From NCBI GenBank assembly GCA_947503435.1, contig CANNDL010000002.1, positions 339,258 to 403,257 of the forward strand: a stretch of DNA of 64,000 nt, written 5' to 3'. Source of the DNA: an uncultured Kangiella sp. (lineage in GTDB: Bacteria; Pseudomonadota; Gammaproteobacteria; Enterobacterales; Kangiellaceae). Shown here piece after piece: positions 1 through 64,000 of this stretch. Within the stretch, counting starts at the first letter, position 1; each line of letters opens with the position of its first letter. A program made the translations under genes and the position numbers. Under the pieces are notes generated by a model. It saw only the letters and a program-made list of their open reading frames with translations. It was not told where the DNA came from and did not search any database.

Positions 1-868
1 GTGCCACAAAAGCAACTTTTGGCGTGTGTTGGCGCGTTTTTGCTTCTTCAATATCGGTAATCAAACCCATCTTGATAGCGCCGTAAGCACGAATCGTTTC
101 AAACATTTCCAGTGCTTTATCATCGCCGTTGATATTGGTTTGTAATTCAGTGCCATTATAAGCACCATCAGTACCATTGCCCTGCATATTCGGTATTTCA
201 TCAGCATTTAAGAAAATGGTTGGAATACCTGCGGTAATCATAGTGGCCTTGAATGTACCAATATCGGGAACTTCTAAATCATCGACTAGATTACCCGTTG
301 GGAACATCGGTGTATCGCCTGATACTGGCTCAACAAATTCAATTTTTACTTCCGCTGCTGGGAAAGTTACGCCATCGAGTTCAAAATCACCCGTCTCTTG
401 TACTTCACCATTAGTAATAGGCACATGAGCAATAATGGTTTTCTTGATATTGGCTTGCCAAATACGCACCACGCAAATGCCGTTCTCAGGAATACGCTCT
501 GCATCGACCAAACCACTACTAATAGCGAAAGAGCCCACCGCCGCAGTTAAGTTACCGCAGTTACCACTCCAATCCACAAAAGGCTTATCAATCGACACCT
601 GACCGAATAAATAATCCACATCGTGATCAGCAACCGAGGCTTTAGAAACAATCACCGTTTTACTAGTACTGGAAGTTGCTCCGCCCATACCATCGGTTTG
701 TTTACCATAAGGATCAGGACTGCCAATCACACGAAGCAACAATCTATCGCGCGCTTCACCTGCAAGCTGCGCCGCTTCTGGCAAATCGGTTAACTTAAAG
801 AAAACACCTTTAGAAGTACCACCACGCATGTAAGTGGCTGGGACTTTGATCTGTGGTTTATGATTCAT
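1..868 (-). CDS. prpF: 2-methylaconitate cis-trans isomerase PrpF (3' part outside window)
   Basis: About 289 codons are visible from the ATG at 868 to the window edge, so the C-terminal quarter of a roughly 390-residue protein is missing. The translation starts MNHKPQIKVPATYMRGGTSKG and contains WSGNCGNLTAAVG, both typical of the PrpF fold, which is related to diaminopimelate epimerase. PrpF isomerises the 2-methylaconitate made by AcnD, so that AcnD plus PrpF replaces the PrpD dehydratase. It lies directly downstream of acnD in the same direction, the usual acnD-prpF arrangement. A large palindrome separates the two genes. Confidence 0.93.
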   Translation of the reverse strand, partial: MNHKPQIKVPATYMRGGTSKGVFFKLTDLPEAAQLAGEARDRLLLRVIGSPDPYGKQTDGMGGATSSTSKTVIVSKASVADHDVDYLFGQVSIDKPFVDWSGNCGNLTAAVGSFAISSGLVDAERIPENGICVVRIWQANIKKTIIAHVPITNGEVQETGDFELDGVTFPAAEVKIEFVEPVSGDTPMFPTGNLVDDLEVPDIGTFKATMITAGIPTIFLNADEIPNMQGNGTDGAYNGTELQTNINGDDKALEMFETIRAYGAIKMGLITDIEEAKTRQHTPKVAFVA

Positions 869-900
869 AAAAAACTCTAATAATTTATACAAAGTGTTGA

Positions 901-1005
901 TTCATAAGTGAGGGATTTTAATTGTTAGTCAGGAAGAAGCGCGCAATGTATAAATATACATGAGCACTTCTGACACAGCTAACGATTAAAATAACCGCTT
1001 ATGAA
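901..1005. repeat. 105-bp near-continuous imperfect palindrome
   Basis: The outer arms are 901-928 and 979-1005, starting ttcataag and ending cttatgaa, with about 85 percent pairing. The inner part continues to pair (gtcag...aag with ctt...ctgac) down to a self-complementary core, atgtataa/atatacat, at 947-962. Almost the whole acnD-prpF gap can therefore fold into one long hairpin, and the right arm overlaps the acnD stop codon at 999-1001. It is much longer than a rho-independent terminator and lacks a T run. It may be a MITE-like element or an mRNA processing or stabilising structure. Confidence 0.8.
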
Positions 1006-3590
1006 TTAGCACTTAAGAAGTCATTAGCAAAGCGCTGTAAAACACCACCTGCGTCATAGATAGACACTTCTTCGGCAGTATCTAAACGTGACTTCACAGG
1101 GATTCTAGCTTGTTCGCCATTCTTACGAGTAACGACCACAGTCATTTTAGAACCTGGGCTAATTTCGCCTTCAACATCGAAAGTTTCAGTACCATCAATG
1201 CCATAGTCTTTACGAGTTTCGCCATTGGTAAATTCTAATGGCAAAACACCCATGCCGATTAAGTTAGTACGGTGGATTCGCTCAAAGCCTTCGGCAACAA
1301 TCACTTCTACCCCTGCTAGACGCACGCCTTTGGCAGCCCAGTCGCGTGAAGAACCTTGACCATAGTCTGCGCCAGCAACAATGATTAGCGGCTGTTTACG
1401 CTCCATATAGGTCTCGATGGTTTCCCACATACGCATTTCAGTGCCGTCTGGTTCAAGACGTGCTAATGAGCCTTGCTTGATATTTCCTTCATCATCTAAA
1501 ACCATTTCGTTTAATAGTTTTGGATTCGCGAAAGTTGCACGTTGCGCGGTTAAGTGATCGCCACGGTGGGTTGCATAAGAATTATAGTCTTCTTCTGGCA
1601 AGCCCATCTTATCTAAGTAAGCGCCTGCTGCACTGGCTTTTTGAATAGCGTTCGACGGCGATAAATGGTCAGTGGTAATGTTATCGCCTAGTACCGCTAA
1701 CGGGCGCATACCTTTCATAGTTCGTTCGCCTGCTAGTGCACCTTCCCAATAAGGCGGACGACGAATGTAGGTACTCATTTCGCGCCAGTCGTAAAGAGGA
1801 TTCGACTTTTCACCCGTATCTACTTGCACATTGAACATTGGCTCATAGACTTTGGCGAAATGTTCTGGTTTAACGCTTTGCTTAATTACCGCGTTAATTT
1901 CTTCATCCGAAGGCCAGATATCTTTTAAGGTCACTGGCTTACCATTGGCGTCATGACCCAATGGATCTTTTTCAATATCAAAACGAATCGATCCCGCGAT
2001 GGCATAAGCCACAACTAATGGCGGCGAGGCCAAGAAAGCTTGGTCAGCATGCGGATGAATACGACCATCAAAGTTTCGGTTACCAGAAAGTACCGCCGTC
2101 GAATATAAGTCGCGGTCGATAATTTCTTGCTTGATTTTTGGATCCAGCGCACCACTCATACCGTTACAAGAAGTACAAGCATAAGCTACAACGCCAAAAC
2201 CTAACTGTTCAAGCTCGGGTAATAAATTGGCTTCTTCTAAATATAGAGTTACTGCTTTAGAGCCAGGCGCTAAAGAAGTTTTAACCCACGGCTTACGAGT
2301 TAGGCCATGTTTATTTGCGTTACGCGCTATTAATCCAGCGGCAATCATATTGCGTGGGTTTGAAGTATTAGTACAACTGGTAATTGCAGCGATGATACAA
2401 GCGCCATCAGGCATTAGGCCATCTTCAGATGAGTAGTCACCAGTGATACCTTTTTCGTTTAGATCCTTAACTGCTACACGAGCATGAGGATTCGAAGGGC
2501 CTGCGATGTTCATACCCACAGCGCCTAAATCAAAAGTTAATACACGCTCGTACTCAGCCTTAACCATAGCATCAGCCCAAAGGCCTGTTTGTTTAGCATA
2601 GTTTTCTACTAACTTAACTTGATCTGCATCGCGGCCAGTTAGCGTTAAGTAATCAATCGTTTGTTGATCGATATAGAACATGGCTGCGGTTGCGCCAAAT
2701 TCTGGAGTCATATTAGATATAGTTGCACGGTCACCAAGGGTTAATGCATTGGCACCTTCACCAAAGAACTCTAGGTAACTCGATACTACTTTTTCGTTAC
2801 GTAAGAATTCGGTTAAGGCTAAAACGATATCGGTCGAAGTAATACCCGGTTGCGGTTTACCCTTCATCTCAACACCAATAATGTCAGGAAGGCGCATATA
2901 AGAAGCACGGCCAAGCATCACGCTTTCTGCTTCAAGGCCACCAACACCGACTGAGATAACACCAAGCGCATCAACCATTGGCGTGTGGCTATCGGTACCT
3001 ACTAAAGTATCTGGGAAGGCAACGTTGTCTTTTATTTGAACAACTGGCGACATACGCTCCAAGTTGATTTGGTGCATAATGCCGTTACCAGGTGGAACTA
3101 CGTTGACGTTTTTAAATGCAGTTTTACACCAGTTGATAAAATGGAAACGATCTTCATTACGACGGTCTTCAATCGCACGATTCTTCTCGAAAGCATTTTC
3201 TTCGTAGCCCGCGTGCTCTACTGCTAAGGAATGATCTACGATTAACTGAGTTGGTACTACAGGGTTAATCTGTGCAGGGTCACCACCTTTTTCTGCAATT
3301 GCATCACGCAAACCGGCTAAATCAACAAAAGCGGTTTGGCCTAAAATATCGTGACAAACTACACGCGCCGGAAACCATGGGAAATCCAAATCGGTCTTGC
3401 GGTAAATGATTTGCTTTAGTGAATCAGTTAAAGTCTCAGGACTGCAACGACGCACTAAGTTTTCAGCCAGCACCTTAGATGTATAAGGCAGCTTGTCATA
3501 GGAGCCTGGCTCGATTGCTTCAATCGCTTCGCGCGTATCAAAATAATCTAAATTGCTGTTTGGTAATGCTTTACGGAAATTGCTGTTCAT
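999..3590 (-). CDS. acnD: Fe/S-dependent 2-methylisocitrate dehydratase AcnD
   Basis: This 863-residue aconitase-family enzyme dehydrates 2-methylcitrate in the propionate-degrading methylcitrate cycle, and its product is handed to PrpF. The [4Fe-4S] ligands are visible as C406 (in ITSCTNTSNP) and C472/C475 (in ACTSCNGMSG). The N-terminus (DYFDTREAIEAI, LPYTSKVLAENLVRRC) matches AcnD rather than the housekeeping aconitases. The C-terminal swivel domain carries GQGSSRDWAAKG. The start at 3590 is only 2 bases from the stop of the upstream lipoprotein gene, so the two are probably co-transcribed, though no strong ribosome site is visible there. Confidence 0.95.
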   Translation of the reverse strand: MNSNFRKALPNSNLDYFDTREAIEAIEPGSYDKLPYTSKVLAENLVRRCSPETLTDSLKQIIYRKTDLDFPWFPARVVCHDILGQTAFVDLAGLRDAIAEKGGDPAQINPVVPTQLIVDHSLAVEHAGYEENAFEKNRAIEDRRNEDRFHFINWCKTAFKNVNVVPPGNGIMHQINLERMSPVVQIKDNVAFPDTLVGTDSHTPMVDALGVISVGVGGLEAESVMLGRASYMRLPDIIGVEMKGKPQPGITSTDIVLALTEFLRNEKVVSSYLEFFGEGANALTLGDRATISNMTPEFGATAAMFYIDQQTIDYLTLTGRDADQVKLVENYAKQTGLWADAMVKAEYERVLTFDLGAVGMNIAGPSNPHARVAVKDLNEKGITGDYSSEDGLMPDGACIIAAITSCTNTSNPRNMIAAGLIARNANKHGLTRKPWVKTSLAPGSKAVTLYLEEANLLPELEQLGFGVVAYACTSCNGMSGALDPKIKQEIIDRDLYSTAVLSGNRNFDGRIHPHADQAFLASPPLVVAYAIAGSIRFDIEKDPLGHDANGKPVTLKDIWPSDEEINAVIKQSVKPEHFAKVYEPMFNVQVDTGEKSNPLYDWREMSTYIRRPPYWEGALAGERTMKGMRPLAVLGDNITTDHLSPSNAIQKASAAGAYLDKMGLPEEDYNSYATHRGDHLTAQRATFANPKLLNEMVLDDEGNIKQGSLARLEPDGTEMRMWETIETYMERKQPLIIVAGADYGQGSSRDWAAKGVRLAGVEVIVAEGFERIHRTNLIGMGVLPLEFTNGETRKDYGIDGTETFDVEGEISPGSKMTVVVTRKNGEQARIPVKSRLDTAEEVSIYDAGGVLQRFANDFLSANS

Positions 3591-3592
3591 AA

Positions 3593-4021
3593 TTAGTTTA
3601 CTGGTTTTAAATATACTTTAACTTCGGTAATTTCATTAGATAATACTTTATCACCGCTCTTAAACTTAGCTTCCTTTCTTACAAGAGAATAAATACCTGT
3701 ATCATCTCTTCCTACAATAATAGGCATCTTTTCATTATCGAGTTTATATTGAGAATCACTCTCTTTTATCAATTGGTATTTTCTTCCCGGAGCGACTTTG
3801 CCGTTATATTCAATAATTATGGAGTCGTTGTTTAGGGTCAATTTATAACCTTGATCAAAACTAGTGTACATATCTAGAAGTTTTTTCTGATCTGAGTTTA
3901 AATTCTTAGATACCTTATCAGTTTTATCAAGGTCAAACTCCCAAGTACCGATATACCAATTATCTGAGTTAGAACATGAAGATAGAGCAATGATCATTAT
4001 TATTAATAAAATTCTTTTCAT
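3593..4021 (-). CDS. small predicted lipoprotein inside the methylcitrate operon
   Basis: The product has 142 residues and a lipoprotein signal: MKRILLIIMIIALSSC, with C16 as the lipidation cysteine. The rest is a small charged domain with WYIGTWEFDLDKTDKVSKNL, the pattern seen in beta-barrel or lipocalin-like lipoproteins that begin with a G-x-W motif. I do not recognise the family. It lies between prpC and acnD, where no lipoprotein is usual, ends 2 bases before acnD, and is more AT-rich than its neighbours. This suggests a late insertion into the operon. A metabolic role is not supported. Confidence 0.72.
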   Translation of the reverse strand: MKRILLIIMIIALSSCSNSDNWYIGTWEFDLDKTDKVSKNLNSDQKKLLDMYTSFDQGYKLTLNNDSIIIEYNGKVAPGRKYQLIKESDSQYKLDNEKMPIIVGRDDTGIYSLVRKEAKFKSGDKVLSNEITEVKVYLKPVN

Positions 4022-4073
4022 TTTTTATCCTAAATATCTATCTAGACTTAATAAATGATGTTGAAAAGGCGGC

Positions 4074-4134
4074 AAAAGCTAGCGAAAAACCGGAGGTTAC
4101 CAAATTGGTAATTGAGGATTTTGAGCTAGCTTTT
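4074..4134. repeat. imperfect palindrome between prpC and the lipoprotein gene, possible terminator
   Basis: The outer arms aaaagctagc (4074-4083) and gctagctttt (4125-4134) are perfectly complementary. In the centre ttaccaa/ttggtaa (4097-4111) forms a second perfect arm pair around a single base. In the direction of prpC transcription the outer stem ends in GCTAGCTTTT, so it could act as a terminator or attenuator that lowers expression of the lipoprotein gene, acnD and prpF relative to prpBC. The surrounding gap (4022-4166) also holds a start-less open frame on the plus strand, described in the findings. Confidence 0.55.
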
Positions 4135-4166
4135 AACAAGCTTATCAGCATTAGATATTAAGTCGT

Positions 4167-5315
4167 TTATCTATCTGCTAAAGGAACAAACTCTTGGTCA
4201 TCAGGACCATGATAATTTGCTGAAGGACGGATAATCTTGCCATCAACTCTTTGCTCCATAACGTGAGCAGCCCAACCAGTAATACGAGAACAAACAAAGA
4301 TAGGCGTAAACATTGAAGTTGGAATACCCATTTTGTTGTACGAAACTGCTGAGAACCAATCTAGGTTCGGGAACATTTTTTTCTCGTCCCACATGATAGT
4401 TTCTAAACGCTCAGCAACGTCATATAACTTCATATCGCCTTGCTCTTCAGAAAGTTCTTTAGCAACTTCTTTAATCACTTCATTACGTGGATCAGAAACT
4501 GTATAAACTGGGTGACCGAAACCGATTACGATTTCTTTACGCGCTAAACGCTCTTTAATATCTGCTTCCGCGTGATCCGCTGAGTCATAACGCATTTGGA
4601 TATCCAATGCGACTTCGTTTGCACCACCGTGCTTAGGACCACGAAGTGCACCAATACCACCACAAATTGCAGAATACATATCTGAACCCGTTCCTGTAAT
4701 AACGCGGCTTGTGAAAGTTGAAGCGTTGAACTCATGCTCTGCGTATAAGTTTAAAGAAATCTGCATCGCACGAACCCAAGAATCAGGACATTTCTCACCG
4801 TGTAATAAATGTAAGAAGTGACCTGCAATTGAATCTTCATCAGTGTCTAAATCAATACAAACGCCATTGTGCGAGAAATGGTACCAGTACAATAACATTG
4901 ATGGGAAAGATGCCATTAAGCGATCGGAAATATCTTTCGCTTCATTTATTGGCTGACTTTCGCGTTCTGGTAAAACCGTACCTAACATTGAACAACCGGT
5001 ACGCAATACATCCATCGGATGTGCGTTTGCAGGAATTAATTCTAATGCGTCTTGAACTAATGCTGGTAAGCCACGAAGTGCTTTTAATTTACGCTTATAA
5101 TTTTTTAATTCCGCAGCATTTGGTAATTTACCGTGAATTAAAAGGTGTGCTACTTCTTCAAACTCAGCATTTGCTGCTAAATCTAAAATATCGTAACCAC
5201 GGTAGCTTAAATCGTTACCTGTACGACCTACGGTACATAGTTCCGTGTTACCTGCTGCAACACCAGAAAGTGCTACTGACTTTTTTGGCTTTGGTAGTTT
5301 CTGTTCAGACATCAT
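4167..5315 (-). CDS. prpC: 2-methylcitrate synthase PrpC
   Basis: A type I citrate-synthase family enzyme of 382 residues that condenses propionyl-CoA with oxaloacetate to 2-methylcitrate. The catalytic histidines are seen as H229 in GPKHGGANE and H268 in GFGHPVYT. The length (about 380) and the motif [10 protein letters not shown] fit 2-methylcitrate synthases and short citrate synthases; the prpB/acnD context decides for PrpC. An AGGAG lies 3 bases from the first ATG (5315) and 6 from an immediately following second ATG (5312), so the second may be the real start. It follows prpB by 51 bases. Confidence 0.95.
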
Positions 5316-5366
5316 TAACTCCTAAATTTTAATCTCTACAATTTTTTATGACTTATTCTCTTTCTA

Positions 5367-6245
5367 CTACTTCTCTTTACCCTCGGAGAATAAGCTATCT
5401 AATTTTTGTTCGTACTCGAGGTAGCCTAAATGTGCATATAACTCTTCACGAGTTTGCATAATGTCGACAACATCACGTTGATGACCATTGGCTAATACTG
5501 ATTTATAAAAAGTTTCAGCAGCGCGATTCATAGCGCGATATGCACCACAACAATATAAAACGATATCCACGCCTACATCGCCTAACTCTTCACAAGAAAA
5601 TAATGGCGTTGCACCGAACTCCGTAATGTTCGCTAAGATTGGCGCATCTACTTTAGAGCGAATTTCTTTGTACTGCTCTAGCGTGCTAACCGCTTCAGGG
5701 AAGATCATATCCGCACCAGCTTCAATACAAGCATTAGCACGATCAATAGCTGAATTCATACCTTCAGCTTGAAGAGCATCAGTACGCGCCATAATGACAA
5801 AGTTTTCATCAGTTCGCGCATCAACGGCAGACTTGATGCGATCAACCATCTCTTGTTGCGAAACAATTTCTTTACCCGGTCTATGGCCGCAACGTTTAGT
5901 AGCTACCTGATCTTCCATATGGAAACCCGCAGCACCTGATTTAATCAAAGCTCTTGTAGTACGGGCAATATTAAAAGTACCACCGAAACCTGTATCGATA
6001 TCGACCATTAATGGCAAAGAACAAACGTCAGTAATACGACGAATATCCACTAATAAATCTTCAGCGGTAGAAATACCTAAATCTGGCATACCCAAAGAAT
6101 TAGCTGCAACACCACCACCAGAAAGATAAACGGCTTTATGTCCTACTGCTTCAGCCATACGCGCTGCATAAGCGGTAATAGTACCCATTAATTGTAGTGG
6201 ATGATTTTCTGCCACCGCTTGACGAAATTTTAAACCTGCACTCAT
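5367..6245 (-). CDS. prpB: methylisocitrate lyase PrpB
   Basis: The 292-residue enzyme of the isocitrate lyase/PEP mutase family cleaves 2-methylisocitrate into pyruvate and succinate. Visible hallmarks are [15 protein letters not shown], the metal-binding region VDIDTGFGG and the active-site loop [10 protein letters not shown] with C119. The length matches the family (about 295). The gene lies 34 bases downstream of the fumarase gene and 51 upstream of prpC, all in one direction, which supports a single propionate-catabolic transcript. Confidence 0.95.
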
Positions 6246-6279
6246 ATCAAATCTCTACTTAAATTATTTGTCTAATTCG

Positions 6280-7785
6280 TTACTTATCTAACTTAACTTT
6301 CCAAATCGCTGGACCAGTCTTATGGACCGACTCACCTTGTGAATCTACCGCTACCGTTACTGGCATATCCACTACATCGAATTCGTAAACCGCTTCCATT
6401 CCTAACTCTGGAAATGCAACCACTTTTGAATTCTTAATCGCTTTAGATACTAAATAAGCAGCGCCACCGACAGCCATTAAATAAGTCGACTTATGCTTTT
6501 TAATTGCATTAATACCTGCTTCACCGCGTTCGGCTTTACCAATCATGCCTAACAAACCAGTTTCAGCCAGCATCATCTCGGTAAACTTATCCATACGAGT
6601 AGCCGTTGTCGGGCCTGCTGGGCCTACCGCTTCATCACCCACTGCATCCACCGGGCCTACGTAATAAATAAAGCGATTATTAAAATCTAATCCTTCAGGT
6701 AAACCTTCGCCAGAATCTAATAAGTCTTTAATACGTTTATGCGCTGCATCACGACCCGTTAAGATTTTACCGTTGAGTAATAGAACATCGCCTGGATTCC
6801 AGCTTTCTACTTCTCCCTGAGTAATATTGTTCACATCTACACGCTTAGCATCTTCAGATGCTTCGTAATCCATGTTTGGCCAGTCTTCAATGGATGGTGG
6901 TGTCAGTTTAGCAGGGCCTGTGCCGTCTAATGTGAAGTGTATATGACGAGTTGCTGCGCAGTTTGGGATCATGGCAACTGGTTTAGAAGCTGCGTGAGTT
7001 GGCCAGTCATTAATTTTAACGTCCATAACCGTGGTTACGCCGCCAAGACCTTGGGCGCCAATACCTAACTTGTTTACCGCTTCATAAATTTTGATACGTA
7101 ATTCTTCAACGCGATTCGACGGGCCACGCTTTAATAATTCTTGCATATCGATTGGATCCATTAAGGATTCTTTTGCAAGTAACATGGCTTTTTCAGCAGT
7201 TCCGCCGACACCAATACCTAGGATACCTGGCGGACACCAGCCAGCACCCATTTTAGGAACCGTTTCTACAACCCAATCCACAATCGAATCAGAAGGGTTT
7301 AGCATGACGAATTTAGATTTATTTTCCGAGCCACCGCCTTTTGCCGCAACCGTCACATCAACTTTGTCACCTTTAACCATTTTGGTATGAACGACTGCAG
7401 GGGTATTGTCTTTAGAATTGATTCGTTTACCAGCTGGGTCCATTAATACTGAAGCTCGTAATGGGTTGTCGGGATTTAAGTAAGCACGACGAACACCCTC
7501 GTCCACCATTTCTTGAATATCCATGCCGCCCTCAAAGCGTGCATCCATACCGATTTCCACAATGGCCATAGCAATACCCGTATCTTGGCAAACAGGACGA
7601 TGGCCCATTGCCGACATACGCGAATTCACCAAGATTTGCTTCATAGCATCTTTCGCCGCTGGGCTTTCTTCTTTTTCGTAAGCCGCAGTCATGGCTTGAA
7701 CAAAATCTTTAGGATGATAGTAAGAAATGTATTGGAAAGCGTCTGCTACGCTTTCGATGAAGTCTTCGGACTTGATAGTCGCCAT
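6280..7785 (-). CDS. class I (iron-sulfur) fumarate hydratase
   Basis: A single-chain class I fumarase of 501 residues that hydrates fumarate to L-malate with a [4Fe-4S] cluster. Cluster cysteines are expected at C66 (RPVCQDTG), in GAGWCPPGILGIG and in PNCAATRH. The C-terminal beta domain includes VGPVDAVGDEAVGPAGPTTATRMD. It is the first gene of the methylcitrate operon: PrpB releases succinate, which is oxidised to fumarate, and this enzyme helps return it to the oxaloacetate that PrpC needs. Class I fumarases can also act on mesaconate or tartrate, so side activity is possible. Confidence 0.9.
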   Translation of the reverse strand: MATIKSEDFIESVADAFQYISYYHPKDFVQAMTAAYEKEESPAAKDAMKQILVNSRMSAMGHRPVCQDTGIAMAIVEIGMDARFEGGMDIQEMVDEGVRRAYLNPDNPLRASVLMDPAGKRINSKDNTPAVVHTKMVKGDKVDVTVAAKGGGSENKSKFVMLNPSDSIVDWVVETVPKMGAGWCPPGILGIGVGGTAEKAMLLAKESLMDPIDMQELLKRGPSNRVEELRIKIYEAVNKLGIGAQGLGGVTTVMDVKINDWPTHAASKPVAMIPNCAATRHIHFTLDGTGPAKLTPPSIEDWPNMDYEASEDAKRVDVNNITQGEVESWNPGDVLLLNGKILTGRDAAHKRIKDLLDSGEGLPEGLDFNNRFIYYVGPVDAVGDEAVGPAGPTTATRMDKFTEMMLAETGLLGMIGKAERGEAGINAIKKHKSTYLMAVGGAAYLVSKAIKNSKVVAFPELGMEAVYEFDVVDMPVTVAVDSQGESVHKTGPAIWKVKLDK

Positions 7786-7813
7786 TAACAGTCTCCGATC
7801 CGCTAATCTAAAC

Positions 7814-7841
7814 GCCAGGGATTGTTTCTATACAATCTGGC
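7814..7841. promoter_or_regulatory. extended dyad upstream of the fumarase-prp operon, candidate operator
   Basis: The sequence reads GCCAG-GG-ATTGT-N6-ACAAT-CTGGC: ten complementary positions on each side with one 2-base bulge. It sits about 30-55 bases before the fumarase start, in the 176-base gap shared with divergent pabB. Position and symmetry suit a repressor or activator site for the propionate operon, or a hairpin in its 5' leader. No PrpR or GntR gene is present beside it, so the cognate regulator is unknown. Confidence 0.45.
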
Positions 7842-7961
7842 AAGAAGTCTCTAAAATCAGCCCATAAGTATAACTGCTGGATCAGGCGTTTCCCAAATTT
7901 TAGACGCCAATTAATTAAAGATCGTGTAGTTTTGTCCTTTTTTTGAACAATTGAAGCCTAA

Positions 7962-9428
7962 ATGAGCAATACTGACCCACAATATGTAGAATTTGGTTAC
8001 CGAGACCCAGCAGCGGTTCGGCAGTTATTTTCCTACTTTGCTGAAGAAGAATGGTCACTATTACTCGATAGCGGAAAAACCATTCACCAGGCGGCTAAAT
8101 TTGATTTGATACTGGCACGCCCTAAAGCCACTTTGAGTTTTAGTGATAATCAGAGCAATGTAACGGGCGTTAATATTGAAGTTACTCATAAGCCTTTTGA
8201 AGACTTAAGGAGTTTTTATAACGCTGGATTAAAGGATTACCAAGAATTACCCCTCGAACTTTCACACTTACCATTTCATGGTGGTGTTGCAGGCTATTCT
8301 AGTTATGACCTTGGACGCTATGTGGAACTGCTACCTGAGCTTGCCGAAAAAGACATACATTTGCCTGAAATGGCTTATGGTCTTTATGAATGGGCCTTTA
8401 TTAGCGATCATGCGCAAAAGAAAAGCTATCTATTACGTTTCTCGCTTTCTGATAAGCCCAGTCAACAATCTTATTGGCAAGATATTGTTTCAGAATTCGA
8501 GGACTATTATCAACGTGCTGGTGCGCCAAAATATCCAAGCTTTGAATTAACAAGCCAATGGCAGTCCAATATGGACGAGCAAGGCTACAAGGATCGCTTC
8601 AAAAAAGTTCATGACTATATTCATGCTGGCGATTGCTATCAAACCAATCTTGCTCAAAGATTTAGTGCTGAATATAAAGGTCATCCATGGAATGCTTATT
8701 TGCAATTGACGGAACATAATCAAGCGCCCTTCTCTGCTTATATGAATTTAGGCGAACAACAAATTCTATCCTTATCTCCCGAGCGATTTATTCAAATAGA
8801 AAAGCGTGACGGTAAAAGTCATGTCATTACCCAGCCAATTAAAGGGACTCGTCCACGCAGTAAAGATCCTGTCGAAGACAAAGCTTTATCAGATGAGCTT
8901 TTAAACAGCGAAAAAGATCGTGCCGAAAATTTAATGATCGTTGATCTTTTACGAAATGATATTGGGCGCACTGCAAAATATGGTTCGGTGAATGTTTCCA
9001 AGTTATTTGAATTACAAAGTTTTATCTCGGTACATCATCTGGTCAGTACAATCGAAGCTGATTTAGCAAAAGACAAAGATGGCTTTGATTTATTAGAGAA
9101 CTGTTTCCCCGGTGGTTCGATTACCGGTGCTCCGAAAATTCGTGCCATGGAAATTATCGAAGAGCTAGAGCCTCACAGACGCAGTATCTACTGCGGTTCT
9201 GTTTTATACTATGATTTTAGGGGTTTCTTAGATTCTAGTATTACGATTCGAACTTTAGTGACCGAGAACTTTTCACCTAGCTCCGCTGAAGGCTCTTTAT
9301 CCGCTAAGGGCTCTATCTACGCTTGGGGAGGCGGTGGCTTAGTAGCTGACTCAGAAGCCGAAAGTGAATACCAAGAAACCTATCATAAATTAAGCCGAAT
9401 TTTGCCCGTTCTAGCTCCCGATGATTAA
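7962..9428 (+). CDS. pabB: aminodeoxychorismate synthase component I PabB
   Basis: A 488-residue chorismate-binding enzyme that aminates chorismate to 4-amino-4-deoxychorismate for folate synthesis, using ammonia from a glutaminase partner (PabA) not seen here. The family lysine motif appears in QPIKGTRPRS. Further chorismate-domain blocks are SPERFIQIE, DRAENLMIVDLLRNDIG and FPGGSITGAPKIRAMEII. Length and the missing anthranilate-synthase leader features favour PabB over TrpE. The order pabB-nudL-sdaA matches that in E. coli, and pabB overlaps the next start by 8 bases. Confidence 0.93.
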   Translation: MSNTDPQYVEFGYRDPAAVRQLFSYFAEEEWSLLLDSGKTIHQAAKFDLILARPKATLSFSDNQSNVTGVNIEVTHKPFEDLRSFYNAGLKDYQELPLELSHLPFHGGVAGYSSYDLGRYVELLPELAEKDIHLPEMAYGLYEWAFISDHAQKKSYLLRFSLSDKPSQQSYWQDIVSEFEDYYQRAGAPKYPSFELTSQWQSNMDEQGYKDRFKKVHDYIHAGDCYQTNLAQRFSAEYKGHPWNAYLQLTEHNQAPFSAYMNLGEQQILSLSPERFIQIEKRDGKSHVITQPIKGTRPRSKDPVEDKALSDELLNSEKDRAENLMIVDLLRNDIGRTAKYGSVNVSKLFELQSFISVHHLVSTIEADLAKDKDGFDLLENCFPGGSITGAPKIRAMEIIEELEPHRRSIYCGSVLYYDFRGFLDSSITIRTLVTENFSPSSAEGSLSAKGSIYAWGGGGLVADSEAESEYQETYHKLSRILPVLAPDD

Positions 9429-9975
9429 ACTAGAACAAATCCAACAAGCTTTAGATAAAGCTAATTATGTAACGCCAAAGACTACTCAGTTACAACCAAG
9501 CGCAGTTTTAGTGCCGATTGTAGAACGGCCTGCTGGACTTCAATTAATATTGACCCAACGTGCTGAGCACTTAAAGCATCACCCGGGGCAAATTAGTTTT
9601 CCCGGAGGGCGAATGGACGATACGGACAAAAACCTAATCCATACTGCTTTGCGTGAAACTGATGAAGAGATCGGTATCCCTGAAAGTAAAATTGAAGTTA
9701 TTGGAAAGTTGGGATTACAACCGACTATTACAAAATTTATGATCCAACCCATCGTTGGATTAGTGGAGTCTGATTACCAATTTCGAGTAAATCATGATGA
9801 GGTTGATGAGGCATTTGAAGTACCGTTAGATTTTTTGTTTAAGCCTGCGAATCAGATAAAGTCTTATCGTGAATTTCAGGGCATTCAATTTCCCGTTTAC
9901 GCTATGCCCTATCAAGGCAGAAATATCTGGGGCGCTACCGCACAAATTATCGTTAACTTTTCAAAGCTGCTATAA
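9421..9975 (+). CDS. nudL: Nudix CoA pyrophosphatase, NudL type
   Basis: The 184-residue Nudix hydrolase is of the type that cleaves coenzyme A to 3',5'-ADP and 4'-phosphopantetheine. The motif LKHHPGQISFPGG before the Nudix box is the signature of the CoA-specific UPF0035 group, and the box itself is seen in DDTDKNLIHTALRETDEEIG. As in E. coli NudL, the first glutamate of the general Nudix consensus is replaced. The start codon lies inside the last codons of pabB, implying translational coupling. Confidence 0.88.
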   Translation: MIKLEQIQQALDKANYVTPKTTQLQPSAVLVPIVERPAGLQLILTQRAEHLKHHPGQISFPGGRMDDTDKNLIHTALRETDEEIGIPESKIEVIGKLGLQPTITKFMIQPIVGLVESDYQFRVNHDEVDEAFEVPLDFLFKPANQIKSYREFQGIQFPVYAMPYQGRNIWGATAQIIVNFSKLL

Positions 9976-10067
9976 AGCCACCTCATCTGGTCAGAGAAGC
10001 AATTGCTAGTCACTGAGGTATTTTCTCAGTACAATTCTAGTAATTAAATTATAAAGAGAAAAAGCCA

Positions 10068-11444
10068 TTGGCAATTAGTGTTTTTGATATGTTCAGCATC
10101 GGTATTGGACCATCCAGTTCACATACCGTAGGCCCTATGCGTGCTGCGCGTCGTTTTGTTGACGGACTTTCACGTGAGCATTTGCTTGACGGTACTAATC
10201 GTGTTTTGTGCGAATTGTATGGTTCTCTTGGCGCAACTGGCAAAGGTCATGGCTCCGACAAAGCCGTATTATTAGGATTAGAAGGTGAGCAACCCGATAA
10301 AGTCGACCCTGATATTATTCCTGCAAAACTGGAATCTATTCGGTCGAATAAAAAAATCACGCTTAATGGCTCCCATCAAATAAAGTTCGATGAAGATAAA
10401 GATCTAACGCTTTATAAAAAGAAAAGCTTACCTAAACACGCTAACGGCATGATTTTTTATGCCTACGATTCCGAAGGTGAACTATTGGCGTCAAAAACCT
10501 ACTACTCTGTAGGCGGCGGATTTGTCGTTAACGATGATTTGGACGCCGATAGCCCTATCATGGAAGACAAAACCCAAGTCAAATACCCTTTTTCAAGTGC
10601 TGAAGAACTTATTGGTCACTGCAAAGAACATGGTATTAAAATTTCCACTTTAATGATGGAAAATGAAAAGGCGTGGCGTAGCGAGGAAGAAACTCGAGAA
10701 AAACTTCTCGATATTTGGCGCGTCATGAAAAACTGTATTAAACGTGGTTGTGACCGCGAAGGCATTTTGCCTGGCGGCTTAAAAGTAAAACGTCGTGCTC
10801 ACGGCATCTACATGAAACTAAAAGCCGATCCTCATAGCACTACCGATACTTTATCTGCCATGGATTGGGTTGATTTATATGCGCTGGCCGTCAATGAAGA
10901 AAACGCCGCCGGTGGCCAGGTAGTAACGGCGCCGACGAATGGTGCTGCTGGTATTATCCCTGCCGTTTTATTTTATTACATGAAGTTTAAACATGGCGCC
11001 GACGAAGAAGGTGTTATCGACTTTTTGTTAACGGCAGCGGCAATTGGTATTTTGTATAAATTGAACGCATCCATTTCTGGTGCCGAAGTTGGCTGTCAGG
11101 GTGAAGTTGGGGTAGCTTGCTCCATGGCTGCTGGCGCTTTAACCGAAGTTTTAGGCGGCACTGTTGAGCAAGTTGAAAATGCCGCTGAGATTGGTATGGA
11201 GCACAACCTTGGCTTAACTTGCGACCCAGTGGGTGGCTTAGTGCAAGTTCCTTGCATTGAACGTAATGCAATGGCTTCGATTAAAGCCATTAATGCCTGC
11301 CGCTTAGCACTTCGCGGTGACGGCGAGCATAAAGTATCTTTGGACAAAGTTATTAAAACCATGTGGGATACGGGCATGGATATGCGTGATAAGTATAAAG
11401 AAACAGCGCGCGGAGGTTTGGCAGTTCATATTATTGAATGTTAA
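10068..11444 (+). CDS. sdaA: L-serine ammonia-lyase (iron-sulfur type)
   Basis: This 458-residue single-chain enzyme deaminates L-serine to pyruvate and ammonia. The N-terminal domain starts with the family block [20 protein letters not shown]. The C-terminal domain carries the iron-sulfur cysteine regions EVGCQGEVG and [14 protein letters not shown]. Translation starts at a TTG: no in-frame ATG precedes the conserved block, and an AAAGAGAAAA purine run lies 6-16 bases upstream. It follows nudL by 92 bases with no evident terminator, so it may have its own promoter there. Confidence 0.94.
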
Positions 11445-11511
11445 ATTAATAATGATTGGACTAATGCAAATAGTCGATTAAACTAAAGACTAATGATAAA
11501 AGGATTTATAT

Positions 11512-12411
11512 ATGCAAACGGTATTATTAACCGGTGGCACTGGTTTTATTGGCCGACACCTCATCCCCGTACTGGAACAAAACGGGTTTAAAGTTTTAGT
11601 CAAATCTCGCACGCCTGACAAATTTAAAGAAGACTTCTTTTTTCGAAACGTAAACTTTTACTGGGATTTGGATGAAACTCCATCTGTCGATGTTGTCATT
11701 AATTTAAGCGGCGAGAGCCTTGCCAATAAACGCTGGACTGTAAAACAAAAACGCAAAATTTATACAAGCCGAATTGAAGAAACCATTAAGCTTGTCGATT
11801 GGATGGATAAACAGGAACAAAAACCACACACTTTTGTTTCAAGTTCGGCGATTGGTTTTTATGGAAGTCGAGGCGACCAAGAGCTCGATGAAAAAGCTGA
11901 ACATGGCGACTTAAAAGAGTTCCAAGTTAAGCTCTGTAACAACTGGGAGCTATCAGCAAAGCGCGCCGCCAATTTGGGTATTAGAACTTCTATTATTCGA
12001 ACTGGTGTTGTTTTAGGTGATGATGGCGCCCTACCAAAAATCTTAGGCCCCTTTAAATTAGGTTTAGGTGGAAAGCTAGGAACTGGCAAGCAATGGTTCT
12101 CATGGATTCACATTCAAGATCAAGTCGAAGCCATAATGCACATTCTTAAAAATACTAGTTTGTTTGGAATATACAATTTAACTGCGCCAAATCCTGTTAC
12201 CAATAGTCACTTAACGCAAGCCATTGCTAATAAACTCAATAAAAAAGCAAAATTAACGATACCTGCATTTGCTTTGAAAGCAAGACTCGGAGAGTTTGCG
12301 AATTTGCTCTTAACAGGGCAAAAAGTGATGCCAGAAGCGCTTTTGCATTCTGGCTTTGAATTTAAGTATCCAACGCTCGAATCAGCATTAGACGATTTAA
12401 TTGATGTTTAG
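11512..12411 (+). CDS. yfcH: TIGR01777-type NAD-dependent epimerase/dehydratase (YfcH family)
   Basis: The 299-residue extended short-chain dehydrogenase has an N-terminal nucleotide-binding loop TGGTGFIGRHLIP and the family blocks VVINLSGESLANKRWT and VSSSAIGFYGSRGD. A C-terminal DUF1731-like segment (GQKVMPEALLHSGFEFKYP) completes the YfcH architecture. The substrate is not known for the family. The ATG at 11512 follows an AAAAGGA ribosome site. It ends 9 bases before the convergent amidohydrolase gene, with no visible terminator between them. Confidence 0.88.
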   Translation: MQTVLLTGGTGFIGRHLIPVLEQNGFKVLVKSRTPDKFKEDFFFRNVNFYWDLDETPSVDVVINLSGESLANKRWTVKQKRKIYTSRIEETIKLVDWMDKQEQKPHTFVSSSAIGFYGSRGDQELDEKAEHGDLKEFQVKLCNNWELSAKRAANLGIRTSIIRTGVVLGDDGALPKILGPFKLGLGGKLGTGKQWFSWIHIQDQVEAIMHILKNTSLFGIYNLTAPNPVTNSHLTQAIANKLNKKAKLTIPAFALKARLGEFANLLLTGQKVMPEALLHSGFEFKYPTLESALDDLIDV

Positions 12412-12420
12412 CTACTCTAC

Positions 12421-13968
12421 CTATTTAGATTTAGCTTTTACTACTAACGCTTTTACATCTTCTCTAAGTTGCTTTGCATCATATAAAATTCCGTCCTTGA
12501 TGGTGTATTTTACCCCACCAACACGTTTAGCTACATTATCTAAACCTAAACGGTAATGGCCTGTTCCGTATAATACTTTGAAGTTAGCGATAGGGTTTTC
12601 TTCAACAATAACTAGATCAGCTAATTTGCCCGGTAAGACCGAGCCAATTTGGCCTTCCATACCCAACGCCTCAGCGCCATTTAAAGTAGCGGATTGAATG
12701 ACTTCCAAAGGATGAAAACCTGCTTCTTGCAGAAGTTCCATTTCACGGATATAACCAAAGCCAAAGATTTTATAAATATAACCAGCATCTGATCCGATTG
12801 TTACCCGTCCACCATGATTTTTATAATCATTTAAAAAGTTCATCCATTTTCTGAAATTGGCTTTCCAATCGATTTCGTTTTGTGTTGTCCAGTCAAAAAA
12901 GTAGGAGCCATGAGATTCTCTGTTCGGCTCAAAAAACGCCTTCAACTTTGGATGGGTATAATCATGATGCCAATCTGCATTCCGCTCACGCATCACATCC
13001 CGGCTAGCTTCATAAATGGTCATAGTAGGGTTTATGGTAAAATCTAACTCAATTAGCTCGTCACGTACCGCATTCCATTTATCACTACCCTCTGCAGCTG
13101 CTTGTTGCCACAAACGCCCTGCCTCGGTAAAGCGGTGAGACTCATTATTGTAGTTATAATCTAATGGGTAATCTTGTATGACCATATCTTCAAACATTGC
13201 TTCGGGTAAACCATACCAATGTTCCATCGTGGTTAAGCCCATTCGAGCAGAATCTAACGCATTGGTACCCACCACATTCAATTGAGCATGATGCATAGCT
13301 GTACCTAACTTTTGTTTTTGAGCTTCATCTAATGCCGCCGCCATCATCTTTTTAGGCAGGCCAAAGAACTTGATACCTTTCGCGCCTTTTTTAGCGACAT
13401 GACGCACCCACTTGCGTGCTTCTTCTGGTGTAGTAATTTGCTTATCCCAGTCCATATTAAAACCTATGTAAGGAATAATTCTAGGTGCTGTAATTTCATT
13501 TTTTTGACTTAACTTCTGATGCTTTAAAGTCCAGTCCAAACCATTAAAACTCCCAGGTTCGCGCACAGTGGTAATGCCATGAGCTAACCACAATTTAAAC
13601 GGATATTCTGCAGGCAAACCATCAACACTACCGGCGATATGGCCATGTAAATCAATAAAGCCAGGCAAGACATAATTTCCGCTAATATCAATAACCCGAT
13701 CTGATTCATTAGAAATTGGTCTGCGCCCTTCTTTAATCGTAACGCCTGGTGCGCCTACGGATTGTACAGATATAATTTTATTACCTTGAATAACGATATC
13801 TACTGGGCCTGTAGGTGGCGCGCCTTCACCATTAATCAAAATGCCGCCACGCAAAATAAGACGATTAAAAGGACCTTCGCCTTCTGATACTAAAGGAGCG
13901 TCTAATGTTGCTGACATTAGATGCATGGAAAAGAAGCAAAAAGCAAAACCAATAAGAAGCTTTTTCAT
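12421..13968 (-). CDS. exported metal-dependent amidohydrolase
   Basis: A 515-residue protein with a cleavable Sec signal (MKKLLIGFAFCFFSMHLMSA). The fold is that of the amidohydrolase superfamily: the first metal-binding strand is GFIDLHGHIAG, a probable bridging lysine lies in KGIKFFGL, histidines occur in AMHHAQLNV and TTMEHWYGL, the final aspartate in TIGSDAGY, and the C-terminal beta-sandwich in GKLADLVIVEENPI. Relatives include prolidase-like and imidazolonepropionase-like enzymes, so a periplasmic dipeptidase or cyclic-amide hydrolase is possible; the substrate cannot be read. It is followed on the same strand by a secreted protein of unknown function. Confidence 0.85.
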   Translation of the reverse strand: MKKLLIGFAFCFFSMHLMSATLDAPLVSEGEGPFNRLILRGGILINGEGAPPTGPVDIVIQGNKIISVQSVGAPGVTIKEGRRPISNESDRVIDISGNYVLPGFIDLHGHIAGSVDGLPAEYPFKLWLAHGITTVREPGSFNGLDWTLKHQKLSQKNEITAPRIIPYIGFNMDWDKQITTPEEARKWVRHVAKKGAKGIKFFGLPKKMMAAALDEAQKQKLGTAMHHAQLNVVGTNALDSARMGLTTMEHWYGLPEAMFEDMVIQDYPLDYNYNNESHRFTEAGRLWQQAAAEGSDKWNAVRDELIELDFTINPTMTIYEASRDVMRERNADWHHDYTHPKLKAFFEPNRESHGSYFFDWTTQNEIDWKANFRKWMNFLNDYKNHGGRVTIGSDAGYIYKIFGFGYIREMELLQEAGFHPLEVIQSATLNGAEALGMEGQIGSVLPGKLADLVIVEENPIANFKVLYGTGHYRLGLDNVAKRVGGVKYTIKDGILYDAKQLREDVKALVVKAKSK

Positions 13969-14021
13969 TATCGTATCTCTAGAATTTAATGAGCAAACTG
14001 TATCATAGTAAATAAGAATTC

Positions 14022-14591
14022 CTATATTTTATCGCAATTAAGTCTAAATCCTTCTTGCCATTTTTTGCCGTCATTTAAAGCTGAAGATTCATATTTCCAG
14101 TCAAAGTGCTTTTCGCTAATATTATGAAACGTTATCTTCGCTTTGTGTGCTGGGCCTCTAGGGCTAGCAGGATACTCTCCGTCCATTACTAAACTTTCGC
14201 CATCAAATTTTGCATCAAAATTTTGGAAGCGGGCTAACTTGTCGAAGGTCCAAGTCATCAACCAAGAATCGTTTTGTGGGTTGTAGATACGAACATTTGT
14301 ACCCATACCAGGAGCTTCCAAATTTTCGGCATTTGGATACCAATAATCTTGGATGGCATGACCATTAAGAGTGTACCGCCATTCCCAGCGAGATACTTGT
14401 TCGGGTATTTGCCAACTACCATCTTGTTGGCGTACTTGACGTTTACATTTCCAATCACCTATCAATGGTAGCATCGATTTAACGCTATCAGCAGCGTCTT
14501 TTGCTGGTGTCATTGAAGTATAATCAGCACTTGATACAGTAGAAATAGCAAGGAATGTAATTAAAGAAATTGATTTATAGATAGTCTTCAT
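14022..14591 (-). CDS. secreted protein, DUF1579-like
   Basis: The 189-residue protein begins with a signal peptide cleaved near AISTVSSA. The mature part has the pattern LPLIGDWKCKRQV...WEWRYTLNGHAIQDYWY...TWTFDKLARFQNFDAKFDGESLVMDG, which resembles the lipocalin-like DUF1579 proteins that bind or sense small hydrophobic molecules. The family assignment is from pattern memory, not a search. It is upstream of and co-directional with the amidohydrolase (53-base gap), so the two may form a small unit. Confidence 0.68.
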   Translation of the reverse strand: MKTIYKSISLITFLAISTVSSADYTSMTPAKDAADSVKSMLPLIGDWKCKRQVRQQDGSWQIPEQVSRWEWRYTLNGHAIQDYWYPNAENLEAPGMGTNVRIYNPQNDSWLMTWTFDKLARFQNFDAKFDGESLVMDGEYPASPRGPAHKAKITFHNISEKHFDWKYESSALNDGKKWQEGFRLNCDKI

Positions 14592-14670
14592 ACGATACGG
14601 CCCCCATAGTTAGTAATAAGGACAATGCCGCATCAGTCTTCTAACTGCAAAGAAAAAATGTGTCTAAATG

Positions 14671-15576
14671 TTAACCGTTTTTATTTACGACGCCATTGGG
14701 AACGTGTCCGCTTGCAATATGTTCTTTAGCTCGGTCGATATGCCCTTCCTGATCATCAAAGAAAACATCGGCGCCAAACGCTTTTAAAAACTCAGTTTTA
14801 TCCATTCCACCGAGGAACAACGCTTCATCAATACGAATATCCCAATAGCGCAGTGTACGGATAACGCGTTCATGAGCAGGGGCTGAGCGAGCTGTAACTA
14901 ATGCGGTTCTGATTGGGCACTCTTCGGAGCTGTATTCTTTTTGAATTTTGTGTAGCGCGGCCAAGAAATCTTTAAAAGGACCGCCTTCTAACGGCTTTTG
15001 CGCTGAGGCTTTTTCATGCTTCGTGAACTCTTCTAAACCACTTTGTTGATAGACCTTTTCAGCCTCATCTGAAAACAAAACTGCATCACCATCAAAAGCA
15101 AATTTAATATGAGTTAAGTCACTTTTAGCTTGATTGGGCGCGACAATAGTTGCCGCGGCTATTCCATTATCAATAGCTTGCTTAACATCATAAGGATTAG
15201 TCGATAAAAACAAATGGGCACCAAAAGCTGATGCGTACAAATAAGGACTATTTCCTGAAGTGAAAGCCGCGCGCGTTATTTGTAATTCATGATTTTCAAT
15301 TGAATTAAAAACCCTTAATCCAGTATCAGCGCTATTACGAGAAAGTAGTATAACTTCAACTCTAGGCTTACCTTCGGCACCTATATTTAGATCAAGTAAT
15401 TTTTTAACTAAACCAAATGCAGCACCAGGTTTTAATAGCTCATCTTCGTGATCTATTTGATACTGGGCATAAGAATCAACACCTTTATCTAGATATACTC
15501 GATGACTATCAGCTAAATCGAATAAAGCGGTAGACGAAATAGCGATTACCAGAGTGTCGTTAAACTCAATTGGCAT
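14671..15576 (-). CDS. 5'-nucleotidase, cytosolic type I (NT5C1) family
   Basis: A 301-residue protein of the PF06189-type family, which dephosphorylates nucleoside 5'-monophosphates. Features are LVIAISSTALFDLADSHRVY at the N-terminus, VEVILLSRNSADTGLRVFNS, the aspartate-bearing AFDGDAVLFSDEAE and the C-terminal FGADVFFDDQEGHI with acidic metal ligands. There is no signal peptide, consistent with a cytoplasmic enzyme for nucleotide salvage. It sits 6 bases downstream of mlaA, so it is probably read on the same message, though no functional link is known. Confidence 0.85.
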   Translation of the reverse strand: MPIEFNDTLVIAISSTALFDLADSHRVYLDKGVDSYAQYQIDHEDELLKPGAAFGLVKKLLDLNIGAEGKPRVEVILLSRNSADTGLRVFNSIENHELQITRAAFTSGNSPYLYASAFGAHLFLSTNPYDVKQAIDNGIAAATIVAPNQAKSDLTHIKFAFDGDAVLFSDEAEKVYQQSGLEEFTKHEKASAQKPLEGGPFKDFLAALHKIQKEYSSEECPIRTALVTARSAPAHERVIRTLRYWDIRIDEALFLGGMDKTEFLKAFGADVFFDDQEGHIDRAKEHIASGHVPNGVVNKNG

Positions 15577-15582
15577 TTAGAG

Positions 15583-16314
15583 TTAAAACTCCTGGCAATC
15601 TTCTTCGAATTCACATTCATCATCTTCAATCGGCGGTTTGCCATCATGAATTAAGAATTGACGGCGTTGTAAGTATACATCTCGGATTAAAGTATAATCA
15701 TCGGGAGCCGAGTTAAGCTGATCTTCTAGACTCAGAAGACCCGCACGCGTTTGAATAATATCTAAAAGGCGTAAACCAATCTCCGTTTGGGTATCGTTTT
15801 CCAACTCTTCATACAGATTGTAAATAACAAAGCTATCCACGCCCTGACCTACCAAATCTCTAGTAGTAGAAGGCCCTAAAAAAGGCAGCATTATATAAGA
15901 GCCATCGCCTACACCCCAGGTAGCAAGGGTTTGACCAAAATCTTCCGGTTGATGCTCAATACCCATGTCCGTAGCTGGGTCAAGTAAGCCGCCTAAGCCT
16001 AAGGTTGTGTTAATCAGGAAACGGCCTGTGTCTTTTAAAGCTTTGCCAAGTTTAAATTGCAATACATCATTGATAATGGTCGGCACTTCACCAATATTTG
16101 AAAAGAAATTAGAGACTCCAGTTTCGACAACGTCAGGAGTTATCGCTTTATAGCCTTTTGCAACGGGTTTTAAAATAGCTTTATCAACACCTTTATTAAA
16201 ATCCCAAACTTTCCGGTTAAATCCTTCATAAGGATCTTGTGGATTGGAGCCTGTAGATGCACAGCCAGCCGCAAGAAAAGACAATATAATGATGGTAAAG
16301 AGTTTAGATTTCAT
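15583..16314 (-). CDS. mlaA: outer-membrane lipid asymmetry lipoprotein MlaA (VacJ)
   Basis: A 243-residue lipoprotein (lipobox LAAGC, C18) with the VacJ hallmark DPYEGFNRKVWDFNKGVDKA followed by FLINTTLGLGGLLDPATDMG and LPFLGPSTTRD. MlaA removes mislocalised phospholipid from the outer leaflet of the outer membrane and passes it to MlaC. The mlaBCDEF genes are not in the window. It ends 6 bases before the 5'-nucleotidase gene and lies 55 bases downstream of hvfC. Confidence 0.94.
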   Translation of the reverse strand: MKSKLFTIIILSFLAAGCASTGSNPQDPYEGFNRKVWDFNKGVDKAILKPVAKGYKAITPDVVETGVSNFFSNIGEVPTIINDVLQFKLGKALKDTGRFLINTTLGLGGLLDPATDMGIEHQPEDFGQTLATWGVGDGSYIMLPFLGPSTTRDLVGQGVDSFVIYNLYEELENDTQTEIGLRLLDIIQTRAGLLSLEDQLNSAPDDYTLIRDVYLQRRQFLIHDGKPPIEDDECEFEEDCQEF

Positions 16315-16369
16315 CCTACAACCTTTTTAATAGTTATTACCGCTTATTGTAACAACAAGTGACTAAAAG

Positions 16370-17149
16370 TTATAGATTGACTCCTAGAATTACATCTCGT
16401 TCCAAAAAATCTCGGAGTATTTGTTTACCGCCTTCGATAAGCTGTAGCGGATTTGGGAATTGAGACTCACCTTGCAATTGAGCTATAGCTTCTTCACCAG
16501 TTAATTGAAGATTTTTTTCAGCCTCAGCTTCTTGTAAAATTTCAAGTAATCGATAGGTAATCGCATTAGTTTCCATAAAATCTACTTCATGCTCACGATT
16601 TCTTGAAATGATTAGAAAAGTTGGCTGCTCAGGTTCTGATTCTGGTAAGTAAGCATCTCCGATTCGATGTACAGGGTATTGATAAACCAAAGGCCATGCC
16701 AATGGTGATATCACTATTTTCTGCTGATACAAGTCGCCATTACGATCATGTGGAAATTGTTTAATATCACCTACATCAGATAAAGCATTGAGCTCCATCC
16801 ATTCCCAGTGAGCTAACTCAAGCATAAAAGGATAATCATCATTTGACGTTTCACGGTGATTTTCTAAATAATCCAAAAATGCTTTGGAAATGTCCTTAAA
16901 ATATGGACTATGTGCACGGTAATGAACAAAGAAATCTCTTACTAATTGATGCCATTTTTCCTCAGCAATTAAATCTCTTAATATTGGGAAGCTATTACTG
17001 CAAAAGTTTTCAACATTGTTATAAAACAAGTCTCTATACACTTTCATCCGTCTATCTTCAATATTGGAAGGCTTGGCAACTCCTTCCGGGTTCCTTAAAT
17101 GTCCGGCGAAATCAAATTGCACTTGTTGAAACTTAGGTAAGTTGCTCAT
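16370..17149 (-). CDS. hvfC: HvfC/BufC-type partner protein (DUF2063 N-terminal domain)
   Basis: A 259-residue cytoplasmic protein with the DUF2063 pattern: DRRMKVYRDLFYNNVENFCSNSFPILRDLI, then FVHYRAHSPYF and LELAHWEWMEL. In characterised hvf and bufferin clusters this protein pairs with the DUF692 oxidase and delivers the precursor peptide to it. Here it follows hvfB by 12 bases in the same direction, which fits an obligate enzyme complex. The C-terminal half (LIISRNREHEVDFMETN, GKQILRDFLERDVILGV) resembles the winged-helix-like tail of such partners. It is the last gene of the cluster. Confidence 0.9.
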   Translation of the reverse strand: MSNLPKFQQVQFDFAGHLRNPEGVAKPSNIEDRRMKVYRDLFYNNVENFCSNSFPILRDLIAEEKWHQLVRDFFVHYRAHSPYFKDISKAFLDYLENHRETSNDDYPFMLELAHWEWMELNALSDVGDIKQFPHDRNGDLYQQKIVISPLAWPLVYQYPVHRIGDAYLPESEPEQPTFLIISRNREHEVDFMETNAITYRLLEILQEAEAEKNLQLTGEEAIAQLQGESQFPNPLQLIEGGKQILRDFLERDVILGVNL

Positions 17150-17161
17150 AATTTTCTACCT

Positions 17162-18010
17162 TTAAGCAATGGCTTTGCCGCTTAAATCTTGAGCTAAATA
17201 TTTTTGCTGAATCGTTTTTATTTGTGCTACTTCAGCCAATAACTGGTCCATTGGTGGAATATTAAAATCACGCTCAAGCAGAGTTGGAAATACGCCAAAT
17301 TCTTGATATGCAATTTCTAACAAAGCCCAGACATCAGGTTTTACGTCTGCTCCGTGAGTATCGACCTTTAAATCATCCGCTTCATCATAATGACCGGCAA
17401 TATGGGCGTAAGAAATTCGCTCCTTAGGTAACGCCTTCAAGAACTCTTCAGCATCGTAACGGTGATTTATGCTATTCACATAGATATTATTAACGTCCAA
17501 TAATAAATCACAATTAGCTTCTTCAAGTACCGCCAGCAAAAAATCCAGCTCCTTCATTTCCTGGCCTGGAGCGGCATAATAAGACACATTTTCCATAGCC
17601 AGCTTCATACCAATAATATCTTGAACCTGCTTGATTCGATCAGCCACATAGTGAACCGCTTCTTCGGTGAACGGAATAGGCATCAAATCGTATAAATGAC
17701 CATCATCGCTACAATAGCTTAAATGTTCACTATAAGACTTAATATTATATTTCTGGATAAACTTAGCCACTTGTTTTACAAAGTCAGTATCCAGAGGCGT
17801 TGGCCCGCCAATTGATAAGGATAAACCATGAATTACAAACGGATAGCGTTCTGCATATTGTTCAAACTGCTTACTAAACTTCCCCCCAAAAGGAATCCAG
17901 TTTTCTGGAGCAACTTCCATAAAATCAACGCATGAACGACTAATCGCATCAAATTCGTCAGAAAAATCACGTCGTAATCCTAATCCTGCGCCTGTTACTA
18001 ATTGGGTCAT
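17162..18010 (-). CDS. hvfB: multinuclear non-heme iron oxidase (MNIO, DUF692) HvfB/BufB
   Basis: A 282-residue TIM-barrel enzyme of the DUF692 family. Likely iron ligands are visible: H61 (in HGLSLSIGG), E95/H96 (SEHLSY), E140 (MENVSYY), D172 and N174/N175 (LLDVNNIYVN), H203/H207 (HIAGHYDE), D217/H219 (DTHG) and E246 (LERDFNIP). In studied homologs this enzyme uses iron and oxygen to convert cysteines of EGKCG motifs into oxazolone/thioamide or thiooxazole groups that bind copper. All key positions look intact. The substrate HvfA is the preceding gene, with a hairpin in between. The start follows an AAAGG site. Confidence 0.93.
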   Translation of the reverse strand: MTQLVTGAGLGLRRDFSDEFDAISRSCVDFMEVAPENWIPFGGKFSKQFEQYAERYPFVIHGLSLSIGGPTPLDTDFVKQVAKFIQKYNIKSYSEHLSYCSDDGHLYDLMPIPFTEEAVHYVADRIKQVQDIIGMKLAMENVSYYAAPGQEMKELDFLLAVLEEANCDLLLDVNNIYVNSINHRYDAEEFLKALPKERISYAHIAGHYDEADDLKVDTHGADVKPDVWALLEIAYQEFGVFPTLLERDFNIPPMDQLLAEVAQIKTIQQKYLAQDLSGKAIA

Positions 18011-18048
18011 TGGGAGAACCTTTCACTAAACTGTTTCTTTAGATATGA

Positions 18049-18074
18049 AAAAGTGGCAGCAAGCTGCCACTTTT
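18049..18074 (-). terminator. intra-operon terminator/attenuator between hvfA and hvfB
   Basis: A perfect 12-bp inverted repeat (AAAAGTGGCAGC / GCTGCCACTTTT) has only two bases between the arms; folded, it closes on a CUUG tetraloop. On the minus strand it is followed by a run of five T residues. It sits 20 bases after the hvfA stop and 39 bases before the hvfB start. Partial termination here would give many more precursor than enzyme transcripts, the usual logic of peptide-natural-product operons. Confidence 0.88.
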
Positions 18075-18093
18075 ATTCGAGAGAGTTAAAAAA

Positions 18094-18621
18094 TTAACCG
18101 CCGCATTTACCTTCGCCGCACTTACCTTCTTTTCCTTTTTTCTCGCCTTTCTCGCCGCATTTACCTTCGCCGCACTTACCTTCTTTTCCTTTCTTTTCGC
18201 CGCACTTACCTTCGCCGCACTTACCTTCTTTTCCTTTCTTCTCGCCGCATTTACCTTCGCCGCACTTACCTTCTTTGCCGTCTTTCTTGGATTCGCCGCA
18301 TTTACCTTCGCCGCACTTACCTTCTTTTCCTTTCTTCTTACCTTTTTCGCCGCACTTACCTTCGCCGCATTTGCCTTCTTTGCCGTCTTTCTTGGCTTCG
18401 CCGCATTTACCTTCGCCGCACTTGCCTTCTTTGCCGTCTTTCTTGGCTTCGCCGCACTTGCCTTCACCGCACTTGCCTTCGCCATCGAATTGCGCAAGGT
18501 TATAGCCTTGTGATAGATCATTAACTGCAAATGGGCTTGCAGAAGCTGTAGTCATTGCAACAGAGGCAGCTAATGAAGCTGATACTAAAACCGCTAATTT
18601 ACTTTTATCTTTCTTCAACAT
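18094..18621 (-). CDS. hvfA: HvfA/bufferin-type RiPP metallophore precursor with 16 EGKCG motifs
   Basis: The 175-residue precursor has a Sec signal (basic start, hydrophobic core, ASA cleavage near residue 28), so the product is exported. From residue 48 to the end it is built of eight units, each a pair EGKCGEGKCG, joined by lysine-rich linkers (EAKKDGK twice, EKGKKKGK, ESKKDGK, EKKGK twice, EKGEKKGK) and ending GG. That gives 16 EGKCG motifs holding all 16 cysteines, with no histidine, methionine or aromatic residue in the array. In studied relatives the adjacent DUF692 enzyme oxidises these cysteines to copper-binding groups. A TAGGAGT ribosome site precedes the ATG at 18621. Confidence 0.93.
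   Translation of the reverse strand: MLKKDKSKLAVLVSASLAASVAMTTASASPFAVNDLSQGYNLAQFDGEGKCGEGKCGEAKKDGKEGKCGEGKCGEAKKDGKEGKCGEGKCGEKGKKKGKEGKCGEGKCGESKKDGKEGKCGEGKCGEKKGKEGKCGEGKCGEKKGKEGKCGEGKCGEKGEKKGKEGKCGEGKCGG
18097..18480 (-). repeat. in-frame tandem repeat array encoding paired EGKCG motifs
   Basis: 384 bases made of units of 51, 51, 54, 51, 45, 45, 54 and 33 bases, all multiples of three. Several units are almost identical at the DNA level (the plus strand repeats ccgcatttaccttcgccgca), so slipped-strand pairing or recombination could add or remove motif pairs without breaking the frame. The array stays open in a second frame as well, a by-product of the repeat. Confidence 0.9.
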
Positions 18622-18660
18622 GAGATTACTCCTAAAATGTGTTTACAATATAATCAAGCA

Positions 18661-18690
18661 GTTAGACATAAAGCCTTGAAGATTGTTACA
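18661..18690 (-). promoter_or_regulatory. ECF-sigma-like promoter of hvfA
   Basis: Read on the minus strand: TGTAAC (18690-18685), a 16-base spacer, then TGTCTAAC (18668-18661). The AAC core in the -35 box and the GTC core in the -10 box at this spacing are typical of extracytoplasmic-function sigma factors. The -10 ends 39 bases before the hvfA ATG, leaving a short leader. An alternative sigma-70 box (TATATT) lies nearer the gene. No ECF sigma or anti-sigma gene is adjacent. Confidence 0.55.
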
Positions 18691-18763
18691 TCTAAACTTT
18701 GATAGTTTGAGACTAATCGCTGTTTTTTATTAAGTCAAAGCATAGGTAGGATTATTTTAGAAA

Positions 18764-19783
18764 CTAGTTCACAGATTGATCAATTGCTAGCTTATAGGTT
18801 TGAGCGGCTTTCAAGCCATTGAATGTACTTGTTCTCCCATACAAATCACCAGTTTCTGATTTTGCAAATCCAGACTTAGAAAGTCTTATTTCCATATATA
18901 AATCAATAACTTGCCAAAAATCAGTATCCTTCAACATGAGATTAGAAGGGGTCATAGTAATCACGGGGGTTAATTCATTAATATCTAACGCTTTTACTGC
19001 AATTGGCGCACCACCAGCGGCCGGTCTTATCAGTGCAAATGCCTTTGTAAATGAGTGTAAAGGTACGTTAGCAAAATTATCAATTTCAATTGATATGTAA
19101 TTTAGAGCAGCTTCAGCTTGTTTTTTCTTCGCCAAATCAATTTGTTGCTGTATCAAGTTTGCCGAATCACTACTTGGCTCTCTTAGAGAAACTAAATAAT
19201 TCCAAGAGTCGATGGCCATTTGATAATCATCTAATCGCATAGCAGCCATTCCTCTAAGCAACAAGGCTCCTTCGTGCTTAGGATTTTTCAACAAGACTAA
19301 CTCTATATAAGATAATGCTTCTTTATAATTCTTTCGTTCGATATATGTCTGAGCGACTTCAAGCTTGCTTTTATTTTGCTGCATAATATCGCCAAAATTG
19401 ACTGCTCTACCAAACGCTTGCTCAGCCAGCTCTTGTTGTTCTGATTGCAGTAATAGTCGTCCAAAAGTCATCCAATTTTCGGAAGTATCATCTTCTAAGT
19501 TGCGCAGCCTTACCTCAGAAAACAATTCTTCTATGCTGATTTCTTTATTGCTTGTTTTTTCTAGTAAAGCCCTTAAATCATCCGCCTTTAATGATTCATG
19601 CAATCTGCTTAATTTCTGAAGTTCTTTTGTTGCACCTAATTGCACATAAAGAGCATAGGAACTAACTACCGCTAATAAACACGAACTGGTGAATACCAAC
19701 AATCTTTGCTTACTCGAATAAACGCTAGCAAAGAGCCAAGTTGCCCACGCTAGAGCGACTACCGTAAAAAGTGCAATTACCAT
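18764..19783 (-). CDS. ccmI: cytochrome c biogenesis protein CcmI
   Basis: The 339-residue protein has an N-terminal membrane segment (VIALFTVVALAWATWLFASVY), a second near residue 30-50, and TPR-like helices (EQAFGRAVNFGD, YIERKNYKEALSYIELVLLKNPKHEGALLLRGMAAMRL typed in two parts here). CcmI chaperones apocytochrome c to the heme ligase. The C-terminal periplasmic domain is present (AALNYISIEIDN, FALIRPAAGGAPIAVKALDI). It is the last ccm gene, 3 bases after ccmH, and is on the short side for the family. Confidence 0.88.
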   Translation of the reverse strand: MVIALFTVVALAWATWLFASVYSSKQRLLVFTSSCLLAVVSSYALYVQLGATKELQKLSRLHESLKADDLRALLEKTSNKEISIEELFSEVRLRNLEDDTSENWMTFGRLLLQSEQQELAEQAFGRAVNFGDIMQQNKSKLEVAQTYIERKNYKEALSYIELVLLKNPKHEGALLLRGMAAMRLDDYQMAIDSWNYLVSLREPSSDSANLIQQQIDLAKKKQAEAALNYISIEIDNFANVPLHSFTKAFALIRPAAGGAPIAVKALDINELTPVITMTPSNLMLKDTDFWQVIDLYMEIRLSKSGFAKSETGDLYGRTSTFNGLKAAQTYKLAIDQSVN

Positions 19784-19786
19784 CAG

Positions 19787-20191
19787 TTATATTTCTTCCG
19801 CTTCAGGCTTTAACTTTCTTTTGCCTACTTTTGTTACTAGAGCAGCAATAATAATTAGAAATACGATTATTGGCATAAACCAAAGAACATAATTCTTTGG
19901 TGAAACAGGAGGATCATAGAGTACAAAGTCACCATATCTGTCTTGCATATATTGCAAAATGGTGGCCTTGGTTTCACCAGCTTTTAACTTTTGATAGACA
20001 ATATAACGTAAGTCTTCAGATAATGGCGCATCAGAATCTGCTATCGACTGATTTTGACATTTTGGACATCGAAGTTCGCTAATAATCTCTCGATAGGTCT
20101 TTTCTTGAACTCCGGAATCAAATTGGTAAGTTTCATTCGCCAATAAACCAAATGAAAACATCAACAACCATATCGATAATAATAACTTCAT
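19787..20191 (-). CDS. ccmH: CcmH, apocytochrome c thioreductase component
   Basis: A 134-residue protein with a signal sequence (to about residue 18), the redox motif LRCPKCQNQSIADSDAPLS with C42 and C45, and one C-terminal membrane helix (VLWFMPIIVFLIIIAALVTKV) followed by a basic tail. It keeps the CXXCH cysteines of apocytochromes reduced for heme attachment. This is the short, single-domain form, with the CcmI function on the separate next gene. It lies 2 bases after ccmG. Confidence 0.94.
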   Translation of the reverse strand: MKLLLSIWLLMFSFGLLANETYQFDSGVQEKTYREIISELRCPKCQNQSIADSDAPLSEDLRYIVYQKLKAGETKATILQYMQDRYGDFVLYDPPVSPKNYVLWFMPIIVFLIIIAALVTKVGKRKLKPEAEEI

Positions 20192-20193
20192 AA

Positions 20194-20751
20194 TTACTCC
20201 ATTCCGCTTTTATTCCAGCCAATAGATTCAAGCTTAGGGACTATCACCTTATTCCAAACCCTATCATCAATAACTCCGACATGGCGGTCTCGTATGACGC
20301 CTTTTGCATCTACGATAAAGGTTTCTGGTGCGCCATAAACCCCTAAATCAATACCCAGCTGACCAGTGGTATCAGCTATAGAATATATAAAGGGATCACC
20401 ATATTTAGCTAAGTAATTTATCGCATCTTGATGTGTATCTTTATAATTCATACCTACCCATTTAATTGGGTATTCTTTAGAAAACTTCATTAAGTAAGGA
20501 TGCTCTGCATAGCAAGATACACACCAAGTTCCCCACACATTTAGCAAAAAAATTTCTTTGGGCAAATCGGCATTGGTCAATACAGTTTCAGGGCTATTAA
20601 CCGAGGCTAATTCAAACACAGGTACTTGATTGCCAATTAATTTAGTTTCGAGTTTTCTTGGATCTTTGTTTAATGAAGATTTAAAAATCAAAACCAAGAT
20701 GGCAAAAATTACCAATGGAATAGAGGCGATAATGATTTTTTTAGATTTCAT
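20194..20751 (-). CDS. ccmG: thioredoxin-like CcmG (DsbE)
   Basis: A 185-residue membrane-anchored thioredoxin-fold protein. One N-terminal helix (IIIASIPLVIFAILVLIF) is followed by a periplasmic domain with the active site WGTWCVSCYAEHP (C77, C80) and the cis-proline region GAPETFIVDAKG. It passes reductant from the DsbD/CcdA route to CcmH and apocytochrome c. Its start shares bases with the ccmF stop, indicating translational coupling. Confidence 0.95.
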   Translation of the reverse strand: MKSKKIIIASIPLVIFAILVLIFKSSLNKDPRKLETKLIGNQVPVFELASVNSPETVLTNADLPKEIFLLNVWGTWCVSCYAEHPYLMKFSKEYPIKWVGMNYKDTHQDAINYLAKYGDPFIYSIADTTGQLGIDLGVYGAPETFIVDAKGVIRDRHVGVIDDRVWNKVIVPKLESIGWNKSGME

Positions 20752-22724
20752 TAAACAAGCCCTTCTTCTTTAATCGCTTTCACTTTACGGAATTTCTTTT
20801 CACGATAACGTTTATCAGAAATCGCCAACAAGCCACCTAGTGCCATAATCAATGCACCCAGCCATATCCATCGCACAAATGGTTTGTAATAAACCTTTAT
20901 TGCCCAAGCGCCATTTTCTAATGGCTGAGCTAAAGAAATATAAAGATCACCAAAAAAACCTGGCTCAATGGCCGCTTCTGTCATTAATTGATTGGATACT
21001 TGATAACGGCGCTTTTCGGGTTTTAAAGTCGTTAAGTAGTTACCATTCTTACTTACTTTCAAAGTCGCCTGCGAACTAATATAATTTTCGAAAGTATAAT
21101 TATCAAATTTCTCGAAATAGATCGATAAGTTTTCAACTTGCACAGTGTGCTTGGCTTCAATCCGAACATCTTTTTCGAAAGAATAAATCGTAGTAACAAT
21201 AACTCCTATAACCGTCACAGCCACACCAATATGCGCTACTATCATGCCCCAATAACTACGACTTAGCTTTTTCAATCCAGCCAACTGTGACTTCGCATTT
21301 TTAGTTTGTGCGTAAAGATATAATAGACAAGAAAGCATTAGCCAAATAGCTAAACTAATTCCTAACAAAGCAAACAAATCTAACTCACCAGTTAAACTAA
21401 AAATGGTAAAAACAGCTATCACTATTGCCAGCGCTAACAAAATAAATTGCTCAATTGCAATGGTTTTTAATTTGTTTTGTTTCCAATTCATTTGCTGACC
21501 AAACGGAATTAAAAACAAAATAAAAGCAAAAAAGAATGAAAAGTACGGATCGAAAAATGGAGGCCCAATAGAAACCTTTTGCTCCAAGAAATAATCAGCT
21601 ATCAAGGGATAAAGAGTGCCCAGAAAAACCACTAGCAAACAACAAAATAGTAAGACATTATTTAAAACAATAGCGATTTCCTTAGAAATCAAGGTGTAAT
21701 TATTGTTCGACTTTAATTTGTCAAACTGCCAAGCATATAAGCTTAACGCGCCGCCAACTGCAATCCCTAAAAAGGTTAATATAAATAGTCCCCGTTCAGG
21801 ATCATTCGCAAATGCATGCACTGAAGTTAGGGCACCAGAGCGAATAATAAAAGTGCCTAGCAAACTTAATGAAAAGGTTAAAATAGAAAGTAGTAACGTC
21901 CAAGATTTATAAGCACCACGTTTTTCAGTTGCAGCTAATGAGTGCATCAATGCTGTTCCTGCTATCCATGGCATAAATGCAGCATTTTCTGAAGGGTCCC
22001 AGAACCACCAGCCTCCCCAACCAAGTTCGTAGTATGCCCACCAACTGCCAAGCGCTATGCCTATGGTCATAAAAACCCATGCAATTGTGGTCCAAGGGCG
22101 CGCCCACTTTGCCCATTTTTGATCTAAATCACCTTGCAGCAAGCCTGCTATGGCGAATCCAAATACCACCGAGAAACCCACAAATCCCATATAAAGCATT
22201 GGTGGGTGAACTATCATGCCGAAATCTTGTAGTAATGGGTTTAAATCAGATCCATCAATTGGAATAAAAGGTAAAACTCGTTCAAATGGGTTAGAAGTAA
22301 ATAATGCAAAACTTACAAAGCCAACAGAAATTAAACCTAGAGTCCCTAATACTCTAGCCCGCATCTCGGGCGTTAAAGCTTTACTAAATATCGAAACAGC
22401 AGCCATCCAAGCTGCCAAAATTACAATCCAAAGTAATAACGATCCTTCGTGAGCCCCCCAGACGGCAGTAATTTTATAGCGAAGCGGAGTGATATTACTG
22501 GAATGGTTGGCGACATAAGAAACTGAAAAATCACTTTGTACAAAAGCGATAGTAAGGCAAATATAACTTGCCAGAACCAAAATGAACTGCCCAACAGATG
22601 CTTTACTTGCAAGACGCATTAAGCCTTTGTGTTGTGTATGAGCACCATAAAATGGCAAAGTGCCTAAAATTACTGCATTAACTAAAGCTAAAATCAGGAA
22701 AAAATGACCAAGTTCTGGGATCAT
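20751..22724 (-). CDS. ccmF: heme lyase subunit CcmF
   Basis: This 657-residue polytopic membrane protein ligates heme to apocytochrome c. The tryptophan-rich WWD domain is clear (ELGWGGWWFWDPSENAAFMPW), and conserved histidine regions appear at WGAHEGS, IVHPPMLYMG and TALMHSLAATE. The C-terminal part has the periplasmic domain EKDVRIEAKHTVQVENL and a last membrane helix. Length equals that of typical CcmF (about 650). It overlaps ccmE by one base. Confidence 0.96.
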   Translation of the reverse strand: MIPELGHFFLILALVNAVILGTLPFYGAHTQHKGLMRLASKASVGQFILVLASYICLTIAFVQSDFSVSYVANHSSNITPLRYKITAVWGAHEGSLLLWIVILAAWMAAVSIFSKALTPEMRARVLGTLGLISVGFVSFALFTSNPFERVLPFIPIDGSDLNPLLQDFGMIVHPPMLYMGFVGFSVVFGFAIAGLLQGDLDQKWAKWARPWTTIAWVFMTIGIALGSWWAYYELGWGGWWFWDPSENAAFMPWIAGTALMHSLAATEKRGAYKSWTLLLSILTFSLSLLGTFIIRSGALTSVHAFANDPERGLFILTFLGIAVGGALSLYAWQFDKLKSNNNYTLISKEIAIVLNNVLLFCCLLVVFLGTLYPLIADYFLEQKVSIGPPFFDPYFSFFFAFILFLIPFGQQMNWKQNKLKTIAIEQFILLALAIVIAVFTIFSLTGELDLFALLGISLAIWLMLSCLLYLYAQTKNAKSQLAGLKKLSRSYWGMIVAHIGVAVTVIGVIVTTIYSFEKDVRIEAKHTVQVENLSIYFEKFDNYTFENYISSQATLKVSKNGNYLTTLKPEKRRYQVSNQLMTEAAIEPGFFGDLYISLAQPLENGAWAIKVYYKPFVRWIWLGALIMALGGLLAISDKRYREKKFRKVKAIKEEGLV

Positions 22725-23203
22725 TAATAATCGCCCTTTTCATTATTTTTTTCTTGTTTCATTTTTTCAACGCCTTCTTTATGACTTTTCTTTAAAGTGT
22801 CAGCGATTTCTGGAGGCATATATTTCTCATCGTGCTTGGCTAAAACCTTAGTCGCTTCTAAGGTTTTATTATCGACTAATTTGCCTTCAGCCATTATGCC
22901 TTGGCCTTCTCGAAATAAATCTGGCAAACTTTTATCATAAGTAATGGTAATAACTTCTTGGTTATCGGTAATATCAAATTCTACATATAAACTATCTTTA
23001 GCACGTTTAACAGAACCAAGGGTAACCAAGCCACCAACTCTAATAGTTTTATTTAATGGCGCATCACCCTTTACCACTCTTGTTGGCTCATAGAATGCGT
23101 CTGCATAATCGCCAATGGCATACAACAATAAAGCCACTGCAGTACTTAATAATGCCAAGGCGCTTAAAATGGTAATTAATTTTTTCTTTCGATGTGCTTT
23201 CAT
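22724..23203 (-). CDS. ccmE: heme chaperone CcmE
   Basis: The 159-residue periplasmic heme chaperone has an N-terminal membrane anchor and an OB-fold core (RVGGLVTLGSVKRAKDSLYV). The covalent heme-binding motif is present as LAKHDEKYMPPEI, with H124 and Y128 as the HxxxY pair. A charged, flexible C-terminal tail follows (KKSHKEGVEKMKQEKNNEK). It stops one base into ccmF and starts 12 bases after ccmD. Confidence 0.96.
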   Translation of the reverse strand: MKAHRKKKLITILSALALLSTAVALLLYAIGDYADAFYEPTRVVKGDAPLNKTIRVGGLVTLGSVKRAKDSLYVEFDITDNQEVITITYDKSLPDLFREGQGIMAEGKLVDNKTLEATKVLAKHDEKYMPPEIADTLKKSHKEGVEKMKQEKNNEKGDY

Positions 23204-23215
23204 AAAATGAATTAT

Positions 23216-23416
23216 CTAGTCAGAGATTTGTTCGGTTTTAATGCTACGTGCTTTAGGAGCTGATTCGCGCTTAAAGCTTTTAACTTTATTAATTAGCTGT
23301 TTTTTGTACCAAGCAAAAAGCACAAATAATAAAGCAATGCTCAAAAAGGTAACCCCATAGCTCCACCAAACGTAAAAGCCATGCTTACCCATTGCTATGA
23401 ATTCTTGGAGTCCCAT
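23216..23416 (-). CDS. ccmD: CcmD small membrane protein
   Basis: A 66-residue protein starting MGLQEFIAMGKHGFYVWWSYG, the standard CcmD opening, then one membrane helix (VTFLSIALLFVLFAWYKK) and a basic cytoplasmic tail. A longer frame reaches 23440, but the ATG at 23416 overlaps the ccmC stop by one base (TAATG) and begins at the conserved block, so I prefer it. CcmD helps release holo-CcmE from the CcmABC complex. Confidence 0.93.
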   Translation of the reverse strand: MGLQEFIAMGKHGFYVWWSYGVTFLSIALLFVLFAWYKKQLINKVKSFKRESAPKARSIKTEQISD

Positions 23417-24162
23417 TAAGCAAGCTCCTCCTGCAACCACTTAGACTTAGTTTCGCGGTTGATAACTTCAAGGCGCAAACGAACGATCACTAAAATGACA
23501 AAAAGTAGATAAAAAGCACCAATCATAATAAATAGAGGCGTTTGCATCTGAGGGTCAATGGCACCTTTTTTGGTCACCGAATAAGCTTGATGTAGCGTAT
23601 TCCACCACTTTACCGAACCATAAATAATCGGTACATTGATAGCGCCAACTATGGCTAATATTGCAGCCGAGCGATCAGCTTTATTTCTATCAGAAAATGA
23701 ACTGTGCAGAGCAATAAAGCCAAGGTATAAAAATAACAATACCAGCTCAGAAGTCATACGAGCGTCCCACTCCCACCAAGTTCCCCAGGTTGGAATACCC
23801 CACATTGAGCCTGTAAATAGGCAGATAAAAGTAAAGACTGCACCAATTGGTGCTATGGCGCGCATGGCCATAAAAGACATCTTCATTTTCCACACTAAGC
23901 CAATAACGGCGCAAACCGCCATGGCTAAATAACCCACCATCGATAAAACTGCTGCCGGTACATGAATGTACATAATACGAACGCTATTGCCTTGCTGATA
24001 GTCTACTGGCGATGCGTATAGAGAAAAATATAGTCCAAAAACGAATAAAATAGCAGTAATAGCCCACAACCAAGGCAGCCATTTAGCCGACTTTTGGTAG
24101 AACCATTTTGGAGAACCTAATTGATGAAACCAGCGCCAGAAGCTCTTGGAAGAGTTTGCCAT
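23416..24162 (-). CDS. ccmC: heme-handling membrane protein CcmC
   Basis: A 248-residue, six-helix membrane protein with the tryptophan-rich WWD motif GIPTWGTWWEWDARMTSELV and the flanking histidine regions YIHVPAAVLSM and WWNTLHQAYSVTK. It presents heme to CcmE. The length is normal. It lies 37 bases after ccmB, the widest internal gap of the ccm cluster, and is joined to ccmD by a one-base stop/start overlap. Confidence 0.96.
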   Translation of the reverse strand: MANSSKSFWRWFHQLGSPKWFYQKSAKWLPWLWAITAILFVFGLYFSLYASPVDYQQGNSVRIMYIHVPAAVLSMVGYLAMAVCAVIGLVWKMKMSFMAMRAIAPIGAVFTFICLFTGSMWGIPTWGTWWEWDARMTSELVLLFLYLGFIALHSSFSDRNKADRSAAILAIVGAINVPIIYGSVKWWNTLHQAYSVTKKGAIDPQMQTPLFIMIGAFYLLFVILVIVRLRLEVINRETKSKWLQEELA

Positions 24163-24199
24163 CTAAACCTATATCTCTTAAATCAATTCAAATAAATTA

Positions 24200-24883
24200 T
24201 TAACTTACTGCGACTTTTAGCGCCCGCCCAATTGCGAAAGGCGTCAGCACCAACGCAAAGAGCAAAATTGCCCCTAAAATCGCCAGCTGCGCATTATACC
24301 CACTATTTGCTAAAGATGCTGTAATTACCGCACTGCCAAAGATTAAAATTGGTACATAAAGTGGCAATATCATCACAGCAACTAACATGCCGTTTCTTGA
24401 AGCTCCTAAGGAGAGGCTCATACCCACCGCACCCAGTAAACACAGGGTCGGTGTACCTAATAATAATGACAACATCATGACTGGGGTATGATTTGGATCA
24501 AGTAACTCTCTATCAGGTGCATAATTGAGATGCATCAAGCCGGCCAATAGTGGTGAAACCAACACCAGAGGCAGCCCAGTAACTAGCCAATGGGCTAAAA
24601 CCTTAGAAAATGCTACTTGAGTAGGGCTTGCCATAATGAGCAATTGCTCTAGTGAACCATCTTGATAATCACCACGATAAAACAAATCCAGTGATAACAA
24701 AGTTGCCAATAATGCGGCCACCCAAATCACGCCCGGAGCGATTTGCTGCAGGAACTCTGCCTCAGGGCTAACCGCAAAAGGAAAGAGCGAAACCACCATA
24801 ATAAAGAAAAACAAAGGAATTAAAATCGCTACCCAATTACGGCGGGCTAACATTAGCTCTCTTTTCAGCAAAGTAACAAACAT
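24200..24883 (-). CDS. ccmB: heme exporter permease CcmB
   Basis: A 227-residue protein with about six hydrophobic segments and the CcmB blocks LLKRELMLARRNWVAILIPL, FYRGDYQDGSLEQLL and VLAHWLVTGLPLVL. With CcmA and CcmC it forms the ABC-type complex that releases heme-loaded CcmE. Its start overlaps the ccmA stop by one base, so the two subunits are translationally coupled. Confidence 0.95.
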   Translation of the reverse strand: MFVTLLKRELMLARRNWVAILIPLFFFIMVVSLFPFAVSPEAEFLQQIAPGVIWVAALLATLLSLDLFYRGDYQDGSLEQLLIMASPTQVAFSKVLAHWLVTGLPLVLVSPLLAGLMHLNYAPDRELLDPNHTPVMMLSLLLGTPTLCLLGAVGMSLSLGASRNGMLVAVMILPLYVPILIFGSAVITASLANSGYNAQLAILGAILLFALVLTPFAIGRALKVAVS

Positions 24884-25536
24884 TAAGCCATTACCTCGTC
24901 CTCATCATGCGTAAGGGATATTTTTTGATGGATTTTCAAACCATCAATGGCTTGATGCGAAGTAAATATCACCACCCCGCTCTTGGCTGCAAAATCCATC
25001 ATTTTATGAGAAAGCCAATCACGAGTCTGCGAATCTAAATTAACGAATGGTTCATCTAGGATCCAAAGCTTGGCGTTTTCTAAAACTAATCGAGATAAAG
25101 AGACTTTATGCTGTTGACCCGCTGAAAGTTCAGCAAAGTGTCTTTCAAGTAAACTTTCAATTCTAAGCTCTGAAGCGACAGTTTTAATCTCGCTAAGAGA
25201 TACAGCTTTTCCACGTAATGCGGCATAAAACTGCAAATTCTCAGCAATCGAAAGCTCATGTTTCATGGCTAAGTTATGCGCTAAGAATAATAAGTCATTT
25301 GAAAAGTTAGCTTCGGGATGACTGGTTTTAAAGCCTCGCCAGAAAACTTGGCCAGCATCTTGATTCAGAAGGCCAGCCAAAGCTCGCATAAGACTGGTTT
25401 TACCCGCGCCATTTTCACCGAATAAATGAGTAATGGTGCCGGATGTAAAACTTAAATCGATACTCTCGAGCAGGACCTGCTCGTTACGGGAAATGGTTAG
25501 CCCTTTAACTTCTAAATTAGAATTTTTTGAACTCAA
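24883..25536 (-). CDS. ccmA: ATPase CcmA of the CcmABCD complex
   Basis: The 217-residue ABC ATPase has Walker A GENGAGKT (residues 40-47), ABC signature LSAGQQHKVSLSR, Walker B KLWILDEPF and the H-loop in VIFTSHQA. ATP hydrolysis drives release of holo-CcmE. The gene begins 36 bases after the leuB stop with no terminator between them, so transcription from the leucine operon could run into the ccm operon. Confidence 0.95.
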   Translation of the reverse strand: MSSKNSNLEVKGLTISRNEQVLLESIDLSFTSGTITHLFGENGAGKTSLMRALAGLLNQDAGQVFWRGFKTSHPEANFSNDLLFLAHNLAMKHELSIAENLQFYAALRGKAVSLSEIKTVASELRIESLLERHFAELSAGQQHKVSLSRLVLENAKLWILDEPFVNLDSQTRDWLSHKMMDFAAKSGVVIFTSHQAIDGLKIHQKISLTHDEDEVMA

Positions 25537-25572
25537 AGCGCTAACCTTTTGAAAAATGGACTTTTTATATCC

Positions 25573-26646
25573 TTACTTTAATGCCGCGATTATAGCATCA
25601 CCCATCTCTGATGTAGACAATAGTTTGTCTGCTTCAGTGTGGATGTCTGCAGTACGGAAACCCTGATCCAATACATTGCTAACAGCTGCATCAATCTTAT
25701 CGGCAACTTCAGCTTCACCAAAGCTATGACGCAGCATCATAGAAACTGACAAGATAGTCGCGATTGGATTCGCTTTGTTTTCACCAGCGATATCAGGCGC
25801 ACTACCATGAATTGGCTCGTACATACCTTTGCCATTAATATCTAAACTCGCTGATGGCAACATACCGATTGAACCAGTCAGCATTGCCGCACAATCCGAC
25901 AAGATATCTCCAAACATATTACCCGTGACCATGACATCAAACTGCTTTGGCGCACGCACTAATTGCATCGCCGCGTTATCCACATACATATGAGTTAACT
26001 CAACTTCAGGGTATTCCTTGCCTACACGCTCCATCACTTCACGCCATAACTCGGTTGCTTCTAAAACGTTAGCCTTATCAACTGAGCATAAGCGCTTGTC
26101 GCGCAACATAGCCGTACGGAAAGCCACATGAGCAATACGCTCAACTTCACTTTCAGAGTATACGTAGGTGTTATAGCCTTCTTTTTCGCCATTATCTAAT
26201 GTGCGAACACCACGTGGCTGACCGAAATAAATACCGCCAGTTAATTCACGGATAATCATTAAATCTAAGTTTTCCACCAGTTCAGGCTTTAAACTCGAAG
26301 CATCCGCCAATTGAGGATATAAAATCGCCGGACGTAAGTTGCCGAATAATTCCAACTCAGAGCGTAATTTCAATAAAGCTTTTTCTGGACGAACAGCGAT
26401 ATCAAAACCTTCCCACTTAGGGCCGCCTACCGCACCTAAAAGAAGCGCGTCAGCTTCACGTGCTTGCTGCAAAACTTCATCGGTTAATGGCACTTGATGC
26501 GCATCGAATGAAGAACCGCCTACTAAAGCGCTGTCATAAGATACGTCTAAGCCTTGCTCGATTAATAAATCCAAAACCTTGGTTGCTTGACCTACGATTT
26601 CTGGACCAATACCGTCACCCGGTAATACTAAAATTTTCTTTGTCAT
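25573..26646 (-). CDS. leuB: 3-isopropylmalate dehydrogenase LeuB
   Basis: A 357-residue enzyme that oxidatively decarboxylates 3-isopropylmalate to 2-oxoisocaproate in leucine synthesis. The family blocks are [38 protein letters not shown], the metal and substrate region [20 protein letters not shown], and [12 protein letters not shown] for NAD binding. Length and motifs are complete. An unrelated small gene separates it from leuD. Confidence 0.96.
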
Positions 26647-26685
26647 TGTAAAATTCTCTTTCTTTCTCAGGCTAAATGCCTAGGA

Positions 26686-27021
26686 TTAACTTTCAAAATA
26701 CAAACCATTTTGATAAAGAAAATGAGGACTGCCTTTACCCTTTTTAAAAACTCGAGCTGTCTCATGTTCTTCTGATGAAACTTCTAACTCCATCCCATCA
26801 GAAAGCTTTATTAAAAATTTATCTTTAAGTATTTGCATTTCGGCAATGATTTTATCTTGAAGTTCCGGACTCAAATCTTGTCCAACTTCTACGTCCTTTG
26901 CATTAAGAACAATATATCCGTCATAGAGATGAATTGAGCAGTTATCTTTCGTAATTAACCAAAGGTAATGTCCTGCCCAACCTACTCTTTCAATTTGCTT
27001 GGATGCAATATCTATCATCAA
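26686..27021 (-). CDS. uncharacterised small protein inserted between leuD and leuB
   Basis: The 111-residue soluble protein is rich in beta-type segments (WAGHYLWLITKDNCSIHLYDGYIVL) followed by a helix and an acidic stretch (DGMELEVSSEEHETARVFKKG). I do not recognise the family. It starts 2 bases after the leuD stop and lies 39 bases before leuB, so it is very likely co-transcribed with the leucine genes. Nothing in its sequence points to leucine synthesis; it may be a newcomer to the operon. Confidence 0.65.
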   Translation of the reverse strand: MMIDIASKQIERVGWAGHYLWLITKDNCSIHLYDGYIVLNAKDVEVGQDLSPELQDKIIAEMQILKDKFLIKLSDGMELEVSSEEHETARVFKKGKGSPHFLYQNGLYFES

Positions 27022-27023
27022 AA

Positions 27024-27662
27024 TTAACTAAACAACCAAGGCGCTCTTTGCTTACGCGCTTCTTCGTAGTCGGTGATTGACTGTTCTTGTTGCAAAGTAA
27101 TGCCAATATCATCAAGACCATTGTATAAACTGTGTTTACGATCCGGCTCAACTTCGAAACTTATCACTTCGCCATTTGGACGAGTTACCGTTTGTTTATC
27201 TAAATCAATCGCTAACTGATAGCCTTCAGTACTTTCAGCTTCTTCGAAAAGTACATCCATAGTTTTATTATCTAAAACAATGGGTAAGATGCCATTCTTA
27301 AAGCAATTATTAAAAAAGATATCCGCATAACTTGGTGCAATGACCGCTTTAAAACCATAATCTTCTAGAGCCCAAGGAGCGTGCTCACGGCTTGAACCAC
27401 AGCCAAAGTTTTCACGAGCTAATAATACCGAAGCTCCTTCATATCGAGGAAAATTCAATATGAAATCAGGATTAACAGGACGTTTTGAATTGTCCATGCC
27501 CGGCTCGCCATGGTCCATATAGCGCCACTCATCAAACAAGTTAGGACCAAAGCCGCTGCGCTTAATCGACTTTAAAAACTGCTTTGGGATAATCGCATCC
27601 GTATCCACATTGGCACGATCAAGAGGAACTACTAAACCTTGATGTTGAGTAAAAGCTTCCAT
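27024..27662 (-). CDS. leuD: 3-isopropylmalate dehydratase small subunit LeuD
   Basis: The 212-residue swivel-domain subunit carries the diagnostic [15 protein letters not shown] and the opening [20 protein letters not shown]. It works with LeuC to convert 2-isopropylmalate to 3-isopropylmalate. Start and leuC stop overlap by one base. Complete and of normal length. Confidence 0.96.
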
Positions 27663-29104
27663 TAAGCACCCCCTCTCAAACTTGAAATCTCAATATCACG
27701 AACGTCCGTGAAATGACCATAGACCGCTGCTGCTGCCGCCATTGCAGGGCTTACTAAATGAGTACGGCCACCCTGCCCTTGACGACCTTCAAAGTTACGG
27801 TTTGAAGTTGAAGCACAATGCTCACCCGGTTCTAAGCGATCAGCATTCATCGCCAAGCACATAGAACAACCCGGTTCACGCCATTCAAAACCCGCTTCTA
27901 CAAAAATCTTATCCAAACCTTCAGCTTCTGCTTGTTCTTTAACTAAGCCGGAACCAGGGACTACCATTGCTTGCTTAACACTAGCGGCCACTTTTCGACC
28001 TTTAGCCACTTCTGCGGCTTCACGCATATCTTCAATACGTGAGTTGGTACAAGAACCAATAAAGACCTTATCTACTGGAATAGAAGATATTGCCGAATCA
28101 GCTTTTAAATCCATATATTCCAATGCGCGCTCGATACCCTCTTTTTTCACAGGGTTATCTTCGCTCAATGGATTTGGAATGCTACCTGTAACAGGTTTCA
28201 CCATTTCTGGTGAAGTGCCCCAAGTCACTTGCGGCGCAATGTCTTCAGCCTTTAATTCAACGATGGTATCGAAATGGGCGCCTTCATCTGTGTGCAAGTC
28301 ATTCCAAGCCTTAACCGCCATATCCCAGTGTTCCTTTTGTGGAGCAAAAGGACGCCCTTTCACATACTCAATGGTTTTATCATCAACTGCCACTAAGCCA
28401 ACGCGCGCGCCCGCTTCAATCGCCATGTTACAGATAGTCATTCGGCCTTCCATTGATAACTCTTCAATCGCCGTTCCAGCAAACTCGATGGCATGGCCAT
28501 TACCACCAGCAGTTCCGATTTCGCCGATAACCGCTAACACAACGTCTTTAGCCGTTACGCCATATCCTAGTTTGCCATCAACTTTAACTAGCATATTCTT
28601 CATCTTCTTTTGACGAAGACATTGTGTCGCTAATACGTGCTCAACTTCAGAAGTTCCCACACCAAAAGCCATAGCGCCGAAAGCACCATGAGTTGCGGTA
28701 TGCGAATCACCACAAACCATAGTTAAGCCAGGAAGCGTATAACCCTGCTCAGGACCAACAACGTGGACGATACCTTGACGGATATCATCAATATTAAATT
28801 GAGTCACACCAAATTCATCGCAGTTCTCATCGAGCGTTTTAACTTGAATTAAGGAGATGGGATCTGCAATTCCTGAAATACCTTGCTCACGCTCATTATT
28901 TGTGGTCGGAACATTGTGATCCGGCGTTGCTAAATTTGCTTCAATGCGGCGTGGTTTACGACCAGCAATTTTCAAGCCTTCAAAAGCCTGAGGAGAAGTT
29001 ACTTCGTGCAGTAATTGACGATCAATATAGATAAGCGCTGAACCGTCTGGGTTTTCAGCAACTAGGTGATCATCCCATAATTTATCGTATAAGGTTTTGG
29101 CCAT
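27662..29104 (-). CDS. leuC: 3-isopropylmalate dehydratase large subunit LeuC
   Basis: A 480-residue aconitase-family subunit with the [4Fe-4S] cysteine motifs FIGSCTNSR and EPGCSMCLA and the substrate block [16 protein letters not shown] longer frame starts at 29110, but an AAGAG ribosome site touches that ATG, while it lies 6 bases from the ATG at 29104 that begins [15 protein letters not shown], so 29104 is preferred. It is the first gene of the leucine operon; leuA is not in the window. Confidence 0.95.
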
Positions 29105-29252
29105 TTTCATCTCTTATGGTTTTAATTTTCAATATAAATCAAATAGTTACCAGGGAAACCTAATAGAGATTCAGAGATTCTTCTATCAAGCTTTCTGATA
29201 TTGGTGGCATTATGCTACTCTCAAGTATACAATTACTCAAATTCATTATTTT

Positions 29253-29274
29253 TATAATCCTAATAACTTATAGG
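29253..29274. promoter_or_regulatory. candidate LysR-control region between leuC and its divergent regulator
   Basis: The 194-base divergent gap contains TATAAT at 29253-29258 (a possible -10 for the regulator) running into the dyad CCTA-N8-TAGG (29259-29274), whose core ATAACTTAT is itself symmetric. LysR-type sites are often such short dyads near the regulator's own promoter. No matching leuC promoter box is clear. Confidence 0.3.
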
Positions 29275-29298
29275 AATGTCACATATTAATAATAATTT

Positions 29299-30150
29299 AT
29301 GGATACAGAACTCTTAAAAAGCTTTTTGACGCTAGTAAGACTCAAGTCTTTTACTCTAGCCGCTAAAGAATTGGAGCTTACTCAGCCTGCCCTATCAAAG
29401 CGTATAAAACGACTAGAAACCATTATTGGTTCCAATCTATTCGATCGAGTTGGCAATCACTTTGGGCTGACTCAAGCAGGCGAGTTATTGGCCAACAAAG
29501 CTCCTCAATTGCTGAATAATATAAGTAGTTCAATCCAAGAAATTCGTGACTTGTCGGGACAAATTTCTGGTCAGCTCAATATCGCCACTAGTCACTATAT
29601 TGGCTTACATTATCTTCCTAAACACCTTGAGGCATTTATCAGTGAATATCCCCAAGTTGATTTGCACATCGATTTCATAGATTCAGGTCTTGCCTACGAG
29701 CAAGTTTTGTCAGGTGATATTGAGTTGGCGATGGTAACCTTCCCATACACCAAAGATCCAAGGCTTTCTCACATTAATATTTGGCAAGAGCAGATGCAAA
29801 TTGCTTGCCATAAAACTCACCCTATTACTCAGGAGCCAAACCCTTTAACCTCACTAGCTCAATATGACGCCATACTGCCACCAGCTCACACCTTCCCAAG
29901 AGAACTATTTGAGAATAACTTGCAAGAATTAGGTATTGAACATGGTCGGGTAAAAACAGCAAATTACCTAGAGGTTATTGCTAAGCTTGCCGCCTGCAAA
30001 ATGGGTTGGACCATTCTACCCCAGGCCTTAATTGAGCCGCCACTGATTGCTTTAACCGATAATAATCAATCGATACGCGAAATGGGGATAATCCATCGCG
30101 AAACAAAAAGCCTTTCAAATGCAGCAAAATCGTTTATAACATTGTTATAA
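29299..30150 (+). CDS. LysR-family transcriptional regulator
   Basis: A 283-residue regulator: the N-terminal winged helix-turn-helix (FLTLVRLKSFTLAAKELELTQPALSKRIKRLE typed across residues 9-40) is followed by an effector-binding domain with SGQLNIATSHYIGLHYLP. It is divergent from leuCDB, the classic layout for a LysR protein controlling its neighbours, so it may sense isopropylmalate or a related metabolite. That target is an inference from position only. It carries none of the distinctive features of LeuO that I would know. Confidence 0.88.
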   Translation: MDTELLKSFLTLVRLKSFTLAAKELELTQPALSKRIKRLETIIGSNLFDRVGNHFGLTQAGELLANKAPQLLNNISSSIQEIRDLSGQISGQLNIATSHYIGLHYLPKHLEAFISEYPQVDLHIDFIDSGLAYEQVLSGDIELAMVTFPYTKDPRLSHINIWQEQMQIACHKTHPITQEPNPLTSLAQYDAILPPAHTFPRELFENNLQELGIEHGRVKTANYLEVIAKLAACKMGWTILPQALIEPPLIALTDNNQSIREMGIIHRETKSLSNAAKSFITLL

Positions 30151-30232
30151 ATCACTGATGACGGTCGAAATTTTGTCACTATAATCGTTTTACAATAAAC
30201 ACTAGTTAATAAGAACTACCCTTGGAGTCACT

Positions 30233-30748
30233 ATGAAATACCTATTAATATTATTACTTGGAGTTACCAGTACACTATTAAATGCCAAAGTTTTAGATAA
30301 GGCAGCCGATGGCTTCACTCTAGAAATTAGCTTTGAAACTAAAGCAGATGCAAAAACTGCTTATAACCAATTTATCAATGTTGGAGACTGGTGGAATTCA
30401 GAGCACACCTGGTTTGGTGATGCCAGTAGAATGTATATAGAGCCAAGTGTTAACGGTTGCTTTTGCGAAATTGATGGTGAAAAACAAGCACTACATATGA
30501 CAATTTCTTACGTGGACCCTTACAAAGAAATGCGCATGATTGGTGGCTTAGGGCCATTACAAGGCTTAGGACTACACGGCGGCATGAGCTGGAAATTTGA
30601 TACGCTTGATAATGGCAACACTAAAATCACTCACCGCTACCAAGTTACTGGTTATATGCAAGGCGGCTTAGAAGGGTTAGCGAATATTGTTGATTCTGTA
30701 CAGGCAATTCAAATGAAAGGCTTGGAAAAGGCTCTGACTATAGAATAG
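30233..30748 (+). CDS. exported SRPBCC (START-like) domain protein
   Basis: The 171-residue protein has a signal peptide (MKYLLILLLGVTSTLLNA) and a START-like fold pattern: LEISFETKADAKTAYNQFIN, WWNSEHTWFGD, YVDPYKEMRMIGGLGPLQ and ITHRYQVTGYM. Such domains form hydrophobic ligand pockets; in this subgroup the ligand is unknown. Cysteines occur in the pair NGCFCE. It stands alone, with an AAGGAG-like site before the ATG. Confidence 0.75.
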   Translation: MKYLLILLLGVTSTLLNAKVLDKAADGFTLEISFETKADAKTAYNQFINVGDWWNSEHTWFGDASRMYIEPSVNGCFCEIDGEKQALHMTISYVDPYKEMRMIGGLGPLQGLGLHGGMSWKFDTLDNGNTKITHRYQVTGYMQGGLEGLANIVDSVQAIQMKGLEKALTIE

Positions 30749-30871
30749 TGAGAAATTGTAAAATCACGACCATTTATTAGATTTTCCCTACAAATAGTGG
30801 CATATTAAGTGCTGAAGTGAGAAATACTGCTTTAAAATCAATTAGATAACATAATATTTGGGGGTTCAAAA

Positions 30872-31162
30872 ATGGAATATCTTCCGCTGATAATCAATTT
30901 AATAAGTGGTGCTGTAGGTGGCAACCTTGTAGGTAAATTAGCCAAGAATCTAAGTTTAGGTACACTTGGTAATTCTCTAGCAGGTATCTTAGGTGGTGGC
31001 TTCTTCGGCCAATTCATTTTAGGTGCTATGGGAATCGACCCTGCGGCTGGAATGGACTTAACAGGAATATTAACTAGTATCGGCGGCGGTGCTGCTGGTG
31101 GTGGTGTAGTAATGGCAATCGTTGGCTTTATCAAGAAAATGGTTGGTGGCTCTAAGTCTTAG
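30872..31162 (+). CDS. small glycine-rich hydrophobic membrane protein
   Basis: The 96-residue protein has two or three hydrophobic segments with dense glycine spacing (GAVGGNLVGKLA, GILGGGFFGQFILGAMG, GGGAAGGGVVMAIVGF) and a short basic end. It resembles the general pattern of small integral proteins of the GlsB/YeaQ or glycine-zipper type, but I do not claim either. A strong GGGGGT ribosome site lies 7-12 bases upstream. A good terminator follows it at 31178. Confidence 0.68.
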   Translation: MEYLPLIINLISGAVGGNLVGKLAKNLSLGTLGNSLAGILGGGFFGQFILGAMGIDPAAGMDLTGILTSIGGGAAGGGVVMAIVGFIKKMVGGSKS

Positions 31163-31177
31163 TCATTACGAAAGAAT

Positions 31178-31207
31178 AAAAAAAGCCCGCATTAAGCGGG
31201 CTTTTTT
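31178..31207. terminator. bidirectional rho-independent terminator
   Basis: AAAAAAGCCCGC and GCGGGCTTTTTT flank an ATTAA loop, and A and T runs lie on both sides. It serves both the glycine-rich protein gene (plus) and the converging DUF3185 gene (minus), whose stop is at 31222. Confidence 0.93.
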
Positions 31208-31221
31208 ATTCAAAATTTAAT

Positions 31222-31425
31222 CTACTTCTTACCCATTACTAATTGTAAGACACCTAGTAATGCAGAAACACCACCGCCAATCATTAACCAAGTTGCTTTA
31301 TCTGAAAAGGAGCCCGTTAATTTTTGTGCAATTTGCTCACCGGTGGATTGACTCATATTGTATCCCCAGAAAAATAACGCCACACCTAATACCAATAAAA
31401 CAATTGCAATTACTTTTTTATCCAT
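31222..31425 (-). CDS. small membrane protein, DUF3185-like
   Basis: A 67-residue protein of two membrane helices (VIAIVLLVLGVALFFWGY and WLMIGGGVSALLGVLQLV) joined by a polar loop SQSTGEQIAQKLTGSFSDKA. The pattern matches the DUF3185 family, whose function is unknown. An AGGGGAAATAC stretch precedes the ATG. It converges on the glycine-rich gene and shares its terminator. Confidence 0.75.
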   Translation of the reverse strand: MDKKVIAIVLLVLGVALFFWGYNMSQSTGEQIAQKLTGSFSDKATWLMIGGGVSALLGVLQLVMGKK

Positions 31426-31518
31426 TGTATTTCCCCTGTTTATTAATGATTTATCAATTTTAATAATAGAGCTTTTAAAGTTTATATCAACAATTGATTA
31501 TTTAAGGGTCAATAATCG

Positions 31519-32037
31519 TTAAATATGTTGATTGACTAGCCTAACATCTAAAATATAAGCAATTTCTTCAGCTACAAAACTTAAAGAATTTATGTCCCCA
31601 GAGCTATCTAATTGATACTCATGCCCCCCAATTGAAACTAGGTACAAGCTGTAATCATAAGAATTGTTTTCAGAATCATAGCTATGAGTAATCTTTACAG
31701 CAGTAATTTCTTTAAAGTTGAACCACTTTTTATGATTTCTATATATTATCTTCTTTTTCTTTTTAAATTTATAATATTCCCCGTTAATAATTGCATAAAC
31801 GCTTAAATATAAGGAGTGAAAAGAAAAAAAAGTAACAGCCAAAAGCATGAATAAAATCATGATTTTATTAGAATCATCCGAGGTAAAGTATAATATTAAT
31901 AGCGTTACTATTGCCGCCAAAGAAAGCAAAGCGCCAAAAAACGCGCCTACCTTAGAGCGCTTAAGTAGAAGGCTGAATTCAGTATTTCTAATGATTTCCA
32001 GCCTGCCACTTGAAACTCCAATAAAGTCATATAACAT
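31519..32037 (-). CDS. uncharacterised two-helix membrane protein
   Basis: The 172-residue protein has a soluble N-terminus with IIRNTEFSLLLKRSKVG, then two adjacent helices (ALLSLAAIVTLLILYFT and IMILFMLLAVTFFSFHSLYLSV) and a PH-like C-terminal region with a lysine cluster (FKKKKKIIYRN) and beta-type segments. I do not recognise a family. It begins 2 bases after the dipeptidase stop, so it is probably co-transcribed with it. The gene is AT-rich compared with its neighbours. Confidence 0.6.
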   Translation of the reverse strand: MLYDFIGVSSGRLEIIRNTEFSLLLKRSKVGAFFGALLSLAAIVTLLILYFTSDDSNKIMILFMLLAVTFFSFHSLYLSVYAIINGEYYKFKKKKKIIYRNHKKWFNFKEITAVKITHSYDSENNSYDYSLYLVSIGGHEYQLDSSGDINSLSFVAEEIAYILDVRLVNQHI

Positions 32038-32039
32038 TT

Positions 32040-33335
32040 CTATTTTTGCGAGTATCTCTCAACTTCTGACCATACTCGAATCAAATTCCCAGACATGATT
32101 TTTTCGATATCATCTTCTGAATAACCGCGTCGCAAGAATCCTTCGATAAGGTTTGGAAAGCTTGCAGCATCTTTAAGACCTGTAGGTAAGCTGTCCCCCA
32201 CTCCATCATAATCTGAACCGATACCTACATGTTCGACACCAACTAGCTTAATCACATGATCAAAATGGTCTAGTACGACTTCAATATCAGCGAATTGGAA
32301 TGGGTTTTCTTTAATATAATTACTCCTCCATTCCACTACTTTAGGATCGCTAGAGCTTTCTATTCCAGCTTCTTTCATAAACTCAGCAACCGCTGCTGAA
32401 ATAGCGCCATAACTATCACGAGATGGTTGATGGACAAATGTAGAACCAAAATTTATAAAAATCACACCATCATTATCTGCAAGAGACTTAATCATGTCAT
32501 CAGACATATTGCGCTCGAACCCTGGCGTAAAATGGCGCGCAGATGAATGCGAAGCGATAGCCGGCACTTTAGTCACTTCCATAACATCATAAAATGCTTT
32601 ATCCGAAATATGGGATACATCAACCATAACGCCCGTATCGTTCATGGCAGTTACTAATTCCTTACCAAACTCACTCAAACCATTATTTGGACGTTTCTTA
32701 TCATATGAGGAATCAGAAATATGATTGCTTAATGAGTGCGATAATGTGATATATCGAATTCCGCGGTTGTAAAAATGTTCTAAATTCTTTAAATCACCGG
32801 CAATTGGTGAACCATTTTCCATACCCATTGGCAGCGAAATCAGGCCTTTCTCAAAGTTATCCTGCATTTGCTTAACGCTATATGCTAATGCAAACTTTTC
32901 CGGCGCATTGTTAACAATAGCCTCAACACTATCGATCAATTTATCAGCTAAGGCTGTGCTATCACCATCCTCAAACTCTAATGAAGCAGGCACATAAATT
33001 GACATAAAGGGCGCCGATAAACCGCCAGCTTTTGCTCGCGGGTAATCGAAATCACCATGATCAGTAGCATGACTCACGTCTGAATATTTATTTTCTAAAC
33101 GATAAGGAACGTCAACGTGCAGATCAGCAATAATGTATTTGTGAGCTAAAGTATTCGCTTTTTGGCCTAGTGATGCTTGGTCAATAACCTCATTCACTTT
33201 TTCCTCGAGATTATCAATCACCTTTTTAGGCGCTTCAGCCGACTGAGTTTCAGGCTTAGACTCTTCAGGCTGACAAGCAGTCAGAGCCACCATTATTGAT
33301 AATGTGATTAATTTAGTTTTAAAAATGGATTTCAT
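32040..33335 (-). CDS. membrane dipeptidase (peptidase family M19), predicted lipoprotein
   Basis: A 431-residue zinc dipeptidase of the renal dipeptidase family. It has a lipoprotein signal (LSIMVALTAC, lipid cysteine near residue 21), then the M19 metal motifs: IADLHVDVPYR, the glutamate-bearing MENGSPIAGD, HSSARHFTPG and IGSDYDGVGD. Homologs hydrolyse dipeptides, including D-amino-acid dipeptides. A periplasmic or outer-membrane-anchored role in peptide use is likely. It is followed by the small membrane protein gene. Confidence 0.92.
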   Translation of the reverse strand: MKSIFKTKLITLSIMVALTACQPEESKPETQSAEAPKKVIDNLEEKVNEVIDQASLGQKANTLAHKYIIADLHVDVPYRLENKYSDVSHATDHGDFDYPRAKAGGLSAPFMSIYVPASLEFEDGDSTALADKLIDSVEAIVNNAPEKFALAYSVKQMQDNFEKGLISLPMGMENGSPIAGDLKNLEHFYNRGIRYITLSHSLSNHISDSSYDKKRPNNGLSEFGKELVTAMNDTGVMVDVSHISDKAFYDVMEVTKVPAIASHSSARHFTPGFERNMSDDMIKSLADNDGVIFINFGSTFVHQPSRDSYGAISAAVAEFMKEAGIESSSDPKVVEWRSNYIKENPFQFADIEVVLDHFDHVIKLVGVEHVGIGSDYDGVGDSLPTGLKDAASFPNLIEGFLRRGYSEDDIEKIMSGNLIRVWSEVERYSQK

Positions 33336-33403
33336 CCGAAGCCATACCTATGTAAGATCTTTGAGTTGAACCCATCATAAAAGCATCTTTATAGAATTAC
33401 CAT

Positions 33404-33622
33404 ATGTTAGACGCTAAGCAACAAGAAATCGTTGACGCTGTCAATCAGGTGATGCCCTTTGGCAAATACCAAGGACGAAAGCTATTGCAACTGCCAGAGC
33501 CTTATTTGGTGTGGTTCCATAAAGAAGGCTTCCCCAATAACAAGCTAGGCAAGCAACTTGCCTTAATTTATGAAATCAAGCTCAATGGACTTGAAGGGCT
33601 ATTTAAACCAATGCTTAGGTGA
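33404..33622 (+). CDS. small DUF3820-family protein
   Basis: A 72-residue protein containing the DUF3820 signature MPFGKYQGRKLLQLPEPYL followed by VWFHKEGFPNNKLGKQ. The motif is shared with domains in some nucleases and helicase-associated proteins, and its function is unknown. It precedes the DEAD-box helicase gene by 71 bases in the same direction. Confidence 0.85.
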   Translation: MLDAKQQEIVDAVNQVMPFGKYQGRKLLQLPEPYLVWFHKEGFPNNKLGKQLALIYEIKLNGLEGLFKPMLR

Positions 33623-33693
33623 AACGTTATAAATAAGACAGCCAAGCCAATACTTGATAAAATGGCGCCATTAATCCTAAGGCACCAAATATC

Positions 33694-35043
33694 TTGTTTA
33701 ATTTACTTCACGAAAAGCTGCAAAAAACCCTAGTCAAATTAGGTTTTGAGCAAGAAACCGAAATCCAAAGCAAATCCATATCTTTAATTTTAGATGGTAA
33801 AGACCTAGCTGCGAGCGCAGAAACAGGTTCAGGCAAGACTGCCGCCTATTTGTTGCCTATTTTAAATCACTTACTTGAAAACAAGGTTAACCATAGCGGT
33901 ACTCGTTGTCTTGTTTTGGTTCCAACACGAGAACTCGCTCGTCAAGTTGAAAAACAGTTTGAGCAGCTGGCTCAATTTTCTAGCGCCAGCGCGGGCGTAT
34001 TGACAGGCGGAGCTTCGATGCAATTTCAGCGCGCCATGTTGCGTAAAGACCCTGAAATATTAATTGCTACACCCGGACGTATTCTTGAGCATAGCAACAG
34101 TGGCGATACCGAACTAGGCAACCTTGAGTACTTAGTATTAGATGAAGCCGACAAGATGCTCGACTTAGGTTTCAGTGATGATGTTACCGCTATTTCGGAA
34201 TTCTGTAATTCGAAGCGCCAAACCTTATTATTTTCAGCTACCCTCAATGCTAGAGGTATTAAACCAGTTATTCAAAAGATGCTAAATAATCCTGAATACC
34301 TTGTTTTAAATAGTTTTGAAGACCAGCAAAAACAAATTAGTCAGCAAATCATCCCTGCCGATGATCTTAAACATAAAGAAAAGTTAGTTAACTGGTTACT
34401 AAAAAACGAAACCTATCGTAAGGCTATTATTTTCTGTAATACCAAAGCCCAAGTCGATCGTTTAGGTGGCCTAATGCGTTACCACAAACATGCGGCAGGA
34501 ACTTTGCACGGTGACAACTCGCAAGAAGTACGTAACCAAGTAATGTCACAGTTTCGAGATAACAAATTCAATATCCTTATAGCCTCTGATGTGGCCGCTC
34601 GTGGAATTGATGTGAAAGAAGTTGATTTGGTTATCAATTTTGATATGGCACATAACGGCGATGACTATATTCACCGTATTGGCCGAACAGGTCGCGCAGG
34701 AGAAGCTGGATTGGCTATCTCATTGATCAGTTCCCGTGAATGGAATTTAATGGCCACTATCGAAAACTTCTTAAAGACCAAGTTTGAGAAGCGATTAGTT
34801 AAATCGCTTTTGGGTAAATATACTGGACCGAAAAACTTAAAATCTAATGGTAAAGCCGCCACTAAAGGGAAACGAAATTCTGGCAAAAAGCTTACAGCTA
34901 GAGAGAAGAAGCGACTTGATAAAAAGAAAACTAAAAAAGACAAGCAAAAGCTTGAGCCTGAAGATACCATCGCGAGTAGCAAACCTAAGAAAAAATTTGG
35001 CGGTTTTAGTGATGCTCCAATACAACCATTAAGGAAGAAGTAG
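33694..35043 (+). CDS. DEAD-box ATP-dependent RNA helicase
   Basis: A 449-residue helicase with Q-motif region GFEQETEIQ, motif I AETGSGKT, Ia PTRELARQ, II DEADKMLD, III SAT, and C-terminal motifs SDVAARGIDV and HRIGRTGRAG. The last 90 residues are very basic (KGKRNSGKKLTAREKKRLDK), as in RNA-binding tails of the SrmB/RhlE group; I cannot fix the subtype. The start is a TTG at 33694 with TAAGG upstream, because no ATG precedes the conserved N-terminus. It is followed immediately by yaiI. Confidence 0.92.
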   Translation: MFNLLHEKLQKTLVKLGFEQETEIQSKSISLILDGKDLAASAETGSGKTAAYLLPILNHLLENKVNHSGTRCLVLVPTRELARQVEKQFEQLAQFSSASAGVLTGGASMQFQRAMLRKDPEILIATPGRILEHSNSGDTELGNLEYLVLDEADKMLDLGFSDDVTAISEFCNSKRQTLLFSATLNARGIKPVIQKMLNNPEYLVLNSFEDQQKQISQQIIPADDLKHKEKLVNWLLKNETYRKAIIFCNTKAQVDRLGGLMRYHKHAAGTLHGDNSQEVRNQVMSQFRDNKFNILIASDVAARGIDVKEVDLVINFDMAHNGDDYIHRIGRTGRAGEAGLAISLISSREWNLMATIENFLKTKFEKRLVKSLLGKYTGPKNLKSNGKAATKGKRNSGKKLTAREKKRLDKKKTKKDKQKLEPEDTIASSKPKKKFGGFSDAPIQPLRKK

Positions 35044-35502
35044 TTGCATATCTGGGTCGATGCGGATGCTTGTCCAGTAGTGATCAAGGAAATTTTAATT
35101 AAGGCGGCGATCAGAACCAAAGTGCCGCTAACATTTATCGCAAATCACTTTATAAAAGTGCCTAGTATTCCGAATATTAAATCCGTTCAAGTGCCTAAGG
35201 GCTTTGATGTGGCGGATAATGAAATCGTTAAGCGTGCAAATAAAAAGGATTTGGTGATTACTTCCGATATTCCTCTAGCGGCGGAAGTTATTGATAATGG
35301 CGCGATAGCCCTGAGTTCACGCGGCGAGCTATTTGATAAATCCAATATCAGACAACGACTTAACATGCGCGATTTTATGGATTCAATGCGCGAAACACTT
35401 GAGGCGTCAGGTCAAAACCGTGGCGGTCCGCCCCCGCTATCTCAGTCCGATAGACAAACTTTTGCCAACTATTTAGATCGGTATTTAGCAGGAAGTCTAT
35501 AA
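35044..35502 (+). CDS. yaiI: UPF0178 protein, YaiI/YqxD family
   Basis: A 152-residue protein with the family opening [15 protein letters not shown] and further blocks [24 protein letters not shown] and [15 protein letters not shown]. The fold belongs to the PIN/NYN-like nuclease superfamily, but activity is unproven. The start codon TTG at 35044 directly follows the helicase TAG, suggesting translational coupling. This is the third TTG start in the window. Confidence 0.92.
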
Positions 35503-35583
35503 GTTTAAGAATTTGAACTAGGCTCAAGAACTTTTGTAAGCTTTATGCCAAAATCAGCTCAGTCATTATTAAAGGAGTAGATT

Positions 35584-35964
35584 ATGACTGAGGTAAACAA
35601 GCTCAAATATCTTAAAATCACGTTGTTCGCTCTAGGTATTTTTTCTATCTTTGGCATCTATGTCCTCACCAAAATTTGGCCCTCAGGTTGGTCATGGCAT
35701 GGTTCTGGACGCTCTTATTATCTCGAAATGATTCTAGGTATCTATGCTACTTTGGGGGTGTTTTTGATTATGGCAGCAAGAAATCCACATAAGCATTTAA
35801 GCTTAATTTGGTTTGTAGTTTGGTCAAGTGTAGTCCACGGAGGAATTATGGCGGTTCAATCTTTTGATGGTGAGCACAATATGGGGCACTTATATGGTGA
35901 TGTTCCCGCACTTTTCCTTGTCGCTCTCGTCCTGGGTTATTTAACCCCAAAGCGCTTAGCATAA
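35584..35964 (+). CDS. four-helix membrane protein, DUF6632-like
   Basis: A 126-residue protein with four hydrophobic segments and the motif VHGGIMAVQSFDGEHNMGHLYGDVPALFL in its second half (positions about 87-115). The histidine and acidic residues between the last two helices resemble the DUF6632 pattern; that name is from memory. Function is unknown. An AAAGGAG site precedes the ATG. It appears monocistronic. Confidence 0.68.
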   Translation: MTEVNKLKYLKITLFALGIFSIFGIYVLTKIWPSGWSWHGSGRSYYLEMILGIYATLGVFLIMAARNPHKHLSLIWFVVWSSVVHGGIMAVQSFDGEHNMGHLYGDVPALFLVALVLGYLTPKRLA

Positions 35965-36088
35965 TAGACTCATACAATATTTTACTTTTATATTAAGTTA
36001 AACCCTTGAAATTTAAGCCATTTAACATAATATAAATGTAAGCAAAGAGCTGAATAGCTCATTGGAAACGGAATCAAAGGAGAATCTC

Positions 36089-37270
36089 ATGTCTAGCACT
36101 TCAATCACTGCTATGCCTTTAAAATACTTAGATCAAGCCATGAACAAGTTGCGAGACTTGGGATTAATGCCTGAAAAAACGGATGAAGCACCTGTCATAA
36201 GCCTCATTAATAAAATTTCGGATCTCGACGAAGAAAAAACCATCGCTATAGCTCGTACTTTAAACCAAGCTTCTTTATTTAATGAAGTTGTACGTGAGCA
36301 AATCCAAGCCATGCGAATTGGTGAGCGGTACGAAGGCATCACAGAAAAATTCAACTCAATTCGTGATGATGCCAAAGACATGGTGGATCAATTAGAAGAT
36401 GGCCAAATCGATGTCATGGAACGCATTGGCAATGTGTGGATGAAAGTGACTCGTGGCGATATCCCATCGCGCTTTGAAAAGATTAAAGAAACTTACCTTG
36501 AAGTTGCTGCCGATACTAAAGACCAAATCGAGCGCGAGCAAATTATTCTTGACGCTTATCGTGATTTCAGAGGTGCTCTTAAAGAGTCAGAAGTGCTGGC
36601 ATTAAATGTATTAAAGAAAGCCAATGCAGAGTTGGAAGATGCTAAAAGCAATCTAAACAATGCTGCTAAAGACATTGAGACAAACACTAATGATGATCGT
36701 GAACACATTGCGCGTTTAGAGTTGGCGCGCGATGAACGATTACGCGATTTGCAAAACTCCGACGATCGCTATCAAATCGCAAAAGATTTGTCGGATAATT
36801 TAATTATTTCGTATAACACTTCTGAAGCAGTGATGGCTCGATTATTGCAAACAACCAATGCAAAAGAACGCGTTTATTCACAATCAGTAACCTTTTTTGG
36901 TACCAATGAAACCGTATTCACTGCCCTTTCAGCCTCTTTTACGGGTTTACATGGTTTACATGAAGCAACTGAAACTCTTAAGAGCATGAAGGAAGGTATT
37001 AATGAAAGCTTGGAAGTGCTAGGCGAAGTTGGCGATAAAGTACAAGAAGAAGCGCTTAGAGAAGGCTATGGCGCTACTATTAAAGCTGAGTCCGTGAAAA
37101 AACTTGTCGACTCCATCGTCAACTTTCAAGAGCGCTCGGTAAATCTCATTGAAGAAATGCGTGAACAAGCCACACGTAATGCAGAAGAAGTTCGATTAGC
37201 TGCAGAAGATGGAAAACGCCGTTTAGCTGAACTAGCAAGCCGCGGTAACGCCTTAGTGATTAATGCTTAA
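36089..37270 (+). CDS. predicted cytoplasmic coiled-coil protein, first gene of an uncharacterised operon
   Basis: A 393-residue, largely helical protein without signal or membrane segment. It is dominated by heptad-rich stretches such as ALKESEVLALNVLKKANAEL and EDGKRRLAELASRGNALVI. A longer frame opens at a TTG (36062), but AAAGGAGA lies 6 bases before the ATG at 36089, which I take as the start. Proteins of this kind are sometimes labelled cell surface protein or TelA-like; I see no surface signal, and the label is doubtful. The operon continues with two further coiled-coil proteins, suggesting one complex. Confidence 0.78.
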   Translation: MSSTSITAMPLKYLDQAMNKLRDLGLMPEKTDEAPVISLINKISDLDEEKTIAIARTLNQASLFNEVVREQIQAMRIGERYEGITEKFNSIRDDAKDMVDQLEDGQIDVMERIGNVWMKVTRGDIPSRFEKIKETYLEVAADTKDQIEREQIILDAYRDFRGALKESEVLALNVLKKANAELEDAKSNLNNAAKDIETNTNDDREHIARLELARDERLRDLQNSDDRYQIAKDLSDNLIISYNTSEAVMARLLQTTNAKERVYSQSVTFFGTNETVFTALSASFTGLHGLHEATETLKSMKEGINESLEVLGEVGDKVQEEALREGYGATIKAESVKKLVDSIVNFQERSVNLIEEMREQATRNAEEVRLAAEDGKRRLAELASRGNALVINA

Positions 37271-37286
37271 ACATTAATAGCTATTA

Positions 37287-38579
37287 ATGACCGAAAAAAC
37301 TAAACCACAACATGACATTCCTTTCTCGGATGTCATGTTGGCTATGGACATTGCTGATACTATTCGGCACCGAGAACGTATTGTTGAACAGGAACTTTCT
37401 GCTGAGGATAGGGAAAAAGCTTTATTTGATAAAGTAAAAGCCACTTATGCCAGCCAGGGCATAGAAGTCAGTGATGCTACTATCAGAGAAGCCATTCAAG
37501 CGATAGAAGATGAGCGTTTTGCATATAAAGCGCCTAAAGAAACATTATTTACTAAATTTGCTCATGCCTATATCAATAGATCTAAATGGGGAAAAGGCAT
37601 TACAGCACTTTTAGCCATTGTTGCTCTAGCTTGGGGAATTACTTGGGCAGTTTTCACATTACCTCAACAGCACAAGTTAAATAAACAAGCTAACGCCTTA
37701 AATCACTCTATCGCAGAGGCCAACACTTCAGAGGAATCGCTACAAGCAAGGCTGGATGCTTTGGTTGAAGAGTTAAACCGAGCAACTGAGCCACAAGGAA
37801 GCGAGCTTAACGACCTGTTTCAGCGCCAAAAACAAACCTCCTTTGAGTTACTAAAAACTGCCGCCACTCATATCGATATTGCTCGCCCTCTTCGGCTAAC
37901 CAGCGACTTCGATGGTGATGCTTTCAAAGATGCTAGCTCAGCAAACAGTGGTGCTTTAGCTATTGACCAAGTGGATCGTCAAAAGTATCAGTTATCACAA
38001 GCTAAAACGAAACTCGATGAAGCCGAGCAATCAATAAAGCAACTTCATCAGTTGAATTTATTGCCCAATGAGCTAATAAATTTACGCAATCAAGCCGTAG
38101 ATATCGCTAAAACTATGAAAGCGCAGTCTTTAGCACAAACCTTTTATCAAAATGGCTTAGCTGCCATTAAAGGGCTGGATATTAAAAGTGCCAATAATGC
38201 AACGACCGATCTAAAAGACTTAATTGATGACTTACAACTTAGCTATCAATTAAAAATAGTTTATCGCCATGGTGAGAGGACCGGAGTTTGGCGTGAGCCT
38301 AAAATTAATAGTTCCGCTAGGAATTACTATATTGTAGTTGAAGCGATTGACAAGAATGGCAACAAAATTACAGTGCCTATCGTCAATGAAGAAACCGGTA
38401 AAATAAGCCGGGCTAGCAAATGGGGCTTGCGAGTGGAAAAGTCCATTTATGATCAAGTCGCTCGAGACAAACAAGATGATGGCATTGTTCAAAATCATAT
38501 TTTTGGTAATAAAGAAATTGGAAAAATTGCCGTTGATTATCGCTTCCCTACAACGGGAAAAGCCATTACCAGCTGGTAA
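37287..38579 (+). CDS. single-span membrane coiled-coil protein, DUF6384-like
   Basis: The 430-residue protein has a conserved-looking N-terminal block (SDVMLAMDIADTIRHRERIV, then ASQGIEVSDATIREAI), one membrane helix at about residues 103-124 and a periplasmic or outer coiled coil with a C-terminal beta-rich domain (YRHGERTGVWREPKINSSAR, FGNKEIGKIAVDYRFPT). The N-terminal block resembles what is called DUF6384; this is from memory. It follows the first gene by 16 bases and precedes the third by 29, so the three are surely co-transcribed. Confidence 0.78.
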   Translation: MTEKTKPQHDIPFSDVMLAMDIADTIRHRERIVEQELSAEDREKALFDKVKATYASQGIEVSDATIREAIQAIEDERFAYKAPKETLFTKFAHAYINRSKWGKGITALLAIVALAWGITWAVFTLPQQHKLNKQANALNHSIAEANTSEESLQARLDALVEELNRATEPQGSELNDLFQRQKQTSFELLKTAATHIDIARPLRLTSDFDGDAFKDASSANSGALAIDQVDRQKYQLSQAKTKLDEAEQSIKQLHQLNLLPNELINLRNQAVDIAKTMKAQSLAQTFYQNGLAAIKGLDIKSANNATTDLKDLIDDLQLSYQLKIVYRHGERTGVWREPKINSSARNYYIVVEAIDKNGNKITVPIVNEETGKISRASKWGLRVEKSIYDQVARDKQDDGIVQNHIFGNKEIGKIAVDYRFPTTGKAITSW

Positions 38580-38608
38580 CGAGAAAGCAAAAGAAAAAGA
38601 GATAACCT

Positions 38609-40063
38609 ATGTATTCAGGTCGTAAAGCCCTAACAGATATAGACACTAGCTTGCAGAAAATCCGTTCGCAGTTATCGCAAACGGATTACGATTTGGAGCG
38701 AAATGGTCAGCAGTTATTGGGGTTACGCCAACAAGAATCTGAAACCTACCGCCAATTAGCAAAAATGCGTCTAGATGCCATGCAAGCCGATCAATTAACG
38801 ACTCAACTAGATTTCGCAGAAAGACAAGCATCTCAATTATTAATACAGCGTAATGACCAGATTGAAGCCGTCGCTAAAAAGATTGAAAGTTCACAAAAGC
38901 TGCAACTTGAGCTCGATAAACAACGAATAGAGCAAGCTATCCAGCTCGACGATGCGGTCGAATCATTAGATGACTTGTTAGCTAATGTGGATGCTCAACT
39001 TGAAAGAGATCCAAGCTACCAAAATCAGCAAATTAGAGCACAAGATATGGTGGATATGGCTTCTAATGCTGCGGATAAAACCAAACAAGCAGAAGAAGAG
39101 CTGGAAGAAAAAGGCAAACCTTATCGTGATGACAAAATTTTTAAGTACCTATGGGATCGTCACTACGGAACTAGTGAGTATGATGCAGGTTTTATAACTC
39201 GGTTCTTCGATAAAAAATTAGCGGATCACATTCGATATGACAAAGCCCGAATTAACTATTTCACACTGAACAATATCCCAAAGAAACTAGCTGAGCATAC
39301 CGAAAATCTTGAGCAGCAAGCTGAAGATGAATTAACTCAATTGCAAAAGATGCAGCGTCAATATGAAATGAATGCAGGCGCCGAACCACTAGAGGAAAAA
39401 GTGGATAAGGAAAGGAACTCGCTTGCAAGTATCGATAAAAGAATTACTCAAGAAGAAGAGTCTTTTGATCACCTAGTTAAAGAGCGAGAATCATTTAATC
39501 TAGGGACGGATAAATACATCGCCCGAGCAATCGGCGTTCTGGTAGAAAGCTTTAAAGCTGATCCAATTCCACAATTACAATATGAAGCCAGTCAGACAGA
39601 GACTCCAAGAGATGATCATTTGGTCAATCAGTTAGCCGTATTAAGAGAAACTAAGCAGCGATTAGAAAGTGATATGTCTGCTTTGCAGGGCACTCATAAC
39701 AGCATTAATCGTAAACTTGAGGAGCTAAAGGAAGTTCGCCGGAAATTCAAACGTTCAGATTATGATGCTTACAACTCAAAATTTAAAGATGGCGATATTC
39801 TGTCTAGTATAATAAGACAGTTTGTCACAGACCAAGTAAGTGCAAAAGAACTATGGCGTATTGTTAAACGTAGCCAGAGATTCCAAAAACGTCATTATAC
39901 CCAAAGACATGGTGGAATAGGTTTACCCGGTGGCATCAATATCCCAACAGGTAATCGTGGTCCACGCATTAGAATCCCTCGCGGCATTCGCTTCCCTTCA
40001 GGCTGGGGCGGTGGTGGATCATCCGGCGGCGGAGGCGGTTTTAAAACAGGTGGTGGATTTTAA
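38609..40063 (+). CDS. long coiled-coil protein with glycine-rich tail, third gene of the operon
   Basis: The 484-residue protein is predicted to be almost wholly helical: ETYRQLAKMRLDAMQADQLT, EEELEEKGKPYRDDKIFKYL and long glutamate/lysine heptads. After about residue 440 it changes to GLPGGINIPTGNRGPRIRIP and a glycine/serine tail (GWGGGGSSGGGGGFKTGGGF). No signal or membrane helix is visible. The domain layout recalls scaffold proteins that bind a partner through a flexible tail. I do not recognise a family. Confidence 0.78.
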   Translation: MYSGRKALTDIDTSLQKIRSQLSQTDYDLERNGQQLLGLRQQESETYRQLAKMRLDAMQADQLTTQLDFAERQASQLLIQRNDQIEAVAKKIESSQKLQLELDKQRIEQAIQLDDAVESLDDLLANVDAQLERDPSYQNQQIRAQDMVDMASNAADKTKQAEEELEEKGKPYRDDKIFKYLWDRHYGTSEYDAGFITRFFDKKLADHIRYDKARINYFTLNNIPKKLAEHTENLEQQAEDELTQLQKMQRQYEMNAGAEPLEEKVDKERNSLASIDKRITQEEESFDHLVKERESFNLGTDKYIARAIGVLVESFKADPIPQLQYEASQTETPRDDHLVNQLAVLRETKQRLESDMSALQGTHNSINRKLEELKEVRRKFKRSDYDAYNSKFKDGDILSSIIRQFVTDQVSAKELWRIVKRSQRFQKRHYTQRHGGIGLPGGINIPTGNRGPRIRIPRGIRFPSGWGGGGSSGGGGGFKTGGGF

Positions 40064-40069
40064 ATAAAA

Positions 40070-40462
40070 ATGTTTTGGAAAAAGAGACGAATTCGTATAG
40101 AAAAATATGGTGAGTTTACTTGGGATCTCGATAATTGGTATGGAGAATATGCATATTTGGGAAGTGATATCTCTATCGGATTAGATGGCACCAAAGAAAG
40201 CCCTGCCACCATTTCAATAGCCCAACTTGATATAATCTTTGAATCAATTGATATTATCAAAAAGGATGCATTAACTTTCTTAGCGCAACAAGATATATCG
40301 GAATTTACTAAAGATGGCGGGGCTCTATATTTCAGTGCAATATATTCAACTGATAAAAAAGGAGTATATGATATTGAGTTTAGCCTAACAGATTGGGAGG
40401 AAGCTTATATCATTGTTCATTTTCAAAATAAAAATCCATACAACCTCTCTTTAGGCGATTAG
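40070..40462 (+). CDS. uncharacterised small soluble protein following the coiled-coil operon
   Basis: A 130-residue acidic protein that opens with a basic patch (MFWKKRRIRIEKYGEFTWD) and continues with beta-type segments (WYGEYAYLGSDISIGLDG) and a helix (IAQLDIIFESIDIIKKDALTFL). The pattern recalls DUF2262-like or immunity-type domains, but this is not certain. It begins 6 bases after the third coiled-coil gene and may be the fourth member of the operon, although its composition is more AT-rich. Confidence 0.6.
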   Translation: MFWKKRRIRIEKYGEFTWDLDNWYGEYAYLGSDISIGLDGTKESPATISIAQLDIIFESIDIIKKDALTFLAQQDISEFTKDGGALYFSAIYSTDKKGVYDIEFSLTDWEEAYIIVHFQNKNPYNLSLGD

Positions 40463-40515
40463 CTTTTATCAGACTTGTTATGCTTCAACGCCAGTAAATT
40501 ATTGCTAATAGCTAG

Positions 40516-40920
40516 CTACTTCCTCGCCGGAAATAATGATCTTAAAAAAAAGCCCACACCACCAAATAGCAGCACTAAAATTATAATCAAATCAAATGCG
40601 CTCATGGGTCTGAAACTGAATTGGGATGAAGCAATAACGCCAAAAATTAAAGCAAGTATAGAGCCCGCTGCTAAAAACCAACCAAAATAATTGCGGTGGT
40701 TATAAAACAGGATAACGATTCCAGCCACAAAGGGAATCATAATCATACCAGAAGTAATTCCGAAACCACCAAATGCTGAGATGTTGATTAGGCGAGTACC
40801 AAAACCAAACTGGGAATGGATATGAATAGAATTAAGTAGTAAATAGAAACCCACCACTATCATGGTTAACCCTACAAAAAATTGCCACTCTCCACCTCTA
40901 GTACCGCCAGCTCCCATCAC
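40516..40920 (-). CDS. uncharacterised membrane protein with several helices
   Basis: A 134-residue protein with about four hydrophobic stretches (FFVGLTMIVVGFYLLLNSI, ISAFGGFGITSGMIMIPFVAGIVILFY split over two helices, FGWFLAAGSILALIFGVIA, LIIILVLLFGGVGFFL) and a glycine-rich N-terminus (MMGAGGTRGGEWQ). It resembles small Gram-negative membrane proteins without known role. It has an AGGAGAATG start context and lies 24 bases after pdxB, so the two may share a transcript. Confidence 0.65.
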   Translation of the reverse strand: MMGAGGTRGGEWQFFVGLTMIVVGFYLLLNSIHIHSQFGFGTRLINISAFGGFGITSGMIMIPFVAGIVILFYNHRNYFGWFLAAGSILALIFGVIASSQFSFRPMSAFDLIIILVLLFGGVGFFLRSLFPARK

Positions 40921-40944
40921 ATTCTCCTAATTCTTGTTGAAAAC

Positions 40945-42006
40945 TTATTTACGTCTATACTCTAACCGATTTTTATAATTTTTTCTTAATAAATCAAAAT
41001 CTTGCGCTAAGTTTAAATTATCTTTTCGTGCAATCTGTCGTAAAGCAATATCATCTTCTTTAATATCATAAAATGGTTGCAATGAATCATGTAGATCCGC
41101 TAAATACCTTGGCTTTTGCCATAATTTAGTATGAGGTAAAAACTCTTCAAGCTTATAGCTTACTTCCTTGCCAAGCCATTGTCGTATGGCCTCATATAAC
41201 ATGTAAGTACCCCGAACTTTCCCCTCAAGACTATATCCAGCAATATGTGAGGTACCTATTAAGCACTGATCGAGTAAATTGACATTGAGTTTTGGTTCCC
41301 CCTCCCACACGTCTAAAATCAATTCCAGACGATCATGTTCAGTCACATGCTCTAAAGCGCAAGAGTTATCAACCACAGCACCTCGGGCGGAATTAATTAA
41401 TAGCGAACCTTTGGGCATGGAATTCAAAAATTGATCATTGATTAAATGATGAGTTGGGTATTTACCATCATGAGTTAGTGGAACATGGCAAGTCACGATC
41501 TGGCACTGCTTTATTGCATCTAACGAAAAAAAATCTCGTGAATCGCCCTGCTCTTGCAACAAAGGGTCGTTAAGGACATATTGAATTCCTAATTCATCTA
41601 GCAGTTGACTGACTTTAGTTCCTACATTACCAGCGCCGATTATTCCTACACGAATGCTATTTAAGTCGGCATGTACATGTTGTGCCCAATAAGCAATAGC
41701 AGCTAGTACATACTCCGCAACCGCTTGGGCATTACAACCAGCAGCGTCTGCAAATTCTATTTCTGAGCTTGCCAAATATTCTTTATCAATATGGTCAGTA
41801 CCAATAGTTGCTGTACCTACAAACTTAACAGGGCTGTTAGCGAGTAGCTTTTGATTAACATGAGTAATAGAGCGGACTAATAAAATATCCACATCTTTTA
41901 GATCATTGGCAGTGATATCACGACCAGCTTTTCGCTCTATCCAACAAAAGTCCGCAAATAGCTCATCTACCATTGGCATATTTTCATCAGCTAGCAGTGT
42001 CAGCAC
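40945..42006 (-). CDS. pdxB: erythronate-4-phosphate dehydrogenase PdxB
   Basis: A 353-residue D-isomer-specific 2-hydroxyacid dehydrogenase of pyridoxal phosphate synthesis. The opening LTLLADENMPMVDELF is PdxB-like. The NAD loop GIIGAGNVGTKVSQ, the arginine region LLINSARGAVVDNS and the histidine in GTSHIAGYSLEGK are present. The C-terminal dimerisation domain is shorter than in E. coli (378 residues) but recognisable. It is divergent from folE. Confidence 0.94.
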   Translation of the reverse strand: MLTLLADENMPMVDELFADFCWIERKAGRDITANDLKDVDILLVRSITHVNQKLLANSPVKFVGTATIGTDHIDKEYLASSEIEFADAAGCNAQAVAEYVLAAIAYWAQHVHADLNSIRVGIIGAGNVGTKVSQLLDELGIQYVLNDPLLQEQGDSRDFFSLDAIKQCQIVTCHVPLTHDGKYPTHHLINDQFLNSMPKGSLLINSARGAVVDNSCALEHVTEHDRLELILDVWEGEPKLNVNLLDQCLIGTSHIAGYSLEGKVRGTYMLYEAIRQWLGKEVSYKLEEFLPHTKLWQKPRYLADLHDSLQPFYDIKEDDIALRQIARKDNLNLAQDFDLLRKNYKNRLEYRRK

Positions 42007-42101
42007 TTTTAGACCTCATATTGGAAATTAATCATATTAATATTTGGGTATTTTAGCGTCTTCCTTTAAAATTAAGCCAGTGTTTATTGATAGAGACTCG
42101 C

Positions 42102-42656
42102 ATGAGCGACAAATTAGCAAATTTATACCACAACATCCTTGAAGAAATTGGCGAAGATACAAAGCGCGATGGCATCTTAGATACGCCTAAACGTGCCGCT
42201 AAGGCCATGAAATTCCTGACCAAAGGCTATGAGCAATCTTTAGACGATGTCGTCAATAACGCTATTTTTGAGTCCGATAACGACTCAATGGTCATCGTTA
42301 AGGATATTGAGCTCTATTCGATGTGTGAGCATCATATGTTGCCATTTGTCGGCAAAGTCCATATTGGCTATTTGCCTACTGGTAAAGTATTAGGTTTATC
42401 AAAATTGGCGCGCATTACAGATATGTTTGCTCGACGTTTACAAATTCAAGAAAACCTGACTAAGCAAATCGCTGAAGCGGTGCAAGAAGTTACAGATGCT
42501 GCAGGTGTAGGTGTGATTATAGAAGCAAAGCATATGTGCATGATGATGCGGGGTGTTGAAAAACAAAACTCCGTCATGACCAGCTCTACAATGCTTGGTT
42601 TATTCCGTACGTCTAATAAAACTCGCAATGAATTTATTAGTCTAATCAGCAAATAA
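42102..42656 (+). CDS. folE: GTP cyclohydrolase I FolE
   Basis: The 184-residue enzyme makes 7,8-dihydroneopterin triphosphate from GTP, the first step of folate and related pterins. Zinc ligands are visible in [19 protein letters not shown] and in [18 protein letters not shown] longer frame begins at a TTG (42087), but the ATG at 42102 starts [19 protein letters not shown], which fits the family better. It ends one base before mnmC. Confidence 0.95.
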
Positions 42657-42657
42657 T

Positions 42658-44466
42658 ATGCACAAGGCTTTCTTAGGTGTAGAGCCGGCGAAAATTGAAT
42701 GGCGCGAAATAGAAAAAAATGGAACCAAGCAGTTCGCGCCCTATTCTCCTGAATTTGACGATATTTATTTCAATACCCTTGATGGTATCGCCGAATCAGA
42801 ATATGTATTTATCGAAGGCAATAATCTAAACGAAAAATTTCAATCCGAACCAAACGAGTTTTCAATATTCGAAACTGGCTTCGGTACGGGATTAAATTTC
42901 TTACTTACTGCTAACCTATGGCAAAAAACAAATCCTCATGGCCATTTAAGTTATTACTCTGTCGAACAGTTTCCAATACAAAAAGCCGATTTAAAGAAAA
43001 TTTATCAGGAGCTTAATCTAGAATGCGATTTAGTTGAACCCTTAATTGACCAGTACCCGCCGATCCTCCCGGGGGTCTTCACCATTAGGGTGTCTAATAA
43101 TATCACTTTGCACCTTATCTTCTATCCGCTTGAAAAAGCCCTTAAAGAAATTGCGCTTAATGCCATCCAAAAAATTGATGCTTGGTTCTTAGATGGTTTT
43201 GCTCCCAGTAAAAATCCAACAATGTGGCATAAAGGTCTTTGGCATTTTATGGCACTTAGTGCTATTAATGAAACTAATAGAAAAACTAGCGTTGCTACAT
43301 TCACTGCCGCTTCTAATGTCAGAAAAATGTTGCAACACTATGGGTTTAAAGTTTCAAAACGTAAGGGGTTTGGCCTTAAACGCGAAATGTTAACCGCAAA
43401 TTTTGACCACAAACAACTATCCAGTCCGAAACCGGATTTAGTTTCAAGTTATATAGAAAATTGCAATAAACCTAAAAAGGTCGCTATCGTTGGAGCTGGC
43501 TTAGCAGGAGCTTCATTGGCCTATTTACTTCACAGGCATGATATTGAAGTCCATCTATTTGAGCAGTCTGATTCGATTGCTGCAGGCGCTTCAAAAATGC
43601 CAGCCTTGCTAGCAATGCCAAATTTATCTCTGGATCATAATAGCTATAGTCAATTAACTTTTTCGGGACTCAGAAGTATTAAGAGTTTTTTGTTGCAACA
43701 CCCTCATTTAAAAGATGCAAATAGAGCCGTACAATTAGAAAGTGAAAAATATTCGAAGTGTCAACTTGAGAAATATTTAGATATTTATCATCATAGAATA
43801 GATATTCAAAGCACGATACTTGCTCCGCACTCTGAATTTGCGCTTGAGCTTGATGCCGTTCAAGTAAATGGACCAGAAATTTGTAGCGAATTCGTGAAAG
43901 CGATTCCTTCTAAGCAAATTCATTTGAACACCAAAATTGAATCGTTTAAATTGCTGGAATGCTTTGATCATATTGTTCTGTCTACTGGCTTTTCAGCCTT
44001 ACTTGAGAAATTGAAACTCCCAACCGTTATGCCATTAAGAGGTCAAGTGACTAGAACTAAAGCTAAAAGTTCTTTAACCCACCCAATTAATTACGATGGC
44101 CATTTATTTCAACAACAAGACAATTGGATTATTGGAGCTACATTTGAAAACAGCTCTGACGATTCACTAAAGCCAACCGATGATCTAGCTAATATTAAGC
44201 TTGCTAATAGTCGATTAAACCTTCAAATTAAGGCAGGCGAAATACTAAATTCTTACGCAGGAATACGTGCCTCAAGCTTTGATCGCTTTCCCTATTGTGG
44301 AAAATATTTCAAAAAAGATGAACAAACCGTTTGGTTAAATTATGGTTACGGCACGCGCGGTTTATGTTTATCTCTATTGGGCGCTGAAACTATAACAGCA
44401 AGCATGATGGGTACATCACTACCGATATCTAAAACGTTATTGCAGAAATTAAGTCCACACCGTTAA
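42658..44466 (+). CDS. mnmC: bifunctional tRNA modification enzyme MnmC
   Basis: A 602-residue two-domain enzyme that finishes mnm5s2U at the wobble position of tRNAs. The N-terminal methyltransferase has the SAM loop FETGFGTGLNFLL and DAWFLDGFAPSKNP. The C-terminal FAD oxidoreductase begins VAIVGAGLAGASLAYLLHRH and ends with GYGTRGLCLSLLGAE. Both domains look intact. Its stop shares three bases with the stop of the converging fghA gene. Confidence 0.95.
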   Translation: MHKAFLGVEPAKIEWREIEKNGTKQFAPYSPEFDDIYFNTLDGIAESEYVFIEGNNLNEKFQSEPNEFSIFETGFGTGLNFLLTANLWQKTNPHGHLSYYSVEQFPIQKADLKKIYQELNLECDLVEPLIDQYPPILPGVFTIRVSNNITLHLIFYPLEKALKEIALNAIQKIDAWFLDGFAPSKNPTMWHKGLWHFMALSAINETNRKTSVATFTAASNVRKMLQHYGFKVSKRKGFGLKREMLTANFDHKQLSSPKPDLVSSYIENCNKPKKVAIVGAGLAGASLAYLLHRHDIEVHLFEQSDSIAAGASKMPALLAMPNLSLDHNSYSQLTFSGLRSIKSFLLQHPHLKDANRAVQLESEKYSKCQLEKYLDIYHHRIDIQSTILAPHSEFALELDAVQVNGPEICSEFVKAIPSKQIHLNTKIESFKLLECFDHIVLSTGFSALLEKLKLPTVMPLRGQVTRTKAKSSLTHPINYDGHLFQQQDNWIIGATFENSSDDSLKPTDDLANIKLANSRLNLQIKAGEILNSYAGIRASSFDRFPYCGKYFKKDEQTVWLNYGYGTRGLCLSLLGAETITASMMGTSLPISKTLLQKLSPHR

Positions 44467-45302
44467 CTTAAATTTTTAATATGAAATTTAATATGCGATT
44501 CTATAAAACTCGCTATAAAAAAATAGCTATGGTCATAACCTTCACGTAAATTTAACTCAATATCTAAATTGTTATCTGCTACTAACTGGCTTATTAGTTC
44601 TGGTCTTAATTGCTCTTGCAAAAAAGCGTCATCCAATCCTTGCTCTATCAATATTGGAGGCGTATTACTAATGCCTTCTAATATCGAGATTGAATCATAA
44701 AGTTTCCATTCCTCTTCATTGTCACCGAGGTAAAAGCCAAATGCTTTACGTCCCCATGGAACCTGGCTTGGTGCCAATATTGGCGAGAAGGCTGAAACGG
44801 ATTTAAATTTATCCCTATTTCTAAGCCCAATGATTAAAGAACCATGCCCTCCCATCGAGTGTCCTGAAATAGCAGATTTTTCTTTAATTACAGGAAAACT
44901 CGTTGAAATTAATTCAAATAACTCAAGAACGTAATCATACATTTTATAGTGTTTTGCATAGGGCTCTTGAGTTGCATTAAGGTAAAATCCAGCTCCTAAA
45001 CCAAAATCCCAAGCTCCATCAGGATCATCAGCAACCCCTTCTCCTCTTGGGCTAGTATCAGGGGCAACGATGGCAATTCCATACTTATCTGCAAATTGTT
45101 GAGCGCCCGCTTTGGCTACAAAATTTTCATCCGTACAAGTTAAACCGGAAAGCCAATATAACACTGGAACTTTGTTTTTCTCTGCAGCTTTAGGTAAAAA
45201 AGCAGAAAATTTCATTTCGCAATTTAAGCTATTAGCATAATGACTATATCGCAGTTGTTTGCCGCCAAAGCACTTACTTGAGCTTATAATTTCTAAAGGC
45301 AT
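44463..45302 (-). CDS. fghA: S-formylglutathione hydrolase
   Basis: A 279-residue alpha/beta hydrolase that releases formate and glutathione from S-formylglutathione. The nucleophile serine is in ISGHSMGGHGSL, the C-terminal histidine in REGYDHSYFFIASF, and the family blocks KVPVLYWLSGLTCTDENF and GAGFYLNATQEPY are clear. It follows the formaldehyde dehydrogenase gene by 8 bases: together they are the glutathione-dependent formaldehyde detoxification pathway. Confidence 0.95.
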   Translation of the reverse strand: MPLEIISSSKCFGGKQLRYSHYANSLNCEMKFSAFLPKAAEKNKVPVLYWLSGLTCTDENFVAKAGAQQFADKYGIAIVAPDTSPRGEGVADDPDGAWDFGLGAGFYLNATQEPYAKHYKMYDYVLELFELISTSFPVIKEKSAISGHSMGGHGSLIIGLRNRDKFKSVSAFSPILAPSQVPWGRKAFGFYLGDNEEEWKLYDSISILEGISNTPPILIEQGLDDAFLQEQLRPELISQLVADNNLDIELNLREGYDHSYFFIASFIESHIKFHIKNLS

Positions 45303-45310
45303 AGTAATTC

Positions 45311-46417
45311 CTAAAACTCTATAACAGACCTGATTGATTTGCCTTCATGCATTAAATCAAAGGCTTTATTGATATCTTCCAATGGCATTTTATGCGTAAT
45401 TAAATCATCAATATTAACTTTTCCATCCATATACCAGTCCACGATTTTTGGTACATCGGTTCGGCCTCTAGCGCCGCCAAATGCCGTTCCTTTCCATACC
45501 CGCCCAGTGACTAATTGAAAGGGTCTGGTCGAAATTTCTTGTCCGGCTCCGGCAACTCCGACAATACACGATTCACCCCAACCTTTGTGGCATGACTCAA
45601 GTGCTTGTCGCATTGTATTTACATTGCCAATACATTCAAAACTATAATCAACACCACCATTTGTCATATCTATAATAGTGTTAGTTACATCATCTACTTC
45701 TTTTGGGTTTATAAAATCGGTCATACCAAACTCTTTAGCTAAGGAAACTTTATCAGCGTTAATGTCAATGCCTATTATTTTATCCGCGCCCGCCATTTTG
45801 GCACCTTGAATGACATTTAGACCAATGCCACCCAAACCAAATACAGCCACCGTAGAACCTTGCTCAACTTTCATGGTGTAAATAACGGCACCAATTCCAG
45901 TAGTTACTCCGCAGCCGATATAGCAAACTTTATCAAAAGGTGCATCAGGTCTTATTTTTGCCAAAGCAATCTCTGGCATCACTGTATGATTAGCAAATGT
46001 AGAGCAACCCATATAATGTAAAATAGGCTTTCCTTGATAGGAAAATCTACTGGTTCCATCTGGCATTAAGCCCTTTCCTTGAGTTTCACGTATTGACTGA
46101 CAAAGATTTGTTTTAGGATTTAAACAAAAATCACACTCGCGGCATTCAGGAGTATAAAGTGGGATTACATGATCACCAATTTTTAAATCTTTAACACCTT
46201 CACCAAGGCCTATTACCACGCCAGCCCCTTCATGTCCCAAAATTACTGGGAATTCGCCTTCGGGGTCATCGCCGGATAAGGTAAAAGCATCAGTATGACA
46301 AACACCCGTAGCTTTGATTTCTATTAAAACTTCGCCAAATTGAGGGTCTTGCAAATCAACTTCAACAACTTCTAAAGGTTTGCCAGCTTCGAAAGCTACA
46401 GCTGCTCGAGTTTTCAT
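45311..46417 (-). CDS. frmA: S-(hydroxymethyl)glutathione dehydrogenase (class III alcohol dehydrogenase)
   Basis: The 368-residue zinc enzyme oxidises the formaldehyde-glutathione adduct and can reduce S-nitrosoglutathione. The catalytic zinc region is [12 protein letters not shown] with GHEGAGVV, the structural zinc site has four cysteines in [17 protein letters not shown], and the NAD loop is [16 protein letters not shown]. The class III signature is conserved through [11 protein letters not shown]. No FrmR-type repressor gene lies beside it. Confidence 0.95.
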
Positions 46418-46430
46418 AATCAGTTCCTTG

Positions 46431-47147
46431 TTATTCTGTTTTATTTTTCATTCTAAGAGATAAGTAAACAATAATTGAAATCGCGCTAGAAATTAGTATA
46501 GCAGCCATAATCATGATTTGATAACGTGCTGCAACAACTGGATCAACGCCAGAAATAATTTGCCCCGTCATGGTTCCAGGTAAAGCCACTAACCCCATAG
46601 CAAGCAAACTATTTATCCTTGGGATCATTGCCGTGTTGAATGCGCTATTACGAGCTTCTTTATAGTTTTTATTGGCATCCAATTCATGAGTAAATCGCTC
46701 TCCAGACAAGCTAATCGAATTCATAGTATTTCCTAATATGAGTCCTAACAAAGGAATTATTAATTGAGCTTGGTAAACTGGTTCAGGTTTCAAAACTAGA
46801 ACTAAAATTAAAAGCATACTAATTGAGGTTCCTGCAATTATTGCCACAGTTATATCAGCATAATGCTTAAAGTTTTTATTCGATAGCGGTCTTAACGAAA
46901 TCCAAGCAGAGATTAACAACATTACCATCATGACCAAACTGCCTAGAAAAATATTGTTATCTTTAAATAAATAGATAAGCACAAATCCAACTAGGCTTAG
47001 TTGGACAAACATGCGCAAATTGGCAACCCAATAATCTCGCGTATTAATCTTCCAAGACCACATCACCATACCAATAATAACTATTGGTATGAGCATAAAT
47101 GCTAATTCATAAACTTCAATTTGAGGTAATTTTGCTTTAATGCTCAT
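46431..47147 (-). CDS. FetB/UPF0014-family ABC transporter permease without ATPase partner
   Basis: A 238-residue protein with about six or seven membrane helices and the family blocks [34 protein letters not shown], and [34 protein letters not shown] (residues about 170-203). In E. coli FetB works with the ATPase FetA in iron export. No FetA-like ATPase is in the window. Its start overlaps the Kef antiporter gene by 11 bases, so both are translated together, and frmA follows 13 bases downstream. Confidence 0.85.
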
Positions 47148-49014
47148 GATTAGTATTTTGGCTTTCTTTTCTCAGATCTGAATCCCAGGCATGATCTTGC
47201 ATTTCAGCTCTATCTTGAATATCAGATTTCAATACCGCCTCTAGCAACTCTGCTTTTTCTGTGGCCGCCAAGATATACTGCTTTTCGTCGCCCCACAAGT
47301 CAGTAAGCTCATCCATGTGCTTCGAATCATAATGTAGAAATGTTTGTGCCGCCCTTTGTGCCTGAAATTTACGGAACCCCAAATCCACTAGCGCTTCTCG
47401 TCCTAACAATAAGGCTGAGCCTAAGGTTTCCCGCATAACAAAATGCGCACCTGCTTTTTTGATTTCATATGCTTCACGACGCCCTTTAGCTCGCGCATAA
47501 ATTTTTAATTCGGGAAAATGTTTTCGGCATAACTCTGTTACTAATATTGCTTTATCAGTGTTATCTACCGATAGCACAAGAATTTTAGCGGTTTTAGCAC
47601 CTGCAGCCTTAAGCAAATCAATATTGGTGACATCGCCATAAAAAGCCTTAGTACCAAATTTTCGAACCAAATCTATTTGCACTGCATCGTATTCTAAAAG
47701 CGTGGTTTGAAAACCTTGAGAGCGGAGAAGTCTTGAAACAATTTGCCCAAATCGGCCATAGCCAGCGACTATAACAGGTGTTTCACCATCATCAATTTCA
47801 TCAAAATCTTTCTCCAATTCTTGTTTATCAAATAAGGGTTGAAGTACTTTTTCACTAAAGATCATCAATAAAGGAGTAAGAGCCATAGTTAATGCAACTA
47901 CAACCGTTAATGTTGCAATCATTTCATCAGCTAACACTCCATTTTGACTGGCAAAACTAAATAAAACAAAAGCAAACTCGCCACCTTGGGCTAATGCAAA
48001 GGTAAAAATTAAATTTTCAATTAAAGGCATCTTGAAAAATTTAGCCAACGCGAATAGGACAACAACTTTAACTAAAATTAGAGCCAATACTAACCATAGA
48101 ATGGTCTGGGTATCTTCAATTAAAATATCTAAGTTAATACTGGCACCGACGGTAATAAAAAACAGTCCCAAGAGTAAACTTTTAAAAGGATCTAAGCCGA
48201 CTTCAAGTTCATGCCGATACTCACTATCAGCGAGAACTACACCCGCCATAAAAGCACCCAAAGCTGGTGACAGTCCAACCCACTGCATTCCTAATGTAAT
48301 TCCTATTACCAAAAGCAATGAGGTAGCAATAAAAATCTCTCGCAAACCAGTTCTAGCAATAAGATTAAATACTGGTTGAATCAAAAACCGACCAGCTACA
48401 ATGATGGCGCCTATTGAGCCAATAACCGCCAAGGTTTGTTGCCAACCTTGTAATTGATTGGTGGAGTGCTCATCGGCGATATCTATAATTGGTGCCACTG
48501 CTAATAAAGGCATCAAGGCCAGCATCGGAATTACTGCTATATCTTGAAACAACAGAACTGCAAATGATGATTTGCCTGCGTCCGTTCGCATTAAACCTTT
48601 CTCGGTTAAAGTTTGTAAAACAATCGCGGTTGAAGACAGAGCTAATACCATGCCGATGGTTAGTGCTCCTTGCCAATGGACACCACACAAATAGGCAACA
48701 GAACTAATAATCAGCCCGGTAAATAACACTTGCAACCCGCCCAGTCCTAATATCGGCATGCGCATACGCCACAACTTTTTGGGTTCCAATTCTAGGCCGA
48801 CTAAAAACAACATCATGACGACGCCAAATTCAGCAAAGTGCATAATGTCTCCAACATCTTTACCGACCCAGCCTAAAGCAAATGGCCCAATAAGCACGCC
48901 AGCTATTAAATAACCAAGAACTGAACCTAAACCAAGGCGTTTGGCTACTGGTACTCCAACTACTGCAGCCGCTAGAAAAATTAACGCTTTAAAGAGAACG
49001 CTTTCCGTATCCAT
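47137..49014 (-). CDS. Kef-type monovalent cation:proton antiporter with RCK domain
   Basis: The 625-residue CPA2 antiporter has an N-terminal membrane domain of about 12 helices (GYLIAGVLIGPFALGW; DIAVIPMLALMPLLAVAPII; AFMAGVVLADSEYRHELE) and a cytoplasmic Rossmann domain from about residue 410 (VIVAGYGRFGQIVSRLL, FYGDVTNIDLLKAAGA). Members export potassium with proton uptake and are gated by glutathione adducts. The preceding oxidoreductase gene overlaps it by one base, as in kefF-kefC. Adjacency to glutathione-dependent formaldehyde genes fits an electrophile-defence theme. Confidence 0.9.
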   Translation of the reverse strand: MDTESVLFKALIFLAAAVVGVPVAKRLGLGSVLGYLIAGVLIGPFALGWVGKDVGDIMHFAEFGVVMMLFLVGLELEPKKLWRMRMPILGLGGLQVLFTGLIISSVAYLCGVHWQGALTIGMVLALSSTAIVLQTLTEKGLMRTDAGKSSFAVLLFQDIAVIPMLALMPLLAVAPIIDIADEHSTNQLQGWQQTLAVIGSIGAIIVAGRFLIQPVFNLIARTGLREIFIATSLLLVIGITLGMQWVGLSPALGAFMAGVVLADSEYRHELEVGLDPFKSLLLGLFFITVGASINLDILIEDTQTILWLVLALILVKVVVLFALAKFFKMPLIENLIFTFALAQGGEFAFVLFSFASQNGVLADEMIATLTVVVALTMALTPLLMIFSEKVLQPLFDKQELEKDFDEIDDGETPVIVAGYGRFGQIVSRLLRSQGFQTTLLEYDAVQIDLVRKFGTKAFYGDVTNIDLLKAAGAKTAKILVLSVDNTDKAILVTELCRKHFPELKIYARAKGRREAYEIKKAGAHFVMRETLGSALLLGREALVDLGFRKFQAQRAAQTFLHYDSKHMDELTDLWGDEKQYILAATEKAELLEAVLKSDIQDRAEMQDHAWDSDLRKESQNTNHEH

Positions 49015-49577
49015 TAAGTATAACTTCCCGTTACTAAATCTAAATGATTCTGCAACCCAATTATATGCTTTCTATATGACTCCGCTGCGTCAATCATCTT
49101 TTCTTTGCTGATTCGAAAAACGTCATACACTGCAAATGGTTTGAGATACTTCATACCGCAAAAGGTGGCAGTTTGCTCAAATGGCTTCATAGACACTTCT
49201 AGTGGAAACTGGTTATAACCTTGCTCGCTATAACTCTCGTAAGTTCCGCCGACCGTTACTGCATTAAGCCAATATTTATTTTCTAATAGATAGCCCTTGT
49301 CGCCATAGGCAAAGCCTGCTTCCAACACTAGATCTTGCCACTCTTTTAATAATGAAGGAGCGCTATACCAATAAAGTGGATGCTGAAAAACTATAATGTC
49401 GTGAGAAAGTAACAACTCTTGCTCTTTTTTAACGTCAATCAAATAATCGGGATATTCTTCATATAAGTCATTGAAAGTTATACCTTCCAAATCTTTAATA
49501 GCCGATACCATCACTTGATTAGCAACAGACGATTCAAAACGCGGATGGGCAAAATTAATTAAAATTCGATTTGCCAT
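49014..49577 (-). CDS. KefF-like ancillary NAD(P)H oxidoreductase
   Basis: A 187-residue flavodoxin-fold quinone reductase: ILINFAHPRFESSVANQVM at the N-terminus, then FQHPLYWYSAPSLLKEWQDLVLEAGFAYG (residues about 61-89) and VTVGGTYESYSEQGYNQFP. In E. coli such proteins bind and activate the Kef antiporter and detoxify quinones. Position directly before the antiporter with a one-base stop/start overlap supports that role here; it matches the KefF/KefG group, not a free NQO1-type enzyme. Confidence 0.88.
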   Translation of the reverse strand: MANRILINFAHPRFESSVANQVMVSAIKDLEGITFNDLYEEYPDYLIDVKKEQELLLSHDIIVFQHPLYWYSAPSLLKEWQDLVLEAGFAYGDKGYLLENKYWLNAVTVGGTYESYSEQGYNQFPLEVSMKPFEQTATFCGMKYLKPFAVYDVFRISKEKMIDAAESYRKHIIGLQNHLDLVTGSYT

Positions 49578-49686
49578 ATCATTACTCTAGCGTGACCCTA
49601 TCTTGAGTTTACACCAGTTTAGTGCAAGTTACAGCTAAGTCATTGATACCAAAGTGATAATTATTTGAAGAAAGCTAATTTTAGGC

Positions 49687-49716
49687 AAAATAAAAGCGGC
49701 TAATGCCGCTTATTTT
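49687..49716. terminator. rho-independent terminator in the kefF / NAD-kinase-like gap
   Basis: AAAAGCGGC and GCCGCTTATTTT pair around a TAAT loop, and A/T-rich sequence lies on both sides (AAAATA before, TATTTT after). In the minus direction it would end transcripts from the upstream gene block (50038 and beyond), about 320 bases past the last stop codon, and it insulates the Kef operon. Confidence 0.85.
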
Positions 49717-50037
49717 GTATCCGTTCAACTAAAAGTCCTTAAGTTTCATCCCTTAAAATGGCTTCCTTAGCTCTTCCTTTTATAATTATTCCTAATATTG
49801 TAGTAGATAGTGCAGTCTCCGTTTGCGAGAACAAATATATCGAAGTTGTGCTTTTTAACAACTAACCATTATTTACTTTGAAGTAGTTACCTTTAGGTGC
49901 TACCGATGTGAAATCCAACAAAATCAATGGCTTATATAGATTTAAAGTGTTTTGGTATGTTTTTTATACAAGATTTTCAGATATAACCATTAGTCTTGTG
50001 AGATATCTCTTACAAGCATTCAAGTTAATCACTCAAG
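49717..50037. other. intergenic stretch without recognised gene
   Basis: About 320 AT-rich bases between the stop at 50038 and the terminator at 49716. I see no open frame with a ribosome site and no tRNA-like fold. The distance between stop and terminator would allow a 3'-UTR-derived or independent small RNA on the minus strand, but no promoter is clear. Confidence 0.4.
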
Positions 50038-51177
50038 CTACTGCCTAATTTGATAATAGATTTCATCGTCATAACCGACGATAACTCTATGAAGGCCAGA
50101 AAATTTTTGATTAATTTGAGGATCATCACTATCAATGATGAGAGGTTTTGATTCTAATTGTGCAAGTTTTGACTTCGTGGCGATAATGATTAAATCTTGT
50201 TTATCTAAATTAGTAAGCACTTTAGCGCTTATCTGCTGATTTCCACGCCCTATTATATGGCCTTGCCCACCAATAATCGTAATAATGAATTTGACCTTAC
50301 CAGGGAACTTAGCAAGCAGTTCAAGAATGGCTTGTTCATTAAGGTCTTGCTGCATAACTTTTTCTTGGTGTACCCAATCAATGCCTAATAACGTATTGGG
50401 CAAATCCAATGCATCCATTACAGCGGCACAACTGGTACCAGAGCCAATAAGATAATGAAAATCATCATCAAATTGCTCTATCACAAACTCAGCGATATCG
50501 GCTTGATAAACGACCTCATGCTCTTTATTCAGCTGGCTGGTTGATACCTTTGTAGCTTGAATGTACTCGTGCTCAGCAGGCACTAGCATAGTGCCATATT
50601 TTTTAGCTTTAACATGACCTTCTCTGAAAGCATTTTCATCGATATCCATTACCGAGGCCTCTATTAAGGAAACCATCTTATTGGCTAGTATATTTTCCAA
50701 TACTTTAAAAGCCGCCTTCGGCGTAATCGCGTAAACCCCTGAATGAATTTTTACACCTGCGGGAATACCAAGTACGGGTAAATTTGGTTTAATCACTGAA
50801 CAAATATTTCTGGCAGTACCATCGCCTCCGACAAAAACAACCAAATCAAGATCTTGCTGGTTTAGAAGCTTAACTAATTCTAAGGTATCTAAATCCTCCG
50901 AAGGATTCTTGGCTTGATAAACTAAAGTATGTTTAAAACCAAGCTCCTTTAATAAATTCTGCCCCATTGAACCCGAGGCACAAAGCCACTCTACTGAGGA
51001 GGCTAACTCAACTAATGGAGCTAAAGTAGTTCTTGCACGATTTTCCGCTTGCTTAGTAGCTCCACGAGCGAAAGCTTCTTCACGGATATCAACACCATCA
51101 CTGCCTTTAAGACCAACTTTTCCGCCAATTCCAGCGAAAGGGTTTATGATCAAGCCAAACCTTAACTTAGAACTCAT
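50038..51177 (-). CDS. ATP-NAD kinase-like protein (COG3199 type)
   Basis: A 379-residue protein of the NAD kinase/diacylglycerol kinase fold. It has GLIINPFAGIGGKVGLKGSDG at the N-terminus, the nucleotide motif DLVVFVGGDGTARNI and GIPAGVKIHSGVYAITP. This long form (the AcoX-like group) differs from the housekeeping NadK and its substrate is unproven. A frame extends to 51219, but MSSKLRFGLI at 51177 is the natural start; it overlaps the end of epmC by 11 bases, suggesting coupling. Confidence 0.85.
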   Translation of the reverse strand: MSSKLRFGLIINPFAGIGGKVGLKGSDGVDIREEAFARGATKQAENRARTTLAPLVELASSVEWLCASGSMGQNLLKELGFKHTLVYQAKNPSEDLDTLELVKLLNQQDLDLVVFVGGDGTARNICSVIKPNLPVLGIPAGVKIHSGVYAITPKAAFKVLENILANKMVSLIEASVMDIDENAFREGHVKAKKYGTMLVPAEHEYIQATKVSTSQLNKEHEVVYQADIAEFVIEQFDDDFHYLIGSGTSCAAVMDALDLPNTLLGIDWVHQEKVMQQDLNEQAILELLAKFPGKVKFIITIIGGQGHIIGRGNQQISAKVLTNLDKQDLIIIATKSKLAQLESKPLIIDSDDPQINQKFSGLHRVIVGYDDEIYYQIRQ

Positions 51178-51706
51178 CAGGCAATCCTTGAGGTACTTGA
51201 ATGGGTTGGAGATTGCCATATTGCAGACAAAGCAGTTGAATTATTTTTAGTGCAGAAGCAGGAAATCCATTCTTAAAATAATTTTTCAATTGCTTGAAAA
51301 CCTTATTGCGAAATTGCTGCTCTGCATCAAGCGGAACAGCATTAATTAAATTATCTAAACTAAATTTAAAGGGTTGGTTAGCCGCTAAATGAAATGCCCA
51401 CTCAAGCGCTTGAGGCTTAACTTCTACTTTAAAAAAATGCAGTTGCTCAGCCTCGCTGCGACCATCTGGAGAATACCAATAGCCATAATCGTCCTGCTGG
51501 CGCCTTGCATGTCCAGCAATACTCCAGTGTGCTAACTCGTGTAAAGCACTGGAGAAAAAATCCTGATTGGAAAAAATGATAGCTAATGACTCTGGCTTTG
51601 GCGCTTGATAAAAAGGCTCGTTGGCACCTGGAGTCAGTTGCACTCTGTCATTTAAGAAATTTTGATTAAACGAGTCAGCAAACTCAAACACACAAGGTTC
51701 TTGCAT
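51167..51706 (-). CDS. epmC: elongation factor P hydroxylase EpmC
   Basis: A 179-residue iron enzyme that hydroxylates the beta-lysyl modification of EF-P. The metal site HELAHWSIAGHARRQQDDYG and the block YWYSPDGRSEAEQLHFFKVE are the EpmC (YfcM) signatures. The modifying enzymes EpmA and EpmB must lie elsewhere. It lies 9 bases after prmB. Confidence 0.93.
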   Translation of the reverse strand: MQEPCVFEFADSFNQNFLNDRVQLTPGANEPFYQAPKPESLAIIFSNQDFFSSALHELAHWSIAGHARRQQDDYGYWYSPDGRSEAEQLHFFKVEVKPQALEWAFHLAANQPFKFSLDNLINAVPLDAEQQFRNKVFKQLKNYFKNGFPASALKIIQLLCLQYGNLQPIQVPQGLPDEF

Positions 51707-51715
51707 CTAACAACC

Positions 51716-52624
51716 TTAGGCCGAAAAGTGCTCGTCAAGTTGCTGCTTGGTCAACAGAAAGACACCTTCACCGCCCCGCTCAAACTCAAGCCAAGTAAAG
51801 GGTACATCAGCAAAGGTTTCTTGTAATGCAGGCCAGCTATTGCCTACTTCAACAATTAAAACGCCATGCTCAGTTAAAAACTCACTGGCTTGACTAAGGA
51901 TATTCTTGGTTAAGTCCAAACCATCATTACCTGAGCCCAAGCCGATTTCAGGCTCATGAAAAAACTCAGCAGGCATATCTGACAAATCTTCTGCATCAAC
52001 GTAAGGTGGGTTTGAAACAATAAGATCAAATTTCATATCGCGCATTGCTGAAAACAAATCTGATTCAAGCGCTTGAACTCTTGGGTAGAGAGAGGCTTGA
52101 TCGATATTAATTTCTGCAACTTGTAGCGCTTCCTGAGAAATATCGGAAACTATAACTTCTGAGTCTGGAAGGTATGCAGCGCAAGCAATACCAATACAAC
52201 CACTACCGCAACACAAATCTAGAATTCGCGGCTCATCTGAAATCAGCCAGGGGTTAAATTGAGTTTCTACCAACTCAGCAAGAGGCGATCGTGGAACTAG
52301 CACTCGCTCATCGACAAAGAACTCAATGCCCGCAAAGAATCCTTTATTGGTGATGTAAGCTAACGGCTTTCTGTCTTCAATTCTCGTTTGAATAGCGCTT
52401 ATAAGATGCGCCTTTTCTTCTTTAATTAATCGGGCCTCGAACATAACAACAGGATAATCGCTCGGTAACTCAAGCATTTGCAACACCAAGGCTACGGCTT
52501 CATCCCAAGCATTATCAGTTCCATGACCGAAATATAGGCCTGCTTTTTCAAATTCGCTAGCTGCAAATCGTACGAAATCAGTGATTGTCTTTAGAGATTT
52601 CTTGGCTTGCTGATACTTATCCAT
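51716..52624 (-). CDS. prmB: ribosomal protein uL3 glutamine methyltransferase PrmB
   Basis: A 302-residue SAM-dependent methyltransferase. The catalytic NPPY motif is in LIVSNPPYVDAEDL, the SAM loop in RILDLCCGSGCIGIACA, and the substrate region LVPRSPLAELVE is PrmB/HemK-like. The extra N-terminal helices (KSLKTITDFVRFAASEFEKA) and the ending fit PrmB rather than the release-factor enzyme PrmC. It precedes epmC as in other gammaproteobacteria. Confidence 0.93.
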   Translation of the reverse strand: MDKYQQAKKSLKTITDFVRFAASEFEKAGLYFGHGTDNAWDEAVALVLQMLELPSDYPVVMFEARLIKEEKAHLISAIQTRIEDRKPLAYITNKGFFAGIEFFVDERVLVPRSPLAELVETQFNPWLISDEPRILDLCCGSGCIGIACAAYLPDSEVIVSDISQEALQVAEINIDQASLYPRVQALESDLFSAMRDMKFDLIVSNPPYVDAEDLSDMPAEFFHEPEIGLGSGNDGLDLTKNILSQASEFLTEHGVLIVEVGNSWPALQETFADVPFTWLEFERGGEGVFLLTKQQLDEHFSA

Positions 52625-52653
52625 GTTTAAATCCAGGTAAAACTACGACAATT

Positions 52654-53430
52654 TTAGTCGCGTGTTTCGAGAAGTTGTTTCATTTGATTATACACTAGTT
52701 CAGAAACGATATGCCGAGCTTCTGTATTATATTGTGCGCAATCAATAGCTTTTCCAACTCGAATATTTACTTTTTGATTAAGACGCATTTTTAGCCACTC
52801 TTTGCTTGGCAAAATATGCTCGATATCTTGCATCACTAGAGGAACGATAATGGCATCCGTATCAATGGCTAAGCGTATTCCGCCTTTTTTAAGTTTTTGC
52901 AATTTACCGTCTCTCGAACGGGTTCCCTCAGGAAACATCCAAATTCGGATACCCGATTCCATTTTATGACGAGCAAACGCCAAATCTTCAATGGCTTGAG
53001 TGCGGTTCTGCCTATCGATAGAGGGGAATTCTGCAGTGCGTAATGCTCTAGAAAGAATTGGAATTCGAAACAGTTCTTTTTTTCCGATCATTCGTATTGA
53101 ACCAGGACCTGCTGCAAAAGCTAACGGAATATCATAAGCGCAAGCATGGTTGCACATTAGGATTACTGGTCGATTATCAGGAATTTGTGATTCAATATCG
53201 CCAACGATTTGCCAATTGATCTTAGCAGCAGTGACCACTTTCGTAGCCCAGCCATGTATAACTCTATCAATATTTTTTCTCGACTGAACCTTATCTTTGC
53301 GACTAACTAAAACTCCGTAAAAAACTGTTTTTAATGAGCTGACTAAAGTTGCCCATAGCGAATAAGCCAAAATTAAGACTATTTTGAATTTAGAGGCAGG
53401 TGGATTTAAAGTTGGCTCAGGCAAAAGCAA
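52654..53430 (-). CDS. 1-acyl-sn-glycerol-3-phosphate acyltransferase family protein (PlsC-like)
   Basis: A 258-residue membrane-associated acyltransferase. Motif I is in LMCNHACAYDIPLAF, motif III in WMFPEGTRSRDGKL, motif IV in AIIVPLVMQD. An N-terminal helix (FKIVLILAYSLWATLVSSLK) anchors it. It acylates lysophosphatidic acid or a related lipid. Whether it is the main PlsC or a paralogue cannot be decided here. It lies 29 bases before prmB. Confidence 0.88.
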   Translation of the reverse strand: MLLPEPTLNPPASKFKIVLILAYSLWATLVSSLKTVFYGVLVSRKDKVQSRKNIDRVIHGWATKVVTAAKINWQIVGDIESQIPDNRPVILMCNHACAYDIPLAFAAGPGSIRMIGKKELFRIPILSRALRTAEFPSIDRQNRTQAIEDLAFARHKMESGIRIWMFPEGTRSRDGKLQKLKKGGIRLAIDTDAIIVPLVMQDIEHILPSKEWLKMRLNQKVNIRVGKAIDCAQYNTEARHIVSELVYNQMKQLLETRD

Positions 53431-53497
53431 TAATGACGTTGATATTTGATGGCGCTATGCTAACTACAATTTAGCAAAATATCCAGTTTTATAAGGC

Positions 53498-53941
53498 TTA
53501 TAAGAGGTCGGACGGCTGCATAAAAGATAACAACTTAGCTTTGCCAGATATAATTTCTAACTCTGCTATTGAAGCAGTTGGGAAGTACTTTCCTTGCCCA
53601 GGGAGCCATGAGTCTAGAAGATTAGTTACTAAAGGCATATGACTGATTAATAATAATGATTTAACCGAAAGCGATTCAAAATACTGACAAGCTATTTCGG
53701 CATTGGCCTCAGGCCGAAGTAATTCTTCATTTCCCCGGCGGTAATGATTGCTTAAGAAAGGCTCGAGTTGTTGCGAGGTTTGCTGAGCTCTTAAGATGGG
53801 ACTTATCAGTAGCATATTGATTTCTGGCTGCTCTGATAACCACTGCCCTATCAATCTAACTTCTTTTATTCCTTGGTGCGATAATTGACGCTCCCCATTA
53901 ATGGTTGGAGCGTCTCCATGACGCATTATTCTGATAATCAT
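53498..53941 (-). CDS. sixA: phosphohistidine phosphatase SixA
   Basis: A 147-residue histidine phosphatase with the catalytic block IIRIMRHGDAPT and the second histidine in LLISHMPLVTNLLDSWLPG. It removes phosphate from phosphohistidine proteins such as parts of the nitrogen phosphotransferase system. Its start overlaps the stop of the PfkB kinase gene by one base. Confidence 0.9.
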   Translation of the reverse strand: MIIRIMRHGDAPTINGERQLSHQGIKEVRLIGQWLSEQPEINMLLISPILRAQQTSQQLEPFLSNHYRRGNEELLRPEANAEIACQYFESLSVKSLLLISHMPLVTNLLDSWLPGQGKYFPTASIAELEIISGKAKLLSFMQPSDLL

Positions 53942-54951
53942 TAACTAGGTTTTAATTCTTGATTAAAATCTTGAATAACTTTAATCGCATCAGCTTTCAA
54001 TCTGGGACCAAACTGAGTCACCAAGTAAGATGAGCAAAAGCTTGCCAACTTACCCGTTGAGGCTGCACTATAATTTTGCGTAATACCATATAAGAAAGCA
54101 CCCGCGAACATATCACCTGCGCCATTACTATCAATAGCATTAACTTCAAAGGCTGCTATTTGATGGACTTCACTACCATCAAAATATACAGCACCTTTAT
54201 CTCCTAAAGTAATAACCACTTGTTTGGCAATAGATTTTAAAGCACTTAATGCGTCTTGATGGTTAGTAGTTTGAGTAAACTCTAAAGCTTCATCTTCATT
54301 GCAAAATAAGAGCTCTACTCCCCCTTCTAAAATTTGATCGATTTGAGGCTTAAAAAATTTCACCATATTGGGATCTGACAAAGTGTAAGCTATTTTGATT
54401 CCCCTTTCATCGGCGTATCTTTTGGCAGTTAATGCAGACTCATGATTCGATTCACTGGTAACTAAATAACCTTCAATATATAAGAATTCGCTATGCTTAA
54501 GAGCATTCAAATCTAAATCGGTCGGCAGCTGCTCGCTACTAATGCCTAAGAAAGTGTTCATGGTTCTATCTGCATCCGGAGTCACCATCACCAAACATTT
54601 ACCCGTAGTGCCATGATTGTCCTGCAAACTAGCAATATTATTATCGACACCAGCTTGATTAAGATCTGACGCGTAGAATTTGGCAGCCTCGTCTTGAGCA
54701 ACTTTGCAGCAATGATAACCCTTACCACCTAACTGAGCTAATGCAAAAATACTGTTAGCGGCAGAGCCACCTGAGGCACGATGATGCACTTTCCCTTCAA
54801 GCTCCTCTAGCAAGTAATCGTGTCTTTCTTGCTCAACCAATGTCATAACGCCTTTTTCTATCGATAAGCGCTCTAATTCTTTACCAGTTACTTCTATTTC
54901 TACATCTACTAGAGCATTGCCTAGCGAGAATACATCGTATTTTTTTGTCAT
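53941..54951 (-). CDS. PfkB-family carbohydrate or adenosine kinase
   Basis: A 336-residue ribokinase-fold kinase with the substrate motif HHRASGGSAANSIFALAQLG and the ATP/catalytic motif DSNGAGDMFAGAFLYGI carrying the base aspartate. The opening YDVFSLGNALVDVEIEV resembles bacterial adenosine kinase-type PfkB proteins. A frame reaches 54987, but the ATG at 54951 begins that conserved opening; the ribosome site is weak, so 54975 or 54987 are possible. Confidence 0.85.
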   Translation of the reverse strand: MTKKYDVFSLGNALVDVEIEVTGKELERLSIEKGVMTLVEQERHDYLLEELEGKVHHRASGGSAANSIFALAQLGGKGYHCCKVAQDEAAKFYASDLNQAGVDNNIASLQDNHGTTGKCLVMVTPDADRTMNTFLGISSEQLPTDLDLNALKHSEFLYIEGYLVTSESNHESALTAKRYADERGIKIAYTLSDPNMVKFFKPQIDQILEGGVELLFCNEDEALEFTQTTNHQDALSALKSIAKQVVITLGDKGAVYFDGSEVHQIAAFEVNAIDSNGAGDMFAGAFLYGITQNYSAASTGKLASFCSSYLVTQFGPRLKADAIKVIQDFNQELKPS

Positions 54952-54993
54952 GGCTTTTATTGATCCGATAAACATCGTTTGCTTCAAATTGAT

Positions 54994-55004
54994 TATGCTA
55001 TAAT
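54994..55004 (+). promoter_or_regulatory. extended -10 promoter of the 55044 gene
   Basis: TATGCTATAAT: a consensus TATAAT (54999-55004) preceded by TGC, the extended -10 form that tolerates a weak -35. It starts about 40-45 bases before the ATG at 55044 in the divergent gap to the PfkB gene. Confidence 0.6.
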
Positions 55005-55043
55005 TGCCGCCATTATTAAATCACTAGCCGAACTTTTTAACAC

Positions 55044-55892
55044 ATGGCAGCTCTATTTGTTGATCAATTAACCGTTATTGACTTTGCTTTTTTTGATCCT
55101 AAGCGTGGAATTGTAGGTGAAAGCTGGATTGTAGATATCATCTTAGAAGGCGATTTAGATGACCAAGGTATGGTTTTTGATTTCGGTGATGTTAAAAAAC
55201 AAATAAAAATTGCTATTGATGGCTCAGTTGACCATAAATTTGTTGTTCCTACTCAATATGCAAACTTAAGCAGTTCTATTGAGGCTGACTCTTTATTATT
55301 AGAAATCCAAGATGAGAAGTCTCGCTGGTATCGCCATCAATCACCGCAAGATGCAGTAGTTCTATTGGATTCTGAAACTGTCTCTATGAATGCCGTAAAG
55401 GAATTGCTGATTGCTGAGTGCCGTAAAGTAGTACCAAATAATGTAACCAAAATTCAAATCGAATTGTCTTCTGAAAATATTCAAGGGGCTTATTATCATT
55501 ACGCTCATGGTTTGAAGAAACATCTAGGAGATTGCCAGCGGATCGCTCATGGTCATCGCTCGCAAATCCATATATTCAAAGACAGTGAACGCAATCAAGA
55601 GTTAGAGAGTAAGTGGGCCGAAAAATGGCGTGACATTTATATTGCGACTGAAGAGGACTTAACTAATACGTTGGAAATTGATGGTATTGATTATTACCAC
55701 TTTGATTATCATAGTGAACAAGGTTATTTTGCATTGACAATTGCCAAAGAAAATTGCCATATAATGAAAAATGACTCTACTGTTGAGTTGATTGCCAGTC
55801 ACATTGCTAAACATATAAAATCTGAAAATCCTAATGCAGAAATTACCATTAAAGCTTTTGAGGGTGTGAATAAAGGTGCTATAGCTTCATAG
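55044..55892 (+). CDS. two-domain 6-pyruvoyltetrahydropterin synthase-like protein
   Basis: The 282-residue protein appears to have two T-fold repeats. The first contains FDPKRGIVGESWIVDIILEG and MVFDFGDVKKQIK, the pattern of the 6-PTPS/QueD family. The second has YHYAHGLKKHLGDCQRIAHGHRSQI, with histidines where zinc ligands of the family lie. Single-domain QueD is about 120 residues, so this is roughly a double. The role (queuosine precursor or another pterin step) is open. Its stop touches the asmA stop. Confidence 0.78.
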   Translation: MAALFVDQLTVIDFAFFDPKRGIVGESWIVDIILEGDLDDQGMVFDFGDVKKQIKIAIDGSVDHKFVVPTQYANLSSSIEADSLLLEIQDEKSRWYRHQSPQDAVVLLDSETVSMNAVKELLIAECRKVVPNNVTKIQIELSSENIQGAYYHYAHGLKKHLGDCQRIAHGHRSQIHIFKDSERNQELESKWAEKWRDIYIATEEDLTNTLEIDGIDYYHFDYHSEQGYFALTIAKENCHIMKNDSTVELIASHIAKHIKSENPNAEITIKAFEGVNKGAIAS

Positions 55893-58800
55893 CTACTGCT
55901 GAGGAACACCACTGCTGGTCTCGTTAACTGAGTTATCCAATGATTCATCCGGTTTTGGCGGTGCCTTGTGAATAATTTCAATAGCGCCTTCAGGGTGTGG
56001 AACAACACCGTCATAAATGACTTTGCACTCACCTCCTGATAACAATTCAGCGCCGCCTTTAAACAAACCTACCAATGATCCTGTTACAGCATCAAACGTC
56101 GCTTTCAATGTTTCCACCTCAGGTGAAGTCAGATCACCATTTAAAGTTTGTCCATATTCACTGCAGCCTTTTTCATTTACTATATCAAACTCAAAATCTT
56201 TAAACGTTTGATCAACTAAGTTTATTTGGCCATTGAAAGCAAAACGATAGTCTTCCGTAGACACAGCAATATCTTTGGTAGTCACCATCCCATTTTCTAT
56301 ACTAATATCAGCATTTAGTTGGCCTATATTGGTATCACCTTCATCGGCACCTAAATTGCTTAATACACCTTGAAAACTTGCGCCTTGCGATAATAGCAAA
56401 CCCGCAGGGCCTGCTAATAAGAACCCACCAATATCTAATAAGCCAAAGCTTTGACTATCCAAAAAATAACCCAGTATTTTGTTCGCATTAATATTTTTTA
56501 GTAATAGCGGCTGCTGATTACTCACAGAAATTGTACCATTCATACTGCTTAAAATAGCGTCTGGTGTTAAGCCTTTAAAATTAATATTTAAATCAGCACC
56601 AACTATGCCCGAAGGAGTAATGCTCTCCTTTGTAGCAGGCACCACTAACTCTTCTAATTCAATAGACTCCAGTCTGGAAGTTAATTTAGAGTGATAGTTC
56701 TCATAGGTTATATCCATATTCCAATCTATGGATACTGGTGTGCTATTAATAGTTACATCAAATGGCATGAATCGAATCGAATCGTTATTGTTAACAGCCG
56801 TAATTATCAAGTTACTAAAATGATTCTGATTTCTTTTAATTGAATCTGCCTTAACTGACAATACACTAAATGCTTGTTCAATATTTTGATGATACCAGTG
56901 GCTAATCAACTGACTATCTTTTGCCAAAAGTAAATTATTAGCATTCAAGGATACATTTTTCAGCGATGTTTCTTGTGGCTCGCCTTCCGCGGTTGTCTGC
57001 AAAGATAAGTTAATACCCTTTAAGTCTAATTGCTGTATTGCTAATTTATTTAGCAAAAAACTATCCACTTGCACTTCAACTTCATCAGTGCCTTTACTTT
57101 CAGCATCAGACTGTTCGCTTGCGGGTATATTCAACGCTATATCGGAAGCAGTTAGACTTACATTGTCCAAGTCCAATGCCTTACTACGCATTGCTCCATT
57201 AATAGCCAATCCATTTAGCATTCCTTGTGGGATCTTTGTTTGTTCCACTTTCAATCTAAACTGACCATTAAACCTTTCGAGCATTACTTTAGGATCATCA
57301 ATCAATTGTCCATTAGCAACCAAAGGTAAAGCCGACAGATATAAGTCGGCATTTTTTAGTGAGTAAGAATCGCTAACATTGTTAAATACAAAGTCGATCT
57401 TTTTTAAATCCAAATTTTGGATATTGACCACATCTAAAGGCAAAGTAAAGGCTTGATCGTTAGCGCTATTATCATTTTCATCGTTAATAATATTAAAGCC
57501 AGCTGACTTAATATTTAAAGGGCTAATAGCTAACTCACCTCTATTAATGGTAGCTATACTTTCAAAATAGCCAATTGTGCCTTGAGGAAATTTTAAAGAA
57601 TTGGCCTTGAGATCAATAGAAAACTCCTTTTGCCATAGTTTAGGCTCAGCCAGAGTTAACTTAGAATCTTTAATGACTTCGGTATGTTTCATTTCAGCAT
57701 TAACTGACTCTGCAGAATAAGTTTTTGAGTCTTGAGTCAACTCAAAGCTGCCATCTTTAATATTTAATTTGCTAACAACAAGGTTGCGAAGCGGTAACTG
57801 ACTAACCTCTTCTCCTGAACCATCAGAGGCTCGCTGGTACTTTATTTTTGGTTGACTTAATTTTATAAGATTAACGACTAAATCCGATTGAGTTATGCTG
57901 GCCTTCAAGTCAATACTGTCTATTAAGCCGTAGGCTCCTTGATAACTAAGTGAATCCAGACCGATTGAGCTCTTGAATTCTGAAACATTTATTGAATCAT
58001 CATCAGATATTAATTTCGAGTCTAAAATCAAAGGAAGCTGTTTAATAACAATATTTGCCTTAGAAACAACTTCTTTACCAGATGCAGTATTGATTATTGC
58101 CGAAAGGTTTTGCAAGTTAGACTCTTCTATAAGCAACTGTTCAAAAGGGAGCTCTATACTCTCAGTGTTTGCACTAGAGCTTCCACTAGCTCTCATGTCA
58201 AGTGTTACGCTGGGATCAACAACATCCAGTTGAGTTAAAGTAAACTGGCTTGACTTAAGGCGTCCATTTACATTTAATCTTTTGAGTGAAAACTCATTGC
58301 TACTGATATTAGATGAAGCAACCTTAAATACACTATTCTGAGTTTTATAAAAATCCTGCCAATTAAGCCATAGAGCCTTCTTGTTATCGACTAGTTTCAA
58401 ACCTTTAAAACTAAGCTCTAAGTCAGCAACCTCTATAGGTGACTCAGCGATGATATTAATATTAGTTTTTCCAATTAATAAGTCATCAATAACTAAAGTC
58501 GAAAAGGGAATATCTAACTTTAGTTCAGGATTCTTAGCGACAGTCGCTTGCTCTGACTCTGTCGGTAATTGCAAATTAACGTTTGCAGATTCAGCTGCTA
58601 AAGTTTTTACAACGATTGAATCATTTTCGATTACAGCTTCCAAACGCGCATTATTCAACTGACTTTTATCCGATGATAGTCGCGCTACATCCAAACGAAT
58701 TCTTGTTTTACTGGTAGAAAATAACTTGCCTAGATCTTCAAATACAATCAATCCATCTTGTGCAATGCTTAAATCTTTAATGGTTAAATTTAAATCTCTA

Positions 58801-59270
58801 GCAATAAGAGTTATATCTTCAGTATATTCAAAATCAGAATGATTTATTTGTAAATTAGTAACATCGATAAAGTCGAATAGTAATTTTGAGTCACTTGTTT
58901 CAGAGCTTTCGGCCAAATTATAATCAAATGGGTATTTAAGAACTGCCTTATCAAGTTGAACATCTTCAATAACAAGACGACTGCTTAATAGATCGGTATA
59001 ACTTAATTGGGCAGTTAAGCTATCAAATACTATTGCTGGATTATCTGCATGCCCAATATGACTTGGTCCGACTTTAATAGAACCTGAAAATAGTGAAACA
59101 TCGAGCTCTCCAATTTCAGACTCCATTCCTAGTTGCTGCTTTATCTGCCCTTCAAAAAAAGATTCAGAATTTAGAATATAAACTAAAATCCAGACGCTAA
59201 TTAACAGCAAAGCAATAAGTGCAGCTATGGTATAAACTAACCGCTTGGCCCACTTAATGCTTTTTTTCAT
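55893..59270 (-). CDS. AsmA-family large membrane-anchored protein
   Basis: A 1125-residue protein with an N-terminal membrane helix (LVYTIAALIALLLISVWILVYIL) and a very long beta-rich periplasmic part. AsmA-type ends are visible: GADLNINFKGLTPDAILSSMNGTISV and AGPAGLLLSQG. Such proteins form bridge-like grooves thought to move phospholipids to the outer membrane. A frame extends to 59303, but the start MKKSIKWAKRL at 59270 places the helix properly and does not overlap xthA. It is longer than E. coli AsmA (617 residues). Confidence 0.87.
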   Translation of the reverse strand: MKKSIKWAKRLVYTIAALIALLLISVWILVYILNSESFFEGQIKQQLGMESEIGELDVSLFSGSIKVGPSHIGHADNPAIVFDSLTAQLSYTDLLSSRLVIEDVQLDKAVLKYPFDYNLAESSETSDSKLLFDFIDVTNLQINHSDFEYTEDITLIARDLNLTIKDLSIAQDGLIVFEDLGKLFSTSKTRIRLDVARLSSDKSQLNNARLEAVIENDSIVVKTLAAESANVNLQLPTESEQATVAKNPELKLDIPFSTLVIDDLLIGKTNINIIAESPIEVADLELSFKGLKLVDNKKALWLNWQDFYKTQNSVFKVASSNISSNEFSLKRLNVNGRLKSSQFTLTQLDVVDPSVTLDMRASGSSSANTESIELPFEQLLIEESNLQNLSAIINTASGKEVVSKANIVIKQLPLILDSKLISDDDSINVSEFKSSIGLDSLSYQGAYGLIDSIDLKASITQSDLVVNLIKLSQPKIKYQRASDGSGEEVSQLPLRNLVVSKLNIKDGSFELTQDSKTYSAESVNAEMKHTEVIKDSKLTLAEPKLWQKEFSIDLKANSLKFPQGTIGYFESIATINRGELAISPLNIKSAGFNIINDENDNSANDQAFTLPLDVVNIQNLDLKKIDFVFNNVSDSYSLKNADLYLSALPLVANGQLIDDPKVMLERFNGQFRLKVEQTKIPQGMLNGLAINGAMRSKALDLDNVSLTASDIALNIPASEQSDAESKGTDEVEVQVDSFLLNKLAIQQLDLKGINLSLQTTAEGEPQETSLKNVSLNANNLLLAKDSQLISHWYHQNIEQAFSVLSVKADSIKRNQNHFSNLIITAVNNNDSIRFMPFDVTINSTPVSIDWNMDITYENYHSKLTSRLESIELEELVVPATKESITPSGIVGADLNINFKGLTPDAILSSMNGTISVSNQQPLLLKNINANKILGYFLDSQSFGLLDIGGFLLAGPAGLLLSQGASFQGVLSNLGADEGDTNIGQLNADISIENGMVTTKDIAVSTEDYRFAFNGQINLVDQTFKDFEFDIVNEKGCSEYGQTLNGDLTSPEVETLKATFDAVTGSLVGLFKGGAELLSGGECKVIYDGVVPHPEGAIEIIHKAPPKPDESLDNSVNETSSGVPQQ

Positions 59271-59278
59271 ATAAACGC

Positions 59279-60091
59279 CTAATCTAGCTTGAACTCCGTC
59301 CAAACAGGTGCATGATCTGAAGGTCTATCCATACCTCGAATTTCATAATCTATATCCGATGCCACAACTCTTTCATTAAGCCAATCACAAGCAAAGACAG
59401 AATCAATTCTTAAACCTCGCTTTGGCTCGCGATCAAAACCTTTGCTACGGTAATCAAACCAGCTAAATTTATCGTCTACATCGGGGTTAACTGTACGATA
59501 AGTATCAATAAGACCAGTCTCCATCATTTGCGCCAGCCATTCTCTTTCTTCTGGCAAGAAGCTTGATTTCCCTTCACGCAACCAGCGTTTACGATTTGGC
59601 TCGCCAATTCCTATATCCATATCCGTTGGCGAAATATTTATATCGCCCAAAACAATGGTTTGGCAGCCACTATCGTCCTTTTTTAGATATTCGATAAGGT
59701 CAGCATAAAACTTTTCTTTATAAGGAAACTTAGTAGGATGACTACGATTCTCACCCTGTGGGAAATAGCCATTCAAAACTTTAATTTTTTCACCGCCATA
59801 TTCATATGTCGTTATAATCATGCGGCGCTGGGCATCTTCAGGATCATTGGGAAAACCCTTCTCTACCGCTAACGGCTTTTGTTTACTAAAAGTTGCTACG
59901 CCATAGTGGGCTTTGCCGCCATGAATTTCGATGTGATAACCCAAATGCTTATAATCATCAAATGGGAACATATCGTCATGCACTTTTGTTTCCTGTAAAC
60001 AAATCACATCAGGATCATGTTTCTCAACCAAGGCTTCCATCTGATGAACGCGAGTTCTAACGCTATTGATATTAAAAGTAACTATTTTCAT
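59279..60091 (-). CDS. xthA: exodeoxyribonuclease III
   Basis: A 270-residue AP endonuclease/3'-5' exonuclease of the EEP superfamily. Motifs [43 protein letters not shown] and the final [14 protein letters not shown] are complete. The frame opens at 60109, but the ATG at 60091 begins the conserved block and lies just after the M61 gene stop (60094). It is sandwiched between the peptidase and asmA on one strand. Confidence 0.93.
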
Positions 60092-60093
60092 TC

Positions 60094-61911
60094 TTATATA
60101 TTTAACCAATTCTTAAACAATTCATTTCGACTTTCGCTACTATAACTTAAATATGCAGTATCTGCTTCAGCTTCTTGTATGACCACATCAAACGTTATTA
60201 ATTCATCTCGTCTAAAGCCTAAAACATCCAATTTATCCCCAGGTTCCATTTCATTTAGACGCTGCTCAAAACTAGCATGCTCGATTTTTAATCCGTTAAT
60301 ACTGATCAAATTATCACCAGCTGAAATCCCCGCTAATGAAGCTGGACTATCTAGATAGACATTCTTAACTTTTATTCCCATTGCTGAACTTAGATATTCA
60401 ATGCCAAAACCAAGCTTTCGCTTAGGAGAGCTATATTGCTCTTTGAATGCTCCACGATCAGATTTTGAATGGCGAGCCTGATAATCAAGCTGTAAGCATA
60501 GTTGTTTTAAGGGGTTTTCTAAATCCAACTCTTCGGTTGAATATAAAGCTTTCGTGAAAAAACCTTGGACTACAGCTCTATTGTTTTTCCCACATAATTC
60601 AAGCACATAATTTTGAATGGTTTGAGTATCAATGCCGATACCTTTAGAACCAAACTCTTTCCATAAATAACGCATTACATCTTTTAAAGAATTATCGTGA
60701 TTAGTTTTGTCGCGAATTAAAAAATCCAGACAAAAAGCAATCAAAGCACCTTTGGTATAATAACTAACCACAGCATTAGGCGCATTTTCATCTTGCTTAT
60801 AATACTTGGTCCAAGCATTAAAGCTGGAGCCAGTAACCGATTGGACTAAACGTCCTTTAGCACGCCTCACTGAAGTAATGGTTTTGGCCAAAGCGGTTAA
60901 ATAATTTTCAGGCGTAATCACTCCAGATTGAACACAAGCCAAGCTATCATAATAGGAAGTAATACCTTCAAAAGCCCATAACAACTCAGTATATGACTCT
61001 TTTTCTGTGTCATATGGAACAAATACCGCAGGTTTTATTCTTTTTACGTTCCAAGTATGGAAATATTCGTGCGAGCATAAGTCTAAAAAGGTTTGGTAAT
61101 TCTTTTTAACCGTTTCTGAGTCATCAGATAACAAAGGTAGATCTTCTCTACTGCAATGCAAAGCCGTTGAATTCCGATGTTCCAAACCGCCGAAGCCTTT
61201 CCCCAATACATAAGTTTGGAAAATATAGCGAGACATCGGTGCTGGTTCGCCAAAGAATTTAATATGATGTTCGCAGATTTTCCGCAAGTCATTAGCTAAA
61301 CGATCCTCATCAAGTTTTTCAAAGCGCCCAGTTAAAGCCATATGATGAGGCACACCGCAAGCTTCGAAACTTACCAAGGTAAAGTCAGACATTTCTACAG
61401 GACAATCGATCAATTCATCGTAATCATTCGCATGATATAGCCCAAAGCCAAATTCTTTGGTGCTTTCTATAGGCAATAAGCCTGTTGCTACTCGCCAATT
61501 TTTGTATTGCTCACCATCTGGCATAACAATATCAATTTGATGTCCTTTATCTTCTTGTCCTTTAACTGCGAAAAAGACACTAGTACCATTAAAAAAACCA
61601 TGAGTTTGATCGAGATGAGCACCACGGACCGATAAATCCCAAGCGTAAACTTGATAACTGATTTTCAATTCACCATTACAAGGTGCAAACTGCCAACTGG
61701 ATTTATCTAACTGTTTAAATAAAACATCTTGCCCTTCACATTCAGCTTTAATCCACTGAATATGCTTTGCAAAATCACGGATCATATAACTACCAGGGAT
61801 CCAGTTCGGCAAGTAGCAAACTTGCCCTTTTGAAGATGGCTTTTGAACCTTTATCTGGATTTCAAATAAATGGGCATTAGGGTTTATCGCTTGGATTTTA
61901 TAATATGGCAT
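60094..61911 (-). CDS. peptidase family M61 (glycyl aminopeptidase-like) with PDZ domain
   Basis: A 605-residue zinc peptidase. HEYFHTWN at residues 281-285 and after gives the HExxH site, followed by the glutamate region [14 protein letters not shown]. The C-terminal PDZ domain is seen in [20 protein letters not shown] and [17 protein letters not shown]. No signal peptide is apparent, so it may be cytoplasmic like the Sphingomonas enzyme. The gene is first of a unit with xthA and asmA. Confidence 0.9.
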
Positions 61912-61980
61912 GCTGAATCAAAATTAATATTTCCTTTGATTATAAAGGAAACTAAAGTTAATCGAAATTACACAATCTAA

Positions 61981-62040
61981 CTAATAACCCTCAAATCCGC
62001 GTTGGTCACGGACATGTTGGGTGATTCTTCTAAGTATCAT
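61981..62040 (-). pseudogene. remnant of a second DUF6090-like gene
   Basis: Reading from 62040: MILRRITQHVRDQ, then a short unrelated end RGFEGY and stop. It matches the start of the intact neighbour (MLLRRITKHIKDQ) in 10 of 13 residues, and the DNA is also similar, including the attaatcct-like leader before the ATG. Only 19 codons survive. It looks like the head of a tandem duplicate that was lost. Confidence 0.7.
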
Positions 62041-62103
62041 GATTATTATCCTAATTTAATTCTTAGTCATCCTTGATTTCCCACATATAACTCTTTAATT
62101 ATT

Positions 62104-62898
62104 TTATTGCTTATCTGTAGTATCAATTACCCATGGTTGTTCAAAATCCTCGCTTATTTTAGGTAAGCCTTCTATGCTTAAGCCTAAAATTTCAGCCAAC
62201 TTATTTCTGAACTGTTCACATTGGCTCATTGAATAACGATTAAAAACAACCATCATTACAGACTCAAGATGCAAACTTGAAAAGACGTTAATAAACTCAT
62301 CATCGCCTGCTAATGTTTCAAAGTCGTATTCAACTTTTGCAAGCGGCTTGAAATTAATAGTATCAAAGCGGTCGATTCTGTAGTTTTTAACTAATTGCGC
62401 TCGCAATGGTATTAGCCTTGTCTCACTATCTTTTACTATGTCTTTATTTCGGTCAAACCATGCACTCAATTTTGAAATGTCGTTACGAAGCGCTACATCA
62501 TTAATCAACGTAATATTGCCTGTTGAGACCAATTCTTCAACCGTGCCCCAACGCCTTCGTGGAGGATTGTATTTACCCGCCCATGCCAATCCTAACTCAA
62601 ATTGGCTTGTTTCATCTTGATTTTGAACTCCAGACTTTAATTGTTCCAATATTGAATACTGAGCATTTATAATTCTTATATCCCAAATATTATTTTCAAG
62701 ATAGTCTTCGATAGTTCCATTCATATCATCGAATAACCTGAGTAGGTACTGCTCCTCAAGTTGCTCATTAATTCGTTCAGTATTCCAATTCGCCACCTGA
62801 ATACCAATAAAGACACCCACTACTACAATCAAAAAATCAACCAAAACTGCAAGCCAGTTTTGGTCTTTGATATGTTTGGTGATTCTTCTTAGAAGCAT
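62104..62898 (-). CDS. DUF6090-like single-span membrane protein
   Basis: The 264-residue protein opens MLLRRITKHIKDQNWLAVLV with one membrane helix (LVDFLIVVVGVFIGIQVANW) and a helical soluble part: EQYLLRLFDDMNGTIEDYLE, FDRNKDIVKDSETRLIPLRA. The opening helix ending in QVANWN is the hallmark of what is called DUF6090 (name from memory); function unknown. Tandem copies are common for such families, and a remnant lies just downstream at 61981. Confidence 0.78.
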   Translation of the reverse strand: MLLRRITKHIKDQNWLAVLVDFLIVVVGVFIGIQVANWNTERINEQLEEQYLLRLFDDMNGTIEDYLENNIWDIRIINAQYSILEQLKSGVQNQDETSQFELGLAWAGKYNPPRRRWGTVEELVSTGNITLINDVALRNDISKLSAWFDRNKDIVKDSETRLIPLRAQLVKNYRIDRFDTINFKPLAKVEYDFETLAGDDEFINVFSSLHLESVMMVVFNRYSMSQCEQFRNKLAEILGLSIEGLPKISEDFEQPWVIDTTDKQ

Positions 62899-62979
62899 AA
62901 TTAATCCTTTAACTGCATACTTAACTTCAAGTTGTACAAAGAATAAACTATTTTAAAGAGATTTCATACGGGCAACAAA

Positions 62980-63007
62980 AAAGCCTCAGCATTTCTGCTG
63001 AGGCTTT
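62980..63007 (-). terminator. rho-independent terminator, second in the rrn tail
   Basis: AAAGCCTCAGCA and TGCTGAGGCTTT pair perfectly around TTTC. On the minus strand the stem is followed by TTTTTTG. It follows the 5S remnant at 63013-63060, just as the other terminator follows the intact 5S. Confidence 0.92.
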
Positions 63008-63012
63008 CTTTT

Positions 63013-63060
63013 TATAAGCGCTTGGCGATGACACCTAAAGGTATTCCCTTCGGTCGCCTA
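63013..63060 (-). pseudogene. degenerate 5S rRNA end
   Basis: On the minus strand GTCATCGCCAAGCGCTTA (63015-63032) is identical over 18 bases to the 3' end of the intact 5S gene at 63197. Its upstream partner GGCGACC, matching the 5S start TTGGCGACC, lies near 63052, so the two end stems are kept but the body is reduced to about 30 bases. It is likely a heavily deleted second 5S gene from a rrn tail duplication. Confidence 0.6.
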
Positions 63061-63160
63061 CGTCGAGTTCGAGTCTGATAAATCTTAATGCGCAAAATAC
63101 ATCTTTGTGTTTTTATTTTCGACCCTACAAAGTAAGCTCGTACATTTCCAACAGGTAATA

Positions 63161-63190
63161 AAAAACCCCGACCTTGCGGACGGGGTTTGT
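63161..63190 (-). terminator. rho-independent terminator of the rrn operon after 5S
   Basis: AAACCCCG and CGGGGTTT flank CGGACTTGCGGA-type interior with a GCAA loop, and TTTTTTATT follows on the minus strand. It lies a few bases after the 5S 3' end. Confidence 0.93.
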
Positions 63191-63196
63191 TATTAA

Positions 63197-63316
63197 GCGC
63201 TTGGCGATGACCTACTCTCACATGGGGAAGCCCCACACTACCATCGGCGATGAGTCGTTTCACTTCTGAGTTCGGCAAGGGATCAGGTGGTTCCAACTCT
63301 CTATGGTCGCCAAGCA
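63197..63316 (-). rRNA. rrf: 5S ribosomal RNA
   Basis: The minus strand reads TGCTTGGCGACCATAGAGAG, then GAACCACCTGATCCCTTGCC and CCGAACTCAGAAGTGAAACG, and ends in AGAGTAGGTCATCGCCAAGC. Ends pair as in known 5S, about 120 bases. The ends are estimated to within a few bases. Confidence 0.96.
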
Positions 63317-63480
63317 AAAAACTTTGGGTATTTATGCTTGAAACAAGTCCAATCAAGTAGAAGCGTAATAAATTCGTTCGAGTCTAAATTCGTTCGCGAT
63401 GTTTTCATCACATCAACTTATCGTTAAATAAGGTTATTCGACTATCACTTACATGGTCGGCTAAAACCACTTGGGTGTTA

Positions 63481-64000
<520 letters not shown>

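What the first reader, a model, noticed from the sequence alone, without database searches (positions are those of the whole stretch)
16370..18621. HvfABC-type copper metallophore operon with a 16-motif EGKCG precursor
HvfA is a secreted 175-residue precursor whose last 128 residues contain 16 EGKCG motifs in eight pairs, and all its cysteines lie in them. HvfB (DUF692 MNIO) and HvfC (DUF2063) follow. In studied relatives (H. influenzae HvfABC, Caulobacter bufferins) such enzymes turn these cysteines into oxazolone/thioamide or thiooxazole groups that bind copper. As far as I recall, those precursors carry fewer motifs, so this one could bind an unusually large amount of copper. The paired spacing (EGKCGEGKCG) could define two-centre metal sites.
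Basis: partly seen in the sequence, partly recalled or inferred. Interest (0 to 1): 0.93.

Follow-up and report, generated by a model that had tools for sequence, protein, structure and literature searches.

The report
Stress-promoter hvfABC operon, 16-motif copper peptide
A Kangiella-group bacterium carries a three-gene operon for a likely secreted peptide whose sixteen cysteine motifs are predicted to become copper-binding groups; this is a known kind of system, not a record for motif number, but a conserved start signal that it shares with protein-repair genes suggests that it is likely switched on by oxidative stress in the cell envelope rather than by copper directly.

Summary
All three pass curated NCBIfam cut-offs of the HvfABC ("oxazolin", EGKCG captophorin) family, so this is a new member of a known, experimentally studied kind. 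Published work now assigns the modification as 5-thiooxazole, and the family reaches 58 cysteines; 16 motifs is the most among 17 readable Kangiella genes (8-16), but no record. Pairing is usual, not obligatory. An ECF-type promoter, TGTAAC-N17-GTCTAA, lies 40 nt before hvfA, is conserved across Kangiella, and recurs (one or two mismatches) before msrAB near an ECF sigma/zinc-type anti-sigma pair. In Neisseria and Haemophilus the same two targets form one ECF regulon. A covarying hairpin between hvfA and hvfB in 19 of 20 Kangiella genomes probably raises precursor over enzymes. An ECF promoter common to EGKCG operons was not described in the listings and passages I saw. Best reading: a periplasmic Cu(I)-binding peptide made as part of an envelope oxidative-stress response. 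Chemistry, copper binding and sigma dependence are untested here.

The parts
18094..18621 (-). hvfA, precursor peptide, 175 aa
   Evidence: NF050137 (7 stretches) and NF050188 at 95.3 bits vs cut-off 95
18538..18621 (-). likely Sec signal peptide (residues about 1-28, ends ASA|SP; read by eye)
   Evidence: sequence; single helix 6-21 in the low-confidence model; no signal-peptide program was run
18481..18537 (-). leader segment SPFAVNDLSQGYNLAQFDG (residues 29-47), with P30 and F31 invariant and G39, Y40 nearly so in 27 aligned proteins; presumed contact for HvfC
   Evidence: alignment A2; role inferred
18100..18480 (-). core: eight EGKCGEGKCG pairs (residues 48-174), all 16 Cys
18662..18690 (-). 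ECF-type promoter-like sequence TGTAAC-N17-GTCTAA, ends 40 nt before the hvfA ATG
18049..18074 (-). stem-loop AAAAGTGGCAG-CTTG-CTGCCACTTTT in the hvfA-hvfB gap (attenuator or mRNA 3'-end stabiliser, inferred)
17162..18010 (-). hvfB, MNIO (DUF692) maturase, 282 aa
   Evidence: PF05114 350.9 bits; NF003818 446.9 vs cut-off 360; 3BWW match 273.5 bits
16370..17149 (-). hvfC, DUF2063/RRE partner protein, 259 aa
   Evidence: PF09836 and PF22106; NF050145 289.2 vs cut-off 142; 3DEE
18764..19783 (-). ccmI-like gene at the end of the cytochrome c maturation cluster; conserved upstream neighbour, not part of the operon's chemistry
15583..16314 (-). mlaA lipoprotein gene; conserved downstream neighbour

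Best explanation
This is an HvfABC (EGKCG-type captophorin/oxazolin) operon in which HvfB with HvfC is predicted to convert the 16 cysteines of a likely secreted HvfA into 5-thiooxazoles, and whose transcription is likely started by an ECF sigma factor that also drives msrAB, so that the product would bind Cu(I) in the periplasm during envelope oxidative stress. Shown here: gene identities, motif counts, the promoter-like sequence and its conservation before hvfA and msrAB, the ECF/anti-sigma genes beside msrAB, and the covarying hairpin. Inferred: that RNA polymerase with this ECF reads both promoters; that the hairpin makes precursor exceed enzyme; that each Cys is modified, as in H. influenzae, Fontimonas, N. 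gonorrhoeae and Microbulbifer; that several Cu(I) bind per chain; and that the benefit is control of periplasmic copper while MsrAB repairs oxidised methionines.
For: Family membership over curated cut-offs for all three proteins. Site-3 residues essential in H. influenzae HvfB (N175, D242, H244; PMC13419390) correspond by motif to N175, D217 and H219, invariant in 15 aligned HvfB. Promoter: TGTAAC-N17-GTCTAA before hvfA exact in 14 of 17 readable Kangiella upstreams and within 2 mismatches in 17 of 17 (shuffle mean 0.36; the pattern was read off hvfA, so this part is partly circular); before msrAB, an independent gene, within 1 mismatch in 12 and within 2 in 17 of 19 (shuffle means 0.025 and 0.3); control upstreams 0 of 223 within 1 and 3 of 223 within 2 mismatches. 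Of 23 exact matches in 20 whole genomes (reversed-pattern control 8), 16 lie before hvfA and 2 before a second msrA. In the window's genome an ECF, a zf-HC2 anti-sigma and a YbjQ gene lie just before msrAB. Of 35 family genomes with an anti-sigma hit, 30 were read: 25 of 25 hvf-positive keep the zinc motif C/H-X23-26-H-X3-C-X2-C and 5 of 5 hvf-negative lack it. Outside Kangiella an unguided dyad search found AACT-N16-GTC in 21 of 58 hvfA upstreams (0.8 expected). Published: H. influenzae RpoE2 controls both msrAB and this operon under HOCl; the neisserial sigma-E consensus from msrAB and its DoxX operon is GTMAGBWTT-N12/13-CGTCTAAH, the same register at spacer 12.
Against: No expression, chemistry or metal data for this organism. 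In the window's own genome the pattern with 1 mismatch (12 places) is no commoner than its reversed control (15), so the msrAB site there counts only by its place and its conservation; within the window, matches at up to 3 mismatches equal chance. Two hvf-positive genomes, G009 and G030, show no anti-sigma gene; G009 also lacks the ECF, and while its hvfA promoter is the weakest (2 mismatches), its msrAB promoter is no worse than its clade's. G008 shows no such promoter at msrAB, and G016 has spacer 18. In G011 the ECF cluster lies about 5 kb from msrAB. The ECF itself has no matching promoter upstream. The anti-sigma comparison is split by genus and may be only one or two events. Outside Kangiella 34 of 58 upstreams lack even the broad motif. 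In Microbulbifer neither routine growth nor copper gave detectable MmrA, and the authors hesitate over a copper-protection role.
Confidence: 0.62

Rival explanations
1. Plain copper-detoxification operon: hvfABC answers directly to copper, in line with bufferins, which enhance growth under copper stress, and the 16 sites simply raise copper capacity.
For: 5-thiooxazole peptides bind Cu(I), and a MBP-FonA product bound up to four Cu (PMC13097082); bufferins enhance growth under copper stress (PMC12452194 abstract); sigma-F of Caulobacter (GTAACC-N16-CGAA) responds to chromium and cadmium, not to agents that generate reactive oxygen.
Against: No CueR-like or Cpx-like site in 18622-18763 (consensuses recalled); promoter shared with msrAB; Microbulbifer MmrA not detected under copper.
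Confidence: 0.2
2. Redox sink: the paired thiooxazoles act mainly as reversible dithiol/disulfide groups that consume oxidants, with copper binding secondary.
For: Promoter shared with msrAB; for a modified two-Cys cassette of Microbulbifer, TCEP reduction pointed to a disulfide (PMC12538549, passage); 76 of 92 motif runs in Kangiella are pairs.
Against: Singles, triples and a quadruple occur; no direct redox data; copper binding is documented in relatives.
Confidence: 0.2
3. The promoter is read by the general envelope-stress RpoE (RseA-controlled) and not by the msrAB-linked ECF.
For: The -10 GTCTAA and spacing resemble E. coli-type sigma-E promoters (spacing recalled; GGAACTT and TCAAA quoted); the genome has an RpoE-like gene beside an RseA-like gene (L012; named by eye, no family search run on them); wider hvfA upstreams have GAAACTT-N15-GTC.
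Against: Kangiella -35 is TGTAACA, closer to neisserial GTAAGGTT; the motif recurs inside the ECF/msrAB cluster.
Confidence: 0.25

Closest known systems
HvfABC / oxazolin, nontypeable Haemophilus influenzae (PMC13419390; RpoE2 control in PMC7907618)
   Same: Precursor with EGKCG pairs, HvfB MNIO and HvfC partner; there operon and msrAB both depend on one ECF sigma factor
   Different: H. influenzae HvfA has 6 Cys in three pairs and the operon has a DoxX-like gene (HvfX); here 16 Cys in eight pairs and no DoxX gene in the operon (two elsewhere)
Fontiphorin (FonABC, Fontimonas thermophila) and gonophorin; class name captophorins (PMC13097082)
   Same: EGKCG core, MNIO plus PME1; of one- and two-repeat minimal substrates only the two-repeat one was turned over, which fits paired motifs
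   Different: FonA has seven sites; seen in passages only, sequences not compared here
Bulbicupramide (MmrABC, Microbulbifer; PMC12538549)
   Same: Two-Cys EGKCG cassettes, genus-wide conservation, no protease gene nearby (none seen in the window operon either); hvfC and mlaA together also in Microbulbifer loci
   Different: 5-8 Cys; no copper induction found
Buf_EGKCG/oxazolin proteins of type 1, longest in Pseudoalteromonas piscicida (PMC12452194)
   Different: Far longer extremes (506 residues, 58 Cys), so the window's 16 is well inside the family range
Bufferins 1 and 2 (DUF2282, Buf_6/12Cys)
   Same: MNIO/DUF2063 thiooxazole peptides
   Different: Different precursor; HvfB scores 268.1 against the BufB cut-off of 310

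Membership tests
HvfABC / EGKCG captophorin (oxazolin) | Precursor with repeated EGKCG motifs | tested here: met
   16 motifs; NF050137 and NF050188 over cut-off, the latter by 0.3 bit
HvfABC / EGKCG captophorin (oxazolin) | Sec signal peptide on the precursor | tested here: inconclusive
   N-terminus looks like one by eye; no signal-peptide program available
HvfABC / EGKCG captophorin (oxazolin) | HvfB-type MNIO with iron-site residues | tested here: met
   NF003818 over cut-off; N175, D217, H219 invariant in 15 sequences, matched by motif to residues named in PMC13419390
HvfABC / EGKCG captophorin (oxazolin) | DUF2063 partner protein with RRE | tested here: met
   NF050145 289.2 vs 142
HvfABC / EGKCG captophorin (oxazolin) | DoxX gene in the cluster (frequent, not obligatory) | tested here: not met
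   None between ccmI and mlaA; two DoxX genes elsewhere in the genome. The landscape paper gives core genes 'in various combinations', so not disqualifying
HvfABC / EGKCG captophorin (oxazolin) | Cys converted to 5-thiooxazole | not testable with these tools
   needs mass spectrometry and NMR
HvfABC / EGKCG captophorin (oxazolin) | Cu(I) binding | not testable with these tools
   needs protein
ECF regulon of msrAB and the MNIO operon (Neisseria sigma-E, Haemophilus RpoE2) | Shared promoter before hvfA and msrAB | tested here: met
   genus-wide; register as; not distinguishable from chance in the window's genome alone
ECF regulon of msrAB and the MNIO operon (Neisseria sigma-E, Haemophilus RpoE2) | ECF with zinc-motif (ZAS) anti-sigma | tested here: met
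ECF regulon of msrAB and the MNIO operon (Neisseria sigma-E, Haemophilus RpoE2) | Transcription depends on that ECF | not testable with these tools
   needs a deletion strain
Bufferin 1/2 | DUF2282 or Buf_6/12Cys precursor, BufB maturase | tested here: not met
   no Pfam hit for HvfA, so no DUF2282; BufB model 268.1 below 310; Buf_6/12Cys profile not available here
Methanobactin | MbnB-type enzyme | tested here: not met
   TIGR04159 48.7 vs cut-off 325

The most novel reading that the evidence does not exclude
EGKCG peptides are primarily the oxidant-facing arm of a conserved ECF/MsrAB envelope-repair regulon. Each EGKCGEGKCG pair becomes a thiooxazole dithiol/disulfide switch, so HvfA is a 16-site periplasmic redox-and-copper sponge made in excess over its maturation enzymes through a conserved hairpin, and the same promoter logic holds for EGKCG operons across Gammaproteobacteria.
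Probability: 0.25. Interest if true: 0.78.

Novelty: new member of a known kind. Interest (0 to 1): 0.5.

Why it matters
What EGKCG peptides are for is unsettled: copper detoxification, envelope oxidative stress, or something else (the Microbulbifer authors hesitate to assign copper protection; the captophorin authors call for biological studies). A precise promoter shared with msrAB, in a genus in which all 20 genomes held here carry the operon, turns that into a simple genetic test in a bacterium outside the pathogens studied so far: delete one ECF gene and measure two transcripts under HOCl versus copper. The hairpin and its covariation offer a testable reason why a short precursor could be made in excess over its enzymes.

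Tried and rejected
Record motif number: rejected; 58 Cys reported in P. piscicida. Within what I counted, 16 EGKCG is the highest: 17 of 20 Kangiella with a complete gene gave 8-16, 54 complete genes among 80 named loci gave at most 14 (for L207 and L256 the chosen precursor lies about 2.4 kb from hvfB), and 0 of 120 listed homologues of 5,861 found had 16 or more KCG (that search excludes proteins longer than 1.75 times the query and lists best scores first). By cysteines alone others reach 17 (L207) and 20 (one of the 120).

Obligatory pairing as two-centre sites: rejected as a rule. Beta-helix with inward Cys, reported for a mid-size family member: not reproduced; the model was disordered (27-row alignment).

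Copper-sensor or Cpx site before hvfA: none in 18622-18763 (consensuses recalled). Known RNA family in 15400-19400: none at gathering scores. Sigma-70 promoter: 12 sites against 11.5 in shuffles. The terminator scan lists the hvfA-hvfB hairpin (6 sites in the region against a shuffle mean of 3.3), but several relatives lack a T-run after it, so a simple intrinsic terminator is not a full explanation.

ECF autoregulation: no motif before the msrAB-linked ECF. Family-wide tie of the ECF cluster to hvf: rejected, since hvf-lacking genera also have the ECF/anti-sigma/YbjQ set, though with an anti-sigma lacking the zinc residues. MsrA next to the cluster outside Kangiella: not seen on the + strand of the family loci printed (the minus strand was scanned for the motif only). 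DoxX genes elsewhere: no such promoter within 2 mismatches in their 1.5-kb flanks.

Rows dropped: G003, G004 and G008 from full motif counts (contig ends inside hvfA); G015 from the 19-genome msrAB shuffle test (it shows 2 mismatches); 26 of 80 named loci without a complete EGKCG precursor; 6 of 20 Kangiella hairpins from the covariation count (14 used, chosen by hand for diversity; G009's does not fit). In that count one of five measures, further pair types, did not exceed shuffles (14 against 15.2), and the structure was drawn from the same sequences. The broad pattern [TG]{1,2}[AT]AAC-N16-18-GTC was written after seeing earlier results; the dyad ranking in that call was unguided.

Papers: PMC13419390 (first of six parts, and passages), PMC7907618 (outline with abstract, section 29, passages), PMC13097082, PMC12452194, PMC12538549, PMC3511200, PMC2893595, PMC3240639 (passages only). 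Other papers were seen as search listings only.
Full report
WHAT IS THERE. On the minus strand, between a ccmI-like gene at the end of a cytochrome c maturation cluster (18764-19783) and mlaA (15583-16314), lie hvfA (18094-18621), hvfB (17162-18010) and hvfC (16370-17149). HvfA is 175 aa; residues 48-174 are eight EGKCGEGKCG pairs with linkers of 5, 7 or 8 residues, and all 16 Cys are in the motifs. HvfB hits PF05114 at 350.9 bits and the HvfB equivalog NF003818 at 446.9 (cut-off 360); HvfC hits NF050145 at 289.2 (cut-off 142); HvfA hits NF050137 with 7 stretches and NF050188 at 95.3, just over its cut-off of 95.

WHOSE GENOME. So the genus is Kangiella. All 20 genus genomes searched carry HvfC above cut-off.

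HOW UNUSUAL IS 16? In the 17 of 20 Kangiella genomes with a complete gene, motif number runs from 8 to 16 and the window has the most. Among 80 named loci found by HvfB, 54 had a complete EGKCG precursor, with at most 14 motifs. None of 120 listed homologues (of 5,861 found) had 16 or more KCG, though one has 20 Cys. But the landscape paper reports 31-506 residues and up to 58 Cys (PMC12452194). In G003, G004, G008, G030 and G052 the contig ends inside this gene, so repeat arrays are assembly-prone. Pairing is the rule rather than a law: 76 pairs, 8 singles, 7 triples and 1 quadruple in the genus. The structure model was disordered apart from the N-terminal helix (mean pLDDT 45.6).

CHEMISTRY, FROM THE LITERATURE. 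In H. influenzae HvfB with HvfC turns the six Cys of HvfA into 5-thiooxazoles, a reassignment of the earlier oxazolone/thioamide structure; a mixed-valent diiron form correlates with activity (PMC13419390). Fontiphorin has seven such groups, and of one- and two-repeat minimal substrates only the two-repeat one was turned over (PMC13097082). The window HvfB is closest among solved chains to 3BWW (273.5 bits), a diiron MNIO according to PMC13419390. The residues tested there (N175, D242, H244) correspond by motif to N175, D217 and H219 here, invariant in 15 aligned HvfB.

THE PROMOTER. TGTAACAATCTTCAAGGCTTTATGTCTAA (18690 to 18662, minus strand) ends 40 nt before the hvfA ATG. It is the only exact TGTAAC-N15..17-GTCTAA in the genome. 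Exact matches to TGTAAC-N17-GTCTAA in 20 genus genomes number 23 (reversed-pattern control: 8): 16 before hvfA, 2 before a second msrA (G003, G012), 1 before an apparently secreted protein (G018), 1 unclear (G008) and 3 inside genes. With a fixed spacer of 17, hvfA has it exactly in 14 of 17 readable upstreams, within 1 mismatch in 16 and within 2 in 17 (shuffle means 0.0, 0.015 and 0.36); since the pattern was read off hvfA this is partly circular. msrAB is the independent test: 12 of 19 within 1 and 17 of 19 within 2 (shuffle means 0.025 and 0.3). Of 223 control upstreams from the genus hvf loci, 0 reach 1 and 3 reach 2 mismatches. Counting all 20 genomes, msrAB has it within 2 mismatches in 18, in G016 with spacer 18, and not in G008. 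Five of ten second-msrA loci read carry TGTAAC-N17 with at most 1 mismatch. These genomes are related, so not 20 independent cases. Against it: in the window's genome alone, 12 places match within 1 mismatch and 15 match the reversed control, so the msrAB site there is convincing only through its place and its conservation; within the window, matches with up to 3 mismatches are at chance (8 against 7.76).

THE SIGMA FACTOR. In the window's genome the msrAB promoter (contig C3, 273253-273281) lies right after an ECF gene, a zf-HC2 anti-sigma gene and a YbjQ gene. Within the 1.5-kb flanks fetched with msrAB, YbjQ is seen in 18 of 20 genus loci and the ECF in 13 (some flanks end before it); in G011 the cluster is about 5 kb away. 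The anti-sigma carries C-X25-H-X3-C-X2-C, the zinc motif that PMC7907618 quotes for the anti-sigma factors of its group. In the family, 35 of 40 genomes have an anti-sigma hit; of the 30 read, 25 of 25 hvf-positive ones have this motif and 5 of 5 hvf-negative ones do not. As this is split by genus it may be one or two events. G009 and G030 carry hvf without a detected anti-sigma. G009 also lacks the ECF, and its hvfA promoter is the weakest (2 mismatches), but its msrAB promoter is like its clade's. So the assignment to this ECF is likely, not shown.

A WIDER PATTERN. In 58 hvfA upstreams from outside Kangiella (six of them same-family), an unguided search for dyads returned AACT-N16-GTC in 21 (0.8 expected), that is GAAACTT-N15-GTC; a broader pattern, written afterwards, is in 24 of 58 against a shuffle mean of 1.75 and maximum of 4, and 34 lack it. 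The six family genomes have TGTAACA with GTC at the same distance. In N. meningitidis the sigma-E consensus from msrA/msrB and its DoxX operon is GTMAGBWTT, 12-13 nt, CGTCTAAH (PMC2893595), the same register at spacer 12; in H. influenzae RpoE2 controls msrAB and the hvf/DoxX operon under HOCl (PMC7907618); in Caulobacter sigma-F reads GTAACC-N16-CGAA before DUF2282/DUF692/DUF2063 operons under chromium and cadmium but not under agents that generate reactive oxygen (PMC3511200). I saw no description of an ECF promoter common to EGKCG operons in the listings of searches (17 of 18 shown; 2 of 3; 15 of 42; 11 of 12) or in passages of the two survey papers.

THE HAIRPIN. The 83-nt hvfA-hvfB gap holds AAAAGTGGCAG-CTTG-CTGCCACTTTT (18074 to 18049). 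A hairpin exceeding shuffles (2% level) is present in 19 of 20 Kangiella genomes; the exception, G009, has a long interrupted stem instead. On 14 hairpins chosen from the 20, 10 of 11 pairs show changes on both sides, 90.3% of cells pair, and the covariation score is 0.577 against 0.307 in shuffles and at most 0.242 when slid; the count of further pair types does not exceed shuffles. It is not universal: among the other relatives read, G020, G041, G050 and G055 have one, while G023, G024, G027, G030, G033, G036, G049 and G052, most with gaps under 45 nt, do not. Of 55 readable gaps in non-Kangiella named loci, 28 are 55 nt or longer and 13 of these have one. Its place between precursor and enzymes suggests that it makes precursor exceed enzyme, by partial termination or by protecting the hvfA mRNA end. 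The lack of a T-run in several species leans to the latter.

NEIGHBOURHOOD. ccmI lies upstream in 17 of 17 readable Kangiella loci and mlaA downstream in 20 of 20; the order persists in other genera of the family and in G049, and mlaA is found with hvfC in 10 of 77 non-Kangiella named loci within the DNA held. I read this as old gene order, not function.

MECHANISM PROPOSED. Envelope oxidant inactivates the zinc anti-sigma; the ECF starts hvfA and msrAB; hvfA mRNA is favoured over hvfBC; HvfBC modify the Cys before export; the exported peptide binds Cu(I) and possibly cycles redox while MsrAB repairs methionines. Shown: sequences and conservation. Inferred: every functional step.

VERDICT. A new member of a known kind, with an overlooked and testable control layer. 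The motif count alone is ordinary for the family.

Noticed in passing
window 18039-18530 (-), overlapping hvfA in another frame: A 163-aa open frame rich in KASAAK-type repeats runs through the hvfA array; similar frames appear in most of the Kangiella relatives printed, a by-product of the repeat lacking stops.
   Followed up: partly
G009 (same genus), whole genome: Lacks the msrAB-linked ECF and its anti-sigma gene though rated 100% complete; also the only genus genome without a simple hvfA-hvfB hairpin.
   Followed up: partly
L181 (G015:C38:24585-25021): The anti-sigma gene is found as two pieces, one with a stop inside, so control of the ECF may be lost in this strain.
   Followed up: no
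L145, L146, L147, L148, L149 (second msrA of G006, G019, G003, G014, G012): A second msrA, apparently without signal peptide, carries the same promoter within 1 mismatch in these five of ten second-msrA loci read; G017's is also 1 mismatch away.
   Followed up: partly
L097 (G018:C3:22649): An exact copy of the promoter pattern lies shortly before a gene for an apparently secreted 356-aa protein of unknown role: a candidate extra regulon member.
   Followed up: no
L179, L180, L182, L183, L184: Genera of the family without hvf keep the anti-sigma gene (with ECF and YbjQ seen in L179 and L182), but it lacks the zinc-binding residues.
   Followed up: partly
L054, L055, L059, L075, L081: Contigs end inside the hvfA repeat array, so motif numbers from short-read assemblies may be wrong or missing.
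   Followed up: no
window 14022-14591 (-): A 189-aa protein with an apparent signal peptide (by eye) has no Pfam or NCBIfam hit; in the relatives' fetched loci it was found only in G013 and G016.
   Followed up: no
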